DNA of 64,000 nucleotides from Serpentinimonas barnesii (GTDB lineage: Bacteria > Pseudomonadota > Gammaproteobacteria > Burkholderiales > Burkholderiaceae_C), in NCBI RefSeq assembly GCF_000696225.1, contig NZ_BAWN01000006.1, positions 62,001 through 126,000 on the forward strand. The letters run 5' to 3'. The notes below the pieces were generated by a model. It saw only the letters and a list, made by a program, of their open reading frames with translations, made no database searches and was not told where the DNA came from. Positions 1 to 64,000 of this stretch are shown in pieces. The first letter of the stretch is position 1; the number at the start of each line of letters is the position of its first letter. A program made the translations under genes and the position numbers.

Positions 1-608
1 ACCTCAACCCCGACCCCTCCGGCGGGCACTGGAACAGCCCGCCGCTCACCGACCGCCACTGGTACCCGATCTACGAAAAAATGGTCGAGTACGACATCCC
101 GGCCATGGTCCACGTGAGCACCAGTTGCAAGGCCTGCTTTCACACCACCGGCGCGCACTACATCAACGCCGACACCACCGCCTTCATGCAACTGCTGCAG
201 GGCGATCTGTTTGCCGATTTCCCCACCCTCAAGTTCCTCATCCCGCACGGCGGCGGTGCCGCGCCCTACCACTGGGGCCGCTACCGGGGTCTGGCGCAGG
301 AGCTCAAAAAACCGCTGCTGCAACAGCACCTGCTGGGCAATGTGTTTTTCGACACCTGCGTCTATCACCAGCCGGGCATCGACCTGCTCACGCGCGTGCT
401 GCCGGTGGCCAACATCTTGTTTGCCAGCGAGATGATCGGCGCCGTGCGCGGCATCGACCCCGAAACCGGCCACGCCTACGACGACACCAAGCGCTTCGTG
501 CTCGCCACCCCGCACCTGAACGAGGCCGATCGCTTCCAGGTGTTTGAGGGCAATGCGCGCCGCGTATTCCCCCGGCTCGACGCCACCCTGAAGGCGCAGG
601 GGCGCTGA
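1..608 (+). CDS. pmdE/ligJ: 4-oxalomesaconate hydratase, C-terminal part
   Basis: The frame is open from base 3, so the 5' end lies outside the window and about 200 C-terminal residues are visible. They match the C-terminal half of 4-oxalomesaconate hydratase (LigJ/PmdE/GalB), an amidohydrolase-superfamily enzyme that hydrates 4-oxalomesaconate to 4-carboxy-4-hydroxy-2-oxoadipate in protocatechuate 4,5-cleavage. The stretches [14 protein letters not shown] and [10 protein letters not shown] and the terminal [11 protein letters not shown] segment are typical of this branch of the superfamily. The assignment is strengthened by the next five genes, which complete the pathway in the pmdEFDABC order known from Comamonas. 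A related decarboxylase of the same superfamily would be the alternative, but context argues against it. Confidence 0.88.
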
Positions 609-628
609 TCTCCGGCCCCCGTTTTTTT
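599..628 (+). terminator. Possible weak intrinsic terminator or attenuator after pmdE
   Basis: A short GC stem (GGGGC at 599-603, GCCCC at 615-619) is followed two bases later by seven T residues (622-628). The stem is only five base pairs with an 11-base loop, so it may attenuate rather than stop transcription. It overlaps the end of pmdE and lies inside what otherwise looks like one operon. Confidence 0.35.
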
Positions 629-667
629 CTCCGAACTTTCACCCCACACCCGCAAAAGGCACCTCCC

Positions 668-1351
668 ATGTACGAACTCGGCGTGGTTTACCGAAACATC
701 GAGCGCACCGAAGCCGCCGTGGCCGATGCGCTGGCCCCATTGGGCAGCGCCACCGTGCACGAGGCCATGGGCCGGGTCGGGCTGATGAAGCCCTATCTGC
801 GCCCAATCTATTCCGGCGTGCCGGTGTCGGGCACTGCCATCACGGTGCTGCTGCACCCCGGCGACAACTGGATGCTGCACGTGGCGGCCGAACAAATCCA
901 GCCCGGCGATGTGGTGGTCGCGGCCCTCACCTCCGAATGCACCGATGGCTACTTTGGCGACCTGCTCGCCAGCAGCTTCCAGGCGCGGGGGGCGCGGGCG
1001 CTGGTGATCGACGCCGGGGTGCGCGACGTGCGCACGCTCGCCGAAATGGGCTTTCCGGTCTGGAGCAAGTGCATTTCCAGCAAAGGCTGCATCAAAGAGA
1101 CGCTGGGCTCGGTCAACGTGCCGGTGGTGTGCGCCGGCATGTGGGTTCGGCCCGGCGATGTGATCGTGGCCGACGACGACGGCGTGGTCTGCGTACCGCG
1201 CGAGCGCGCCGCCGCCACGCTGCAGGCCGCACGCCAGCGCGAAGCCAACGAAGGGGCCAAGCGCGCCCAGTTGGCCGCCGGGGTGCTGGGGCTGGACATG
1301 TACCGCATGCGCGAGCCGCTGGCCGCCAAGGGCCTGCGCTATGTCGACTGA
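668..1351 (+). CDS. pmdF/ligK: 4-carboxy-4-hydroxy-2-oxoadipate aldolase / oxaloacetate decarboxylase
   Basis: A 227-residue protein of the RraA-like class II pyruvate aldolase family. It cleaves 4-carboxy-4-hydroxy-2-oxoadipate into pyruvate and oxaloacetate, the last step of protocatechuate 4,5-cleavage, and the family also decarboxylates oxaloacetate. The segment [20 protein letters not shown] carries the family Arg-Asp pair that binds substrate and metal, and [19 protein letters not shown] is the conserved N-terminal region. Length fits the family (about 227-230). It lies 59 bp after pmdE; a possible weak terminator sits in that gap, so it may have some independent expression. Confidence 0.94.
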
Positions 1352-1414
1352 CCGCACACGGGGCACTGGATTATTCAAAGCCAGCCTGGGTAAGCCAGCA
1401 CAGAGATCCACACC

Positions 1415-2344
1415 ATGAGCAAACCCGTTTCCGGTGACTTCACCAAAACCCCGGGTTGGCTGGACTGGTACACCGGCCCGTCCAAGCCCAGCTTCCAGTT
1501 ACCCCCCGGCGCGGTGGATGCGCACTGCCATGTGTTCGGGCCGGGGGCGCAATTTCCCTACGCCCCCGAGCGCAAATACACCCCCTGCGATGCCAGCAAA
1601 GAGCAGCTATTTGCCCTGCGCGACCACCTAGGGTTTGCGCGCAACGTGATCGTGCAGGCCACCTGCCACGGGGCCGACAACCGGGCCTTGGTCGATGCCT
1701 GCTTGGCCAGCGGCGGCCGAGCGCGCGGGGTGGCCACGGTGCGGCGCAGCGTCAGCGACGCCGAGCTGCAGGCGCTGCACGCCGCCGGGGTGCGCGGGGT
1801 GCGCTTCAACTTCGTCAAGCGGCTGGTGGACTTCACCCCCAAAGAGGAGTTGCTGGAGATCGCGCAGCGCATCCAGGCGCTGGGCTGGCACGTCGTGGTG
1901 TACTTTGAGGCCGCCGACCTGCCCGATTTGTGGGAATTTTTTAGCGCCCTGCCCACCCCGGTGGTGGTGGACCACATGGGCCGCCCGGATGTGAGTCAGC
2001 CCCTCGATGGCCCTGGGTTCGGGCTGTTTTTAAAATTCATGCGCCAGCACCCGCACGTCTGGTGCAAGGTCTCGTGCCCGGAGCGGCTCTCGCTGGCTGG
2101 CCCGCCCGCGCTCAATGGCCAGACCGCCCCCTACCGCGACGTGCTGCCCTTTGCGCGCCGCGTGGTCGAGCTGTTCCCCGACCGCGTGCTGTGGGGCACC
2201 GACTGGCCGCACCCCAACCTCAAAGACCACATGCCCGACGACGGCCTGCTGGTCGATTTCATCGCCCACATCGCGCCCACGCCCGAGTTGCAGCGCAAGC
2301 TGCTGGTGGACAACCCGATGCGCCTGTATTGGCCCAAGGAATGA
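1415..2344 (+). CDS. pmdD/ligI: 2-pyrone-4,6-dicarboxylate lactonase
   Basis: A 309-residue amidohydrolase-superfamily protein that hydrolyses the lactone 2-pyrone-4,6-dicarboxylate to 4-oxalomesaconate (or its tautomer). The N-terminal VDAHCHVFGPG gives the H-x-H motif, and GTDWPHPNLKDHMPDDG near residue 250 carries the conserved catalytic Asp. LigI differs from most of the superfamily in needing no metal. Length and both motifs fit LigI/PmdD. It lies 63 bp downstream of the aldolase and supplies the step between the PmdC product and the PmdE hydratase. Confidence 0.95.
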   Translation: MSKPVSGDFTKTPGWLDWYTGPSKPSFQLPPGAVDAHCHVFGPGAQFPYAPERKYTPCDASKEQLFALRDHLGFARNVIVQATCHGADNRALVDACLASGGRARGVATVRRSVSDAELQALHAAGVRGVRFNFVKRLVDFTPKEELLEIAQRIQALGWHVVVYFEAADLPDLWEFFSALPTPVVVDHMGRPDVSQPLDGPGFGLFLKFMRQHPHVWCKVSCPERLSLAGPPALNGQTAPYRDVLPFARRVVELFPDRVLWGTDWPHPNLKDHMPDDGLLVDFIAHIAPTPELQRKLLVDNPMRLYWPKE

Positions 2345-2345
2345 A

Positions 2346-2425
2346 GCCCCCACGCTTGTCGCTGCGCGCCTGCGCTGCCCCCCGAGGGGGCGCCAATCGC
2401 CTTGGGGCGGCCCGGCGGCGATTGG
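2346..2425 (+). repeat. REP-like GC-rich palindromic repeat, copy A
   Basis: The gap between pmdD and pmdA is filled by a palindromic element. Its core is GCCCCCCGAGGGGGC (near 2376-2391), and an outer inverted repeat CCAATCGCC (2393-2401) / GGCGATTGG (2417-2425) flanks a CTTGGGGCGGCCCGGC spacer. The same core and spacer recur at 24.9, 43.4-43.5 and 60.9-61.0 kb, so this is a dispersed non-coding repeat rather than part of either gene. Confidence 0.85.
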
Positions 2426-2447
2426 TTAACTTCCTGGAGTTACTCTG

Positions 2448-3778
<1,331 letters not shown>

Positions 3779-3791
3779 AGGAAGAACCCCC

Positions 3792-4745
3792 ATGACCCTC
3801 AAAGTTGCCCTAGCCGGTGCCGGTGCTTTCGGCATCAAGCACCTCGACGCCATCGCCAAAATCGATCAGGTCGAAGTGGTCTCGCTCATCAGCCGCGACC
3901 TGGAAAAAACGCGCCAAGTGGCCGCGCAGTACGGCATCGGGCACGTGAGCACCGAACTGGCCGACAGCCTGGCCATGAAGGAGGTGGATGCCGTCATCCT
4001 GTGCACCCCCACGCAGATGCACGCCGCGCAAACCCTGGCCTGCCTGCAAGCGGGCAAGCACGTGCAGGTGGAAATCCCGCTGGCCGACAGCCTCCAGGGC
4101 GCCGAGGCCGTGGTGGCGCTGCAACAGCAAACCGGCTTGGTGGCGATGTGCGGCCACACGCGCCGCTTCAACCCCAGCCACCAGTACGTGCACCAAAAAA
4201 TCACGGCGGGCGAATTCCACATCCAGCAAATGGATGTGCAGACCTATTTTTTCCGGCGCAGCAACATGAACGCGCTCGGCCAGCCGCGCAGTTGGACCGA
4301 CCACCTGCTCTGGCACCACGCCGCACACACGGTGGACCTGTTCGCGTGGCAGTGCGGCTCGCCCATCGTCAAGGCCAACGCCCTGCAAGGCCCCATCCAC
4401 CCCGGGCTGGGCATTGCGATGGACATGAGCATCCAGCTCCAGGCCGCCAACGGCGCCATTTGCACGCTGTCACTGAGTTTTAACAACGACGGCCCGCTGG
4501 GCACCTTTTTCCGCTACATCGGCGACAGCGCCACCTACCTAGCGCGCTACGACGACCTGTTCAACGGCAAAGAGCAGCAGATCGACGTAAGCCAGGTCGA
4601 TGTGTCCATGAACGGCATCGAGCTGCAAGACCGCGAGTTCTTCGCCGCCATCCGCGAAGGCCGCGAACCCCGATCCAGCGTGGCCCAGGTGCTGCCCTGC
4701 TACCGGGTGCTGCAGCAGTTGGAGCGGCAGTTGCAGGCGGGCTGA
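3792..4745 (+). CDS. pmdC/ligC: 4-carboxy-2-hydroxymuconate-6-semialdehyde dehydrogenase
   Basis: A 317-residue Gfo/Idh/MocA-family NAD(P)-dependent oxidoreductase. It oxidises the hemiacetal of the ring-cleavage product to 2-pyrone-4,6-dicarboxylate, the PmdD substrate. The Rossmann motif is ALAGAGAFGIKHLDAI at residues 7-22, and EIPLADSLQGAE gives the nucleotide-binding region that follows the CTPTQMHAAQ strand. The C-terminal domain has the HHAAHTVDLFAWQ segment typical of LigC. It is the last gene of the cluster; the next gene is convergent on the minus strand. Confidence 0.94.
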   Translation: MTLKVALAGAGAFGIKHLDAIAKIDQVEVVSLISRDLEKTRQVAAQYGIGHVSTELADSLAMKEVDAVILCTPTQMHAAQTLACLQAGKHVQVEIPLADSLQGAEAVVALQQQTGLVAMCGHTRRFNPSHQYVHQKITAGEFHIQQMDVQTYFFRRSNMNALGQPRSWTDHLLWHHAAHTVDLFAWQCGSPIVKANALQGPIHPGLGIAMDMSIQLQAANGAICTLSLSFNNDGPLGTFFRYIGDSATYLARYDDLFNGKEQQIDVSQVDVSMNGIELQDREFFAAIREGREPRSSVAQVLPCYRVLQQLERQLQAG

Positions 4746-4834
4746 GGCCAGGGCATGGGTCGGCAACATGCAATGGGCGATAGGCTGGCTGCGGTGTGCG
4801 TGACGCCACCGCTGCTTTCCTAGCACCCCGTCAT

Positions 4835-5611
4835 TTACCACATCACCGGCCCGCCCTTGGCCAAGGCGCGCTGGTAGGCCGGGCGCGCCTGCACCCGCTC
4901 CAGCCAAGCGTGGATGTGGGGCCATTTGCGGGCTGCGCTGCCGGGTGCGCCACCCAAACGCGAGAGCGCGGCCTCTAGGGGGTAGCTCATCTGAAAATCG
5001 GCCAGGCTCAGGTGCGCGCCGGCAAACCACGGGCGCTGCGCCAGCTCTTGCTCGATATAGGGCAGGGCGGTTTGTAGGTTCGGGTCGATCAGCTTGTGCT
5101 GCACCTGCTGGCAGACGTAATGCACGATCGGCTGCACCACGGGGCGCACGAAAAAGGGCATGGGCTGGCGCGGCAGCATCTGGAACACCAGCTTCATGAG
5201 CAGCCACGGCATCAGCGAGCCTTCGGCGTAGTGCAGCCAGAAGCGGCAGCGCCGGTGCTCGGGCGTGCCGGGCGCGGGCAGCAGTTGCGCCAGATCGCCC
5301 GTGGCGCGCTCGGGGAAGGTCTCGGCCAGGTATTCCAGAATGGCACCCGATTCGGCCAGCACCAGCTCGCCGTGGCCCAGCACCGGCGACTTGCCCAGCG
5401 GGTGCACCGCCTTGAGCTCGGGCGGCGCCAGCCGGTTGCTGCGCTGGCGGGCATAGGTTTTGAGCTCGTAGGGCAGGCCCATTTCCTCCAGCAGCCAGAG
5501 CACACGCTGCGAGCGCGACTGCTCCAGGTGGTGCAGCACCAGCGGCTGGGTGTGGGGGTCGGCTGGCGCTGCGTTTGGGGGTGCGCTGGGGGCGGGGGCA
5601 AGGGGGTTCAT
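4835..5611 (-). CDS. Glutathione S-transferase family protein
   Basis: A 258-residue cytosolic glutathione transferase. After a proline/alanine-rich N-terminal tail of about 20 residues, the thioredoxin-like domain begins at LVLHHLEQSRSQRVLWLLEE, with a Ser of SRSQR in the place of the catalytic residue of bacterial beta/theta-like enzymes. LGKSPVL supplies the cis-Pro and LAESGAILEYL the glutathione-binding Glu-Ser. The C-terminal helical domain contains WFAGAHLSLADFQMSYPL, the conserved N-capping motif. Substrate is unknown. It runs convergent to the pmd genes and lies 109 bp downstream of ppc on the same strand. Confidence 0.88.
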   Translation of the reverse strand: MNPLAPAPSAPPNAAPADPHTQPLVLHHLEQSRSQRVLWLLEEMGLPYELKTYARQRSNRLAPPELKAVHPLGKSPVLGHGELVLAESGAILEYLAETFPERATGDLAQLLPAPGTPEHRRCRFWLHYAEGSLMPWLLMKLVFQMLPRQPMPFFVRPVVQPIVHYVCQQVQHKLIDPNLQTALPYIEQELAQRPWFAGAHLSLADFQMSYPLEAALSRLGGAPGSAARKWPHIHAWLERVQARPAYQRALAKGGPVMW

Positions 5612-5720
5612 GGGCGGCTCTGGCTAAAGGGGTAAAGGATGCGAATCTGGCTTATTTGCAGGCAAATGGCTTGATTTTGAGCCGAATTGGCGCAATTTGT
5701 TGCAGGATGAGGTTTTCGCT

Positions 5721-8477
5721 TCAGCCCGTGTTGCGCAGCCCGGCGGCGATGCCGTTGATGGTCAGGTGGATGCCGCGCTTGACCTTTTCGGCCGTGTTGC
5801 CGCTGCGGTGGCGCGCGATCAGCTCGACTTGCAGGTGGTGCAGCGGGTCGATGTAGGGGAAGCGCTGCTCGATCGAGCGCGCCAGCGCCGGGTTGTCGGC
5901 CAGCCGCTCGCGCTGCCCGGTGATGAGCGTGAGGGCGGCTTGGGTGCGCTGCCATTCGGCCTCGATGCGGCCAAAGATGCGCTGGCGCAGCGCGGCCTCG
6001 GGCAGCAGTTCGGCGTAGCGGCGCGCCAGCGACAAATCGCTTTTGGCCAGCACCATGTCGATGTTGGAGACCAGGGTGCTAAAAAACGGCCAGTTGCGGT
6101 GCATCTGGCGCAGCAGGCGCTCGGCGCGCTCGCGCCCAAGTTCGGCGCCCAAGGCCTCGACGGCGCTGCCCAGCCCATACCAGCCCGGCAGCGTGAGGCG
6201 GCACTGGCCCCAACTGAAGCTCCAGGGGATGGCGCGCAGGTCTTCGATGCGCTGGTTGGCTTTGCGCGAGGCCGGGCGCGAGCCGATGTTGAGCTCGGCG
6301 ATTTCGCGGATCGGGGTGGCGCTGAAAAAATAATCGGCAAAACCCGGCGTCTCATAGACCAGCTCGCGGTAGGCCGCCATGCTGGTTTCGGACAGGCGCT
6401 GGGCGGCGCGCAAAAACCTGGGCGGCACCGCCTGCCCCGGCGGCAGCAGGGTGGCCTCCAGCGTGGCGGCCACCAGCGTTTCGAGGTTGCGCCGCCCGAT
6501 GTCGGGGTTGGCGTATTTGGAGCCGATCACCTCGCCTTGTTCGGTCAGGCGGATCTGGCCGCGCACCGTGCCCGGCGGTTGCGCCAGGATGGCCTGGTAG
6601 CTCGGGCCGCCGCCGCGCCCCACGGTGCCGCCACGGCCATGAAACAGGCGCAGGCCGATGGGCTGGCCGAACTCGCTGCCGAGCCGGTCAAACAGCGCCG
6701 CCAGCGCCGTTTCGGCCTGGTACAGCTCCCAGTTGCTGGTGATGATGCCGCCGTCTTTGTTGCTGTCGGAGTAGCCCAGCATGATTTCCTGCTCGCCGTA
6801 CTCCAGCGCACCGGCGCGGCGCAGCATGGGCTCGATGCCGGGCAGGCGCAAATAGGCCTCCATGATGGCGCTGGCCTGGCGCAGGTCGTCGATGGTCTCG
6901 AACAGCGGCACCACGATCAGCTCGGCGCGCGCGGCCCCGTCAAGCGTGCCGTGCAGCAGCCCGGCCTCTTTTTGCAGCAGCAGCACTTCGAGCAGGTCGC
7001 TCACGCTCTCGGTGTGGCTGATGATGGCGTGCCGGATGGCGGCCGCCCCAAAGCGTTGGCGCGCCTGGCGTGCGGTCTCGAAGATGGCCAGCTCGCTCAG
7101 GGTGTGCGGCTGGTAGCTGGCTTCGGGGATGCGCAGCGGCCGCACGTCGTTGAGCTGGCGCAGCAGCAGCGCCTGCTTGGCGGCTTCATCCAGGCCGCTG
7201 TAATCGGCTTCGATGCGCGCCTGCGCCAGCAAGTCGGCCAGCGCCGCCTCGTGCCGATCCGAGCTTTGGCGCAAGTCCAGCGTGGCCAGATGAAAGCCGA
7301 ATACCTCGACGGCGCGCAGCAGCGGGCGCAGGCGCGCCTCGGCCAGGGCGGAGCAAGCTTGTTCACTCAAGGCGGAGTCGAGCAGGCGCAGATCGGCCAA
7401 AAAGGCTTGGGCGCTGGGGTAGGGGTCTTGCGGGGCGACGGCGTGGCGCGTGGCCTGGCCGCCGGTGAGCTCGGTCAGGGTGGCGGCTAGGCGGGCATAG
7501 ATGCCGGTGAGGGCGCGCCGGTAGGGTTCGTCTTGGCGGTGCGCGTTGGTGTCGGGCGAGCGCTCGGCCAGCGCCTGCATGGCGGGGGGCACCGGCAGCA
7601 GCATGGCCGAGAGCGAGAGCTCGCTGCCCAGCCAGTGCACCTCGGTTAGGTGGTGGCGCAAGATCAGGTCGGCTTGGCGCTGCAGCGCCAGCCGCAGCGT
7701 GTCGGCCGTGACGTGGGGGTTGCCGTCGCGGTCGCCCCCGATCCACTGGCCCATGCGCAAAAATGGTGGCACCGGCTGGCCTTGGAGCGCCGCCTCCAGG
7801 CTGCGGTAGAGCCGGGGCAGCTCGGGGATGAAGGTGCTGTGGTAGTAGCCGAGCGCGTTTTCGATCTCGTCGGCCACGGTGAGCTTGGTGAAACGCAGCA
7901 AGCGGGTGTGCCAGAGCTGCAAGATGCGGGCGCGCATCTGCGCTTCGTTTTCGTCCCGGTTGCGCGCCAGCGCCAGGCCGTCGCGCTGGGCCAGCAGGCG
8001 CGCCAGTTCGCGTTCCGCGTCCAGAATGCTCTTGCGCTGCACCTCGGTCGGGTGCGCGGTGAGCACCGGCGCCACGTGCGCGCTTTGCAGCGCCTGCGCC
8101 CACTGCGCACGGCCCACGCCGGCCTGCTGCAAGCGGCCCCAGGTGTGCGCCAGGCTGCCGGGCTGGATGCGCCCGGCCTGCTCGTGTACGGCGCGGCGGC
8201 GGATGTGGTGCCGGTCTTCGGCCAGGTTCGCCAGGTGGCTGAAGTAGGTGAAGGCGCGGATCACGCTCACCGCCTGGTCATCGCTCAGGCCTTGCAGTAG
8301 GCGCTTGAGCTGGCGCTCGGCAGACTGGTCGGCGTCGCGCCGGAAGGCCACCGCCAATTGGCGGATCTGCTCGATGAGCTCAAAAATCGGGTCGCCTTCT
8401 TGCTCGCGGATTACGTCGCCGAGCAGGCGGCCGAGCAGGCGGATGTCGTCGATCAGGGGCTGGTCTTTTTTGGCCAT
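5721..8477 (-). CDS. ppc: Phosphoenolpyruvate carboxylase
   Basis: A 918-residue enzyme that carboxylates phosphoenolpyruvate with bicarbonate to oxaloacetate, refilling the TCA cycle. Signatures are [13 protein letters not shown] with the catalytic His near residue 142, [11 protein letters not shown] near the middle, and the [14 protein letters not shown] loop. The C-terminus AAGLRNTG is the expected family end, so the gene is complete. I chose the ATG at 8477 ([11 protein letters not shown]); an in-frame GTG nine codons upstream (8504) is also possible and neither has a clear ribosome binding site. It follows pgi on the same strand after about 54 bp and may belong to the zwf-pgl-edd-eda-pgi operon. 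Confidence 0.96.
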
Positions 8478-8531
8478 CGGGTTTCGGGTGTGCAACGCCA
8501 GCACACGCTCGTGAGGGGGCGGGGACGGAGG

Positions 8532-10196
8532 TCAGGCGGGGCTGTGGCTTTGCTCCATGGTTTTGGCCAAGGTTTTGCCCAGTTCCACGCCCCATTGATC
8601 ATAGGCGTTAATGCCCCAGATGGCGGCCTGGCAAAAGACTTTGTGTTCGTACAGCGCCACCAGCGCCCCCAGTGCGTGCGGCGTGAGTGCGGGCAACCAC
8701 AGGGTGCTGTTGGGCACGTTGCCAGCAAAGCGGCGGTGTGGCCACAGAGCCTGCACCTGGGGTTCAGGCAGGCCGCTGGCGCGCAATTCGGCTTCGGTGT
8801 CGGCCCGGTCGCGCCCTACGGCCAGCGCCAGCGCCTGGGCGCGCAGGTTGAGCAGCACCACCCGGTGGTGTTCGGCCGCCAGGGGCAGCGGGGTGTCTTC
8901 CTGTTCGACCCCGATGAAATCCACCGGCACCCGGTGGCAGCCTTGGTGCAGCAGTTGAAAGTAGGCGTGTTGGCCGTCGATGCCCAATCCGCCCCAGACG
9001 ATTGGCCCGGTGGGTACCTGCGCCGCCTCGCCGCTGAGGTGGGTGGATTTGCCGTTCGATTCCATGTCCAGTTGCTGCACAAAGCGGGTAAAGGAATCGA
9101 GCTGGCTCGGGTAAGGGGCCAGCATGTGGGTGGGGCAATGCAGGAAGTTGCGGTTCCAGATGCCCAGCAACGCCATCAGCAGCGGCATGTTGTGCGCCGC
9201 CTGGGCGCTCCAAAAGTGCTGGTCCATGGCGTGGCCGCCCTGCAAAAACTCACGAAACGCCTGTGGCCCAATTGCAATCGCCAGCGGCAGGCCGATGGCC
9301 GACCAGACCGAATAGCGTCCGCCCACCCAGTCCCAAAAACCGAAGGTGTGATCGCTGCGGTAGCCCTGCTGCGCCGCCATGGCGGGCGCTGCGGTGACGG
9401 CAATCAGATGGGGCGCCTGCTGTGCCGGGGTTTGCAGCCCATGCCCGTGCAGCCAGCGCCGCGCCGAGGCGGCCAGCGTGAGCGTCTCTTGGGTGGTGAA
9501 GGTTTTGCTCTGGACGATGAAGACGGTGCGCGCCGCATCGAGCGGGCGCAACACCCGGTGCAGGGCCCAGGCGTCGGGGTTGGAGACAAAGTGCACCCGC
9601 ACCGGGCCGGTGACATGGCTTTCCAGCGCAGTCACCGCCATGCGCGGCCCGAGGTCGGAGCCGCCGATGCCGAGGTTGACCACGTCGGTGATGCGCTGCC
9701 CGCTGTGGCCCAGCCAGTGGCCGCTGCGGATGCGTTCGGCGGCCGCCAAAAAACGGCCCAATTCGGCCTCGATGCGCTGCGCCAGCTCGGCCCCCCAGGG
9801 CGGATTGGCCATGGCGCCCGCGCGCAGGGCAGGGTGCAGCACGGCACGGCCTTCGGTGGCGTTAACTGGCTCGCCCCGGCACAGGGCCTGGGCTTGGGTG
9901 CCGATTTGGCAATCGGCTGCCAGGTCGAGCAAGGCGTCGAGCACCTCGGGCGTCACGGCCTGGTGCCGGGCGTCGAGGCGCAAGCCGGCGGCCCGCAGTT
10001 GCAAGCGCTGGCTGCGCCCGGTGTTGGGGGACAGTGTGGAGGCATCGGCATCGGCGTGCAGCAGCTCACGCAGATGCGGCTGGCCTTGTGCGGCCAGGGC
10101 TTGCAGGCGCTGCCAACTGCGGTGCCGCGTGGGTGCGGCAGCAGAAAAGGGGAGGGTGAAGGAGGTCAAGGAGGTGGTTCCCGGATCAAAAGCCAA
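8532..10196 (-). CDS. pgi: Glucose-6-phosphate isomerase
   Basis: A protein of about 554 residues that interconverts glucose-6-phosphate and fructose-6-phosphate. VVNLGIGGSDLGPRM is the phosphate-binding region, WVGGRYSVWSAIGLPLAI is the family signature, and the C-terminal INAYDQWGVELGKTLA carries the catalytic Lys. The start is uncertain: the longest frame opens with TTG at 10196, nine bases after the eda stop, and no ATG lies before the conserved region. In an organism using the Entner-Doudoroff route this enzyme recycles fructose-6-phosphate into glucose-6-phosphate. Confidence 0.95.
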   Translation of the reverse strand: MAFDPGTTSLTSFTLPFSAAAPTRHRSWQRLQALAAQGQPHLRELLHADADASTLSPNTGRSQRLQLRAAGLRLDARHQAVTPEVLDALLDLAADCQIGTQAQALCRGEPVNATEGRAVLHPALRAGAMANPPWGAELAQRIEAELGRFLAAAERIRSGHWLGHSGQRITDVVNLGIGGSDLGPRMAVTALESHVTGPVRVHFVSNPDAWALHRVLRPLDAARTVFIVQSKTFTTQETLTLAASARRWLHGHGLQTPAQQAPHLIAVTAAPAMAAQQGYRSDHTFGFWDWVGGRYSVWSAIGLPLAIAIGPQAFREFLQGGHAMDQHFWSAQAAHNMPLLMALLGIWNRNFLHCPTHMLAPYPSQLDSFTRFVQQLDMESNGKSTHLSGEAAQVPTGPIVWGGLGIDGQHAYFQLLHQGCHRVPVDFIGVEQEDTPLPLAAEHHRVVLLNLRAQALALAVGRDRADTEAELRASGLPEPQVQALWPHRRFAGNVPNSTLWLPALTPHALGALVALYEHKVFCQAAIWGINAYDQWGVELGKTLAKTMEQSHSPA

Positions 10197-10205
10197 GTTT
10201 GGCGA

Positions 10206-10898
10206 TCAGGCCTGTGCCGTGCCCAAGGGCGCTGCCGCTGCCACGGCGCAGGCTTGGCGCGCCAGCGTGGTGATACGGGCCCAGTCGCCCAAGTCTAGCG
10301 CTGCCGCTGGGGTGATCCAGGAGCCGCCCACCAGCGCCACGTTGGGCAGGGACAGAAAGGCCCCGAGTTGCTCCAAGCCGATACCGCCGGTGGGGCAAAA
10401 GCGCAGCTCGGGCAAGGGGCCGGCCCATGCCTTGAGCAGCTCCACGCCGCCCAGCGGGACGGCTGGGAAGCACTTGAGCAGCCCAAAACCGGCCTCGTGC
10501 GCCAGCATGGCCTCGCTGGCGCTGGCCACGCCGGGAATGAAAGGCAGCCGCATGGCCGCTGCCGCCGCCAGCAGGGTCGGGGTGCAACCCGGCGCAAGGG
10601 CAAAGCGGGCACCGGCGTCGCGCACCGCCGCCAGATCGGCCGGGCGCAACACGGTGCCTGCCCCCACCACCAGCTCGGGCACCTGGCGCGCCAGCGTTTC
10701 GATGGCGGCCAGCGCCGCCGGCGTGCGCAGGGTGATCTCGATCGCATCGATCCCGCCCTCGAGCAGCGCATGGGCCAGCCGGACCGCAGAGTCGGCGCGG
10801 GCCAAGGCCACCACGGGCAACACGCGGGTACGAAAGGGGGGCAGTTGGCTGCGCTGCGGCTCGGGCGCATGGGGCGCTGCGGATGGGGCGGTGGTCAT
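10206..10898 (-). CDS. eda: 2-dehydro-3-deoxy-phosphogluconate (KDPG) aldolase
   Basis: A 230-residue class I aldolase that splits KDPG into pyruvate and glyceraldehyde-3-phosphate, the second Entner-Doudoroff step. The Schiff-base Lys is in FGLLKCFPAVPLGG, the catalytic Glu in AIEITLRTPAAL, and VVGAGTVLRPADL is the usual loop. The frame is open further upstream, but the ATG at 10898 gives the normal N-terminus; the extra 32 codons do not resemble the family. It sits 62 bp downstream of edd and is probably cotranscribed with it. Confidence 0.95.
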   Translation of the reverse strand: MTTAPSAAPHAPEPQRSQLPPFRTRVLPVVALARADSAVRLAHALLEGGIDAIEITLRTPAALAAIETLARQVPELVVGAGTVLRPADLAAVRDAGARFALAPGCTPTLLAAAAAMRLPFIPGVASASEAMLAHEAGFGLLKCFPAVPLGGVELLKAWAGPLPELRFCPTGGIGLEQLGAFLSLPNVALVGGSWITPAAALDLGDWARITTLARQACAVAAAAPLGTAQA

Positions 10899-10960
10899 TG
10901 GCTGGAGGTGGCTGGGTTGAGGGCAGGGGGCTGGACGGGGGTGGCAAAACGCGCTGGCGT

Positions 10961-12793
10961 TCAGTGGTTGCCAAACAAGGCCGAGCCACCGCACTCGGGC
11001 AAGCCGGCGTGGCGCCTAAAGAGCGCAAACAGCTCGCGCCCAAAGCCGTGCTCGTTGGCGCCCAAGTCGATGCGCTGGCCGCTGCGGGCGCTCCATTGCT
11101 CGGCTTCGACCTCGACTTGCAGCAGGCCCGCTTCGCAGTCGAACAGCACCATGTCGCCGTCGCGCACCTTGGCGATCGGGCCATCGAGCAGCGCTTCGGG
11201 GCTGAGGTGGATGGCTGCGGGCACCTTGCCCGAAGCGCCCGACATGCGGCCGTCGGTGACCAGCGCCACCTTGAAGCCCCGGTCCAGCAGGCTGCCCAGC
11301 ACCGGGGTGAGCTTGTGCAGCTCGGGCATGCCATTGGCCTGCGGGCCCTGAAAGCGCAGCACGGCCACAAAGTCGCGCTCCAACTGCCCGGCCTTGAACA
11401 AATCGAGCAGCGCCTGTTGGCTGTCGAGCACCAGCGCCGGGGCGCGCACGCGCCGGTGTTCGGGCGCCACCGCCGAGTACTTGACCACCGAGCGGCCCAA
11501 GTTGCCCTGCAACAGCTTGATCCCGCCGTCGGGACTGAAGGGTCGGCTGACCGGGCGCAGCACCTGCTCGTCGGCCGATTGCTGCGCCGGCGCCCGCCAC
11601 GCCAGTTGGCCGGCGTCGATCCAGGGCTCTTGGGTGCAGCGGTGCAGGCCCGGCCCCATGACGGTTTGCACGTCCTCGTGCAGCAGCCCGGCGCCGAGCA
11701 GTTGGTCGATCAAAAAACCCATGCCGCCCGCGGCGTGAAAGTGGTTCACGTCGGCCTTGCCGTTGGGGTAGATGCGCGTCAGCAGCGGAATGGCGCTTGA
11801 GAGGTCGGCAAAATCGTCCCAGTTGATGAGGATGCCGGCGGCCCGTGCCATGGCCACCAAGTGGATTGTGTGGTTGGTCGAGCCACCGGTGGCCAGCAGC
11901 CCGATGATGCCGTTGACCACCGTTTTTTCGCTCACGATGTCGGCCAGCGTCTGCGGCGCTTCGGCGCGCGCCAGCTCCAGTACGCGCTGCACGGCATGGC
12001 GGTTTAGGGCTTGGCGCAGTTCGGTGCCCGGATGCACGAACGAGGAGCCGGGCAATTGCAGGCCCATGACCTCGAGCAGCATCTGGTTGGAGTTGGCGGT
12101 GCCGTAGAAGGTGCAGGTGCCGGGGCCGTGGTAGGCAGCTTCTTCGGCTGCCAGCAAGGTGGCCCGGTCCACCAGACCTTGGGCGTGCTGCTGGCGCACC
12201 TTGGCTTTTTCGTCGTTGGCCAGGCCCGAACTCATGGGGCCAGCGGGCACGAACAGCATCGGCAAATGCCCAAACTGCAAGGCCCCGATCAACAGGCCGG
12301 GCACGATCTTGTCGCAAATGCCCAGCAACAAGGCGCCGTCATAGACGCTGTGCGTCAGGCCCACGGCGGTGCCCAGCGCGATCACGTCGCGCGAAAAGAG
12401 CGACAACTCCATGCCTTCGCAGCCTTGGGTGACGCCGTCGCACATGGCGGGCACGCCACCCGCAACCTGCGCCGTGGCGCCCAGCTCGCGCGCCCACGCC
12501 CGCAACTGGGCTGGGTAGTTTTCGTAGGGCTGGTGCGCCGACAGCATGTCGTTGTAGGCGGTGATGATGCCCACGTTGGGCTGGCGCTCTTGGTGCAGCA
12601 CCAGTTTGTCGGATGCGGGCATGGCGGCAAAGGCGTGCGCGACGTTGGCGCAACCCATGCCGGCGCGGTAGCGCTGCGGGCGTTTTGAGGCCGCCGTGGT
12701 TTGTAAATAGGTGGCGCGGGTGGCGCGGCTGCGTTCGATGATGCGCTGCGTGACGCGCACCAGCGTGTCGTGCAAGGGTGGGGTGGGTTTCAT
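10961..12793 (-). CDS. edd: Phosphogluconate dehydratase
   Basis: A 610-residue IlvD/Edd-family [4Fe-4S] dehydratase converting 6-phosphogluconate to KDPG. Cluster ligand Cys residues are expected in [21 protein letters not shown] and the [20 protein letters not shown] segment, and [15 protein letters not shown] is characteristic of Edd rather than IlvD. The frame is open for 150 codons upstream, but those codons are the antisense-like extension over pgl; the ATG at 12793 lies two bases after the pgl stop and gives the usual N-terminus [18 protein letters not shown]. Part of the zwf-pgl-edd-eda-pgi gene string. Confidence 0.96.
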
Positions 12794-12795
12794 GA

Positions 12796-13602
12796 TCAGG
12801 GGGCTATCCAAATATCGATCGGGCCAGCGGCCCGCTCCAACACAAACGAGACCGGCCAAGCGGGCGAAGGGGCTTCTAGGGCGCGCTGGTACACCGCCAG
12901 CTTGGCCGCGCCGGCCAAGGCCAAGTGGCGCTGGCGTGCGGCCAGCACCCAGGCGCGCGTGAGGGTCAGGCGCGGATGCGCTGCCGTGCGCGGCTGTGTG
13001 CACACCACCGGCTGCGTGCCGTGCAGCGCCTCGGGCAAGCCGGGGCTGTCGGGGAACCACGAGGCGGTGTGGCCGTCGTCGCCCATGCCCAGCAGCAGCA
13101 CGTCGAGCACGTCCCCCAGCGCCCGCAGGCGCTGGCTGGCGCGTTCTGCCAAGGCGGGGCCGGCCCGGAGCGCAGTTGCCACAGGGTCTGCATCGTCCGC
13201 AGGCTGTTCGGTCAAGGCCACGGGCCAGGGCGGGTCGAGCCAAGCCGTGAAGCGCGCCTGCGCCGCCGCGCCTTGCAGCAAGTGCGTGCGCACCAAAAGG
13301 GCGTTGCTGTCGGGGTGCTGTTCGGGCACGCAGCGCTCATCGACCAGCGTGAGTTGCACCCGCGCCCAATCCACGTCTTGCAGGCGCAATTGCTCGAACA
13401 AGGCAATGGGCGAACGCCCTCCCGAAACCGCCAGCGTGGCTTGGCCGCGCTGCGCGATGGCCGCCTGCAACTGCCCGGCTATGCACTGCGCCTGCGCCAA
13501 GGCCATGGAAGCCGGGCAGGCGCAGTGGTGTTCGCGCACACCCGGTGGGCGCGCAACGGCCGGATCCGGCGCGGCAAGGGGAGGGGGGTTGGCGGCGCTC
13601 AT
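12796..13602 (-). CDS. pgl: 6-phosphogluconolactonase
   Basis: A 268-residue Pgl/SOL-type lactonase of the NagB/RpiA fold that hydrolyses 6-phosphogluconolactone. Visible family motifs are [16 protein letters not shown] near residue 60, [17 protein letters not shown], and [16 protein letters not shown], the active-site His motif. The N-terminal 25 or so residues are proline-rich and poorly conserved. The ATG overlaps the zwf stop by four bases (13599-13602), a sign of translational coupling between the first two oxidative steps. Confidence 0.93.
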
Positions 13603-15062
13603 GATTCCTCGAACCAGCTACAGCCCTCGCGGGCCATCAGGGCCGAGGACGCGGCCGGGCCCCAAGTGCCGGCGGTGTAGGGGCGCGGCTTTTCGCCCAG
13701 CGCCTGCCAGCCCTGCAAGATCGGGTCAACCCACTTCCAGGCGGCTTCGAGTTCATCGCGCCGCATGAAGTGGGTCAACCGCCCCTTGATCACGTCCACC
13801 AGCAGCCGCTCGTAGGCGTCGGCGCGCCGGCCCGCCAAGGCGGATTCGAGGTCGAGGTCGAGGAACACCGGTTTCATGTTCAGGCCCGAACCGGGGATTT
13901 TGGCCATCATCTGCAACTGGATTGACTCCTCGGGCTGCAAGGTGATGATGAGCCGATTCGGGTGTTCGTTGGGCGGCTGGGCGCCGAAGATGGAAAAGGG
14001 CGGTTGCGCAAAATCGATCACGATCTGCGAGCGCCGCGTTTGCAGCCGCTTGCCGGTGCGCAAAAAAAACGGCACCCCGGCCCAGCGCGCGTTGTTGATG
14101 TGGGTGCGCAGCGCCACAAAGGTTTCGGTTTGGCTGCCGGGCGGGACGTTGGCCTCATCGAGGTAGCCGCACACCGATTCGCCCTGTGCCGCCCCGGCAA
14201 TGTACTGGCCGCGCACGGTGTGCTGGCGCAGGGCGGCGGCATCGAGCCGTTGCAGGCTGCGCAAGACCTTGAGTTTTTCGTCGCGCACGTCGTCGGGGTC
14301 GAGCGATATGGGGGGCTCCATGGCGACGATGCACAGCAGTTGCAACAGGTGGTTTTGCACCATGTCGCGCAAGGCCCCGGTCTGGTCGTAAAAGCCGGCC
14401 CGACTGCCCACGCCCACCGATTCGGCCACCGTGATTTGCACGCTGCGGATGCTGGGCGCGCGCCACAGCGGTTCGAAAATGGCGTTGCCAAAGCGCAGCA
14501 CCATCAGGTTTTGCACCGTTTCCTTGCCCAAATAGTGGTCGATGCGGTAGATTTGCTGCTCGCCAAAGTGGCGCGCCACCGCTTCGTTGATCACCTTGGC
14601 CGAGGGCAGGTCGTGGCCGAGCGGTTTTTCCAGCACCACCCGCGCCTGCGCATCCACCAGTCCGGCGCTGTCCAAGTGCTGGCAAATTTGGGTAAACAGG
14701 GTCGGGGCGGTGGCAAGGTAGAACACGCGTTGTGCCTGCGGCGTCAGGCAGGCGGCCAGCCGCGCGTAGTCGGCGGCTTGGGTGGCATCGAGCGATACGT
14801 ATTCGAGCCGTTGCAAAAACGCTTGCCACACTTCGGGCTGCATTTCATTGGCGTCGATGTGCTTGATGCTGCCCCCTTGCACAAATTCCACGTACTGAGC
14901 CGTGCTCCACGCCTGGCGGCCCAGCGCGATGATGCGGGTGGCCGTTGGCAGCCGCTGGTGTGCATGCGCCATGTACAGCGCCGGCAGCAGCTTGCGCCAT
15001 GAGAGGTCGCCGGCCCCGCCAAATATGAGCAGATCGAGCGCTCGTTCGGTTGCTGCGGTCAT
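13599..15062 (-). CDS. zwf: Glucose-6-phosphate 1-dehydrogenase
   Basis: A 487-residue NADP-dependent dehydrogenase that commits glucose-6-phosphate to the Entner-Doudoroff and pentose phosphate routes. The dinucleotide fold starts at LLIFGGAGDLSWRKLLPALY and the active-site signature is RIDHYLGKETVQNLM near residue 170. The conserved YAGTWGPAASSALM segment is at the C-terminus. It is the first gene of the minus-strand central carbon operon. A palindrome matching the HexR operator lies 46-62 bp upstream of its ATG, so repression by HexR and release by KDPG is the likely control. Confidence 0.97.
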   Translation of the reverse strand: MTAATERALDLLIFGGAGDLSWRKLLPALYMAHAHQRLPTATRIIALGRQAWSTAQYVEFVQGGSIKHIDANEMQPEVWQAFLQRLEYVSLDATQAADYARLAACLTPQAQRVFYLATAPTLFTQICQHLDSAGLVDAQARVVLEKPLGHDLPSAKVINEAVARHFGEQQIYRIDHYLGKETVQNLMVLRFGNAIFEPLWRAPSIRSVQITVAESVGVGSRAGFYDQTGALRDMVQNHLLQLLCIVAMEPPISLDPDDVRDEKLKVLRSLQRLDAAALRQHTVRGQYIAGAAQGESVCGYLDEANVPPGSQTETFVALRTHINNARWAGVPFFLRTGKRLQTRRSQIVIDFAQPPFSIFGAQPPNEHPNRLIITLQPEESIQLQMMAKIPGSGLNMKPVFLDLDLESALAGRRADAYERLLVDVIKGRLTHFMRRDELEAAWKWVDPILQGWQALGEKPRPYTAGTWGPAASSALMAREGCSWFEES

Positions 15063-15107
15063 GGAGGCATTCCGGTTTTGGGTTGGGGATGAGGTTGGAT
15101 CGCAGGA

Positions 15108-15124
15108 TTGTAACTAAATTACAA
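15108..15124. promoter_or_regulatory. HexR operator upstream of zwf
   Basis: TTGTAACTAAATTACAA is an inverted repeat with TTGTAA and TTACAA arms. It matches the HexR recognition pattern described for gammaproteobacteria (TTGT, 7-9 bases, ACAA; TGTAATTAAATTACA-like). It lies 46-62 bp upstream of the zwf ATG, where a repressor would overlap the promoter. The minus-strand hexamer TACAAT (forward 15107-15112) could serve as the -10. A degenerate second half site, AAATTACA on the minus strand near 15151-15158, lies 30 bp further upstream. The hexR gene itself is in this window at 24-24.8 kb. Confidence 0.8.
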
Positions 15125-15173
15125 AAATGCGGGTTATTGACACAGTTGGCTGTAATTTAAATCCGGGTAAGGC

Positions 15174-15215
15174 AAAAAAACCAGCGCTCGGCGTTATTAA
15201 GCCGTGCTGAGCGCT
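15174..15215 (-). terminator. Intrinsic terminator of the two-component operon
   Basis: On the minus strand a seven-base-pair stem (AGCGCTC / GAGCGCT, forward arms 15183-15189 and 15209-15215), with an inner GGC/GCC pairing, is followed two bases later by seven T residues. The stem starts in the last codons of the histidine kinase gene, so it ends that operon and insulates the zwf promoter downstream. Confidence 0.82.
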
Positions 15216-16696
15216 TGCGGTGGCATTGCCGGCAAGCTGATGCGCACCTCCAGCCCGCCTTCGGGTGGGTGCCGCAACGCCACCTCACCGCCGTGGCGGC
15301 GCACGATGTCGCGCACGATGGCCAGCCCCAAGCCGCAGCCATTGCCTTGCTGGGTGCCCCTAAAAAAACGCTCGAAGGCGCGCTCGCGCAGTTCGGGCGC
15401 GATGCCGGGCCCGTTGTCGCGCACCCAGATTTGCAGTGGGTCAGAGGCCGAGTCGAGCCCGACCGTGATTTCGGCCCCCGTGCCCGCGTACAAAATGGCG
15501 TTGTCGATCAGGTTGGATATGGCCTCACGCAGCAGCGTGGGTTCGGCCCATACCCAAGCGGCGGGGCCGTCGCGGTGTTCCCAGCCGAGGTCGATTTGGG
15601 CGCGCAAGGCTTTGGGCACCCAATCGGCCACCACGGTTTGCAGCAGCGCCTGCAAGTCGGTGCGCTGCATTTGGGGCAGCGGGGCGCCGGGTTCGGAGCG
15701 CGCCAAGCTCAACAGCTGGTTCACGAGGTGGGCGCTGCGGGCGGCGCTCTCGTGCACCTTGGCCAGGCGCTGGCGCAATTCGGCGCGCTCGCTGGTTTCG
15801 AGTTGTTGCAACGCCAGTTCGGTCTGCGCCTTCAGGCCCGCCAAGGGCGTTCGCAACTGGTGTGCGGCGTCTCCGATGAAGCGCCGCTGCTGCTCCAGAT
15901 GCTGGCGCGCATCGGCCAGCAGGGTGTTGAGCGCCTGCGCCAGCGCGTGCAGCTCCAGCGGCGCGCCGTCGAGCTCGATGGGATCGAGTTTGCTGGCGGC
16001 TCGGCCCTCAACTTGCTGCCTCAGGCGCCGGATCGGGGCCAAGCCGGCCTGAATCCCGAACCAAACGATCAGGCTCATCAAGACCATCAGGGTCGACAGG
16101 GGCAGCAGCATGTCGATCAAAATGCGCTCCACCAGTTGCTCACGCGTGGTTTTGCTGCGTGCCACCTGAATCAGCACCTGCTGCGGGGCGGCCCCGAACT
16201 CGGCATCGAGCAACTGGTACAAGGCCACCACGCGCACCTGCACCAGGGTGTCGCTGCCGGGCATGGAGGGCATCAGGCCGTCGTAGAAAAAGGGCAGATC
16301 CGGCTGCGAATTGGCCTGCACTTCGGGCGGCGGTGGCGGCAAGGTGTGGTTGCCCAAGATGAAGCTGCCCGGGGGCGAGCTCACTACATAAAACTGGCGG
16401 TCTTGCGGGTCGGCTTCGAGTATGGCCTGCGCGGCCCGCGGAAAATCGATCAGCAAGCCATCGCCCAGCGGTTTGAGCTGACGCGCCAAGGCCCGGCTGG
16501 ATTGCGCCAGCCCCATGTCGAGCGCCTGATCGACGTAGCTGGCGGCCAGCCGATAGGCCGCAGCTCCACCCGCAGCCCAGAGCACGATTTGCGGCAGCAG
16601 CAGCCACAGCAGCAACTGGCGCGACAAGCGCAAACGGTGCCCCTTGAGGGGCGGCTTTGCAGCGGCTGGGGCAGTGGATGAAGCGGGGGCGCTCAA
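15197..16696 (-). CDS. Two-component sensor histidine kinase (TctE/QseC-like)
   Basis: A membrane histidine kinase of about 499 residues. The first transmembrane helix is LLLWLLLPQIVLWAAGG and the second LLPLSTLMVLMSLIVWFGI, bracketing a periplasmic sensor region of about 140 residues (2CSK-N type, as in TctE). A HAMP-like linker leads to the H box GDAAHQLRTPLAGL, the N box AISNLIDNAILYAG, and G boxes VRDNGPGIAP and GCGLGLAIVRDI. The best start is a TTG at 16696 that overlaps the regulator stop (TTGA) and has GGAGG ten bases upstream; the frame is open further but overlaps the regulator. Ligand unknown; the neighbours suggest a sugar or carboxylate. Confidence 0.87.
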   Translation of the reverse strand: MSAPASSTAPAAAKPPLKGHRLRLSRQLLLWLLLPQIVLWAAGGAAAYRLAASYVDQALDMGLAQSSRALARQLKPLGDGLLIDFPRAAQAILEADPQDRQFYVVSSPPGSFILGNHTLPPPPPEVQANSQPDLPFFYDGLMPSMPGSDTLVQVRVVALYQLLDAEFGAAPQQVLIQVARSKTTREQLVERILIDMLLPLSTLMVLMSLIVWFGIQAGLAPIRRLRQQVEGRAASKLDPIELDGAPLELHALAQALNTLLADARQHLEQQRRFIGDAAHQLRTPLAGLKAQTELALQQLETSERAELRQRLAKVHESAARSAHLVNQLLSLARSEPGAPLPQMQRTDLQALLQTVVADWVPKALRAQIDLGWEHRDGPAAWVWAEPTLLREAISNLIDNAILYAGTGAEITVGLDSASDPLQIWVRDNGPGIAPELRERAFERFFRGTQQGNGCGLGLAIVRDIVRRHGGEVALRHPPEGGLEVRISLPAMPPQALSTA

Positions 16697-17364
16697 GGGG
16701 TTTCGGCCTCCATCAGATAGCCCAATCCGCGCACGGTGCGTATCAGCACGCCCGCGCCTTCGAGCTTGCGCCGCAAGCGGTGGATATAAACCTCGATCGT
16801 GTTGCCGGGCCCGCTTTCGGCACCTTCGCCCGACCAGGTGGCGGCAATCTGGTCTTTGGTGACCACCTTGCCGCGTTGCTCGATCAGCAGATTGAGCAAC
16901 GACCATTCGCGCCCGCTGAGTTCGAGCGCCGCGCCGTTGAGGGTGGCGCGCCGGCGCTCGGGTTCCAGCACCAGCCCTTGCCATTGCAGCGCCGTTTGCT
17001 GGGGCAGGCTGCGCCGCAGCAAGGCTTGCAAGCGGGCCTGCAATTCGGGCCAGTCAAAAGGTTTGGTCACGTAGTCGTCGGCCCCGGCTTCAAAGCCGGC
17101 CACCCGATCATCCAGCGCATCGCGTGCCGACAGCAGCAGCACCGGCAGACCCGGATTGTTGCGCCGCAAGCGCTGCAACACGGTCAGGCCATCGACCATG
17201 GGCAGGCCAAGGTCGAGCACCGCAATGTCGAACGGCTGGTGTTCGAGCAGGTAATCGGCCACTGCCCCATTGGGCGCGTGCTGCACCGCATAGCCCGCGC
17301 GGCCGAGTTGTTGCAGCAGGGCGTCTGCTAGGAGGGGGTCGTCTTCGGCCAGCAGGAGCTTCAT
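16693..17364 (-). CDS. OmpR-family response regulator (TctD/QseB-like)
   Basis: A 223-residue response regulator. The receiver domain has the acidic pocket EDD at residues 7-9, the phospho-acceptor Asp51 (AVLDLGLP) and Lys101 (TKPFDW). The C-terminal winged-helix DNA-binding domain ends in IHRLRRKLEGAGVLIRTVRGLGYLM. It is translated with the overlapping kinase gene downstream. It is divergent from the sugar transporter genes across a 277 bp gap, a position like that of GltR/GtrS next to gts genes in Pseudomonas. I infer that it may regulate sugar uptake, but no target site can be proven here. Confidence 0.9.
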   Translation of the reverse strand: MKLLLAEDDPLLADALLQQLGRAGYAVQHAPNGAVADYLLEHQPFDIAVLDLGLPMVDGLTVLQRLRRNNPGLPVLLLSARDALDDRVAGFEAGADDYVTKPFDWPELQARLQALLRRSLPQQTALQWQGLVLEPERRRATLNGAALELSGREWSLLNLLIEQRGKVVTKDQIAATWSGEGAESGPGNTIEVYIHRLRRKLEGAGVLIRTVRGLGYLMEAETP

Positions 17365-17528
17365 GGGATTGGGTGCGATGGAATCAACGGCGCATCGAGA
17401 TGGGGCATGGCGGATGCGGCTGGCGTATGGGCCAGCTTGGCGCGCCCCGATGCAGGCCCTTCATTGTGCCGTGCTTGGCCCCAGCCCGGCGCACCCAGAG
17501 CGGGCCTGGGCTTCAGGGTTTAACCTAG

Positions 17529-17543
17529 TATTAATAAATTAAT
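17529..17543. promoter_or_regulatory. AT-rich palindrome in the regulator/gtsA intergenic region
   Basis: TATTAATAAATTAAT contains ATTAAT arms in inverted orientation, in an otherwise GC-rich genome. It lies in the 277 bp gap between the divergent response regulator and gtsA, about 100 bp from the gtsA ATG. It matches the TGTAATTAAATTACA HexR pattern at 10 of 15 positions, so it may be a diverged HexR site or a site for the response regulator. No other clear element is seen in this gap apart from an AGGAG ribosome binding site before gtsA. Confidence 0.4.
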
Positions 17544-17641
17544 TGTTTGTTAAGATTTCGCCGCTGCCCGGTAACGGGTTCAGCCACCCTCGGGCAGGCA
17601 GCGCTCTTCAAAACCCCCAAGCTTCAGGAGACGATCCGATC

Positions 17642-18910
17642 ATGCGCAAACTCATAGACATCAAGAAAACGCTGGTGGCCGCAGCCACCGTGCTGCTGAC
17701 CGCCACCGCATTTGCCCAGACCACGGGCGGTGAGGTGGAGGTGCTGCACTGGTGGACCAGCGGCGGCGAGGCGCGCGCGGCGGCTGCGCTCAAGCAGCAG
17801 TTGCAGCAGCAGGGCCACACCTGGCGCGATTTTGCCGTGGCCGGTGGCGGCGGCGACAACGCGATGACGGTGCTCAAATCGCGCGTGATGGCGGGCAACC
17901 CGCCCTCGGCGGCGCAGATCAAAGGGCCGTCGCTGCAAGAGTGGGGCGAGCTTGGGGTGCTGACCAACCTGAACGATGTGGCCCGCGCCGGCAACTGGGA
18001 CAACCTGGTGCCGCGCGTGATTGGCGACATCATGAAACACAACGGCAACTGGATTGCGGTGCCGGTCAACGTGCACCGGGTCAACTGGCTCTGGACCAAC
18101 CCCGAGGTGTTCCGCCGCGCCGGTGCCCGCGTACCCACCAACTGGGATGAGTTTTTTGTCGCCGCCGAGGCGCTGCGCCGTGCCGGCGTGATTCCGCTGG
18201 CACATGGCGGGCAAAACTGGCAGGATTTCACCTTGTTTGAATCGGTCGCGCTGGGCGTGGGCGGCACCGATTTTTACCGCAGTGCCCTGGTGCAACTGGA
18301 CCAAACCGCGCTGCGCAGCGCAACCATGACGCGCGTGCTCGAGACCTTCCGCCGCGTCAAGGCGCACACTGACCGCAACGCCCCCGGCCGCGACTGGAAC
18401 CTGGCCACGGCGATGGTGATACGGGGCGAAGCCGGCATGCAACTGATGGGCGACTGGGCCAAGGGCGAGTTCATCGCCGCAGGTCGGGTGCCGGGGCGTG
18501 ATTTTGGCTGCGTGGCAGCGCCCGGCACCGCCAATGCCTTCACCTTCAACGTCGACTCCTTTGCCATGTTCCGCCTGCGCAACGAGGCCAACACCCGGGC
18601 CCAGCGCGATTTGGCCAACGCCATTTTGTCGCCGGAGTTCCAGGAAGTGTTCAACCTCAACAAGGGTTCGATCCCGGTGCGGCTGAACATGAACCTGGAG
18701 CGCTTTGATGAATGCGCCCGCATGAGCTCGCGCGATTTCGTTGAAACCTCGCGCCGCGGCACGCTGGTGCCCTCGATCGCGCACGGCATGGCGGTGCGTT
18801 CGGCGGCATCGGGCGCCATGCAAGATGTGGTGAGCCAATTCTGGAACGACGACCGGGTGACGGTGCAAAACGCCCAAGAGCGGCTTGCCCGGGCGGCGCA
18901 AACGCGCTGA
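17642..18910 (+). CDS. gtsA: Sugar ABC transporter, periplasmic binding protein (GtsA-like)
   Basis: A 422-residue family 1 extracellular solute-binding protein. The N-terminus MRKLIDIKKTLVAAATVLL...AFAQ is a signal peptide with cleavage after AFA. The mature start EVEVLHWWTSGGEARA and segments such as PVNVHRVNWLWTNPEVFR and GRDWNLATAMVIRGEAGMQL closely resemble GtsA, the glucose/mannose-binding protein of pseudomonads. The frame is open upstream, but the ATG at 17642 has AGGAG about 12 bases before it and begins the signal peptide. It heads a transporter operon that continues with two permeases and an ATPase, next to glucokinase and Entner-Doudoroff genes. Confidence 0.92.
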   Translation: MRKLIDIKKTLVAAATVLLTATAFAQTTGGEVEVLHWWTSGGEARAAAALKQQLQQQGHTWRDFAVAGGGGDNAMTVLKSRVMAGNPPSAAQIKGPSLQEWGELGVLTNLNDVARAGNWDNLVPRVIGDIMKHNGNWIAVPVNVHRVNWLWTNPEVFRRAGARVPTNWDEFFVAAEALRRAGVIPLAHGGQNWQDFTLFESVALGVGGTDFYRSALVQLDQTALRSATMTRVLETFRRVKAHTDRNAPGRDWNLATAMVIRGEAGMQLMGDWAKGEFIAAGRVPGRDFGCVAAPGTANAFTFNVDSFAMFRLRNEANTRAQRDLANAILSPEFQEVFNLNKGSIPVRLNMNLERFDECARMSSRDFVETSRRGTLVPSIAHGMAVRSAASGAMQDVVSQFWNDDRVTVQNAQERLARAAQTR

Positions 18911-19029
18911 ACGACGGAAGCCTTGTGGCTGATTTGGCTTCAATATTGCAGTCTTGAAAGCGCAGGCGCGCACCCCGAACCGGGTGCCGCCTGCCTGCCT
19001 GATTACCAGGCTGTCCAGTGGAGTGGCAC

Positions 19030-19911
19030 ATGTTTCGTTCCCCCCAAAGCAAGGCAACGGTCTGGTTGCCCAAGCTGGTGGTCGCCCCCAGTTTTTTGCT
19101 CTCGTTGCTGTTTATTTACGGCCTGATGGCGTGGAACGGCTATTTGTCGTTCACCGCTTCGCGCATCCTGCCCAACTACGAGTTCATCGGGCTGGCCAAT
19201 TACGAGGCCCTGTGGGTGAACGAGCGCTTCCATGTGGCCATGCGCAATCTGGCCGTTTTTGGCGTGCTTTTCATTGGCGGTTCGATGGCGCTGGGGGTGC
19301 TGCTGGCAATCTTGCTGGATCAAAAAATCCGCGCCGAGGGTGTGCTGCGCACGATCTACCTGTACCCGATGGCGATTTCTTTCATCGTCACCGGCACGGC
19401 CTGGAAATGGATGCTCAATCCGGGCATGGGGTTGGAGCATTTGATGCACCAGTGGGGCTTCGAGAACTTCAGCTTTGGTTGGTTGGTCGATCCCCAAATG
19501 GCGATTTACTGCGTCGTAATTGCCGGCATATGGCAGTGCGCTGGCTTCGTCATGGCCCTGTTTCTGGCCGCCTTGCGTGGTATCGATGAGTCCATCATCA
19601 AAGCGGCGCAGGTCGATGGCGCCAGCTTGCCGCGCATTTACTGGAGCATCATCCTGCCCAGCCTAGGCCCGGTGTTTTTTAGCACTTTTATCGTGGTCAG
19701 CCATTTGGCCATCAAGAGCTTCGACCTCGTGATGGCGCTTACCGCCGGCGGCCCCGGCTTTGCCACCGACCTGCCGGCGACTTTCATGTATGCCCACGCC
19801 TTTACGCGCGGTCAGATCGGGCTTGGCGCAGCCAGCGCCATGGTCATGTTGGCGGTGGTGGCCGCCATCGTGGTGCCCTACCTCTATTCCGAACTGAGGA
19901 GCAAGCGATGA
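19030..19911 (+). CDS. gtsB: Sugar ABC transporter permease (GtsB-like)
   Basis: A 293-residue inner-membrane permease of the MalF/UgpA family with six predicted helices, the first being PSFLLSLLFIYGLMAW. The ATPase-contact EAA loop is DESIIKAAQVDGASLPRIYW near residue 195. I chose ATG 19030, which has GGAG at 19020-19023 with six bases spacing; a GTG four codons upstream overlaps that site. It is 119 bp downstream of gtsA and overlaps gtsC by four bases. Confidence 0.92.
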   Translation: MFRSPQSKATVWLPKLVVAPSFLLSLLFIYGLMAWNGYLSFTASRILPNYEFIGLANYEALWVNERFHVAMRNLAVFGVLFIGGSMALGVLLAILLDQKIRAEGVLRTIYLYPMAISFIVTGTAWKWMLNPGMGLEHLMHQWGFENFSFGWLVDPQMAIYCVVIAGIWQCAGFVMALFLAALRGIDESIIKAAQVDGASLPRIYWSIILPSLGPVFFSTFIVVSHLAIKSFDLVMALTAGGPGFATDLPATFMYAHAFTRGQIGLGAASAMVMLAVVAAIVVPYLYSELRSKR

Positions 19912-20765
19912 CGATTCGCCTCTCGATCCACCGCATCGTGCTGTGGACTTTGCTGCTGGTGTTTGCGCTGTGGTTTTTGGCGCCTTTGTATGTGATGCTG
20001 GTGACCTCGCTCAAAGACGCCGAGCAGTTGCGTGCCGGCAATTTGCTCAGCCTACCGACCGACCCGACCCTGTACGCCTGGTTCAAGGCCTGGGGTTCGG
20101 CCTGCACCGGGGTGCAGTGCGAGGGTTTGCAGCCCTTTTTCTGGAACTCGGTGCTGATGGTGGTGCCAGCGGTGCTGATTTCCACCTTCATAGGTGCCCT
20201 CAATGGCTATGTGCTGAGCAAATGGCGCTTTCGGGGCAGCGAGTTGCTGTTTGCTTTCATGCTGTTTGGCGTGTTCATGCCGATGCAAGTGGTGCTGCTG
20301 CCCATGAGCCAGGTGCTGGGCTGGCTGGGCCTGGCGAGTTCGATCTGGGGCCTGATTCTGGTGCACGTGCTGGCCGGCATTCCCACCACCACCCTGTTTT
20401 TCCGCAACTACTATGTGGGCTTGCCGGATGAGCTGATCAAGGCGGCGCAGCTTGATGGGGCCACCTTTTGGCAGATTTTCTGGCTTATTGTGGTGCCGCT
20501 CTCGACCCCGATCATCGTGGTGACGCTGATTTGGCAATTCACCAACATCTGGAATGATTTTTTGTATGGCGTGGTGTTTTCCGATTCCGGCAGCATGCCG
20601 GTCACGGTGGGCCTCAACAACCTAGCCAACACTTCGGGCGTGGTCAAGGAGTACAACGTGGAAATGGCGGCGGCGCTGATTGCCGCGCTGCCGACATTGA
20701 TCATTTACATTGTGGCGGGCAAGTTCTTTTTGCGCGGTTTGACCGCCGGTGCGGTGAAAGGTTGA
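19908..20765 (+). CDS. gtsC: Sugar ABC transporter permease (GtsC-like)
   Basis: A 285-residue permease of the MalG/UgpE family, the second channel subunit. Six helices are predictable, beginning with LWTLLLVFALWFLAPLYVML, and the EAA motif is PDELIKAAQLDGATFWQIFW. The ATG overlaps the gtsB stop (ATGA, 19908-19911), so the two permeases are translationally coupled and made in equal amounts. The ATPase gene follows after three bases. Confidence 0.92.
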   Translation: MTIRLSIHRIVLWTLLLVFALWFLAPLYVMLVTSLKDAEQLRAGNLLSLPTDPTLYAWFKAWGSACTGVQCEGLQPFFWNSVLMVVPAVLISTFIGALNGYVLSKWRFRGSELLFAFMLFGVFMPMQVVLLPMSQVLGWLGLASSIWGLILVHVLAGIPTTTLFFRNYYVGLPDELIKAAQLDGATFWQIFWLIVVPLSTPIIVVTLIWQFTNIWNDFLYGVVFSDSGSMPVTVGLNNLANTSGVVKEYNVEMAAALIAALPTLIIYIVAGKFFLRGLTAGAVKG

Positions 20766-20768
20766 TTC

Positions 20769-21839
20769 ATGGGTGCGTTGAGCATTAAGCAAATTCACAA
20801 ATCCTTCAATGCCACCACGCAGGTGCTAAAGGGCATCGATCTGGAGATCGAGAAGGGTGAGTTCCTGATTCTGGTCGGGCCCTCGGGCTGTGGCAAATCC
20901 ACCTTGCTTAGCATGATTGCCGGCCTTGATGCCCCCACCTCTGGCCGCATCTATATCGGTGAACGCGATGTCACCGATCTGCCCAGCAAAGATCGTGACA
21001 TTGCCATGGTGTTTCAGAGCTACGCCCTGTACCCCAACATGACGGTGGCCCGAAACATTGCCTTTGGGCTGGAAATTCGCAAAATCCCCAAGGCCGAGCG
21101 CGAGGCGGCGGTGCAGCGGGTGGCGCAAATGCTGCAAATCGGGCATTTGCTGGACCGCAAGCCGGGCCAGCTCTCGGGCGGGCAACGCCAGCGCGTGGCC
21201 ATGGGGCGTGCCTTGGCGCGCGACCCGGTGTTGTTTCTCTTTGACGAACCGCTGTCCAACCTCGACGCCAAATTGCGCGTCGAGATGCGCGCCGAGATCA
21301 AGCAATTGCACCAGCGCACCCGCACCACCACGGTGTACGTGACGCACGATCAGGTGGAGGCCATGACGCTGGGCGACCGCATCGCCGTCATGAAAGACGG
21401 CTTGGTGCAGCAGTTTGGCACACCGGCGCAAATTTATCGCCAGCCCGCCAACCGCTTCGTGGCCGAATTCATTGGTTCACCGGCCATGAACATGGTCGAT
21501 GCCGCTTTCGTGGGCGATCAACTGACTGTTCGTGGCGTGACGCTCGATCTCGATGCACAACAGGCCCAGGCCGTGCGCCGTCACCCCAACAGCGAACTGG
21601 TGTTTGGGCTGCGCCCAGAAAACCTCAGCTTTGCCGAGTCCGGCTTGCCCGGCACCCTGACCATGATCGAGCCCACCGGGCCAGAGTCTTACGCCACGGT
21701 GGACACCGCGGTGGGCTTGCTCACGGCGCGCGTACCGGGCTTGCTCAATGCCCGGGTGGGCGAGCGCGTGTGCGTGCGTTGGGATCCAAGCGAGGCGCAC
21801 CTGTTCGACCGCCACAGCGGCCAACGGCTGGTGCTTTAA
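20769..21839 (+). CDS. gtsD: Sugar ABC transporter ATP-binding protein (MalK/UgpC type)
   Basis: A 356-residue ATPase of the CUT1 importer family. Walker A is GPSGCGKST (about residues 37-45), the signature LSGGQRQRVAMGRALARDP, Walker B LFLFDEPLSNLDA, and the switch His is in VYVTHDQVEAM. The C-terminal third is a TOBE/OB regulatory domain (LVFGLRPENLSF), as in MalK and UgpC. It powers the GtsBC channel. Proteins of this family are often shared between several sugar importers. Confidence 0.92.
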   Translation: MGALSIKQIHKSFNATTQVLKGIDLEIEKGEFLILVGPSGCGKSTLLSMIAGLDAPTSGRIYIGERDVTDLPSKDRDIAMVFQSYALYPNMTVARNIAFGLEIRKIPKAEREAAVQRVAQMLQIGHLLDRKPGQLSGGQRQRVAMGRALARDPVLFLFDEPLSNLDAKLRVEMRAEIKQLHQRTRTTTVYVTHDQVEAMTLGDRIAVMKDGLVQQFGTPAQIYRQPANRFVAEFIGSPAMNMVDAAFVGDQLTVRGVTLDLDAQQAQAVRRHPNSELVFGLRPENLSFAESGLPGTLTMIEPTGPESYATVDTAVGLLTARVPGLLNARVGERVCVRWDPSEAHLFDRHSGQRLVL

Positions 21840-21842
21840 GGC

Positions 21843-22928
21843 ATGTCGCATTCAGCCGCCACCGGCGTGGCTCTGGTGGGCTGGGGCTACGCCGGCGCCA
21901 CCCTGCACGCCCCCCTGATTGCCGCCACCAGCGGCCTCAAACTGGTGGCGGTGGCGAGCAGCCGCCACGCGGGCCCGCCTGCATCCCTGACACCCGCGCT
22001 TGCGGCGGCGCTTGCGGGTTGTGCTTGGTTGCCCGATCTGGCGTCTGTGCTGGCGCTGCCCGAGGTGCAACTGGTGGTGCTGGCAACCCCCAACCAGACC
22101 CATTTTCCGCTGGCCCAGATGGCGCTGGCGGCCGGCAAGCATGTGCTGATCGACAAGCCCTTTGCGCTCACCTTGGCGCAGGCCGATGCCCTGATCGCGC
22201 AAGCGCAGGCCACGCAGCGCCTGCTGACGGTGTTTCACAACCGGCGTTGGGACAGCGATTTCATCGAGTTGCAGCAGGTGCTGGCCGAGGGCTGCCTGGG
22301 GCGGGTGACGCATGTGGAATCGCACCTAGACCGCTTTCGGCCGCAGGTGCGCGAGCGCTGGCGCGAATCCGCCCAGCCTGGGGCCGGCTTGTGGTTTGAC
22401 TTGGGGCCGCACTTGCTCGATCAGGCCTTGCAGTTGTTTGGCGAGCCCGAATCGATCCAACTCCACACCCAGCGCCAGCGCGACGGCGCCTTGTGCGACG
22501 ACTGGTTTCACGCCCTGCTGCGCTATCCGCGGCATTGCATGGTCTTGCATGCCAGTGTGTTGGCCGCGCAGCCCGCACCTCGCTGGACCGTGCACGGCAC
22601 CCATGGCAGCTACCTGCGCCAGCAAGGCGATGGGCAAGAAGAGGCCCTTAAGGCGGGTCGCATGCCGGCGCTGGATGCGCGCTGGGGGCAGGGCGATGCA
22701 CCGGGGGCGCTTACGCTGGCGCAGCCCGATGGCGCCCTGGCTGCGGCGGCGCCGCTTTCCGAAGGCGCGGGCGACTGGCGCCATTTTTACGCCGGTGTGT
22801 GCGCGGCGCTGGCAGGTCGCGTGGCGGCGCCCCCGGTGACGGCGCAGCAGGCCCGCTGCGTGATGGACTGGCTCGAACGCGGTTGGGGCAGCCAGTCGTC
22901 AGCCCATGCCGGGCAAGCGGGTTCCTGA
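21843..22928 (+). CDS. Gfo/Idh/MocA-family oxidoreductase
   Basis: A 361-residue NAD(P)-dependent oxidoreductase resembling the YdgJ/YvaA branch. The Rossmann fold is VALVGWGYAGATLHAPLI, followed by VVLATPNQTHFPLAQMAL and the conserved dipeptide region HVLIDKPFAL whose Lys is catalytic in the family. HNRRWDSDF and WFDLGPHLLDQAL are typical of this branch. Substrate is not known; probably a sugar or sugar derivative, as the gene sits three bases after the transporter ATPase and 57 bp before glucokinase. A mislabelled biliverdin reductase-like function is less likely in this setting. Confidence 0.85.
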   Translation: MSHSAATGVALVGWGYAGATLHAPLIAATSGLKLVAVASSRHAGPPASLTPALAAALAGCAWLPDLASVLALPEVQLVVLATPNQTHFPLAQMALAAGKHVLIDKPFALTLAQADALIAQAQATQRLLTVFHNRRWDSDFIELQQVLAEGCLGRVTHVESHLDRFRPQVRERWRESAQPGAGLWFDLGPHLLDQALQLFGEPESIQLHTQRQRDGALCDDWFHALLRYPRHCMVLHASVLAAQPAPRWTVHGTHGSYLRQQGDGQEEALKAGRMPALDARWGQGDAPGALTLAQPDGALAAAAPLSEGAGDWRHFYAGVCAALAGRVAAPPVTAQQARCVMDWLERGWGSQSSAHAGQAGS

Positions 22929-22985
22929 TGCCGGGTCTGGCGCCATCTGTGCAAGACTCCCGATGAATTTGACTGGAAGCACCCG

Positions 22986-23987
22986 ATGTCACACGACCCC
23001 CACGCCCCGCGGCTGCTGGCCGACATAGGCGGCACCAATGCCCGCTTTGCTTGGCAGGCCGGTTCGGGTGCCACGCCCGAGGCGCTGCAAACGCTGCCCT
23101 GTGCCGACTACGCCACGCTGGAACTGGCCATGCAGGCTTATCTGGAGCGGGTGCAGCGGCCACGCCCCTTGTTGGCGGCTTTGGCGATTGCCAACCCGGT
23201 ACACGGCGACCGGGTGCGCATGACCAATCACCACTGGTCGTTTTCGATTGCCGAGTTGCGCCAGCGCATGGGCTTGCAGCGGCTCGAGGTGCTGAACGAC
23301 TTTGCCGCGCTGGCCTTGGCCTTGCCCGACCTGTTGCCGAGCGAGAAGCGCTTGCTGGCGGGTTGCAACCCTGCCCCGGACGCCGATGTTCAGGACGGCC
23401 CAAACAGAGCAAACGGCCCGCTGGCCCTGATCGGCGCCGGCACCGGCTTGGGCGTATCGGGCCTGCTGCCCTTGCCCAACGGCGGCTGGCTGCCGATTGC
23501 GGGGGAAGGCGGGCACGTGACGCTAGCGGCCAGCAACGCCCGCGAACAACAGGTGCTCGAGGCCTTGCAGCAGCGCCACGGCCACGTGTCGGCCGAGCGG
23601 GCCATCAGCGGCGCAGGCTTGGTCGATTTGTACCAGGCCCTGTGCCGGGCCGAGGCCAGCCAGCCGCACGACTGGGGGGCGGCGGAAATCAGCGTTGCAG
23701 CCCTGCAAGGCCACACCCAGGCGCGCGCCGCGCTTGAGCTGTTCTGCGCCTTCCTTGGAACGGTGGCGGGCAATCTGGCGCTGACCTTGGGCGCGCGCGG
23801 TGGTCTCTACATCGGTGGGGGCATCGTGCCCAAACTCGGGGCGTTTTTTGATCAGTCCGCATTCCGCGAGCGCTTCGTCGCCAAGGGGCGCTTTCGGGCT
23901 TATCTGGAATCGATACCGGTGTGGGTGATCGTGGCCGAGCAGTCGCCGGCCCTTCGCGGCGCAGCCCGGGTGCTGGAGCGGCTTTGA
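22986..23987 (+). CDS. glk: Glucokinase
   Basis: A 333-residue bacterial glucokinase of the ROK-independent (Glk, PF02685) family that phosphorylates glucose at the expense of ATP. The phosphate-binding motif is LLADIGGTNARFAW at the N-terminus, the sugar-binding VLNDFAALALALP contains the catalytic Asp, and IGAGTGLGVSGLLP with AGEGGHVTLA completes the active site. It supplies glucose-6-phosphate to Zwf. The last gene of the plus-strand sugar uptake operon; it converges on hexR with only 12 bp between stops. Confidence 0.94.
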   Translation: MSHDPHAPRLLADIGGTNARFAWQAGSGATPEALQTLPCADYATLELAMQAYLERVQRPRPLLAALAIANPVHGDRVRMTNHHWSFSIAELRQRMGLQRLEVLNDFAALALALPDLLPSEKRLLAGCNPAPDADVQDGPNRANGPLALIGAGTGLGVSGLLPLPNGGWLPIAGEGGHVTLAASNAREQQVLEALQQRHGHVSAERAISGAGLVDLYQALCRAEASQPHDWGAAEISVAALQGHTQARAALELFCAFLGTVAGNLALTLGARGGLYIGGGIVPKLGAFFDQSAFRERFVAKGRFRAYLESIPVWVIVAEQSPALRGAARVLERL

Positions 23988-23999
23988 TGCACAGGGGGC

Positions 24000-24848
24000 T
24001 CAGTGGTAGCGCTTGGCGTGCAACTGCGCCTTGATGTCCATCAGCATCGGCTGCAAGCGCGCACTGCCAATGCGCAGCGCCAGGCTGGTGGCCAGAATGT
24101 CGATGATCAGCAAGTGAATCAGGCGCGACGTCATGGGGATGTCTTGCTCGAAGCGCTCGCTGTGGTCGGCCGCCAGATGGATGTCGGTGTGCTCTGCCAA
24201 GGGGCTGGCACTGGCCGTGATCGAGACCGTGGTGGCACCGCGCTGGCGTGCGATTTGTGCGGCATCGAGCAAGTCGCGCGTGCGGCCGGAGTTTGAAATG
24301 ATCAGCGCCACATCGGTCGGGCCGAGTAGGGCTGCGCTCATGACCTGCAAATGCCCGTCGCAGTGCGACAGCGTGTGAATGCCGAGCCGAAACAGCTTGT
24401 GTTGCGCATCTTGGGCCACAATGCCCGAGTTGCCCACGCCGTAGCAGTCGATCCGGCGCCCGTTCTGGTGCGCCCGGTGCATGGCCTGCACCGCTTGCTC
24501 CAGCGCCGCACCGGCCAGGGTTTTGCGGTAGGCCAACAGGGCCGCCATGGTGTTGTCGATCACCTTGAGCGCGAGCTCGGGCACCGCGTCGCGTTCATCC
24601 ACGCTGCGGTGGATGTAGGGCACGCCATCGTTCAAAGTGCCCGCCAGCTTGAGCTTGAAGTCGATCAAGCCCTTGTAGCCCAGGCTGCGGCAAAAGCGCA
24701 CCACCGTCGGTTTGCTCACTTGCGCCAGTTCGGCCAGCGCGCCCACGGGCAGGAGCGAGAAGCGCTGCGGATCTTGCAGCACCAATTCCGCCACCCGGCG
24801 CTCGGCCGCCGAGAGCGAGGGCAGGCTGGCTTGGATGCGGTCGAGCAT
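24000..24848 (-). CDS. hexR: HexR-type RpiR-family transcriptional regulator
   Basis: A 282-residue regulator with an N-terminal RpiR helix-turn-helix (residues 1-77, LAQVSKPTVVRFCRSLGYKG) and a C-terminal SIS sugar-phosphate binding domain (YGVGNSGIVAQDAQHKLFRLG and ISNSGRTRDLLDAAQIARQRGA). This architecture and its place beside glk, tal and the zwf operon fit HexR, which represses glucose genes and is released by KDPG. A close match to its operator precedes zwf. Two tandem repeat units separate it from tal upstream, so it may share the tal transcript. Confidence 0.9.
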   Translation of the reverse strand: MLDRIQASLPSLSAAERRVAELVLQDPQRFSLLPVGALAELAQVSKPTVVRFCRSLGYKGLIDFKLKLAGTLNDGVPYIHRSVDERDAVPELALKVIDNTMAALLAYRKTLAGAALEQAVQAMHRAHQNGRRIDCYGVGNSGIVAQDAQHKLFRLGIHTLSHCDGHLQVMSAALLGPTDVALIISNSGRTRDLLDAAQIARQRGATTVSITASASPLAEHTDIHLAADHSERFEQDIPMTSRLIHLLIIDILATSLALRIGSARLQPMLMDIKAQLHAKRYH

Positions 24849-25014
24849 CTCAGTGGCGCCCGGCCGTCCGAAGCCACTGAGGCGCCCCCTCGGGGGGCAG
24901 CGAACGCAGTGAGCGTGGGGGCGTGTTCATACTCAGTGGCGCCCGGCCGTCCGAAGCCACTGAGGCGCCCCCTCGGGGGGCAGCGAACGCAGTGAGCGTG
25001 GGGGCATGTTCATC
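24849..25014 (-). repeat. Tandem pair of REP-like units between tal and hexR, copies B1 and B2
   Basis: Two 83 bp units (24849-24931 and 24932-25014) differ at only a few positions. Each holds the palindromic core GCGCCCCCTCGGGGGGCAGC shared with the copies at 2.4, 43.4 and 60.9 kb, plus a small inverted repeat CAGTGGC / GCCACTG. The pair fills almost the whole tal-hexR gap, abuts the hexR start codon and so replaces any ordinary promoter or ribosome binding site region there. Confidence 0.9.
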
Positions 25015-25019
25015 TTTGA

Positions 25020-25976
25020 CTAGCGCCCCTGCTGCGCCGCAATCAGTTGCTCCAGCCGCAGCGAGTCGGCGCAGAAGGCGCGGATGCCTTCGGCCAGTTT
25101 TTCGGTTGCCAGCGCGTCCTCGTTCAAGGCCAAGCGAAAGCTGGCCTGGTCGTGCTGCACGGCTTGCAGATCGAGGGCCAGCGCGGCGGCCGGGTCGAGC
25201 GCGCGCGGCAGCGGCTCGGTGCTGGCCGCCAATTGCGCCAGCAGTTCAGGGCTGATGGTGAGTAGGTCGCAGCCAGCCAGCGCCACGATCTGGCCGGTGT
25301 TGCGAAAGCTCGCCCCCATGATCTCGGTGGCAATGCCAAAGCGCTTGTAGTACTCGAAAATGCGCCGCACCGACTGCACCCCGGGGTCGTGGGCGCCGGC
25401 GCGGGCGGCCTCATCCCACTGGCTGCCGGCCTGTTTTTTGTGCCAGTCGTAAATGCGGCCCACAAAGGGGGAGATAAGCTGCACCCGGGCCTGGGCGCAG
25501 GCCAGTGCCTGGCAAAAAGCGAACAGCAGCGTCAGGTTGGTGCGAATGCCGCGCCGCTCCAGGTGCGCCGCCGCTGCTATGCCCTCCCAGGTGGCGGCGA
25601 TCTTGATCAGCACCCGGTCGATGTGTATGCCTTCGGCCTGGTAGAGCTCGATCAGGCGCTCGGCGCGGGTGATGGTGGCGGCGGCGTCGAAGCTCAGGCG
25701 GGCATCGACTTCGGTCGAAACCCGGCCCGGAATCAGGGCCAGAATTTCGCAGCCAAAGCGCACCAGCAGCCGGTCCACGATTTCGTCGGTGTCGCGCGCG
25801 CCAAAGCGCGCCACGGTCTGCGCCAGCAGCGGGGCGTAGTCGGGTTTTTGCACCGATTTGAGGATCAGCGAGGGGTTGGTGGTTGCATCCTGCGGCTGGA
25901 ACTGCGCCAGTTGCAAAAAATCGCCGGTGTCGGCCACCACGGTGCTGTGCTGCTTGAGGGCCTCGAGTTGGTTCAT
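25020..25976 (-). CDS. tal: Transaldolase
   Basis: A 318-residue class I transaldolase of the non-oxidative pentose phosphate pathway. The N-terminal signature is [18 protein letters not shown] and the Schiff-base Lys is in [16 protein letters not shown] near residue 133; GRIYDWHKK and [13 protein letters not shown] are further conserved blocks. Length matches TalB. It moves a dihydroxyacetone unit from sedoheptulose-7-phosphate to glyceraldehyde-3-phosphate. It lies between aroE and hexR on the same strand. Confidence 0.96.
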
Positions 25977-26006
25977 GGTGGGGATGGTGCTTAAGTGGCT
26001 GGCTGG

Positions 26007-26843
26007 TTAGATGAGGGGCAGGCTCAGGCGGTGGATCACCTCGGCGGTGTCCGGGCGCACGCCGCGCCACCAGGCAAAGGCTTCGGCGGCTTGCTCGACC
26101 AGCATGCCCACGCCGTCGGCAAGCTGGTGCACCCCGGCTTGCTGGGCCTGGCGCAAAAAGGGCGTCAGGCCCTTGCCATAGACCATGTCGTAGGCCAGGC
26201 CATCGGGCTTGAAGGCGCGTGCGGGCAGGGGCAGCCCTTCGGCGCTCAGGCTGGCCGAGGTGGCGTTGAGCACCAAGTCGAAGCGCTGCGATCCGATCTC
26301 GTCGTAGCCGCAGGCGGCCAATGTGTTGGCACTGGCCCCTTGGGCGATGAACTCTGCCACCAGCGCTTGGGCTTTGGCCGCGTTGCGGTTGACGACCAGC
26401 AGCAGCCCCGCTTGGGTGCGCAGCAGCGGCAGGATGGCGCCCCGGCTGGCCCCGCCGGCCCCGAGCAGCAGCACCGTGCGCCCGGCCAAACGCTGGCCCA
26501 AGTTGTGGCTGAGGTCGCGCACCAGGCCGCTGCCGTCGAAGTTTTCGGCTAGGCAGCGATCGCCCTCGAACTTGAGCGCGTTGGCGGCCCCGGCGCAGCG
26601 TGCGCTCTCGGCCAGGTGGGTGGCGTAGGCGCAGGCCTCGGGCTTGAAGGGCAGCGTCACGTTCACGCCGCGCCCGCCCTCGGAGCGAAAGCGCTCCACG
26701 GTGGCGGCAAACTGGCCCGCCTCCAAGGGGGCTTCGATCGCCTCGTAGCTCAAGCGCTGGCCGGTGGCGGCGGCAAAGGCGCTGTGGATGACGGGCGATT
26801 TGCTGTGGCCTATGGGGTGGCCAATGACGGCGTAGCGGTCCAT
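26007..26843 (-). CDS. aroE: Shikimate dehydrogenase
   Basis: A 278-residue NADPH-dependent enzyme that reduces 3-dehydroshikimate to shikimate in aromatic amino acid synthesis. The substrate-binding GHPIGHSKSPVIHSAF, the catalytic Lys in VNVTLPFKPEA and the nucleotide loop LLGAGGASRGAILPLL are all present, as is LVLNATSASL. The frame is open far upstream, but the ATG at 26843 (MDRYAVIGHPIGHSKSP) is the normal start; the upstream codons run through the vapBC region. A degenerate copy of its 5' end is found beyond vapBC. Confidence 0.95.
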   Translation of the reverse strand: MDRYAVIGHPIGHSKSPVIHSAFAAATGQRLSYEAIEAPLEAGQFAATVERFRSEGGRGVNVTLPFKPEACAYATHLAESARCAGAANALKFEGDRCLAENFDGSGLVRDLSHNLGQRLAGRTVLLLGAGGASRGAILPLLRTQAGLLLVVNRNAAKAQALVAEFIAQGASANTLAACGYDEIGSQRFDLVLNATSASLSAEGLPLPARAFKPDGLAYDMVYGKGLTPFLRQAQQAGVHQLADGVGMLVEQAAEAFAWWRGVRPDTAEVIHRLSLPLI

Positions 26844-27016
26844 GCGGGGCGGGTAAAAAGGGTGGATTCGGCGTTCAGGCAAACGCCGCATTGTCGCCGA
26901 TGCGCTGGGCCGCGCTCTGGCCGCGCTCAGCCAAAGTAGCGGGTTGGCGCTACATTGAGCCTCAGAAGCCGTGGTCTGACACCCTTCCCCCTCTTTCCCA
27001 TGACCCCTTTCATCCG

Positions 27017-27039
27017 TTGCCATATACAATTGCCATATA
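27017..27039 (+). promoter_or_regulatory. Direct repeat in the vapBC promoter region
   Basis: The ten-base sequence TTGCCATATA occurs at 27017-27026 and again at 27030-27039, a 13 bp period, ending 20 bp before the vapB start. AT-rich direct or inverted repeats in this position are usual binding sites for VapB-VapC autorepression. TTGCCA may also serve as a -35 hexamer. The rest of the 216 bp aroE-vapB gap shows no gene. Confidence 0.5.
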
Positions 27040-27059
27040 TTCGTGACTAGGAGATGGGC

Positions 27060-27296
27060 ATGTCTATCGGCACTGTGTTTGTCAATAACCGCACCCAAGC
27101 TGTGCGCCTCCCATTGGACGTTCGCCTGCCCGAGGGTGTCCACAAGGTAGCAATCCGGGCCAAGGGCAATGAGCGCATCATCGCGCCCTTGGGGCAAACG
27201 TGGGACAGCTTCTTCTTGGGTGGCCCGCCCCAAGTCAGTGACGACTTCTTGCCTGAGCGTGCCACGCAACACCAGTCGGAGCGGGAAGTGCTCTGA
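27060..27296 (+). CDS. vapB: VapB-type antitoxin (AbrB/MazE fold)
   Basis: A 78-residue antitoxin. The N-terminal half SIGTVFVNNRTQAVRLPLDV is the swapped-hairpin AbrB/VapB DNA-binding motif; the acidic, aromatic C-terminus (TWDSFFLGGPP) would wrap the toxin. I chose ATG 27060 because AGGAG (27049-27053) then has six bases spacing; the ATG at 27054 directly abuts that site. The stop shares one base with the vapC ATG. First module of four toxin-antitoxin modules in this window. Confidence 0.85.
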   Translation: MSIGTVFVNNRTQAVRLPLDVRLPEGVHKVAIRAKGNERIIAPLGQTWDSFFLGGPPQVSDDFLPERATQHQSEREVL

Positions 27297-27706
27297 TGCT
27301 GCGCTACCTGCTTGACACCAACATCGTCATCCACGTCTTGAAGCGACGCCCGGTCGAGGTTCTGTCGACCTTCAACGCCCATGCCAGTCGCATGGCCATT
27401 TCTTCCATTACCCTAGCCGAACTTTTGCACGGCGCCGAAAAAAGCAGCCGCGTGAGCGAGAACTTGTCTGCCATCGATGACTTCTGCAGCCGCCTGGTCG
27501 TATTGCCTTATGGTGCCAAGGCCGCACAGCACTATGGCGCCATTCGTGCCGCCTTGGAAAAACTCGGTCAACCCATCGGGGTGAATGACCTGCACATTGC
27601 CGGCCACGCGCGCAGTGAAGGGATGGTTCTGGTGAGCAACAACGTTTCGGAATTTGCGCGCGTTCCTGCGCTCGAGGTAGAGAATTGGGTCCGCGCCCCA
27701 GAGTAA
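27296..27706 (+). CDS. vapC: VapC-type PIN-domain ribonuclease toxin
   Basis: A 136-residue PIN-domain protein. The catalytic acids are expected at Asp of YLLDTNIVI (residue 7), Glu of ITLAELLHGAE, and Asp of GVNDLHIAGHAR; SNNVSEFARVPAL closes the fold. It resembles FitB/VapC toxins that cut tRNA or rRNA when antitoxin is lost. The ATG overlaps the vapB stop by one base (27296). The pair is inserted between aroE and a dioxygenase gene and is flanked by imperfect direct repeats. Confidence 0.9.
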   Translation: MLRYLLDTNIVIHVLKRRPVEVLSTFNAHASRMAISSITLAELLHGAEKSSRVSENLSAIDDFCSRLVVLPYGAKAAQHYGAIRAALEKLGQPIGVNDLHIAGHARSEGMVLVSNNVSEFARVPALEVENWVRAPE

Positions 27707-27772
27707 GTTCACGGGCACAAAATTGGCGGAAATTGGGGTCGGACTACGGATCCATCCCTTAGGTTGGCGTGT

Positions 27773-27878
27773 GATTTGCTGTGGCCTATGGGGGTGGCAA
27801 ATGCTGCATTGGCGCCGATGCGCTGGGTTTGAATCGCAGCGTCAAAGCCCAAACAGCCGGTTTGCGCTACATTGATCC
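27773..27878. repeat. Degenerate copy of the aroE 5' region downstream of vapC
   Basis: Bases 27773-27798 repeat the aroE segment 26797-26821 with one extra G; 27799-27827 repeat 26881-26909 with few changes; and GCGCTACATTGA near 27864-27875 repeats 26948-26959. The order and orientation are kept, with about 60 bp missing between the first two blocks. These are direct repeats that bracket vapBC. No gene is seen between vapC and 27882 apart from this copy. Confidence 0.8.
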
Positions 27879-27881
27879 CCT

Positions 27882-28766
27882 ATGTCTGCTGTATCTGCAC
27901 CCGAACCCGAGCCGGCCACTGCCGCTGCATCCCACGCCGCTCAGCGCCTCAGCCCGGCGCTGTTCATTTCGCACGGCTCGCCCATGCTGGCGCTGGAGCC
28001 TGGCCAGACCGGCCCGGCACTGGCGGCTTGGGCGCGCAGCGAATGCGCGCAGCAGCGGCCCCGCGCCGTGCTGGTGTTGTCGCCGCACTGGATGGCCGAA
28101 TGCGCCGCCGTGATGACGCACCCCCAGCCCGCCACCTGGCACGACTTTGGCGGTTTTCCCGAGCCGCTGTACCGCTTGCAGTACCCGGCCCCGGGCGCAC
28201 CGGCGCTGGCGCAGCAGGTGCTGGACCTGTTGCAAGGGGCGGGCATTGCGGCGCGGGCCGATGCCGAGCGCCCCTTCGACCACGGGGCGTGGGTGCCGCT
28301 GCGTTATCTGCTGCCCGAGGCCGATGTGCCGGTGCTGCAAGTGGCCCTGCCGCACGGCTATGGGCCGGCCGAGGTCTATGCCATGGGGCAAGCGCTGGCC
28401 CCCTTGCGCCAGCAGGGTGTGTGGCTGATCGGCTCGGGCAGCATGACACACAACCTGCACGAATTTTTCACCACCCGCCCGGCGCAAGATGCCGTGCCGG
28501 CCGACTACGTGCCCGCCTTTGCGCGCTGGGTCGAGCAGCGGCTGCTGGCGCAGGAGCGCGAGGCGCTGCTGCACTACCGCGAGCGGGCCCCGCACGCCGC
28601 GCGCGCCCACCCCACCGACGAGCATTTTCTGCCGCTCTTTTTTGCCCTTGGGGCCGCCGCTTGGGGCCAGCCCGGCGGGCCAGACACCCCACCCGCGCAG
28701 CCGCACTACCTTACGCGCGAGGTGATGCACAGCCACCTAGCGATGGATGCGCTGGTTTTTCAGTGA
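27882..28766 (+). CDS. DODA-type (4,5-DOPA-like) extradiol ring-cleavage dioxygenase
   Basis: A 294-residue member of the LigB-superfamily class III dioxygenases related to E. coli YgiD. Likely metal ligands are His of LFISHGSPM, His of VLSPHW and His in the AERPFDHGAWVPLRYL segment, with a further conserved His in GSGSMTHNLHEF. These enzymes cleave DOPA or other catechols between C4 and C5; the natural substrate here is unknown. The first 20 residues are low-complexity. It stands alone, divergent from aroE in the ancestral order. Confidence 0.9.
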   Translation: MSAVSAPEPEPATAAASHAAQRLSPALFISHGSPMLALEPGQTGPALAAWARSECAQQRPRAVLVLSPHWMAECAAVMTHPQPATWHDFGGFPEPLYRLQYPAPGAPALAQQVLDLLQGAGIAARADAERPFDHGAWVPLRYLLPEADVPVLQVALPHGYGPAEVYAMGQALAPLRQQGVWLIGSGSMTHNLHEFFTTRPAQDAVPADYVPAFARWVEQRLLAQEREALLHYRERAPHAARAHPTDEHFLPLFFALGAAAWGQPGGPDTPPAQPHYLTREVMHSHLAMDALVFQ

Positions 28767-28818
28767 GCCACCGCGCTGCGCTTGCTGCTGACTTGCAGGT
28801 GCAAGCCCGCGTGCCTAG

Positions 28819-29229
28819 TCAGGCCGGCTTGGGGTAGAGCACCATCTGGGTGCAGCGAAAAAGGGCAATGGTTTTGCCCTCGTGGCTCACGGTGGCGTCC
28901 CAGACTTGGGTGGTTTTGCCCAGGTGCACGGCTTTGGCCACGCAGTCGATGCGGCCTTGGCGTGCCGTGCCCAAGTGGTTGGATTTGAGTTCGAGCGTGG
29001 TAAAGCCAGTGGCTGTGGGCGGCAAGCTGGCGATGCAGCCGTAACCGGCGCAGGTGTCGGCCAAGGTCACCACCGTGCCGGCGTGTAAAAAGCCGTTCGG
29101 GGCCATCAGTTCCGGGCGCACGTCGAGGTGGGCGCGCAATTCGCCGCTGCCCACGTGCGTGACGACGATGCCGAGCAAGCCGGGCAAGTGCCCGTGGCTG
29201 CGCTGGTTGAAGGATTCGGGGTTGAGCAT
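28819..29229 (-). CDS. PaaI-family hotdog-fold thioesterase
   Basis: A 136-residue hotdog-fold protein. The signature NGFLHAGTVVTLADTCAGYG (residues 45-64) has the Asn/His/Asp-type residues of the PaaI/YdiI subfamily that hydrolyse acyl- or phenylacetyl-CoA thioesters. The substrate cannot be told from the sequence. It is a single gene, convergent with the dioxygenase gene and divergent from asparaginase across a 142 bp gap in which I see nothing distinctive beyond the asparaginase ribosome binding site. Confidence 0.85.
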   Translation of the reverse strand: MLNPESFNQRSHGHLPGLLGIVVTHVGSGELRAHLDVRPELMAPNGFLHAGTVVTLADTCAGYGCIASLPPTATGFTTLELKSNHLGTARQGRIDCVAKAVHLGKTTQVWDATVSHEGKTIALFRCTQMVLYPKPA

Positions 29230-29371
29230 GGCTGGGTGGCTTGCGACAAGGAGGCGGGTTTCGGCTTGCTTTGGGCTTGCCGTGGCGGGTGGCCCATTAT
29301 CATCGTGGCATGGTCTTGCGCGCTGTCACCGATGCGCGCGGCCTTGTGGCCGGCCCAAAGGAGCACTCTAG

Positions 29372-30490
29372 TTGGCAGCACAACAACCCCTCATCGCCGT
29401 CATCGGCACCGGCGGCACCATCGCCGGTTGCGCACCGCGCCCAGGCGACACCCTCAATTACCAAGCCGCCGTGCTGCCGGTGCAAGATTTGCTTGCCGCA
29501 CTGGAGCCGCCTCCCGGTTTTGCCATCGAGGCGCAGCAACTGGCTCAGATCGACAGCAAGGACGTGAGCGAGGCGCACTGGCGCGCCCTGCTGCAGGCGG
29601 TGCAGCAGCAGCTCGAGCGGCCCCAGGTGCAGGGGGTGCTGGTCACCCATGGCACCGACACGCTGGAAGAGAGCGCCTTTTTGCTGCAAACGGTGCTGCA
29701 GCCGGCCAAGCCGGTGCTGCTGGTGGGGGCCATGCGCCCGAGCACGGCCTTGCTCAGCGACGGCGCGCAAAACCTGGCCGACGCCCTGTGGCTGGCCGCA
29801 GTGCCCGGTGCCTGCGGGGTGCTGGTGCCCTGCGCGGGCCGCGTCTATGCCGGGCACGAGGTGCGCAAGCTGCATCCGCATCGGCTCGATGCCTTTGGCG
29901 CAGGCGACGCCGGTGCCTTGGCGGCGCTGGAGGGTGGGCGCTTGCAGCGCTGGCGGCCGTGGCCGGGCGAGCATCGGCCGCCAAGAGAGGGGGGCGACCC
30001 ATGCGCTCCAGCCAGCCCTTGCCGCCCAGCCTTGCAGCCTTCAACCCTGTTGCAGCGCCTGCTGGCTGCAGCGCCGTGGCCGAGGGTGGAGTGGATCAGC
30101 AGCCACGGCGCCCAGAGCGGGGCGGTGGTGCGGGCGCTGCTGCTGCAGCACGCGCAAGCCGGTGGCGCCGAGGCGCCGCTGCGCGGCCTGCTGGTGGCCG
30201 GCACCGGCAACGCCACAGTTCACTCTGCGCTGGCGCAGGCCCTGCGCCAAGCCGAGCAGGCCGGGGTGGTGGTGTGGCGCTGTTCGCGCATCGGCAGTTG
30301 TGTGCCGAGCGGGCCGGATGCGGCGCAGTTTTTGCTCGATGGGGTGGGTGCCGCATTGGGCGTGCCTGCCGGTGGCGCAGTTGCGGCCGCGCCAGCAGCC
30401 GAACAGCCTGCGCCCCTGTTGGCCGACTTCCCTGTGACCACGCTGGCGCCAGCGCAAGCGCGGCTGGCCTTGCAACTGCATTTGCTGTAG
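29372..30490 (+). CDS. L-asparaginase
   Basis: A 372-residue asparaginase/glutaminase of the bacterial plant-independent (PF00710) family. The nucleophile Thr is in AVIGTGGTIAG near residue 14, and the second triad is in LVTHGTDTLEESAFLL; GAMRPSTALLSDGAQNL and SSHGAQSGAVVR are also conserved. No signal peptide is visible, so it is probably cytoplasmic (type I-like). A proline-rich loop of about 30 residues near residue 200 is longer than usual. The start is TTG at 29372, with AAGGAG eight bases upstream. Confidence 0.9.
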   Translation: MAAQQPLIAVIGTGGTIAGCAPRPGDTLNYQAAVLPVQDLLAALEPPPGFAIEAQQLAQIDSKDVSEAHWRALLQAVQQQLERPQVQGVLVTHGTDTLEESAFLLQTVLQPAKPVLLVGAMRPSTALLSDGAQNLADALWLAAVPGACGVLVPCAGRVYAGHEVRKLHPHRLDAFGAGDAGALAALEGGRLQRWRPWPGEHRPPREGGDPCAPASPCRPALQPSTLLQRLLAAAPWPRVEWISSHGAQSGAVVRALLLQHAQAGGAEAPLRGLLVAGTGNATVHSALAQALRQAEQAGVVVWRCSRIGSCVPSGPDAAQFLLDGVGAALGVPAGGAVAAAPAAEQPAPLLADFPVTTLAPAQARLALQLHLL

Positions 30491-30510
30491 CGTCCAGCCG
30501 GCGCGGCGAT

Positions 30511-31197
<687 letters not shown>

Positions 31198-31284
31198 TCA
31201 ATCAGGGCTGCGCAATAGCCGCACGCAAGCCTAGCCGTACAAAGCTCAATGGATGAGGATAGCACGGCTCGGCTTGAGCCAAGC

Positions 31285-32112
31285 TTACAGGGGGGCTGGG
31301 CTTGCAGCGTGCCACAGCGCACGCGCCCGCTCCAGGTCGGCGGGCGTGTCCACGCCCGGCCCCGGGGCTTGCTGCGTCACATGGACCGCAATGCGCTCAC
31401 CGTGCCAGAGCACGCGCAACTGCTCCAGCGCCTCGCACTGCTCCAGCGGGGCCGCCTGCAGCAAGGGGAAGCGGCGCAAAAAACCGACCCGGTAGCCGTA
31501 CACGCCGATGTGGCGCAGCGGCGCTGGCTGCAGGAGGAGGGGGTCGGCCATCGGGGTGTCGGGCTGCTGCGCGCAGGCGGGATCGGTAGGCGGTGCAGCG
31601 GGCCGGTCGCGCCAGTGCGGAATCGGGGCGCGGCTGAAATACAGCGCCCGCCCTTGGGCGTCGAGCACCACTTTGACCACATTCGGGTTCAAAAACTCGG
31701 CCTCGCTGCGCAGGGGGTGCGCGGCCGTGCTCATGACGCAGTCGGGGCGCTGTTGCAGTTGCTGCGCCACGGCTTGCAGCAGTTCGGGGGCCATGAGCGG
31801 TTCGTCGCCCTGCAGGTTGACGACCAAGGCCTCATCGGGCCAGCCCAGCAGGGTGCAGGCCTCGGCCAGGCGGTCGCTGCCGCTGGCGTGGTCGGGGCGC
31901 GTCAACAGCGCGGCTATGCCGTGGAGTTGGCAGGCCTGCACGATGGCGGGGTCGTCGGCCGCCACCGTGACCGACAGCGCTTGGCTGGCCAGCGCCCGCT
32001 GCGCCACCCGCACCACCATCGGCGCACCGCCAAGGTCGGCCAAGGGCTTGCGCGGCAAGCGGGTCGAGCCCAAGCGGGCCGGAATCAGGACGTGAAAGGG
32101 GGCGGGGCTCAA
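31285..32112 (-). CDS. kdsB: 3-deoxy-manno-octulosonate cytidylyltransferase
   Basis: An enzyme of about 275 residues that activates KDO as CMP-KDO for lipopolysaccharide core synthesis. The nucleotide-binding N-terminus is [20 protein letters not shown], with [15 protein letters not shown] and [16 protein letters not shown] downstream. No ATG is available: I favour TTG 32112, which places the conserved block at residue 8 as in the family; a TTG at 32157 would add 15 residues and overlap the upstream gene by 17 bases. It follows the Trm112-like gene. Confidence 0.92.
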
Positions 32113-32140
32113 GGCGCGGGAAGGGATTTGAAAGGGCGCT

Positions 32141-32359
32141 TCAAAGCGCGCTGCCAAGCGCGTTGACCGGGGGGTCGGGCCGCGCCGCTTCTTCGGCGCT
32201 GATGGCGCGTGCCTCGTTTTCCAGCATGATCGGAATGCCGTCGCGAATTGGGTAGGCCAGCCGGGCGCTGCGCGAAATCAGCTCTTGCTGCTCGCGCAGA
32301 TAGACCAGCGGCCCCTTGGTGACGGGGCAGACCAACAGGGAGAGGAGTTTGGCGTCCAT
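32141..32359 (-). CDS. Trm112-family protein (YcaR-like)
   Basis: A 72-residue small protein of the UPF0434/Trm112 family. It begins [19 protein letters not shown] and continues [20 protein letters not shown], the diagnostic family block. The usual zinc Cys set is reduced to one Cys. In many proteobacteria it is encoded between lpxK and kdsB; here kdsB follows and lpxK is absent. The C-terminus overlaps the possible long form of kdsB. The 86 bp divergent gap to dnaX carries both promoters. Confidence 0.9.
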
Positions 32360-32445
32360 GGCCGGGATGATACCCGCTTGCTGCGCCCAAGGGTGGCAAG
32401 ACCGACCCCGCAGCCTGCCCGCCCTTGGGCCGATAGAATGGCCGC

Positions 32446-34233
32446 ATGTCCTACCTCGTTTTGGCCCGCAAGTACCGGCCGCAGAACTTTGCCCAGATGG
32501 TTGGCCAAGAGCACGTGGTGCAGGCTTTAGGCAACGCCTTGCGCAGCCAGCGGCTGCACCACGCCTACCTGTTCACCGGCACGCGCGGGGTGGGCAAGAC
32601 CACGGTGTCGCGCATTTTGGCCAAGTCGCTCAACTGCACCGGGCCCGATGGGGCGGGTGGCATCACGGCCGAGCCCTGTGGCGTCTGCCCGGCCTGCCGC
32701 GAGATCGACGCTGGGCGCTTTGTCGATTACACCGAGCTCGACGCCGCCTCCAACCGCGGTGTCGATGAGGTGCAGGCGCTGCTGGAGCAGGCGGTTTATA
32801 AGCCGGTGCAGGGGCGCTTCAAGGTGTTCATGATCGACGAGGTGCACATGCTCACCGGTCATGCCTTCAATGCCATGCTCAAAACGCTGGAGGAGCCGCC
32901 CGCCTACCTCAAGTTCGTGCTCGCCACCACCGACCCGCAAAAGGTGCCCGTCACGGTGCTCAGCCGCTGCCTGCAGTTCAACCTGCGCCCCATGCCGCCG
33001 CAAACGGTGCAGCAGCACCTGGAGCAGGTGTTGCAAGCCGAGCAGATCCCTTTTGAGGCCGGGGCGCTGCGGCTGCTGGCGCGGGGTGCACGCGGCTCCA
33101 TGCGCGATGCGCTCAGCCTGACCGACCAGGCCATTGCCTTCGGCGCCGGCCAAGTGTTCGAGGCCCCCGTGCGCCAGATGCTGGGCGCGGTGGAGCGCGG
33201 CCATGTGTTGCACCTGCTGGAGGCGCTGGCGGCGGGCGACGGCGCGGCCGTGGTGCAGACGGTGCAGGAGCTGCGCCTGCAAGGCTACGCCGCCGCGTCG
33301 GCGCTGGAGGAGATGGTGGGCCTGCTGCAGCGCATGGCGGTGCTGCAGGCGGTGCCGGCGCAGTTGCAACCGCACGACCCGGAAGACGCCGACTGCGCCC
33401 GCTTGGCCGGCTTGCTGCCGCCAGACCTCACGCAACTGCTCTACAGCCTGTGCCTGCACGGGCGCGCCGAACTCGGGCTGGCCCCAGACGAATACGCGGC
33501 ACTCAATATGGTGCTGCTGCGGCTGCTGGCTTTTTGGCCCGAGGGGCTGGAAAAAAAAAGCCTGAAAAACGCTGAGCCGCTGCGGCCAAGGCCAGCCGTG
33601 GCGGGTAGGCCTGCAGCGGAACCGGCACTGGCGCCCACTCCGCTGCCTTTGGCGGTGGCCGAGCCGTCGCCGCCGTTTCAGGCATCCAATCCCATGCCTG
33701 CGCCCACTCGGGCTGTGAGCGAGCCGATTGTGCTCAAAGCCCCTGAGCCCGCCGAACCCAAGCCCACATCCTTAGGGCCCACCTTGGCGTCAACCCCAGC
33801 GCCCACTCCAGAGCCAATTGTCCAGCCAGAGCCGCAAGTCACCGCCGACCAAACACTACCCGATTTCTGGCACAGCGTGGTGAGCGAGCTGGTGCAGCGC
33901 GAGGCCGTGACGGCGCTCACGCGCGAGCTGGCGCTGCAGTCGGTTCTGGTGCGGCGCGATGCCGATTGTTGGACGCTGCGCCTAGCCCAGACTGCACTGG
34001 CCCAAGGCAGCGCGCGCGAACGGCTGCAAGCCGCGCTGGCGCAGGCCGGGTACGCGGTGCGGCTGGAGCTGGAAATCGCCCCCGCCCACGACACCCCGGC
34101 CCAGCGCGCCACCGCCGTCGCGCAGGCGCGCCTGCAAGCCGCACACGCGTTTTTGCAGCAAGACCCCTTCGTGCAGGCCATGAAGCGCGACTTTGGCGGC
34201 AAAATCATGCCCGGTAGCGTGCAGGCGCTTTAA
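32446..34233 (+). CDS. dnaX: DNA polymerase III subunits gamma and tau
   Basis: A 595-residue clamp-loader ATPase. Walker A is [20 protein letters not shown], the zinc module is [10 protein letters not shown] with an earlier Cys, the Walker B region is [20 protein letters not shown], and the sensor-1 SRC motif is in [10 protein letters not shown]. Domains I-III end near residue 370; then follow a proline/alanine-rich linker (about 375-465) and the tau-specific C-terminal part that would bind DnaB and the polymerase. A run of nine A residues sits exactly at the domain III/linker border and could give a short gamma form. ybaB and recR follow, as in many bacteria. Confidence 0.96.
33551..33559 (+). 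other. A9 slippery tract in dnaX, possible gamma-producing slippage site
   Basis: Nine consecutive A residues encode part of Glu369-Lys370-Lys371-Ser372. The zero frame stays open to codon 595. In the -1 frame the message reads five further codons to TGA (33572-33574 region), giving about 376 residues; in the +1 frame it reads GCC TGA at once, giving about 372 residues. Both products would keep clamp-loader domains I-III and lose the tau part. Thermus dnaX uses slippage on an A9 tract, and E. coli dnaX uses a -1 shift at AAAAAAG. Confidence 0.6.
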
Positions 34234-34289
34234 GCAAGCCCGCTTTAAGCCACAATCCATTCATAAGCAAACCCAAAAGGACAACACCC

Positions 34290-34622
34290 ATGTTCAACAA
34301 AGGACAGCTGGCCGGCCTGATGAAGCAGGCGCAAGCGATGCAGGAAAACATGAAAAAGGCCCAGGACGAACTGGCCACGCTCGAGGTCACGGGCGAATCC
34401 GGCGCCGGCTTGGTCAAGGTGGTGATGAACGGCAAGCACGCGGTGCGCCGCGTCAGCATCGACCCCAGCCTGCTGGCCGAGGACAAAGACATGCTCGAAG
34501 ACCTGGTCGCCGCCGCCTTCAACGCCGCCGTGCGCCGGGTGGAAGAAAACTCGCAGGAAAAGCTGGGCAAACTCAGCGCCGGGATGCCGAGCCTGCCGGG
34601 CGGCCTCAAGCTGCCGTTTTAA
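34290..34622 (+). CDS. ybaB: YbaB/EbfC-family nucleoid-associated protein
   Basis: A 110-residue small DNA-binding protein. It starts with [20 protein letters not shown] and has the [20 protein letters not shown] core and [16 protein letters not shown] helix of the family; the Met-rich PGGLKLPF tail is also typical. Members bind DNA as tweezer-shaped dimers. The gene lies between dnaX and recR in the conserved dnaX-ybaB-recR order, 56 bp after dnaX, with AAAGGAC before the ATG. Confidence 0.95.
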
Positions 34623-34648
34623 GCCCACCCAGCACGGAGCAGCAGAGC

Positions 34649-35242
34649 ATGGCGCAACCGCTGGAAGCGCTGCTGCGCGCGCTGCAAGGCCTGCCCGGGG
34701 TGGGGGCCAAAACGGCCTCGCGCATGGCGTTTCATCTGCTGCAACACGACCGCGCCGCTGCGCTGGAACTGGCGCGTGCGCTCACGCGCGGGCTGGCCGA
34801 GCTGCGCCACTGCTCGCGCTGTTACACCTTTACCGACGCCGAGTTGTGCGCCACCTGCGCCGACCCACAGCGCGACGACAGCTTGCTGTGCGTGCTCGAA
34901 ACCCCGGCCGACCAAGCGGCGCTGGAGCGCACCGGGGTGTACCGGGGGCGCTACTTCGTGCTGATGGGCAAGCTGGGGCCCTTGTCCCCCGCAGGGCCAC
35001 AAGACAGCGGCCTGCAGCGCCTGCTGGAGCGCCTGCACAGCCCCGAGGCCGCCGCCGTGCGCGAGCTGGTGCTGGCCACCAGCTTCACCGCCGAGGGCGA
35101 AGCCACCGCGCACCTGATTGCGCAGGCGCTCAAGGGGCGCGACATCAAAGTGACCCGGCTGGCGCGTGGCGTGCCGCTGGGTAGCGAATTGGAATACGTG
35201 GATTTGGGCACCATCGCCCATGCGCTGGCGGATCGACGCTGA
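34649..35242 (+). CDS. recR: Recombination protein RecR
   Basis: A 197-residue protein of the RecFOR gap-repair pathway, which loads RecA at single-stranded gaps. The helix-hairpin-helix [20 protein letters not shown] is at the N-terminus, the zinc finger is [16 protein letters not shown], and the Toprim domain follows ([20 protein letters not shown]). The frame is open upstream through ybaB, but the ATG at 34649 gives the normal start. It is 26 bp downstream of ybaB. Confidence 0.96.
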
Positions 35243-35297
35243 GGTTTGTTCCAACCACAGCGCCGACCACTCCCGTCCTAGGGTGCCAAAAAACCCA

Positions 35298-35642
35298 TCA
35301 AGCGGCTTTTTTGAGGCAGGTCAGGCCCGGCCAAGTGGCCGCCCAAAGCACCACGCCCACGCCCACCGGGATGCCGATCGCAAACAGCCAGTCGGCGAAT
35401 TGGTCCAGATCGGCAAAGCTCGAACCGACCAAGGTGGGGAACAAAACAAAAGCCAGCACCATCCCGACCAAACCGATCAGGGCGCTGGTGGGCAAGGCTT
35501 TGCGCCATTGGGCTTTGGGGGCGCGCAGCAGCGCCAGCACCAGTGTGGCACCCCAAGCCAAGGCCAGCAGCCCGACCAGCCACAGCACGGGCAGCAGCAT
35601 GACGATAACGATGTTGAGGCCGAGCCACAAGTTGTACAGCAT
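35298..35642 (-). CDS. Small integral membrane protein of unknown function
   Basis: A 114-residue protein that I do not recognise. It has three or four hydrophobic helices: LWLGLNIVIVMLLPVLWLVG near the N-terminus, then LIGLVGMVLAFVLFPTLVGS and IGIPVGVGVVLWAATWPGL. The ATG at 35642 has GGAG nine bases upstream, which makes it better than the TTG five codons earlier. It follows the sulfide:quinone reductase-like gene after 22 bp on the same strand, so a role with that membrane-associated enzyme is possible but unproven. Confidence 0.7.
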   Translation of the reverse strand: MLYNLWLGLNIVIVMLLPVLWLVGLLALAWGATLVLALLRAPKAQWRKALPTSALIGLVGMVLAFVLFPTLVGSSFADLDQFADWLFAIGIPVGVGVVLWAATWPGLTCLKKAA

Positions 35643-35664
35643 GAGGGATATCTCCAAAAAGGGT

Positions 35665-36990
35665 TTAGGCGCGGCCGCGCAACACAGCGACGTAGGCGGG
35701 TTTGAGCAGGTGCACCTTCATGGTCCAGGCAAAAAAGCTGTCTTGCAGCGGGTCGATGAAGGGCAGCGAGGGCACCAGGTTGCCGTCGTGGTCGAACTCG
35801 ACCAGCAGCGCCGAGCCGACGCGGGTGATGAGCGGGCAGGAGGTGTAGCCGTTGAACTGTTGGTCAGGGGCTTGGTTTTGGATGGCCCGGATTAGGTGGC
35901 CGGCCACGATCGGCGCCCCGCCCTTGACGGTGGCGGCGGTTTTGCCGCGCGGCGTGCCGTTGATGTCGCCGATGCCAAACACATTGGGGAAGCGCCGGTG
36001 CTGCAGCGTCTCGCGGTTCACTTCCAGCCAGCCACCGCCGGCAAAGGGGCCTTCTTTCCACGACAGGTCGCTGTTGCGCACCGCGTCGGGGGCACTCATG
36101 GGTGGCACCACGTGGATGAAGTCGTAATCCACGGTGCTTTTCGCGCCTTCCGGGCCGGGGCCGGTGAAGGTGGCGCGCTTGGCACCGATGTCGATGCCGG
36201 TCAGGCGCTGCTGCAGGTGGTGCTCGATGCCGCGGGCTTCAAAACGGCGCCCGATGTCTTGGTGATACACATCCACGCCGAACAAGGCCGCGCCGCCGGT
36301 GCGGTAGCTGATCTGGGCGCGCTCGCGCGTGCCCACTTCGCGCATGCGGTCGTCGAGCAAGAAGGTGACCTTGACCGGCGCCCCGGCGCATTTCATGGGG
36401 GTGTTGGGGGCCGTCATGACGGCGCGCCCGCCGGTCTTGCGAAAGGCGTCGATCAGCTTCCACGTGCTGGCGGCAGACTCTGGGCTGGCATAGACCGAGG
36501 CCAAGCCGTTTTGCCCCAAGGCCGCCTCGTCCATGCCTTCGATGGCTTTGTAGTTGAGCTGCAAGCCGGTGGCCACGACCAAAAAGTCGTAGCGGATGCG
36601 CTGCCCGCCGCGCGTGACGACGGTGTTGGCGGTGGGGTCGAATTCGGCCACGAAGTCTTTGACCCACTCGATGCCACGCGGGTGGTAGCGCCCGTTGTTG
36701 CCCAAGGCAGCGCGGTCGGCTGGCCAGATGCCGCCGGCCAACAGCGTCCAGCCGGGCTGGTAGAAGTGCTGCTCGCGGCCGTCGATGATGGTGATGCGCG
36801 CGCCCTCGAGCCCGCGCGCGAGCCGGTTGGCAATGGCAATGCCGCCAGCGCCGCTGCCAGCAATGACGATATGGGCCTGGGTGCGAACCCGCGCCTGAGC
36901 GGGCTCGGAGGCGCTGGCCAGCGCAGCGGCCAAGGGGGTGGCGGCCAACCCTGCAAGCAGGGTGCGCCGGTCGAGCGGTGAGAGTGGCAT
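35665..36990 (-). CDS. Sulfide:quinone oxidoreductase-like flavoprotein
   Basis: A 441-residue FAD-dependent pyridine nucleotide-disulfide reductase. The N-terminus DRRTLLAGLAATPLAAALASA is a twin-arginine-type signal, so export is likely. The FAD motif is IVIAGSGAGGIAIANRLARG and the second nucleotide-like block is FGIGDINGTPRGKTAATV. Two redox Cys are in TPMKCAGAPVK and GYTSCPLITRVG; the third Cys of classical type I enzymes is not seen, which fits the type II/mitochondrial-like branch. It would oxidise sulfide and reduce quinone. A flavocytochrome c sulfide dehydrogenase-like function is the alternative. Confidence 0.82.
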   Translation of the reverse strand: MPLSPLDRRTLLAGLAATPLAAALASASEPAQARVRTQAHIVIAGSGAGGIAIANRLARGLEGARITIIDGREQHFYQPGWTLLAGGIWPADRAALGNNGRYHPRGIEWVKDFVAEFDPTANTVVTRGGQRIRYDFLVVATGLQLNYKAIEGMDEAALGQNGLASVYASPESAASTWKLIDAFRKTGGRAVMTAPNTPMKCAGAPVKVTFLLDDRMREVGTRERAQISYRTGGAALFGVDVYHQDIGRRFEARGIEHHLQQRLTGIDIGAKRATFTGPGPEGAKSTVDYDFIHVVPPMSAPDAVRNSDLSWKEGPFAGGGWLEVNRETLQHRRFPNVFGIGDINGTPRGKTAATVKGGAPIVAGHLIRAIQNQAPDQQFNGYTSCPLITRVGSALLVEFDHDGNLVPSLPFIDPLQDSFFAWTMKVHLLKPAYVAVLRGRA

Positions 36991-37089
36991 GGTTTTGTCT
37001 CCGGTTGGTTGGATACCCTGTGGTGCATTTTGTTTTGAGGCACTGTAGCACCAATCAGGTGCAAAAGATCAGCTCAATACAGAAACATG

Positions 37090-37106
37090 TAGGGGTATTT
37101 ACCCTA
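37090..37106. promoter_or_regulatory. Palindrome upstream of the sulfide:quinone reductase-like gene
   Basis: TAGGGGTATTTACCCTA is an inverted repeat (TAGGG / CCCTA arms around an AT-rich centre) about 100-116 bp upstream of the ATG at 36990. Its spacing suggests an activator or repressor operator. I cannot assign the regulator. The remaining bases of this 238 bp gap contain only the hairpin listed separately. Confidence 0.45.
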
Positions 37107-37192
37107 GTATCGAAAACGCCGTGGAGTTCCCCGGATCGGCCTGAGATGTCGCCCAAGCTTGCGCTGAGTCAAGTGGCTGAATCACCTGTGGC

Positions 37193-37218
37193 GCCCAGCG
37201 TTTGTGTGCACGCTGGGC
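37193..37218 (-). terminator. Hairpin downstream of pstB
   Basis: GCCCAGCG (37193-37200) and CGCTGGGC (37211-37218) form a perfect eight-base-pair stem with a ten-base loop, 11 bp beyond the pstB stop. No T run follows on the minus strand, so it may be a processing or stabilising hairpin, or a Rho-assisted end, rather than a classical intrinsic terminator. Its position marks the end of the pst operon. Confidence 0.5.
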
Positions 37219-37228
37219 TAAGAACCAC

Positions 37229-38053
37229 TCAGCCGTAGCGCCCAGTGATGTAATCTTCAGTTCGCTTCACCTTGGGGTTGGTGAAGATGAGGTCGGTGGC
37301 GCCAAACTCCACCAGTTCGCCCATGTGCATGAAGGCGGTGCAGTTCGACACCCGCGCCGCCTGGTGCATGTTGTGGGTCACGATCAGGATCGTCACCTTG
37401 GATTTGAGTTTGCCGATCAGGTCCTCGATCGAGTCGGTGGCAATCGGGTCCAGCGCCGAGGTGGGCTCATCGAAGAGCAGGATTTCGGGGTCGGTGGCCA
37501 GGGCGCGCGCAATGCACAGCCGCTGCTGCTGGCCGCCCGATAGGTTGAAGGCCAGTTGGTGCAGGCGGTCTTTCACTTCCTCCCACAGGGCGGCACCGCG
37601 CAGCGCTTCCTCCACCTTTTCATCGATCAGCGCGCGCTGGCGCACGCCGCGCACGCGCAGGCCGTAGGCCACGTTTTCGTAAATCGATTTGGGGAAGGGG
37701 TTGGGCTTTTGAAACACCATCGAGATGCGCATGCGCACCTCGATCGGGTCGATGTCGGCGCCCAGAATGTTGATGCCACCCGGGTTGATCACAATCTCAC
37801 CCTCGTAGCGGTTGCCGGGGTAGAGGTCGTGCATGCGGTTGAAGCAGCGCAAAAAGGTGCTCTTGCCGCAGCCCGAGGGGCCGATCAGGGCCGTGACGCT
37901 GTTGGCGGCCAGACTCAGGTTGATCGACTTGAGCGCCTGCACCCCGCCCGCGTAAAAAAAGTTCAGCTTGCGCGCCTCGGCCTTGACTTCAGCGGGCGCA
38001 AAGTTTTCCGAGCCAGGGGCCGAGTTCGGTGCAGTAGATGCAGGATGGAGCAT
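37229..38053 (-). CDS. pstB: Phosphate ABC transporter ATP-binding protein
   Basis: A 274-residue ATPase of the high-affinity phosphate importer. Walker A is [20 protein letters not shown], the signature is [16 protein letters not shown], Walker B is [14 protein letters not shown], and the C-terminal DYITGRYG is the PstB hallmark. The first 28 residues are a variable tail. It is the last gene of pstSCAB; a hairpin follows and phoU is not found next to it. Confidence 0.96.
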
Positions 38054-38065
38054 GATAGGGTAGGT

Positions 38066-38998
38066 TTACCAGCGGATGCGTTTGCGGTAGCGGTAGCGCA
38101 GCCAGATTGCCAGCGCATTCATGGCCAAGGTGATGCACATCAGCACCACACCGGCGGCGGCGGCCAGTTCGTGAAAAGCCGGTTGCGGGCGCGACACCCA
38201 GTTGAACATCTGGATCGGCATCACGGTAAAGGGGTCGAACAGCCAGGCGAACGAGACGAAGGGGAATGCGTCGGTGATGGGCGCAGGCGGCAAAAAGGCG
38301 ATGAAGGTCAAGGCGCCGATGACGATCAAAGGCGCGGTTTCGCCCACGGCGGTGGCGGTGCCGATGATCACGCCGGTGAGGATGCCGCCCTTGGAGTAGG
38401 GCAGCAGGTGGTCGCGCGTGGCCTGGCCCTTGGTGGCCCCGAGCGCGTAGGCGGCTTCGTGGATGGATTGTGGGATCGAGCGGATGGCCTCGCGGGTGTT
38501 CATAATCACCACCGGCAGAATCATCAGCGCCATGGTCAGCCCGGCGGTGAGGATGCTCTCCCCCAGGCCCCAGATGTGCACGAACAGGCTCAGCGCCAGC
38601 AGCCCGTAGATGATGGGCGGCACACCGGCCAGGTTGGTGATGTTGATCTCGATCAGGTCCATGAGCCAGTTGCGCTTGGAATAGATTTCGAGGTAGATGC
38701 CAGCGGCCACCCCCACCGGCACCGCCGCCAAGACGGTGACCGAGATCACCAGAATCGAGCCCACCCAGGCCGACAAAATGCCAGAACGCTCGGCCGAGCG
38801 CGAGGGGAAGGAGGTGAAAAAATCTGGCGTAATGCGGTGGTAGCCGTCCACCACCATAGAGAGGATCAGCGCCAGCAGCACCAGCACGCAAAACAGCATG
38901 GCCGCCAGGGCGGTTAAGGCAAAAACGTGGTCCCAGCGCTTGTGCGCTGAAATCATGGAGCGCACCGCTTGGATTTCTTGCGTGGTTTGGTGGCTCAT
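38066..38998 (-). CDS. pstA: Phosphate ABC transporter permease PstA
   Basis: A 310-residue membrane permease with six predicted helices, the first LTALAAMLFCVLVLLALILS. The ATPase-contact loop is ESAAYALGATKGQATRDHLL-like (IHEAAYALGATKGQAT), and PPIIYGLLALSLF is typical of PstA. The ATG at 38998 lies two bases after the pstC stop, which suggests coupling; a TTG two codons upstream is in frame but inside pstC. Confidence 0.95.
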   Translation of the reverse strand: MSHQTTQEIQAVRSMISAHKRWDHVFALTALAAMLFCVLVLLALILSMVVDGYHRITPDFFTSFPSRSAERSGILSAWVGSILVISVTVLAAVPVGVAAGIYLEIYSKRNWLMDLIEINITNLAGVPPIIYGLLALSLFVHIWGLGESILTAGLTMALMILPVVIMNTREAIRSIPQSIHEAAYALGATKGQATRDHLLPYSKGGILTGVIIGTATAVGETAPLIVIGALTFIAFLPPAPITDAFPFVSFAWLFDPFTVMPIQMFNWVSRPQPAFHELAAAAGVVLMCITLAMNALAIWLRYRYRKRIRW

Positions 38999-39000
38999 GA

Positions 39001-39912
39001 TCAATAGCTCTCGCGGTAGCGGCGCCGCATGAAGTGGCCCAAGATGTTGAGCACCAGCGTCATGAGCAGCAGCACCAGCCCGACGGCAAAAATGCTTTGG
39101 TATTCAATCGTTCCGTGCGCCACGTCACCGATCGAAACCTGGGCGATGTAGGCGGTGAGGGTAGCGGCGGGCTGGGTCGGGTCCAGCGTCAGGTTGGCTT
39201 GCTGGCCAGCGGCAATGGCCACGATCATGGTTTGCCCCAGCGCCACCGACATGGCCAGAATGTAGGCCGCCACGATGCCCGAGAGCGCCGCCGGGAACAC
39301 CACGTACCAAGCGGTTTGCAGGCGCGTGGCGCCCATGGCGTAGGAGCCTTCGCGGATGTCCATGGGCACGGCGCGCATGGCGTCTTCGCTCATCGAGCTG
39401 ATAAAGGGGACGATGCTGATGCCGATCACCAAACCGGCCGACAGCATGTTGAAACCGGGCAGACCGGGGATGATTTGTTGCAACAAGGGCGTGACCAGCA
39501 GCAGCGCAAAGTAGCCATAGACCACCGAGGGTACGCTGCTGAGCATTTCGAGCGCGGGCTTGAAGATTTCGCGCACCCGGCTGGGGGCGAATTCACCCAA
39601 ATAAAGGGCGGCCAAGGTGCCCAAGGGAACGGCCACCAAGAGGCCGATGGAAGTCACCACCAAGGTGGCCCCTACCAAAGGCATGACGCCGTAGCGCGGG
39701 TCGGCAAACAGCGGCGTCCATTGCGTGTCGGTGAGAAACTCGCGCAGCGAAACCTCGCGAAAAAAGCTCAACGATTCGAGCACCAAAATCGAGACCACCG
39801 CCAGCGTAATGGCGATGGCCGACATGGCTGATAAAAAAAGCAGGGAATGGGCCACGCGCTCCTTGAGGTGGCGGGCGGGTTGCGGGCTAAAGCGGGAGCG
39901 CGTGGGATTCAT
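39001..39912 (-). CDS. pstC: Phosphate ABC transporter permease PstC
   Basis: A 303-residue permease partner of PstA. The first helix is LLFLSAMSAIAITLAVVSIL and PSVVYGYFALLLV is the PstC counterpart of the PstA motif; the ATPase-contact loop is REGSYAMGATRLQTAWYVVF. It lies 36 bp downstream of pstS and overlaps the alternative pstA start. Confidence 0.95.
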   Translation of the reverse strand: MNPTRSRFSPQPARHLKERVAHSLLFLSAMSAIAITLAVVSILVLESLSFFREVSLREFLTDTQWTPLFADPRYGVMPLVGATLVVTSIGLLVAVPLGTLAALYLGEFAPSRVREIFKPALEMLSSVPSVVYGYFALLLVTPLLQQIIPGLPGFNMLSAGLVIGISIVPFISSMSEDAMRAVPMDIREGSYAMGATRLQTAWYVVFPAALSGIVAAYILAMSVALGQTMIVAIAAGQQANLTLDPTQPAATLTAYIAQVSIGDVAHGTIEYQSIFAVGLVLLLMTLVLNILGHFMRRRYRESY

Positions 39913-39948
39913 CGACTATTCGGATAGGCCAGTGAGATCAAGTCCAAT

Positions 39949-40959
39949 TTACTGCCGGGGTTCGCGCCGCATCACGTCCTGGATGCGCACGCCCACCACC
40001 GGCTCGCCAGTGGCAAAACGGGTGCCCAAGCGGTTGTCGCGCAGGTGCCCGGCCGCCACGGTGTAGGCCTCGGCGGGCAGCGGCACGAAGCCGACTTCGC
40101 GTGACAAACGCGCCCCTTGGGCCAGGAAGAACTCGGCGAACTGGCGCACTTCGGGGCGTTGCAACGAGCGCTCGGCCACGTAGATGAACAGCGGGCGCGC
40201 CAGCGGCTGGTAGGTGCCGGCGATCACGTTGTCTAGGGTTGGGGCCACGGCGGCCCCGCCAGCCGCCGGGACGATGCTGACCGAGCGCAGCCGCTCCCGG
40301 TTGGCTTCGTAGTAGGCCATGCCAAAGTAGCCCAGTGCGCCACGGTCGCGCGCAATGCCCATGACGGTCACGTTGTCGTCTTCGGTCGCCATGTAGTCGG
40401 TGCGGCTCTGGCCGCTGCGGCCCATGATGGCTTCGGTGAAGTAGTCGAAAGTGCCCGAAGCCGAGCCGGGGCCAAACAGCGTCAGGGCCTGGTCGGGGAA
40501 GGCGGGATCGATCTGGCGCCAGTTGGTGATGCGACCGGTGGCGGTGGGCTCCCAGATGGTGCGCAGTTGCGCCACCGTGAGCTGGCGCGCCCAGGTGTTG
40601 TCGCGGTGCACGGCCACGGTAAGGGCGTCGAAGGCCACGGGCAGTTCGATGAAGCGGATGCCGGCGGCGCGGCAGGCCTCGATTTCGGCGGCGCGGGCGG
40701 GGCGCGAGGCGCCGGTCACGTCGAGCTCGCCCCGGCAAAAGCGGGCGAAGCCGCCGCCGGTGCCCGACACGCCCACCGTGACGCGCACGTTGCGGTTGGC
40801 CCGTTGAAACTCCTCGGCCACCGCCTCGGAGATGGGGAACAGGGTGCTGGAGCCGTCCACCCGCACCGTGGCGGGCTGCGCCCAAGCGGGCGTGAAGGCG
40901 GCCACACCGCCCAGCAGGGCAGCAGTGGACAAGGCCAGAAAGGCACGTTTGCTTTGCAT
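39949..40959 (-). CDS. pstS: Phosphate-binding protein PstS
   Basis: A 336-residue periplasmic phosphate receptor. The signal peptide is MQSKRAFLALSTAALLGGV...AWA with cleavage before QPATVRVDGSST. The phosphate-binding loops are VDGSSTLFPIS, SGTGGGFARFCRGELDVTGA and FGPGSASGTFDYF, the last being the Ser-Gly-Thr loop of the family. It belongs to the SphX-like branch rather than the E. coli PstS branch. The ATG at 40959 has GGAG six bases upstream; a TTG four codons earlier lies in that site. A Pho-box-like element lies about 95 bp upstream. Confidence 0.93.
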   Translation of the reverse strand: MQSKRAFLALSTAALLGGVAAFTPAWAQPATVRVDGSSTLFPISEAVAEEFQRANRNVRVTVGVSGTGGGFARFCRGELDVTGASRPARAAEIEACRAAGIRFIELPVAFDALTVAVHRDNTWARQLTVAQLRTIWEPTATGRITNWRQIDPAFPDQALTLFGPGSASGTFDYFTEAIMGRSGQSRTDYMATEDDNVTVMGIARDRGALGYFGMAYYEANRERLRSVSIVPAAGGAAVAPTLDNVIAGTYQPLARPLFIYVAERSLQRPEVRQFAEFFLAQGARLSREVGFVPLPAEAYTVAAGHLRDNRLGTRFATGEPVVGVRIQDVMRREPRQ

Positions 40960-41053
40960 GTGAATCTCCAAAGTGAAAAAATCCCTGATCGGCTTGCCTG
41001 CGAGCTTTTAACGGCTCTTGGGCAACCGACTGCACCTATCTTCACTGCGCATT

Positions 41054-41071
41054 GTGAAAAATTGATGACTT
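41054..41071 (-). promoter_or_regulatory. Candidate Pho box for the pst operon
   Basis: On the minus strand AAGTCAT-CAAT-TTTTCAC shows two seven-base units with an 11 bp period, like the CTGTCAT direct repeats of PhoB boxes. It ends about 95 bp upstream of the pstS start, in the 199 bp divergent gap shared with the DNA ligase gene. The second unit is weak. Confidence 0.5.
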
Positions 41072-41089
41072 TTCCGAGCGCATCGATAG

Positions 41090-43363
<2,274 letters not shown>

Positions 43364-43378
43364 AGCTGGCCCTCCGAG

Positions 43379-43543
43379 CCAGCGCCGGGCCGCCCCAAGC
43401 TGGCGAGCGCCCCCTCGGGGGGCAGCGCAGCCGCATCAGCGGCAAGCGTGGGGGCTCAACCCAATCGCTGCCGGGCCGCCCCAAGGCGATTGGCGCCCCC
43501 TCGGGGGGCAGCGCAGCCGCATCAGCGGCAAGCGTGGGGGCTC
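43379..43543 (+). repeat. Tandem REP-like repeats downstream of ligA, copies C1 and C2
   Basis: Two units fill the gap between the convergent ligA and glnD stops. Bases 43407-43457 and 43493-43543 are identical over 51 bp, including the core GCGCCCCCTCGGGGGGCAGC. Each is preceded by GCCGGGCCGCCCCAAG, the same spacer found in copy A near 2.4 kb. In C2 the outer arms CCAATCGC and GGCGATTGG are also present. The position between two 3' ends is usual for REP elements. Confidence 0.92.
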
Positions 43544-43547
43544 CGCT

Positions 43548-46250
43548 CTAGTCTGATTCGAGCGCGTGCAGCAGGTCGTGGTTTAGCTGCGCCTGCGCCC
43601 GCGCCAGGTGCAGGTGTGGGCCGCGAATCAGGAAGGTGTCCTCAACGCGCTCGCCCAGCGTGCTGATCTTGGCCAGTTGCACATCCACCTGATGCTGCGC
43701 CAGCACGCGCGCAATCGCGTACAGCAGCCCGATGCGGTCGCTGGACGACACGGTGAGCAGCCAGCGCTGGCCCTTTTCGTCGGGTTGCAGGCCCACGCGA
43801 GGCAGGATCGGAAAGCTTTTCACACGGCGCGATAGCCGCCCTTTGCCCGGCGCGGGCAGGGGGCCACCCTGCTGCAGCGCCAGCGGCAAGTCGTTCTCCA
43901 CCTGCGCGATCCACTCGCGGTGCTGGTCCGGCATGCTGGCCGGCAACACTTGGAAGGTGTCGAGCGCAAAACCATCGAGGGTGGTGTGGATCTTGGCGTC
44001 TTGGATGCTAAAACCACCGCGATCAAAATAGGCGCAGGCGCGCACGAACAATTCGGCGTGGTCGGCGGTGTAGATCAAGACCTGCAACCCTTCCCCGATC
44101 GGCGACTGGCGCACACGCACCAAGGGGCTGGGCGCGGCCTCGCGCAGTTTTGCACCCAAGCCCGTTGCGCGCTCGTGCAGCACCTTGCTGATCTGGCGCG
44201 TGTGCCACGCGATTTCGTCGGCCGAGTGGCGCATGAAGTAGCCCACGTCGAGCTGCTGCCACAGGCGCTGGTGCGCCAGCTGTGGCAGCGCATGCAGCGC
44301 CAGCCGGGCCAGCGCCTCGCGTTTGCGCGCTTCGATCTCGGCCGCCGGGTCGGGGGCGCCGCCACCGAGCACGCGCAAAGTGGCGTGGTACAGGTCTTCG
44401 AGCAGCTTGCCCTTCCAGGCGTTCCAGACCTTGGGGCTGGTGCCGCGGATGTCGGCCACGGTGAGCAGGTACAGCGCGGTCAGGCGGCGTTCGCTGCCCA
44501 CCCGGCGCGCAAAGGCGGCGATCACGTCGGGGTCGGACAAGTCTTCTTTTTGCGCCACCCGGCTCATGCTCAGGTGCTCGGCCACAAGGAAGCGGATCAG
44601 ATCGGCGTCGGCCCGCTCGATGCCGTGCTGGCGCGCAAAGCTGGCCACCTCGCGCGCACCGACCTCGGAGTGGTCGCCCCCGCGGCCCTTGCCGATGTCG
44701 TGAAACAAGGCCGCCACGTAAAGCAGCCAGGGCTGGTCCCAGCCTGCGGCCAGGCGCGCGCAAAAGGGGTATTCGTGCGCGTGTTCGGGAATAAAGAAGC
44801 GCCGCACATTGCGCAGCACCATCAGGATGTGCTGATCGACCGTGTAGACGTGAAACAGGTCGTGCTGCATCTGCCCAACGGTGCTGCGAAAGGCCCACAG
44901 GTAGCGCCCCAGCACCGAGGTCTGGTTCATGAGCCTGAAGGCGTGCGTGATGCCGCTGGGCTGCTGCAAAATGCGCATGAAGGTGGCGCGGTTGCGCGGG
45001 TCGCGCCGAAACGCCGCGTTCATCAGCCCGCGTGCGTTGTAGAGCGCGCGCAGGGTGCGCGCCGACAGCCCCGTGATGCCGGGCGCGGTCTGGTGCAGCA
45101 AAAAGGTTTCCAGTATGGCTTGCGGGTGCTGCCAGTACAGGTCGTCGCTGGCGATTTCGAGCATGCCGTCTTTGTCGAAAAAATGCTCGGTCAGGGCGCG
45201 CAGGGGCGGCGCGTTGCCGCGCTGGTCGGCGTCGATGCGCTCCTGGATGTTGAGCAGCAGCACCTCGTTGAGCTGCGTCACGGCCTTGGCGGCCCAGTAG
45301 TAGCGCCGCATCAGGGCTTCGCTGGCGCGGCGTGCGCCGCGGGCGTGCAGGGCTTTGGGGCTTTGTGCCTCATCGCCCTCGAGCTGGGCGCGGTAGCCAA
45401 AGGCCTGCGCCAGCGCCGATTGCAAATCGAACACCAGCCGGTCTTCGCGCCGCCCGGCCAGCACGTGCAGCCGGGCCCGAATCAGGCTCAGCAACGCCTC
45501 GTTGGCCTTGAGCTGGCGCCCCTCTAGGGCCGTGGCCAGGCCGCGCTGCACCAGCTCGTCCCACGAGTGGCCCAAACCAGCGGCCTTGGCCAGCCAGAGG
45601 ATGGTGTGCAGGTCGCGCAAGCCTCCGGGCGACTCCTTGCAGTTGGGCTCTAGCGCGTAGGGGGTGTTTTCGAATTTCTGGTGGCGCTGGCGCTGCTCCA
45701 GCAACTTGGCCTGCATGAAGGCGCGCGCATCGAGGGCGTCGAACAGCGCGCACACCAGCGACTCAAACGGCTTGCGGGCCCCGGCCAGCCAGCGGCTTTC
45801 CAGCAAGGCGGTTTGCACCGTAACGTCGGCGGAGGCCTCGTGCAGGCACTGCGCCTGCGTGCGCACGCTCGATCCGATGCTGAGCCCCATGTCCCAGCAG
45901 GCACCAATAAAACCCTCCAACGCCACCTTGACGGCCGGTTGGGCCTCGAGATCGAGCGCCTCGGGCAGCAGCAGCAGCACGTCGATATCGGAATGCGGGA
46001 ACAGCTCGCCGCGTCCGTAGCCACCCACCGCCACCAGCGTGCAGCCCGGCGGCAGCGCGGCCTGGCGCCAGAGCTGGCGCAACACCTCGTCGGCCAGGCG
46101 CGCCAGCCGCCGCAGGGGCGCGTGGATGCCGCGCGCCGTGCCTTCCCAGTGGCCGATGCTCGCCAAAATGGCTGCCCGGTCGCCTTGGTAGCGCTGGCGC
46201 AGGGCGGCAAGCGGCAGAGTTGCGGGATCGGCGGCAGGGGTGGCTTGCAT
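43548..46250 (-). CDS. glnD: PII uridylyltransferase / uridylyl-removing enzyme
   Basis: A 900-residue nitrogen-status sensor that uridylylates PII proteins when glutamine is low and removes UMP when it is high. The nucleotidyltransferase motif is VGGYGRGELFPHSDIDVLLL near residue 70, the HD hydrolase domain has LFHDIGKGRGGDHSEVGA near residue 505, and two ACT domains lie at the C-terminus (VLIYTADHAELFVRACAYFD and LTVSSSDRIGLLYAIARVLA). ATG 46250 is chosen; another ATG five codons upstream (46265) is equally possible and neither has a clear ribosome binding site. It follows map. Confidence 0.95.
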   Translation of the reverse strand: MQATPAADPATLPLAALRQRYQGDRAAILASIGHWEGTARGIHAPLRRLARLADEVLRQLWRQAALPPGCTLVAVGGYGRGELFPHSDIDVLLLLPEALDLEAQPAVKVALEGFIGACWDMGLSIGSSVRTQAQCLHEASADVTVQTALLESRWLAGARKPFESLVCALFDALDARAFMQAKLLEQRQRHQKFENTPYALEPNCKESPGGLRDLHTILWLAKAAGLGHSWDELVQRGLATALEGRQLKANEALLSLIRARLHVLAGRREDRLVFDLQSALAQAFGYRAQLEGDEAQSPKALHARGARRASEALMRRYYWAAKAVTQLNEVLLLNIQERIDADQRGNAPPLRALTEHFFDKDGMLEIASDDLYWQHPQAILETFLLHQTAPGITGLSARTLRALYNARGLMNAAFRRDPRNRATFMRILQQPSGITHAFRLMNQTSVLGRYLWAFRSTVGQMQHDLFHVYTVDQHILMVLRNVRRFFIPEHAHEYPFCARLAAGWDQPWLLYVAALFHDIGKGRGGDHSEVGAREVASFARQHGIERADADLIRFLVAEHLSMSRVAQKEDLSDPDVIAAFARRVGSERRLTALYLLTVADIRGTSPKVWNAWKGKLLEDLYHATLRVLGGGAPDPAAEIEARKREALARLALHALPQLAHQRLWQQLDVGYFMRHSADEIAWHTRQISKVLHERATGLGAKLREAAPSPLVRVRQSPIGEGLQVLIYTADHAELFVRACAYFDRGGFSIQDAKIHTTLDGFALDTFQVLPASMPDQHREWIAQVENDLPLALQQGGPLPAPGKGRLSRRVKSFPILPRVGLQPDEKGQRWLLTVSSSDRIGLLYAIARVLAQHQVDVQLAKISTLGERVEDTFLIRGPHLHLARAQAQLNHDLLHALESD

Positions 46251-46315
46251 GGAATAGGGGGGCATGCAAAACGAGGTGGCTGCGGCAGCCAGTTCGCCAG
46301 CCGGCCGGATTGGGT

Positions 46316-47128
46316 TTAGGCCTGCAGGCGCAGCGCGGTGGGCGGTGGCGGCGGCGAGCCGGCCGAAAGCGTCAGAATTTCGAAGCCGGTTTCGGTGCAC
46401 AACACGGTGTGCTCCCATTGCGCCGAGAGCGAGCGGTCTTTGGTGGCAATGGTCCAGCCGTCGCCCATTTCGCGGATTTCGCGCCGGCCCTGGTTGATCA
46501 TGGGCTCAATGGTGAAGGTCATGCCAGCTTGCAGCGCCATGCCGGTGCCGGGGCGGCCATAGTGCAGCACCTGCGGCTCCTCGTGGAATTGCTGCCCGAT
46601 GCCGTGGCCGCAGAACTCGCGCACCACCGAGTAGCCGGCGGCTTCGGCGTGCTGCTGGATCGCGTACCCGATGTCGCCCAAACGCGCCCCTGGGCGCACA
46701 CGCTCAATGCCCTTCCACATCGCCTCGTAGGTGATGGTGCACAGGCGCAGCGCCGCCGGGGCCGCGGCACCCACCACGAACATGCGGCTGGTGTCGCCGT
46801 GCCAGCCGTCTTTGATGACCGTGACGTCGATGTTGACGATGTCGCCGCGCTTGAGCGGCTTGTCGTTGGGGATACCGTGGCAGATCACCTGGTTGACCGA
46901 GGTGCAGATGCTCTTGGGGTAGGGCGCATAACCGCCGGGCGCGTAGTTGAGCGGGGCCGGGATGGCTTGCTGTACCCCAACGATGTAGTCGTGCGCCAGC
47001 CGGTCGAGCTCGTTGGTGTTGATGCCGGCTTGCACGAATGGGCCGAGGTAGTCGAGCACCTCGCTGGCCAGGCGCCCGGCGCGGCGCATGCCTTCGATGC
47101 CGCTTGCGTCCTTGATGGTGACGGTCAT
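46316..47128 (-). CDS. map: Methionine aminopeptidase, type I
   Basis: A 270-residue dinuclear metallopeptidase that removes the initiator Met. Metal ligands are expected at Asp in VNIDVTVIKDGWHGDTSRMF (two), His in FCGHGIGQQFHEEP, Glu in MTFTIEPMINQG and Glu in QWEHTVLCTETG. A short Ala/Pro-rich tail follows the catalytic domain. It precedes glnD on the same strand; in many betaproteobacteria map lies next to rpsB-tsf and glnD, but here the other flank is the tRNA-Arg island remnant. Confidence 0.96.
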   Translation of the reverse strand: MTVTIKDASGIEGMRRAGRLASEVLDYLGPFVQAGINTNELDRLAHDYIVGVQQAIPAPLNYAPGGYAPYPKSICTSVNQVICHGIPNDKPLKRGDIVNIDVTVIKDGWHGDTSRMFVVGAAAPAALRLCTITYEAMWKGIERVRPGARLGDIGYAIQQHAEAAGYSVVREFCGHGIGQQFHEEPQVLHYGRPGTGMALQAGMTFTIEPMINQGRREIREMGDGWTIATKDRSLSAQWEHTVLCTETGFEILTLSAGSPPPPPTALRLQA

Positions 47129-47151
47129 GGGAAGAATGAAAATGGGACGAT

Positions 47152-47210
47152 TGGCCCGCCCGACAGGGGTCGAACCTGTGACCTACGCCTTAGAAGGCGG
47201 TTGCGGGCAT
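47152..47210 (-). pseudogene. tRNA-Arg-like copy lacking the D arm
   Basis: On the minus strand this 59-base sequence, including a CCA end (47152-47154), matches the intact tRNA-Arg at 48346-48422 from the anticodon stem to the 3' end with three mismatches in about 53 bases. Its anticodon is also TCT (47192-47194). The 18 bases of the D arm are missing: the acceptor-like TGCCCG is joined directly to CAAC. Two mismatches break the anticodon stem. It is best read as the 3' half of a tRNA left as an attachment site. Confidence 0.8.
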
Positions 47211-47308
47211 TTATAGGAAATTGATTTACAACGGGTTTTTGCGTTTTTGCTGAGATTTTGGGCGCATCTGTGGCGCAAACAAATGGCAATGGAGTAACGC
47301 AATGATAC

Positions 47309-47413
47309 ATGGCGGATGCGGTGCGCCGCCGGGTGTGCTGCCGTGGCGAGGGCCTGTCGCCCAAGGCCCGTCGCGAGCTGCTGGGGCATTCGCAGCTTTC
47401 GCTTGCACTGTAA
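47309..47413 (+). pseudogene. Tyrosine recombinase C-terminal remnant
   Basis: A 34-codon frame ends in LSPKARRELLGHSQLSLAL and a stop. The LLGHSQLS segment resembles the conserved LGHS motif located between the catalytic Arg/His box and the nucleophile Tyr in phage integrases. An in-frame TGA lies just upstream and the Tyr is missing, so this is only a remnant. It sits 100 bp from the tRNA-like copy, where an integrase gene is expected. The match is short and the call is tentative. Confidence 0.45.
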
Positions 47414-47432
47414 GGCCGGGCAGGTCTAAAAT
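47403..47432 (+). promoter_or_regulatory. Candidate promoter of the phd-vapC pair
   Basis: TTGCAC (47403-47408) and TAAAAT (47427-47432) are separated by 18 bp and point to phd. TGAC and GTCA half sites (47433-47447 region) follow the -10 and may be the autoregulatory operator. The -35 box lies inside the end of the integrase remnant. Confidence 0.55.
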
Positions 47433-47461
47433 GACCTCATGTAGTCACATAGAGATTCATC

Positions 47462-47716
47462 ATGGAAACATTGCAAATTCGTCAAGCCAAAGCCAGCTTT
47501 TCTGCGCTGGTGGCCGCGGCTGAACAAGGCCGCCCCACCTTGGTCAGCCGCCACGGTCAGCCCTGTGCCATGATCGTGCCGGTGGCCGATGGCGCGCGCC
47601 TCTACCCGCTGGAAATGCCCAACCTAGCCAACTATCTGTTGGCACTGCCCGAGCCACTGGAAGCGCTGGAGACCGAGCGCGACACCACCCCGCTGCGAGG
47701 GGTTGATTTTGACTAA
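47462..47716 (+). CDS. Phd/YefM-family antitoxin
   Basis: An 84-residue antitoxin. METLQIRQAKASFSALVAAA followed by GRPTLVSRHGQPCAMIVPV is the standard Phd/YefM DNA-binding fold. The C-terminal 35 residues, rich in Pro, Leu and Glu, would mask the toxin. The end overlaps the start of the vapC gene. The pair lies within the tRNA-Arg island remnant. Confidence 0.88.
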   Translation: METLQIRQAKASFSALVAAAEQGRPTLVSRHGQPCAMIVPVADGARLYPLEMPNLANYLLALPEPLEALETERDTTPLRGVDFD

Positions 47717-48161
47717 GGGTTATCTGCTGGATACCAGCGTGCTGTCTTTGCTGGCACCCGGACGCGCGGCCTTGCTTGCCACCCCCTTGAGCGACTGGCT
47801 GCAAGCGCATCACCAAGCCCTGTTTCTGCCCGCCATAGCCATTGCCGAAATCGCGCAAGGCATCGGCAAGCTGCGCCGCGCCGGTAGCGTCGAGCGTGCC
47901 GACCGGCTTGACCGCTGGTTGGACGGCTTATTGGCCAGCTACACCGAGCGCATCTTGCCGCTGGATGCGCAAGCGGCGCGGCTGGCGGGGCAAATTTCCG
48001 ATGCGGCCATCGCGCAGGGCCGCCACCCCGGCTTTGCCGACGTAGCCATTGCGGCGCTGGCGCAACACGCGGGCCTGCTGCTGCTCACCTGCAACCTCAA
48101 ACACTTCCAGCCGCTGGGCGTGGCCTGCGCTGACCCACTGGTCGCACTGCCTTCGGAATAA
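47709..48161 (+). CDS. vapC: VapC-type PIN-domain toxin
   Basis: A 150-residue PIN-domain nuclease. Catalytic acids are expected at Asp of YLLDTSVLSLL, Glu of AIAEIAQGIGKL and Asp of HPGFADVAIAALA; TCNLKHFQPLGV closes the fold. TTG 47709 is chosen because GAGGGG lies six bases upstream; a TTG two codons earlier is directly adjacent to that site. The gene overlaps the antitoxin gene by eight bases, consistent with coupled synthesis. Confidence 0.88.
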   Translation: MTKGYLLDTSVLSLLAPGRAALLATPLSDWLQAHHQALFLPAIAIAEIAQGIGKLRRAGSVERADRLDRWLDGLLASYTERILPLDAQAARLAGQISDAAIAQGRHPGFADVAIAALAQHAGLLLLTCNLKHFQPLGVACADPLVALPSE

Positions 48162-48345
48162 GCATTTACCATGCCCTGATGGCCACCCCAAACTGCAGCG
48201 GTGCATTAGCCGATCTTGGATGGTGCTTGCCCTCGAGGGCGTTGAAAGCAGGCGGATGTTCGTCATGCCCGCAGCCGCTATGCAGTTTGTCAGATACTGA
48301 TCTATATCAGCGACATTAGAAAAGTTCGCTAATCTGTTGTTTTTA

Positions 48346-48422
48346 TGGCCTGCCCGACAGGGGTCGAACCTGTGACCTACGGCTTAGAAGGCCGTTGCTC
48401 TATCCAGCTGAGCTACGGGCAG
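48346..48422 (-). tRNA. tRNA-Arg, anticodon TCT
   Basis: A complete 77-base tRNA including an encoded CCA. The acceptor arms CTGCCCG and CGGGCAG pair fully; the D arm is GCTC...GAGC, the anticodon stem ACGGC/GCCGT carries loop CTTCTAA (TCT, complement at 48386-48388), and the T arm is ACAGG TTCGACC CCTGT. It reads AGA, a rare codon in such a GC-rich genome. Its 3' half is the integration site for the element remnant next to it. Confidence 0.96.
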
Positions 48423-48476
48423 AGGGTGGTGCCGCCATGGTAACGAGACTTGCGCAAGCCAAGGGGCCGTGGGGTC

Positions 48477-50987
48477 TCAGAGGAAATTGGGATTGATTTT
48501 AGCAGTGCGCTGCAAGAAATCGGTGAACGCCGCCGCCGGCATGGGGCGTGCGTAGTGGTGGCCCTGGGCTTCGTCGCAGCCCAAAGCGGCAATGCGTTCG
48601 GCCACCGCCGCCGTTTCCACCCCTTCGGCGACGGTGCGCAGCCCCAGGCTGGCGGCCATTTGGATGATGGCGCGCACGATGGCGGCGTCGTCTGGGTCGG
48701 TGAGCAGGTCGCGCACAAAAGACTGGTCGATCTTGAGCTTGTCCACCGCAAAGCGCTTGAGGTAGGACAGGCTGGAGTAGCCGGTGCCAAAATCGTCAAT
48801 CGCGAGCTTCACCCCCATGCCCTTGAGCCGGCGCACCAGGTCGAGCATGGCTTGGGTGTTGTGCAGCAGCAGCGATTCGGTGAGTTCCAGCTCCAGCAGG
48901 TGCGCGGGCAAGCCGCTGCGTTGCAGCGCCTGGCGCAGCGTGGCCTCGAGGTCGCCGCGCTTGAACTGCACCGCCGAAAGGTTGACAGCCAGCAGCAGCG
49001 GCGGATGGCCGGCATCGAGCCAAGCACGGCCTTGGCGGCAGACCTCTTCAATCACCCAGGCGCCGATGGGCACGATCAGGCCGCTTTCTTCTGCGATCGG
49101 GATGAAGCGCGCCGGCGCGATCAGCCCCTGCTCGGGGTGTAGCCAGCGCAGCAGCGCCTCGGCCCCTATCAGGGCGCCAGTGCGCAGATCGAACTGGGGC
49201 TGGTAGTGCAATTGCAGCTCGCCTTGCTCAAGCGCCCGGCGCAGGCCGCTGCGCAGCCGCAAGTGCTCGCCAGCCTGCTGACCCATTTCGTCGTTAAAAA
49301 AGTGGTGGCTGTTGCGGCCCGACTCTTTGGCCCGGTACATCGCCATATCGGCTTTGCGCAGCAGGGTGTCGAAGTCGCGCCCGTCGCTGGGAAAGAGTGC
49401 CACCCCGATCGAAAAACTCAGCACCAGCTCGTGCGAGTCGAGCACAAAGGGGGCCTCCATGCAAGCCGTGATTTTGCCCAGCACCGCCAAGGTGGCGTGC
49501 TGGTCAACCAAGTGGCTTAAAAGGGCGATGAACTCGTCGCCCCCTTGGCGGCTCAGGGTGTCGGTGTCGCGCAGACAGCCGAGCAAGCGCTGGGTGACTT
49601 GCTGCAGCAGCACATCGCCAGCGGCATGGCCGAGCGTGTCGTTAATTTGCTTGAAATTGTCGAGGTCGAGGCAGAGCAGGGCGAGGTGCTGTTGCTCGCG
49701 CTCGGCTTGCGCCAGTGCCTGCTGCAGCCGGTCCTGCAGCAGCAGGCGGTTGGGCAGTCCGGTCAGGGCGTCGTGGTAGGCCAGGTGCGCAATCTGTTGT
49801 TCAGCCAATCGGCGTTCAGTGATGTCGCTTGCCAAGGTCAAAAATTCATGCACTTGGCCTTGCTCATCGGGCATCGGGGCCACGGTCAGGCTCACTTCGA
49901 AGCGGCTGCCGTCGCGGCGATGGCGTTCGGTTTCAAACTGCAACAGGGTCTGGCCAGCCAGCACGGCATCGATCTGCTGCTGGCATTGCTCGTGCAGGTG
50001 CTCGGGCACCATGGGCAGTGTCTGGCCCATGATTTCGTCGGCCCGCCAGCCGAACATGGCCTCGGCCGCCGGGTTCCAGCTCAGCACCTGGTTTTGCCGG
50101 TCGCGGGTATAAATGGCCAGCGGGGCGCAGCGAAACATGGCATCGAAGCGCTGGTTGGCGCGCTGCAAGGCCTCGGTGCGTTCGGTCACGCGCCGCTCCA
50201 GCTCGGCGTGGGCACTGGCCAACTCCAGCTCTACCGCCTTGCGCTGGCTGATGTCGTCGCTGATCCAGATCGTGATTTTTTCTTCGCCGGCCTGCGGCAG
50301 CGCGCGCGCCAGGTGTCGAAACCACACCAAGGAGCCATCGCGGCGGCGGTTGCGCCACTCGATGTCGATGCGCTCGCCGGCGGCCAGACGGGCTCCGATG
50401 GCCAAGCCGAAGCGCTGGTAGTCGTCGGCGGAGCTGAAAAAGACCTCGGCGCTGTTGCCCAGCAATTCACCCGGGGCGTAGCCCAGCAGTTCTTCAAAGC
50501 GCGGGTTGCAGTGCTCGATCAGGCCGTTGCAGGTAAACAAAATGCCCACGCTGGCGTTTTCGAGTATGGCCTGTTGCTGTATCAGCAGACGGCGCAAGTG
50601 CGATTCAGAGCGCTTGCGCTCCCCGATGTCTTCAAGAATCCAAATCGTGCCGTCGGCGCTGTTATCTGGGTTGATGGCTTTGGCGCGCAGGTGGCAATGC
50701 ACGGCGCTGCCATCGCGCCGGCGCATCAGGCGCTCTTGCTCGAACAATTGGCCTGCGGCCAGCAGATGCGAGGCCTGCTGCCCCATGTCGGCGTAATCGG
50801 AGTCGGAAAAGTACAGCACCGAGGCCGGTTGGCCAATCAGTTCGCCCTGCTGCCAGCCAAAAAGCTCGGCTGCGCGCGGGTTGCAATGCTCGACCACGCG
50901 CCGGCGCGTGAGCAGAATGCCGACCCAAGCATTTTGCAAAATGGCTTGGTATTCGAGCTCGAGTTGGCTGGGGGCAGAGGCGTTCAA
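48477..50987 (-). CDS. PAS-PAS-PAS-GGDEF-EAL cyclic-di-GMP signalling protein
   Basis: An 836-residue soluble protein. Three PAS domains start at about residues 8, 135 and 277; the first two (AILQNAWVGILLTRRRVVEH and AILENASVGILFTCNGLIEH) look like an internal duplication. The GGDEF domain keeps the active motif LSRQGGDEFIALL near residue 485, and the EAL domain keeps IGAEALLRWLHPEQG near residue 605, so both cyclase and phosphodiesterase activity are possible. No membrane segment is seen. The start is TTG at 50987 without a clear ribosome binding site. A small inverted repeat, AGACA / TGTCT (51005-51018), lies just upstream. Confidence 0.92.
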   Translation of the reverse strand: MNASAPSQLELEYQAILQNAWVGILLTRRRVVEHCNPRAAELFGWQQGELIGQPASVLYFSDSDYADMGQQASHLLAAGQLFEQERLMRRRDGSAVHCHLRAKAINPDNSADGTIWILEDIGERKRSESHLRRLLIQQQAILENASVGILFTCNGLIEHCNPRFEELLGYAPGELLGNSAEVFFSSADDYQRFGLAIGARLAAGERIDIEWRNRRRDGSLVWFRHLARALPQAGEEKITIWISDDISQRKAVELELASAHAELERRVTERTEALQRANQRFDAMFRCAPLAIYTRDRQNQVLSWNPAAEAMFGWRADEIMGQTLPMVPEHLHEQCQQQIDAVLAGQTLLQFETERHRRDGSRFEVSLTVAPMPDEQGQVHEFLTLASDITERRLAEQQIAHLAYHDALTGLPNRLLLQDRLQQALAQAEREQQHLALLCLDLDNFKQINDTLGHAAGDVLLQQVTQRLLGCLRDTDTLSRQGGDEFIALLSHLVDQHATLAVLGKITACMEAPFVLDSHELVLSFSIGVALFPSDGRDFDTLLRKADMAMYRAKESGRNSHHFFNDEMGQQAGEHLRLRSGLRRALEQGELQLHYQPQFDLRTGALIGAEALLRWLHPEQGLIAPARFIPIAEESGLIVPIGAWVIEEVCRQGRAWLDAGHPPLLLAVNLSAVQFKRGDLEATLRQALQRSGLPAHLLELELTESLLLHNTQAMLDLVRRLKGMGVKLAIDDFGTGYSSLSYLKRFAVDKLKIDQSFVRDLLTDPDDAAIVRAIIQMAASLGLRTVAEGVETAAVAERIAALGCDEAQGHHYARPMPAAAFTDFLQRTAKINPNFL

Positions 50988-51052
50988 GTCGGGGTTCTTT
51001 GCCTAGACATTTCTGTCTTTCTATGGCTATTGAACCGATTTTATTATAGAAA

Positions 51053-51742
51053 TCAGATGGCTGCTCGAAGGCCTTGGGCAAAGTGCGCGGCCATCTGTTG
51101 CCGCGCTTGTTCGGCATCGCGCGCTTGCAGCGCCGCCATGAGGGCGCGGTGCTCCTGCAGCGATTGCTGCAAGCGACCTTGGCGCAGCAGCGAGCCGTGG
51201 CGGTTGAGCTTCATAACCTTGCGCAGATCGGCCACCACCTGCATGCGCCAGCGATTGCCCGCTAGGTGCAGCAACTGCAGGTGAAAGGCCTCGTTGGCAG
51301 CCAGGAAGCGCTCGGGCGAGCTTGGACGGGTGTCGGTGCGGGGTTCGGTGCTGGGCTTTTCCACTTCTTGCGCCGCGTCTTCAAGCTGCTGGTGCAAGTC
51401 TTGCAGTTGCTGCATTTGCTCGCCGCTGGCGTGGCGGCAGGCGGCGGCGGCGGCGTCGGCCTCCAGCAGCGCCAGCAGTTCATAGACCTCGCGCAGGTCT
51501 TGCTCCGAGACCTCGGTCACGTAGGCGCCGCGGCGCAGCTTCATGGTCACCAGCCCCTCGGCCGCCAGCACCTTGAGCGCTTCGCGCAGCGGGGTGCGGC
51601 TGATGCCGAGTTCTTCGGCAATTTTGAGCTCGTCGATCCAACTGCCCGGCGCCAGCTCGCGGCTGAAAATGCGCAGGCGCAGGCGCTCGGCCACCTCTTG
51701 GTAGAGGGCGCGCGGGCGCAGGTGGGCGGAAGGAGTGCTCAA
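51053..51742 (-). CDS. GntR-family transcriptional regulator (FCD type)
   Basis: A regulator of about 229 residues. The N-terminal winged helix is LYQEVAERLRLRIFSRELAP followed by LGISRTPLREALKVLAAEGL, the GntR recognition region. The C-terminal FCD ligand domain is helical with metal-type His residues in FHLQLLHLAGNR and LQEHRALMAAL. I favour the TTG at 51742; the frame is open 25 codons further. It is divergent from the methylmalonyl-CoA mutase gene across about 140 bp, so it probably controls the propionate genes with an acyl-CoA or organic acid as effector. Confidence 0.88.
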   Translation of the reverse strand: MSTPSAHLRPRALYQEVAERLRLRIFSRELAPGSWIDELKIAEELGISRTPLREALKVLAAEGLVTMKLRRGAYVTEVSEQDLREVYELLALLEADAAAAACRHASGEQMQQLQDLHQQLEDAAQEVEKPSTEPRTDTRPSSPERFLAANEAFHLQLLHLAGNRWRMQVVADLRKVMKLNRHGSLLRQGRLQQSLQEHRALMAALQARDAEQARQQMAAHFAQGLRAAI

Positions 51743-51808
51743 AATAGAGGCGCTTGAGGGTTGGGGTGCTGGGTTGTGCAAGCCGCAGATTGTAGCCTGG
51801 CTAAAATT

Positions 51809-51838
51809 TTGAATCAATAATTATAAATGCGCTAGAAT
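51809..51838 (+). promoter_or_regulatory. Candidate sigma-70 promoter of the methylmalonyl-CoA mutase operon
   Basis: TTGAAT (51809-51814) and TAGAAT (51833-51838) are 18 bp apart and lie 46 bp upstream of the mutase ATG. The AT-rich spacer (CAATAATTATAAATGC) stands out from the GC-rich surroundings and could hold the GntR operator. Confidence 0.6.
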
Positions 51839-51884
51839 CCAGCCACAGCTTGTACGCCCTGCGGGGCTTTGAGAGAGGTTCCCC

Positions 51885-54071
51885 ATGTCGAGTCCCGAGC
51901 CTGGTTCCGTGTCTGGCACGCCCTTGCCCCCCGAATTCAAAACCGCCACGCTGGCCGACTGGCGCGCGGCGGCCGCCCAGTCGCTCAAAGGTGCGGCGCC
52001 CGAGTCGCTGAATTGGCGCACGCCCGAGGGCATCGTGATCAAGCCGCTCTACACCGCGGCCGATCTGCAGGGCCTGCCCCACACCGACACGCTGCCCGGC
52101 TTCGAGCCCTTCATCCGCGGCCCGCAGGCCACCATGTACGCGGTGCGACCTTGGACCATCCGCCAGTACGCTGGTTTTTCGACCGCCGAGGAATCCAACG
52201 CCTTTTACCGCCAGGCGCTGGCGGCGGGCGGGCAGGGGGTCTCGGTGGCCTTCGACCTGGCCACGCACCGCGGCTACGACTCGGACCATCCGCGCGTGTT
52301 TGGCGACGTCGGCAAGGCCGGGGTGGCGATCGACAGCGTGGAGGACATGAAAATCTTGTTCGACGGCATCGACCTCGGGCGCGTGAGCGTGAGCATGACC
52401 ATGAACGGCGCCGTGCTGCCGGTGCTGGCCGGCTATGTGGTGGCGGCCGAGGAGCAGGGGGTGGCGCAGGCGGCTTTGAGCGGCACCATCCAGAACGACA
52501 TCCTCAAAGAATTCATGGTGCGCAACACCTACATCTACCCGCCCGAGCCCTCGATGCGCATCATCGGCGACATCATCGAGTACACGGCGCAGCAGATGCC
52601 CAAGTTCAACTCGATCAGCATCAGCGGCTACCACTTGCAAGAGGCTGGTGCCAACCAGGCGCTGGAATTGGCTTTTACGCTCGCCGATGGCCGCGAGTAC
52701 GTAAAAACCGCCTTGGCCAAGGGCATGGATGTGGACGAGTTTGCGGGCCGCCTGAGCTTTTTCTGGGCGGTGGGGATGAACTTCTACCTCGAAATCGCCA
52801 AGATGCGCGCCGCGCGCCTGCTCTGGTGCCGCATCATGAAGGGCTTTGGGGCCAAGAAAGACAAGAGCCTGATGCTGCGCACGCACAGCCAGACCAGCGG
52901 CTGGAGCCTGACCGAGCAAGACCCCTACAACAACGTGGTGCGCACCACAATCGAGGCCATGGCGGCGGTGTTTGGCGGCACGCAGAGCCTGCACACCAAC
53001 TCGTTTGATGAAGCAATCGCGCTGCCGACCGAGTTTTCCTCGCGCATTGCGCGCAACACCCAGCTTATCATCCAAGAAGAAACCCACATCACGAATGTGG
53101 TGGACCCGTGGGCCGGCAGCTACCTGATGGAGCGCCTGACACAAGACATGGCGGACCAGGCCTGGGCCCTGATCGAAGAAGTCGATGCCTTGGGCGGCAT
53201 GACGCGCGCCGTGGATTCGGGCTGGGCCAAGCTCAAAATCGAGGCCAGCGCGGCCGAAAAGCAGGCGCGCATCGACAGCGGGCGCGATGTGATCGTGGGC
53301 GTGAACAAATACAAGCTGGCACAAGAAGACGCGATCGACACGCTGGAGGTGGACAACCACAAGGTGCGCGAGCAGCAGGTGGCGCGCTTGCACGCGTTGC
53401 GCGCCCAGCGCGACACGGCGGCGGTGCAGGCCGCGCTGGCCGACCTCACGGCGGCGGCACAATCGGGGCAGGGCAATTTATTGGATCTCTCGATTCGCGC
53501 CATGCGCCTGCGCGCCACGGTGGGTGAGGTGTCGGACGCGCTGGAGCAGGTTTATGGGCGCCACCGCGCCGACACACAAAAGGTGACTGGGGTGTATGCC
53601 GCCGCTTACGACAGTGCCCAAGGCTGGGCCGCCTTGCAGCAGGAGATTGCCGACTTTGCCCAGGCGCAAGGCCGGCAGCCGCGCGTGCTGATTGCCAAGC
53701 TCGGCCAAGACGGGCACGACCGCGGCGCCAAGGTGGTGGCCACGGCCTTTGCCGACTTGGGCTTTGATGTGGATATCGGGCCGCTGTTCCAGACCCCCGA
53801 AGAATGCGCGCGCCAGGCGATAGAAAACGATGTGCATGCGGTGGGCATCAGCACGCTGGCGGCCGGCCACAAGACGCTGGTGCCGGCCATCATCGAAGAG
53901 CTCAAGCGCCAAGGGGCGGATGACATCATCGTCTTCGTCGGCGGCGTGATCCCGCGCCAAGACTACGAATTTTTGTACCAGGCTGGCGTCAAGGGCATCT
54001 ACGGCCCCGGCACCCCAATCCCAGCCAGCGCCAAGGACGTGCTGGAGCAAATCAAGAAGGCGCTGCGTTGA
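51885..54071 (+). CDS. Methylmalonyl-CoA mutase
   Basis: A 728-residue adenosylcobalamin enzyme that converts (R)-methylmalonyl-CoA to succinyl-CoA. The N-terminal part is the substrate-binding TIM barrel ([34 protein letters not shown]). The C-terminal part is the B12 domain with the cobalt-binding motif [15 protein letters not shown], the His being near residue 610. The single chain holds both parts, as in the MutB/ScpA type. GAGAGG precedes the ATG. It opens the propionate cluster with meaB, pccB, pccA and an epimerase-like gene downstream. Confidence 0.96.
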
Positions 54072-54079
54072 AGCTGGGC

Positions 54080-54119
54080 TTGCAGGAATCCAAAACGGTA
54101 GCTATCATGGGTAGCTACC
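54080..54119 (+). promoter_or_regulatory. Promoter with overlapping palindromic operator of the second vapBC
   Basis: TTGCAG (54080-54085) and TATCAT (54103-54108) are 17 bp apart. A perfect inverted repeat, GGTAGCTA (54097-54104) and TAGCTACC (54112-54119), overlaps the -10 box. This is the arrangement expected for autorepression by a VapBC complex. It lies in the 64 bp between the mutase stop and vapB. Confidence 0.7.
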
Positions 54120-54135
54120 TTCAAGGAGCCGCCCG

Positions 54136-54396
54136 ATGAACACATCTGCCCACACCGCCAAGATTTTCACCACGGGGCGCAGCCAAGCGGTGCGCCTGCC
54201 CAAGGCGTTCCGCTTCGACACCGACGAGGTGACGATTGAAAAAGTTGGTACAGCCGTGATCCTGCGGCCCAAGCACGAGGACGACGCCGCGTGGGCGGCG
54301 CGGGTGCAGTCGCTCCTGGCGGGGTTCGAGGGCATGCCCGAAGCGATTGAGCGCGACCGTCGGCCCGCCGTCGATGACATCGAGAGCCTGGACTGA
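54136..54396 (+). CDS. vapB: VapB-type antitoxin (AbrB/SpoVT fold)
   Basis: An 86-residue antitoxin. TAKIFTTGRSQAVRLPKAFR and VTIEKVGTAVILRP form the AbrB-like DNA-binding half; the acidic C-terminus with DIESLD would contact the toxin. AAGGAG precedes the ATG by eight bases. The stop shares one base with the vapC ATG. The gene lies just after the methylmalonyl-CoA mutase gene, with its own promoter and operator. Confidence 0.9.
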   Translation: MNTSAHTAKIFTTGRSQAVRLPKAFRFDTDEVTIEKVGTAVILRPKHEDDAAWAARVQSLLAGFEGMPEAIERDRRPAVDDIESLD

Positions 54397-54803
54397 TGGA
54401 CTCCCTGTACCTGCTCGATACCAACACGGTGATCTACTTGCAGCGCGGCGTGCCCGGCGTGCAGGAGCGGTTGGCGGCGGCTGGCCGGCAGCGGGTGGCG
54501 CTGCCCGCGCTGGTGGTGGCCGAGTTGGCCTATGGTGTAGAAAAAAGCGCACAGCAGGTCCGCAACCGTGCCCGGTTGGAGCAACTGCTGCTGGAAATGC
54601 GGGTGCTGCCCTGGACGCACAGCGCCATGTGGCACTACGCCAGGCATTTTCATGCCTTGCGCCAGAGTGGGCAGCCCATAGGGCATATGGACTTGCTGAT
54701 TGCCGCCCAAACGCTGGCCGAAAACGCCACGCTGGTTACCCACAACACACGCGAGTTCGAGCGCATCGAGGGTTTGAAGCTGGAGAATTGGGCCGGCGCA
54801 TGA
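54396..54803 (+). CDS. vapC: VapC-type PIN-domain toxin
   Basis: A 135-residue PIN-domain ribonuclease of the VapC/FitB type. Catalytic acids are expected at Asp of YLLDTNTVIYL, Glu of LVVAELAYGVEKS and Asp of IGHMDLLIAAQ; THNTREFERIEGLKLENW is the typical C-terminal region. It overlaps the antitoxin gene by one base and the next gene by four bases (ATGA), so three genes are tightly coupled. Confidence 0.92.
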   Translation: MDSLYLLDTNTVIYLQRGVPGVQERLAAAGRQRVALPALVVAELAYGVEKSAQQVRNRARLEQLLLEMRVLPWTHSAMWHYARHFHALRQSGQPIGHMDLLIAAQTLAENATLVTHNTREFERIEGLKLENWAGA

Positions 54804-55411
54804 AAACCCAGGTTTTTCTCATCGACTACGAAAACGTGCAGCCTGACGTGCTTCCAGCCTTGGCCTTGGAGGATGTGAAAGTACTGGTTTTCGTTGGACC
54901 CCAGCAAGCGAAGCTGCCGTTTGCTTTGGTTGATGCGATGCAAAAACTCTGCAGCAAAGCCGAATATGTGCGTGTTGCCTTGGCCGGTAAAGACGCGCTC
55001 GATATGCACATTGCCTTTCATCTTGGGCGGTTATGCAATCAAATGCCTGGCGCCTATTTTCATGTCATCGCCAAAGACCGTGACTACGATCCCTTGCTGG
55101 CGCACATTAATGAACCGTGCAAACGTGCCGAGAAGTGGAGCGCGCTGTCGGATGTGCCGTTGTTGCAGCGCTCGCTGGCCAATACCGTGCCCGAACGGGC
55201 GCAAGCCGTGCACAGATGGCTGCTCGAGCGACCCAAGAATCGGCCTGCGACGCTCAAAACCCTAAGCAACACTTTGATGAAAGCTGTTTTTTTGGAGCGT
55301 CTGAACGATGCCGAGATTGCGGCGGTGGTGTCTGAACTGCAGCGCATCGAGGTCTTGCTTGTTGAAGGCCAGAAGGTGCGTTACCTCGTTGCTTTGGAGG
55401 GTGCGCCTTGA
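54800..55411 (+). CDS. NYN/PIN-like domain protein coupled to vapBC
   Basis: A 203-residue protein. The N-terminal 120 residues are a PIN-like (NYN-type) nuclease fold: [32 protein letters not shown] and [14 protein letters not shown] hold the conserved Asp/Asn and Asp residues. The last 70 residues ([20 protein letters not shown] onwards) look like a small winged helix. The ATG overlaps the vapC stop, and the meaB start overlaps its own stop, so its translation links the toxin module to meaB. An RNase role is inferred from the fold; its target and any role in toxicity are unknown. Confidence 0.72.
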
Positions 55412-56472
55412 TTGACGCCATCTTGCACGGCACCCCCATGGCCCAGCGCCGCGCGCTGGCCAAGGCCATCACGCTGCTGGAATCGACCCGCGCCGATCAC
55501 CGCGCCCAGGCCGACGAGTTGCTCACGGCCCTGCTGCCGCACACGGGGCGCGCGTTTAGGCTGGGCATCAGCGGCGTGCCGGGCGTGGGCAAGAGCACCT
55601 TCATCGAGGCGCTGGGCTTGCACCTGATCGGCTTGGGGCAGCGCGTGGCGGTGCTGGCGGTGGACCCGTCGAGCAGCATCTCGGGCGGCTCAATCTTGGG
55701 CGACAAAACCCGCATGGAGCGCCTGAGCAACCACGAGCGCGCCTACATCCGCCCCAGCCCCAGCAGCGGCACCTTGGGCGGGGTGGCCGAGAAAACGCGC
55801 GAAACCATCTTGCTGTGCGAAGCGGCGGGCTTTGATGTGGTGATCGTCGAAACCGTGGGCGTGGGCCAGAGCGAGATCGCCGTGGCCGACATGACCGACC
55901 TGTTTTGCCTGCTGCAACTGCCCAACGCGGGCGACGAGCTGCAAGCCATCAAGCGCGGCGTGATGGAGCGCGCCGACCTGGTGCTGATCAACAAAGCCGA
56001 CCTCGACCCCGCCGCCGCAACCCGCGCCCGGGCGCAGATCTCGGCCGCTCTGCGCCTGCTGGGCTGGAACGAGCGCGCGGCGCACGAGGACGCCCACGCA
56101 GCCCCCAGCCACTGGCACCCCCAGGTGCTGGAGCTGAGCGCCCTGCGCGCCCTAGGGCTGGAGGCGTTCTGGGCCGCTGTGAGCGAGTTTCGGCGCCTGC
56201 AAAGCGCCGACGGGCGCTTGGCGGCGCGGCGCCAGCAGCAGGCGCTGGCCTGGATGTGGGAGCGGGTGCAGGCCGGCTTGCAGCAGGCCTTGCACCGCAA
56301 TCCCGCTGTGCAGCAAATCCTCGAACCCACCACCCGCGCCGTGGCCGACGGCAGCTTGGCCGCTTCGGTGGCGGCGCGTCGGCTGCTGTCTGCCTACGAA
56401 TCCCACACCGTTGACGATTCCCACACCGTTCTGGCTGAGCCCTTCGACAAGTCAGGGCGAACGGTGATTTGA
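55408..56472 (+). CDS. meaB: Methylmalonyl-CoA mutase-associated GTPase MeaB
   Basis: A 354-residue G3E-type P-loop GTPase (MeaB/ArgK) that chaperones cobalamin loading and protects the mutase. Walker A is [38 protein letters not shown] is the switch region, ETVGVGQSE is the Walker B-linked motif, and LINKADLD is the base-specificity motif. The start is TTG 55408, overlapping the preceding stop, with GGAGGG seven bases upstream. The last 25 or so residues are encoded by a short direct repeat and a hairpin of REP type, so the C-terminus is longer than usual. Confidence 0.93.
56401..56466 (+). repeat. Direct repeat and REP-like hairpin at the meaB 3' end
   Basis: TCCCACACCGTT occurs at 56401-56412 and 56419-56430. 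It runs into a hairpin with CACCGTTC (56424-56431) and GAACGGTG (56459-56466) as the outer stem and GCCCT / AGGGC as the inner one, with loop TCGACAAGTC. The sequence resembles the CCGTTCGCCCTGAGC...GTCGAAGGGC repeats common in proteobacteria. It covers the last 24 codons of meaB. The following gap to pccB has TTTGAT three times. Confidence 0.65.
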
Positions 56473-56519
56473 TCATCCCCACCCTTTGATAACCCCCCAC
56501 CATTTGATCGCACCACACC

Positions 56520-58052
56520 ATGCAAGAAATCCTCGACCAATTGGAACAAAAGCGCGCCGCTGCCCGGCTGGGTGGGGGGCAAAAGCGCATTGACGCGCAA
56601 CACGCCAAAGGCAAGCTGACGGCGCGCGAACGCCTCGAAATCCTGCTCGACGAAGGCACCTTCGAGGAGTGGGATATGTTCGTCGAACACCGCTGCACCG
56701 ACTTTGGCATGGCCGAGCAGCGCACGCCCGGCGATGGCGTGGTGACCGGCTACGGCATGATCAACGGCCGCCTTGTGTTCGTTTTCAGCCAGGATTTCAC
56801 CGTTTTTGGCGGGGCCCTGAGCGAGGCGCACGCCGAAAAAATCTGCAAGGTGATGGACCAGGCCATGAAGGTGGGGGCGCCGGTGATCGGCCTCAACGAT
56901 TCGGGCGGGGCGCGCATCCAGGAGGGCGTGGCCTCGCTGGGTGGCTACGCCGAGGTGTTTCAGCGCAACGTCATGGCCAGTGGCGTGATTCCGCAGATCA
57001 GCCTGATCATGGGGCCGTGCGCGGGCGGCGCGGTCTATTCGCCGGCCATGACCGACTTCATTGTGATGGTCAAGGATTCGAGCTATATGTTCGTCACCGG
57101 CCCCGAGGTGGTGAAAACCGTCACGCACGAGGAAGTGACGGCCGAGGAGCTGGGCGGTGCCGTGACCCACACCTCGCGCAGCGGGGTGGCCGATCTGGCT
57201 TGCAACGACGACGTGCAGGCGCTGCTGATGCTGCGCCGCCTCTACAACTACCTGCCGCTCAACAACCGCGAAAAAGCGCCCCGGCGCCCCAGCGGCGACC
57301 CGATCGGGCGCGTCGAGCGCAGCCTCGACACGCTGGTGCCCGACAACCCCAACAAAGCCTACGACATGAAGGAACTGATCGTCAAAACGGTGGACGACGG
57401 CGACTTTTTCGAGTTGCAGCCCGACTACGCCAAAAACATCCTGGTAGGCTTTGCCCGCCTCGATGGCCAGACGGTGGGCATTGTGGCCAACCAGCCGCTG
57501 GTGCTGGCAGGCTGCCTGGACATCAAAAGCAGCATCAAGGCGGCGCGCTTCGTGCGTTTTTGCGACGCCTTCAACATCCCGGTCATCACCTTTGTCGATG
57601 TGCCCGGCTTCATGCCCGGCACCTCGCAAGAATACGGCGGCATCATCAAACACGGGGCCAAGCTGCTCTACGCCTACGCCGAAGCCACGGTGCCCAAAAT
57701 CACCGTGATCACGCGCAAGGCCTACGGCGGTGCCTACGACGTGATGGCCTCCAAGCACCTGCGCGGCGACGTGAACCTGGCCTGGCCCAACGCCGAGATC
57801 GCCGTCATGGGGGCCAAGGGCGCGGTGGAGATCATCTTTCGCGAAGAAAAGAAAGACCCCGCCAAGCTGGCCGAGCGCGAAGCCGAATACAAGCGCCGCT
57901 TTGCCAACCCCTTCGTGGCGGCCGAGCGCGGCTATATCGACGACGTGATCCTGCCGCACGAAACGCGCCAGCGCCTGTGCCGCTCGCTGGTCATGCTCAA
58001 AGACAAAAAAATCGACAACCCGTGGCGCAAGCACGGCAATATTCCGCTGTGA
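56520..58052 (+). CDS. pccB: Propionyl-CoA carboxylase, beta subunit
   Basis: A 510-residue biotin-dependent carboxyltransferase that moves carboxylate from biotin to propionyl-CoA, giving (S)-methylmalonyl-CoA. It starts [20 protein letters not shown] and has the acyl-CoA-binding loops [20 protein letters not shown] and [20 protein letters not shown], and [20 protein letters not shown] in the C-terminal half. The length fits PccB better than AccD. It lies 47 bp downstream of meaB. A toxin-antitoxin module on the other strand separates it from pccA. Confidence 0.95.
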
Positions 58053-58068
58053 GACGATGTTTTCCGAT

Positions 58069-58413
58069 CTAACCCATGCCCAGCACGCGCAGCAGCGCGC
58101 GCCCGATGGCGTCCAGATCGTTGGGGCTCAAGTGCCCGATGCGGCGCTGCAAGCGGCTTTTGTCCACACAGCGGATGTGTTCGATGCGCGCCTTGGAATT
58201 GCTGCCCGCCGAGGGCACTGCGACCAGCAAGGGAAAGCGCGCTGCCTCGGGGGTGGAAGTCAGGGGCACGACAACGACGGTGCGCCGGCTGCGGTTGATG
58301 CTGCCCAGCGACAGCAGCACGCAGGGCCGGGTTTTGGCGATTTCGCTGCCGCGCACCGGATCGAGCTCAACCCAGTACACCGTGCCGCGTTCGAGCGCGT
58401 CGGCCTGCGTCAC
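58069..58413 (-). CDS. MazF/PemK-type endoribonuclease toxin
   Basis: A 114-residue toxin of the CcdB/MazF fold. ERGTVYWVELDPVRGSEIAK followed by TRPCVLLS is the family start with the catalytic Arg region, and VVVVPLTSTPEA is the second strand motif. Its GTG start overlaps the antitoxin stop by four bases (GTGA). The frame is open 18 codons upstream, inside the antitoxin gene. It would cut mRNA at short sequences when antitoxin is lost. It converges on pccB with 16 bp between stops. Confidence 0.9.
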   Translation of the reverse strand: MTQADALERGTVYWVELDPVRGSEIAKTRPCVLLSLGSINRSRRTVVVVPLTSTPEAARFPLLVAVPSAGSNSKARIEHIRCVDKSRLQRRIGHLSPNDLDAIGRALLRVLGMG

Positions 58414-58769
58414 CGCTGGGCTTGGGGCGGGGCCGCTGGCGTGTCGAGTTCGGCCTGGGCGGCGCAAAACTCGCGCTCAAAGGTGGCCCGATCAAAGTCG
58501 GGGTCTGCCAGTTCGACCGCTGGCGTGAGCCCGCTGCGCACCCATTCCTCGCCCTCACGCGCCAAAACGGGGTGCGTGGCCTCCATCTGGTTCATGTATG
58601 CGCAGGCCGCCAGCAGTTGCGCCTCCTCCCGGTCCAGCGCCTGGCGCACCAGATCGACCAAAAACCGGTTGCGCTGCCGTGGTGCAACCGCCCGCGCCAG
58701 CCGGACGGCGAGCTCATCGGGCAGGCGCAGCAGCACCTGCTTGGGGTGGAGGCTTGGAGTGCTTGGCAT
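58410..58769 (-). CDS. Antitoxin partner of the MazF-like toxin
   Basis: A 119-residue protein upstream of and overlapping the toxin gene. KQVLLRLPDELAVRLARAV resembles a ribbon-helix-helix strand and helix, and RNRFLVDLVRQALDREEAQL the second helix. The rest is acidic and helical and probably binds the toxin. It is recognised mainly by context. Its start overlaps the palindrome TTGGCATAAGCCAA. It is divergent from pccA across only 47 bp. Confidence 0.82.
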   Translation of the reverse strand: MPSTPSLHPKQVLLRLPDELAVRLARAVAPRQRNRFLVDLVRQALDREEAQLLAACAYMNQMEATHPVLAREGEEWVRSGLTPAVELADPDFDRATFEREFCAAQAELDTPAAPPQAQR

Positions 58770-58776
58770 AAGCCAA
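58763..58776. promoter_or_regulatory. Palindrome over the antitoxin start, in the pccA promoter region
   Basis: TTGGCATAAGCCAA has perfect five-base arms and overlaps the antitoxin ATG. The same TTGGCA can act on the plus strand as a -35 box, with GATAAC (58786-58791) 17 bp downstream as a weak -10 for pccA. A toxin-antitoxin complex bound here could therefore affect pccA expression. Confidence 0.45.
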
Positions 58777-58816
58777 TGCTATCAAGATAACAATTTGTAC
58801 GCAAGAGGTGTCAACC

Positions 58817-60919
58817 ATGTTTAACAAGATATTGATCGCCAATCGAGGTGAAATCGCCTGCCGCGTCATCGCGACGGCGCGCAAAATGGGCATTGCCACG
58901 GTGGCGGTGTATTCCGAGGCCGACCGCGAGGCGCGCCACGTCAAGCTGGCCGACGAGGCGGTGTTGTTGGGCCCGGCCCCGAGCCGGGAATCGTATCTGG
59001 TGGCCGACAAGCTCATCGCCGCCGCCAAGGCCACGGGGGCGCAGGCCATACACCCCGGCTACGGCTTTTTGAGCGAAAACGAAGACTTTGCGCGCCGCTG
59101 CGAGGCCGAGGGCATTGTGTTCATCGGCCCCAAGGCGCACAACATCGCCGCCATGGGCGACAAGATCGCCTCCAAAAAGCTGGCGCAGGCGGCGGGCGTG
59201 AGCACCATCCCCGGTTACAACGACGTGATCGAAAGCCCGCAGCAGGCGGTGCAGATCGCGCGCGGCATTGGCTATCCCGTCATGATCAAGGCCAGCGCCG
59301 GTGGCGGCGGCAAGGGGCTGCGCGTGGCCTACTCCGACCAAGAGGCGCTGGAAGGCTTTGTGGCCTGCCAAAACGAGGCGCGCAACAGCTTTGGCGACGA
59401 CCGCATCTTCATCGAAAAATTTGTGCAAGAGCCGCGCCACATCGAAATCCAGGTGCTGGGCGATGCGCACGGCCACGTGATCTACCTGGGCGAGCGCGAA
59501 TGCTCGATCCAGCGCCGGCACCAAAAGGTGATCGAGGAGGCGCCTTCGCCCTTTATCAGCGAGGCCACGCGGCGCGCCATGGGCGAGCAGGCGGTGGCGC
59601 TGGCGCAGGCGGTGCAGTACCAGAGCGCGGGCACGGTGGAGTTTGTGGTGGGCAAGGAGCAGGATTTTTATTTCCTCGAAATGAACACCCGCTTGCAGGT
59701 GGAGCACCCGGTGACGGAGTGCATCACTGGGCTCGATCTGGTGGAGCTGATGATCCGCGTCGCCGCGGGCGAGCCGCTGCCCCTGACGCAAGCGCAGGTG
59801 CAGCGCCAGGGCTGGGCGATTGAGTGCCGCATCAACGCCGAAGACCCGTTTCGCAACTTCCTGCCCTCGACCGGGCGGCTGGTGCGCTTTAACCCGCCCG
59901 AGCAGACGCTGTTTGCGGCGGGGCCCGCACAGCCCCAAAATCGCGCGGGCTCTGAGCCTGCAGCCGGGCAAGAGCCAGCAGCCTTTGGCGGCGTGCGCGT
60001 TGACACTGGGGTGTTCGAGGGCGGCGAAATCCCGATGTATTACGACTCGATGATCGCCAAGCTGATCGTGCACGGCCGCGACCGCGCCGACGCGATTGCG
60101 CGCATGCGCGAGGCGCTCAATGGCTTTGTGATACGCGGCATCAACAGCAACATCCCGTTCCAGTCGGCCCTGCTGGCGCACCCGGATTTCGTCTCGGGGC
60201 AGTTCAACACCGGCTTCATCGCGCAGCACTACGCCCAGGGTTTTCGCGCCGAGGATGTGCCGCACCCCGACCCGGATTTTCTGATCGCTCTGGCCGCCTT
60301 CGTGCGCCGCAAGAGCCGCGAGCGCGCGACCGGCATTTCGGGCCAGTTGCCGGGCTATGGCGTGAAGGTGGGGCAAGATTACGTGGTCATCAGCCTGGCG
60401 GCCGATGGCGCGCACCGCTACACCCCGGTGCACGTGGACGAGTTTGTGGGTGAAACCGGCTACGCCTCGGTGCACGTGGGCGCGCGGCACTACCAGATCC
60501 ACTCGCCTTCGCGCTTGAACGACATTGTCGTCAGCGGCCAATGCAACCGCCAGCCTTTCACGGCGCAGATTGAGCGCGGCGCGTCGAACAACCCGCTGGC
60601 GCTGGTGTTGCAGCACAACGGCACCCGGCTGCAGGCGATGGTGGTGTCGCCGCGCATGGCCGAGCTGCACCGGATCATGCCCTTCAAGCAGCCGCCCGAC
60701 ATGAGCCGCTTCGTGCTCTCGCCCATGCCGGGGCTGCTGGTGGACGTGGCGGTGCAGCCGGGCCAGAAGGTGCAGGCGGGCGAGCGGGTGGCGGTGATCG
60801 AGGCCATGAAAATGGAAAACGTGCTGTTTGCCGCCGCCGACGGCGTGGTGGCCAAGGTGCTGGCGGCCAAGGGCGAGAGCCTGGTGGTGGACCAGCCGAT
60901 CGTGGAGTTCGAGAAATGA
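58817..60919 (+). CDS. pccA: Propionyl-CoA carboxylase, alpha subunit (biotin carboxylase and biotin carrier)
   Basis: A 700-residue subunit that carboxylates its own biotin with ATP and bicarbonate. The biotin carboxylase part begins [20 protein letters not shown]; the ATP-grasp loop is [14 protein letters not shown] and the catalytic region is [20 protein letters not shown] and [14 protein letters not shown]. The C-terminal biotinyl domain has EAMKMEN with the biotinylated Lys about 35 residues from the end. ATG 58817 is chosen; AAGAGGTG lies just upstream, and an earlier GTG (58808) is inside that site. It pairs with PccB. Confidence 0.95.
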
Positions 60920-61491
60920 ACCCCCACGCTACACCGCTGCGCGGTTCGCTGCCCCCCGAGGGGGCTGATCCGGCTTGGGGCGGCCCGGCGCCGGACCTGA
61001 GCCCCCACGCTGCACCGCTGCCCCCCGAGGAGGGCCGCCCCTTCAAGGTGCTGGGCGTGCAGCAAATCGCCATCGGCGCGCCCGACAAGCAGCGCCTGCA
61101 CACCCTGTGGGTGCAGCTGCTGGGCCTGCCGGTCACGGGCCACTTTCGCAGCGAGCGCGAAAACGTCGAGGAAGACATCTGCACCATCGGCCGCGGGGTG
61201 CACGCGGTGGAAGTCGATCTGATGCAGCCCATCGACGCGCAGGCCAAACCGGCGGTGCACACCACGCCGCTCAACCACATCGGGCTGTGGGTGGACGATT
61301 TGCCGCGCGCCGTCGAGTGGCTCACGGCGCAGGGCGTGCGTTTTGCCCCCGGTGGCATCCGCAAAGGCGCGGCCGGCTTCGACATCTGCTTCATGCACCC
61401 CAAGGCCAGTGCCGAGTTCCCATTTTCCGGCGAAGGCGTGCTGATCGAGCTGGTGCAGGCGCCGCCGGAGGTGATTGCGGCGCTGGCTTGA
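60916..61491 (+). CDS. VOC-family protein, probable methylmalonyl-CoA epimerase
   Basis: A 191-residue frame with a vicinal-oxygen-chelate domain from residue 43 ([20 protein letters not shown]). [20 protein letters not shown] and [16 protein letters not shown] with [11 protein letters not shown] resemble methylmalonyl-CoA epimerases; likely metal ligands are Gln/His/Glu in these strands. Epimerase activity is just the step needed between PCC, which makes the S isomer, and the mutase, which uses the R isomer. Residues 3-40 are encoded by two REP-like repeats and are not family sequence. No ATG follows them, so the repeat-derived start that overlaps the pccA stop (ATGA) may be used. Confidence 0.8.
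60920..61044 (+). repeat. REP-like repeats inside a coding region, copies D1 and D2
   Basis: CCCCCACGCT...CCGCTG, the core GCTGCCCCCCGAGGGGGC and CTTGGGGCGGCCCGGC at 60920-60999 are a full unit in the same orientation as copy A. A second, partial unit (from about 61001) repeats the CCCCCACGCTGCACCGCTG and CCCCCCGAGG parts. Both lie in frame within the epimerase-like gene and encode its first 40 or so residues. Confidence 0.88.
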
Positions 61492-61563
61492 GGTAAAACC
61501 CGGCCTAGTCAAAAACCGCTGCGGCTGCCAAACTATGCCCATTTCGCACTTCACGGGGTTTAC

Positions 61564-61830
61564 ATGAACGGTTTTACGGTTTCGCGCTTTCCCGCTGCGC
61601 TGCGGGCCTTGACCTTGCTTGTGAGCGCGCTGCTGTTGACGGCTTGCGCCAGCGTCAACCTCGGGGTGTCGGTGCCCCTGGGGCGCGGCGCCTCGGTGGG
61701 GGTGGGTGTGGGCAGCGACGGGCGGGTGGGCGTGGGCGTGGGGGTTTCGGTGGGGGTGGGCAGTGTCAACGTGGGCACCAGCGGTCAGCTTCCTGTCAAG
61801 CAATCGTCCGACACTGCACCCCAAAATTAG
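61564..61830 (+). CDS. Small glycine/valine-rich putative lipoprotein
   Basis: An 88-residue protein with a lipoprotein signal: a basic start, the hydrophobic stretch LRALTLLVSALLL and the lipobox LLTAC with Cys near residue 28. The mature part is mostly Gly and Val (SVGVGVGSDGRVGVGVG) and resembles no domain I know. GGGG precedes the ATG. It stands alone between the epimerase-like gene and sucA. It may be a real small outer-membrane lipoprotein; the low complexity limits confidence. Confidence 0.6.
   Translation: MNGFTVSRFPAALRALTLLVSALLLTACASVNLGVSVPLGRGASVGVGVGSDGRVGVGVGVSVGVGSVNVGTSGQLPVKQSSDTAPQN
61698..61760 (+). other. G-tract cluster with G-quadruplex potential
   Basis: About ten runs of three to five G residues separated by one to seven bases lie in the lipoprotein coding strand. 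Such spacing satisfies common G-quadruplex rules in both DNA and mRNA. It also explains the Gly/Val bias of the protein. Confidence 0.6.
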
Positions 61831-61962
61831 GTTGACTGGCTGTTATTGCGCTCATTCAGGGCGACACCAAGCCCCCTGAGGGACGGTGTCCGGCAGCACC
61901 CCAAGATCCAGGAGACAAGCACAAATTTTTCCCTAAAGCCCGCTAACGGTGGCACAATAGGA

Positions 61963-62072
61963 GGCTGCACAGGCCATTTTGGCCCGTGTCGCATCCGCCA
62001 ATCGGTGCAGCCGTGTCGCGGAAGGTTTTCAACCCACTTGTGTTTCCTGCAGGGAAACCGAAGGCGAGCGAT
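61963..62072 (+). ncRNA. Structured sucA leader, candidate sucA RNA motif
   Basis: Directly upstream of sucA, GGCTGCAC (61963-61970) and GTGCAGCC (62005-62012) form an eight-base-pair outer stem enclosing GGCC-ATTTT-GGCC (61972-61984). A second hairpin, GTTTCC-TGCAG-GGAAAC (62042-62058), ends just before the purine-rich ribosome binding region (AAGGCGAG, 62061-62068). A conserved cis-regulatory RNA called the sucA motif is known in this position only in Burkholderiales. The identity is inferred from place and fold, not from a model search. The bases between 61831 and 61962 show nothing else recognisable. Confidence 0.6.
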
Positions 62073-62075
62073 CTC

Positions 62076-64000
62076 ATGAATCAGACCTCTGGCGTCTACC
62101 AAGCCTATCAAGGCAATTCGTACCTGTTCGGCGGCAACGCGCCCTATGTCGAGGAGATGTACGAAAACTACCTCGCCGACCCGACCTCGGTGCCCGACTC
62201 GTGGCGCGGCTACTTCGACGCCCTCCAGCACGTGCCCGCACTTGATGGCACCGATGCGCGCGACGTGCCACACTTGCCCGTCATCAACGCTTTTGCCGAG
62301 CGCGCCAAGCAGGGTGTGACGCAGGTGGTGGTGGCCTCCGGCGCCAGCCCAGAACTGGCGCGCAAGCAGGTGTTCTCGCAGCAGCTTATTGCCGCCTACC
62401 GCAATGTGGGCCAGCGCTGGGCCGACCTCGATCCGCTCAAACGCGCCGAGCGCGAAGCCATCCCCGACCTCGATCCGGCCTTCTACGGCTTCACCGACGC
62501 CGACCAGGAAACGGTTTTTAGCACCAACAACACCTTTTTCCGGCGCGAGACCATGCCGCTGCGCGAGCTGCTCAACGCGCTGCGCGAAACCTACTGCGGC
62601 TCCATCGGAGCCGAGTTCATGTACCTCACCGACCAGACGCAAAAGCGCTGGTGGCAAGAGCGGCTCGAGGGCATCCGCAGCAAGCCCAATTTCAGCGCCG
62701 ACGAGAAAAAACACATCCTCGACCGGCTCACCGCTGCCGAAGGCCTTGAGCGCTTCCTGCACACCAAATACGTGGGCCAAAAACGCTTCTCGCTCGAAGG
62801 CGGCGAGAGCTTCATCGTGGCCATCGACCGGGTCATCCAGCAGGCCGGGGCCAAGGGCGTGCAAGAGATCGTGATCGGCATGGCGCACCGCGGCCGCCTC
62901 AATGTGCTGGTCAACACCTTGGGCAAAATGCCCAAAGATTTGTTTGCCGAATTCGACCACACCGCCCCCGAAGACCTGCCCGCGGGCGACGTGAAGTACC
63001 ACCAAGGCTTTAGCTCCGACGTCTCCACCCCCGGCGGCCCGGTGCATTTGAGCCTGGCTTTCAACCCCTCGCACCTGGAAATCGTCAACCCGGTGGTCGA
63101 GGGCTCGGTGCGCGCGCGCATGGACCGCCGCGGCGACACCAAGGGCCAGCAGGTGCTGCCCATTCTGGTGCACGGCGACGCCGCCATCGCCGGCCAGGGC
63201 GTGGTGCAAGAAACGCTGGCGCTGGCGCAAACGCGCGGCTACTCCACCGGCGGCACGGTGCACATCGTCATCAACAACCAGATTGGTTTCACCACCTCCG
63301 ACCCGCGCGACGCCCGCTCGACCCTGTACTGCACCGACATCGTCAAGATGATCGAAGCGCCGGTGCTGCACGTCAACGGCGACGACCCGGAAGCCGTGGC
63401 ACTGGCGGCGCAACTGGCAATCGAATACCGCATGACCTTCTCCAAGGATGTGGTGATCGACATCGTCTGCTTTCGCAAGCTCGGCCACAACGAGCAAGAC
63501 ACCCCGGCCCTCACCCAGCCGCTGATGTACAAGAAAATCGCCCAACACCCCGGCACGCGCAAGCTCTACGCCGACAAGCTGGCGGCGCAAGGCTTGGGCG
63601 AAACCTTGGGCGACGACATGATCAAGGCCTACCGGGCCGCCCTCGACGAAGGCCGGCACACGGTGGACCCGGTGCTGACCAACTTCAAGAGCAAGTTTGC
63701 CGTGGACTGGGCCCCGTTCCTAGGCAAAAAGTGGAGCGATGCGGCCGACACCGCCATTCCGCTGTCCGAGTGGAAGCGGCTGGCCGAGCGCATCACCACC
63801 CTGCCTGCCAGCGTGACCCCGCATCAACTGGTCAAAAAAGTCTATGCCGACCGGGCCGAGATGGGGCGCGGCGAGCTCAACGTCGATTGGGGCATGGGCG
63901 AGCACATGGCCTTCGCGTCGCTGGTGGCCAGTGGCTATGCGGTGCGCCTGTCGGGCGAAGACTGCGGCCGTGGCACCTTCACGCACCGGCATGCCGTGAT
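62076..64000 (+). CDS. sucA: 2-oxoglutarate dehydrogenase E1 component, N-terminal part
   Basis: The first 641 codons of the thiamine diphosphate-dependent E1 subunit; the gene continues beyond the window. The N-terminal E2-interacting segment holds NSYLFGGNAPYVEEMYENYL and FYGFTDADQETVF. The cofactor domain has VIGMAHRGRLNVLVNTLGK, HLSLAFNPSHLEIVNPVVEG, VIINNQIGFTTSDPRDARS and VIDIVCFRKLGHNEQDTPAL, all expected for SucA. It decarboxylates 2-oxoglutarate and passes succinyl groups to SucB. The ATG at 62076 follows AAGGCGAG and a folded leader. Confidence 0.97.
   Translation, partial: MNQTSGVYQAYQGNSYLFGGNAPYVEEMYENYLADPTSVPDSWRGYFDALQHVPALDGTDARDVPHLPVINAFAERAKQGVTQVVVASGASPELARKQVFSQQLIAAYRNVGQRWADLDPLKRAEREAIPDLDPAFYGFTDADQETVFSTNNTFFRRETMPLRELLNALRETYCGSIGAEFMYLTDQTQKRWWQERLEGIRSKPNFSADEKKHILDRLTAAEGLERFLHTKYVGQKRFSLEGGESFIVAIDRVIQQAGAKGVQEIVIGMAHRGRLNVLVNTLGKMPKDLFAEFDHTAPEDLPAGDVKYHQGFSSDVSTPGGPVHLSLAFNPSHLEIVNPVVEGSVRARMDRRGDTKGQQVLPILVHGDAAIAGQGVVQETLALAQTRGYSTGGTVHIVINNQIGFTTSDPRDARSTLYCTDIVKMIEAPVLHVNGDDPEAVALAAQLAIEYRMTFSKDVVIDIVCFRKLGHNEQDTPALTQPLMYKKIAQHPGTRKLYADKLAAQGLGETLGDDMIKAYRAALDEGRHTVDPVLTNFKSKFAVDWAPFLGKKWSDAADTAIPLSEWKRLAERITTLPASVTPHQLVKKVYADRAEMGRGELNVDWGMGEHMAFASLVASGYAVRLSGEDCGRGTFTHRHAV

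Follow-up and report, generated by a model that had tools for sequence, protein, structure and literature searches.

A conserved A9 run with two near off-frame stops in dnaX is a candidate slippage site for a gamma-length clamp-loader protein

The dnaX locus

The window, by which we mean the whole 64,000-nucleotide stretch of DNA analysed here, contains a dnaX gene for the tau protein of DNA polymerase III (Table 1). The gene product matches the Pfam families DNA_pol3_delta2, DNAX_ATPase_lid, DNA_pol3_gamma3 and DNA_pol3_tau_5 and the NCBIfam family TIGR02397 (dnaX_nterm), and the E. coli gamma/tau chains in the PDB match it at E about 1e-115. Pfam puts domain III at residues 239–362 and tau domain V at residues 480–587, and residues 1–366 align with the gamma chain of E. 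coli in PDB 1jr3.

Table 1. Features of the window dnaX gene and its A9 run
Feature	Position	Strand	Basis
dnaX, DNA polymerase III tau, zero frame, 595 aa	32446..34233	+	ORF; Pfam; NCBIfam; PDB
Part common to tau and predicted gamma, domains I–III, residues 1–368	32446..33549	+	Pfam, 1jr3
A9 slippage tract (candidate), read GAA AAA AAA AGC	33551..33559	+	sequence; kept in relatives
TGA stop, A8/A11 frame, one sense codon past the run, 372-residue product	33563..33565	+	sequence
TGA stop, A10 (−1) frame, 376-residue product	33573..33575	+	sequence
Tau domain V (alpha-binding) region, residues 480–587, absent from the short product	33883..34206	+	PF12170 match

A G at 33550 is followed by nine A's at 33551–33559 and then by GCCTGAAAAACGCTGA, and the zero-frame reading at the run is GAA AAA AAA AGC CTG AAA AAC GCT GAG. 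One A fewer or two more bring GCC TGA and a product of 372 residues, and one A more brings AAG CCT GAA AAA CGC TGA and a product of 376 residues. The run stands at 62% of the open reading frame and encodes residues 369–372, between domain III and the tau-specific domain V, so a product shortened at the run keeps the clamp-loader part and loses the tau part.

Most of this had been proposed in an initial annotation, which placed nine A's in dnaX right after the last conserved clamp-loader segment, with near stops in both other frames and products of about 372 or 376 residues that keep domains I–III and lose the tau part. The coordinates and sequence proved correct when the window was re-read, and the stops and product lengths were obtained again by re-derivation. 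The placement agrees with the end of Pfam domain III at residue 362, and the kept and lost parts agree with the Pfam domain borders and the 1jr3 alignment.

This A9 is the sole one in the window, both strands being searched. Shuffled versions of the window contain 0.22 A9 runs on average and at least one in 17 of 100 shuffles, so a single A9 in 64 kb is not rare, and any significance claimed from the window by itself was rejected. The run is significant because it is conserved among relatives. The whole genome of the window has five A9 runs, whose contexts were viewed roughly.

Sampling of relatives

Relatives were searched with residues 1–368 only, the run being excluded, and the best 80 of 569 relatives were taken. 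The 80 are not selected for the tract, owing to this query. Among them are members of Hydrogenophaga, Rhodoferax, Ramlibacter, Variovorax, Acidovorax, Comamonas, Caenimonas, Extensimonas, Xenophilus and Macromonas.

A wider sample comprised 299 genomes of the family (64 of them, mostly lower-scoring, sampled twice), 200 of the order and 114 of the class. It gave 330 loci with a DnaX match, of which 300 distinct rows entered a FastTree tree; incomplete matches were excluded, as were duplicates with the same first 1,000 bases, and 28 further class-level loci stand outside the tree. The row labels come from a scan for the run over roughly 60 codons around where domain III ends.

Conservation of the A run

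Exactly nine A's in the same phase occur in 79 of the 80 best-matching relatives, Hydrogenophaga pseudoflava and Variovorax paradoxus among them, and the 80th (L053) has ten. The clade around the window, a branch of the FastTree tree, holds 189 distinct dnaX genes, and 177 of them have A9, always in the phase GAA/CAA AAA AAA A, these counts across relatives being not independent of one another. The 12 other rows are five genes of one genus (g137) with A_AAA_AAG, two with A8 (L332 and L333), the A10 gene L053, one with N letters at the site (L326/L188, counted neither way) and three with no run of eight or more (L150, L338 and L223).

Over the 188 readable genes of the whole clade, an unbroken A8–A10 is present in 180, AAA AAG stands in five from a single genus, and the motif is absent from three. 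A pattern search of 399 family genomes gave about 150 matches, which were compared with the dnaX positions by eye only, and the sole non-A9 match at dnaX was that of genome G480 (L333).

The lysine codons of the run differ in their history from other lysine codons of the same genes. The AAA-to-AAG change in the run is counted once on the clade tree, against 7–40 AAA/AAG changes needed per site for eight other lysines that are near-invariant across the 177 A9 genes; at these eight, AAA is used in 5.6–53% and AAG in 47–94%. A count of AAA in 177 of 177 was rejected as evidence because it is circular, the A9-labelled genes having AAA AAA by definition, and the whole-clade count was used instead.

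In the A9 genes, the codon before the lysines is GAA in 172 and CAA in five, and threonine or serine follows them as ACN or AGY, so the A's are constant at places where the amino acids vary. In the later loci, the run begins 0 to 34 codons past the end of the match to residues 1–368, which makes it a conserved island in a variable linker. Judged by these comparisons, what is conserved is the nucleotide run rather than the protein, and the conservation is not chance.

Of the 45 further rows in the larger family branch, 44 are without a run of eight or more and one has A9 (L244). Another 66 rows, drawn from other families apart from three stray family members, include 61 without a run, three with A9, one with A10 and one with A8; one of the three A9 rows (L278) has its run in another phase. 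In an IQ-TREE tree of 76 rows, L244 groups with the A9 set (support 93/87) and the five g137 species stand together inside the A9 group (100/100). These trees do not prove the direction; read most simply, they suggest that the run arose once, close to the base of the clade, and was later lost or altered in places.

Conservation of the off-frame stops

The 177 A9 genes were not selected for stops, and the controls were 13,250 codon positions taken from their own downstream linkers. In 172 of the 177 genes, each shifted frame meets a stop within 15 codons, which is the case at 11% of the control positions. The A8/A11 frame has its stop after one sense codon in 156 genes (3.8% of controls) and within four codons in 165, and the A10 frame has one within 16 codons in 175.

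Among the 156 genes, the A8/A11 stop is TGA in 146, TAA in eight and TAG in two, and its type changes seven times on the tree, a count conditional on having a stop there. In the same stop-bearing genes, the residue after the leucine or valine changes at least 48 times, whereas the first base of its codon changes only twice, both times from A to G to give TAG. The initial annotation had suggested comparing relatives, and the outcome is as it anticipated: relatives retain the A run as well as the two close stops, and the flanking linker varies in length and sequence.

An exceptional genus

The initial annotation had also named two observations that would speak against the site, the absence of the tract and its interruption by synonymous A-to-G changes in close relatives. 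Both are seen to a limited extent. Three of the 189 clade genes have no A run of eight or more at the site, and the synonymous break is found in one nested genus only, g137, where all five species (L147, L339, L340, L341 and L342) read TCA AAA AAG (C/T)CT GA(A/G). The break in this genus creates an E. coli-type A_AAA_AAG, followed as in E. coli by a −1 frame stop after one codon.

Three of the five heptamers were read by eye, as a longer or earlier A run stands beside them. A block of 31 bases, GGAGTGCCGCCGAGCCGTCAAAAAAGYCTGA, is identical in all five species except at the Y, and both of its flanks differ. The block includes a GGAG 15 bases before the heptamer, a longer spacing than the E. coli one of about 10 bases between the Shine-Dalgarno sequence and the heptamer. 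In all five species tRNA-Lys(UUU) is present and no CUU gene is found by pattern. These features are suggestive of an exchange of the decoding level with the gamma product kept.

The partial gene L239 from another genus, which is not in the tree, reads GAA AAA AAG CCT GAA and has an in-phase A_AAA_AAG heptamer.

Proposed mechanism

We consider it likely that the A9 run is a programmed slippage site at which one dnaX gene would yield two clamp-loader proteins, tau and a gamma-length one, mainly by the action of RNA polymerase. The polymerase would slip on the A9 and produce mRNAs of varied run length (A8, A9, A10, A11 and onward). Full-length tau would come from messages with A9, or with A9 plus or minus 3n. 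The other run lengths would bring a stop after one or five sense codons and give a protein of domains I–III with 372 or 376 residues. From the sequences we infer the occurrence of slippage, its mainly transcriptional mode, its rate, and the stability and use of the short protein.

The two near stops fit mRNAs of mixed run length, since the A8/A11 stop is useless to −1 ribosomal shifting. Counting against slippage, the presence of A9 changes at least six times on the tree within the 189-row clade. Counting against the polymerase, the A_AAA_AAA inside the run can also slip on the ribosome. In the three clade genes lacking the tract, gamma would be either dispensable or made otherwise. Ribosomal slippage may add to polymerase slippage or, in some species, replace it.

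Ribosomal frameshifting

In the strongest competing account, gamma comes mainly from −1 ribosomal frameshifting on the A_AAA_AAA in the run, and polymerase slippage is minor. We regard this as rather improbable. A −1 shift would meet the A10-frame stop found within 16 codons in 175 of 177 genes, but the nearest and most fixed stop, one codon past the run in 156 of 177, lies in a frame that it cannot reach. The nested genus does bear the true heptamer A_AAA_AAG; the accessible text of PMC5009743 describes this E. coli heptamer as far more shift-prone than A_AAA_AAA.

The window has GAGGGG upstream of the run, with a duplex energy to the anti-Shine-Dalgarno sequence of −7.2 kcal/mol, whereas a 5-base Shine-Dalgarno core within 24 bases upstream was found in only two of the 177 A9 genes. 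In 70 sampled A9 genes, both the upstream anti-Shine-Dalgarno pairing (−3.85 against −3.07 in linker controls, p 0.006) and the downstream folding (−23.8 against −21.1 kcal/mol, p 0.004) are slightly above the controls, as the ribosomal account would have it. The downstream fold of the window itself is unremarkable (z −1.15).

Corrected by shuffling, the fold excess in 80 genes is weak on both sides of the run, with a mean z of about −0.5 and p of 0.05 and 0.03 against controls. The downstream fold has a mean z of −0.49 in the 80 sampled genes and −0.17 at 75 control positions (p 0.026). RNA structure gives no clear sign of a stimulator, the shuffle-corrected folds being only weakly stronger and barely different from the controls. 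An upstream fold p of 3e-8, from a comparison without shuffles, was set aside because the upstream windows overlap the conserved coding sequence of domain III.

The lysine tRNAs were considered as a discriminator and rejected. By pattern, the genome of the window and two congeners have tRNA-Lys(UUU) only and no tRNA-Lys(CUU) gene, which is in keeping with ribosomal shifting and gives no favour to the polymerase over the ribosome in this genus. The CUU pattern matched in 230 of 299 family genomes, and ARAGORN confirmed all four loci checked. The tRNA test is weak for the A9 genes in any case because their run codons are AAA.

Other explanations

The run could instead be kept for the protein, as part of a Glu-Lys-Lys-Thr/Ser-Leu motif, or by shared ancestry, with no effect on the frame. 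The two lysines are indeed kept both in the A9 genes and in the AAA AAG genus, yet AAG entered the run in one genus by one change, far below the turnover at the eight other lysines, and the two off-frame stops have no reason at the protein level. Moreover, in genes that retain the stop, A persists as the first base of the following codon, although the residue encoded there varies among K, N, T, I, S and R. This explanation is already disfavoured and we hold it to be very unlikely.

Phase variation at the DNA level, with A8/A10 alleles switching tau on and off, is the most improbable of all, since the A10 gene L053 with its otherwise intact downstream frame and the frame-closing A8 of L333 might suggest it, but L333 has a second frame break downstream and is likely an assembly error, exact A9 in 177 of 189 genes is unlike a hypermutable tract, and tau is essential in E. 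coli.

Relation to known systems

Larsen et al. 2000 reportedly described programmed transcriptional slippage in the dnaX of T. thermophilus. In the accessible parts of three papers (PMC4320859, PMC5009743 and PMC1088944), RNA polymerase slippage on an A9 is given as the source of its gamma-length DnaX. According to the text available from PMC4320859, a slip of one or two bases brings in a UGA that lies two or sixteen codons further on. The type is also marked by mRNAs with A runs of mixed length and by tau and gamma proteins in a ratio of about 1:1.

The window gene resembles that of T. thermophilus in having A9 on the sense strand, tau in one open reading frame, near stops in both frames and a short product without the tau part. 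The site follows the clamp-loader domains and precedes the alpha-binding part as in the T. thermophilus type, a likeness known here from sequence alone. By this layout, the window site is a new, predicted instance of the known Thermus-type dnaX slippage site.

The two differ in that the clade of the window belongs to a different phylum and that the window run comes directly after domain III, the T. thermophilus one being 'seven-eighths' along in the available portion of PMC1088944. Two lysine tRNAs are offered as an explanation of polymerase slippage in T. thermophilus (PMC5009743, in its accessible text); unlike T. thermophilus and like E. coli, the genus of the window shows a single type of lysine tRNA by pattern.

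The E. coli system is also similar in its one dnaX gene, its tau and truncated gamma (the latter predicted here), its A-rich site and the stop right after. Unlike E. coli, the window has no A_AAA_AAG heptamer but GAA AAA AAA AGC, its clade has no conserved internal Shine-Dalgarno core, and the closest conserved stop is in the +1 frame rather than the −1 frame.

A third arrangement is that of nine two-ORF dnaX genes with A10, listed from GeneTack in the accessible part of PMC3711429. The layout of L053 is like theirs in its long A run and in the division of tau between two frames. The window and 176 other clade genes are unlike those described there in having A9, and the window tau is one open reading frame. 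In the open-licence literature we found no description of dnaX slippage for this family, the nine A10 species of PMC3711429, seen in part, being outside that check.

More broadly and tentatively, the group may make gamma by polymerase slippage, one genus may have switched to the ribosomal route, and A9 or A10 sites may have arisen separately in other families of the order, whether at this point of the linker or elsewhere in it; this whole scenario is possible, though we would not yet favour it. If true, such retention of gamma through an exchange of the decoding level would be a strong natural argument for selection on gamma itself. According to the accessible text of a 2012 review (PMC3290774), most bacteria keep no dnaX frameshift signatures and may not make gamma.

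The conserved site, present in many genera, and the nested ribosomal motif would constitute a natural experiment on gamma, in a group with the environmental genera Hydrogenophaga, Variovorax, Ramlibacter, Rhodoferax, Acidovorax and Comamonas. A pure A9 with two near off-frame stops also provides a search rule for slippage that shortens a protein. Such slippage is not considered in the portion of PMC1088944 available to us, and screens for disrupted open reading frames miss it, as stated in the accessible text of PMC4066793.

Variant loci and other A runs in dnaX

Several loci of the clade deserve separate description. In L053, from one metagenome-assembled genome, the A10 ends the zero frame at 385 aa and the remainder of tau lies open in the neighbouring frame, which means that tau would need slippage there. 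L333, with A8, was rejected as a natural gene making tau by slippage, because its second frame break downstream points to assembly indels. Its genome (G480) is in one contig, and both the A8 and the second break are probably homopolymer assembly errors.

L150, of genus g132, has eight G's at about the place of the A run. The dnaX contig of L096, in a genome (G128) filed under family f40, falls inside the A9 clade and is likely a misplaced contig.

Runs of 8 to 10 A's are also present in the dnaX of individual genomes from other families, outside the clade. Most of them have a close stop in each shifted frame, and they are given here, like the class-level runs, as observed counts. Those of L259, L287 and L290 are at the same place. 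Among the 28 further class-level loci, five (L348, L359, L367, L369 and L371) have A8 or longer with mixed stops, the off-frame stops of L359 being 23 and 35 codons away.

L098 and L100, from another family of the order, have A9 far downstream, at codon 490 and codon 518 respectively, each with a TGA after one codon in the A10 frame; the second stop of L100 is 19 codons away. In three families, L256, L265 and L278 have an A8 or A9 run in a different phase, immediately ahead of the conserved FDG(D/N)W, where one extra A leads to a stop after three codons.
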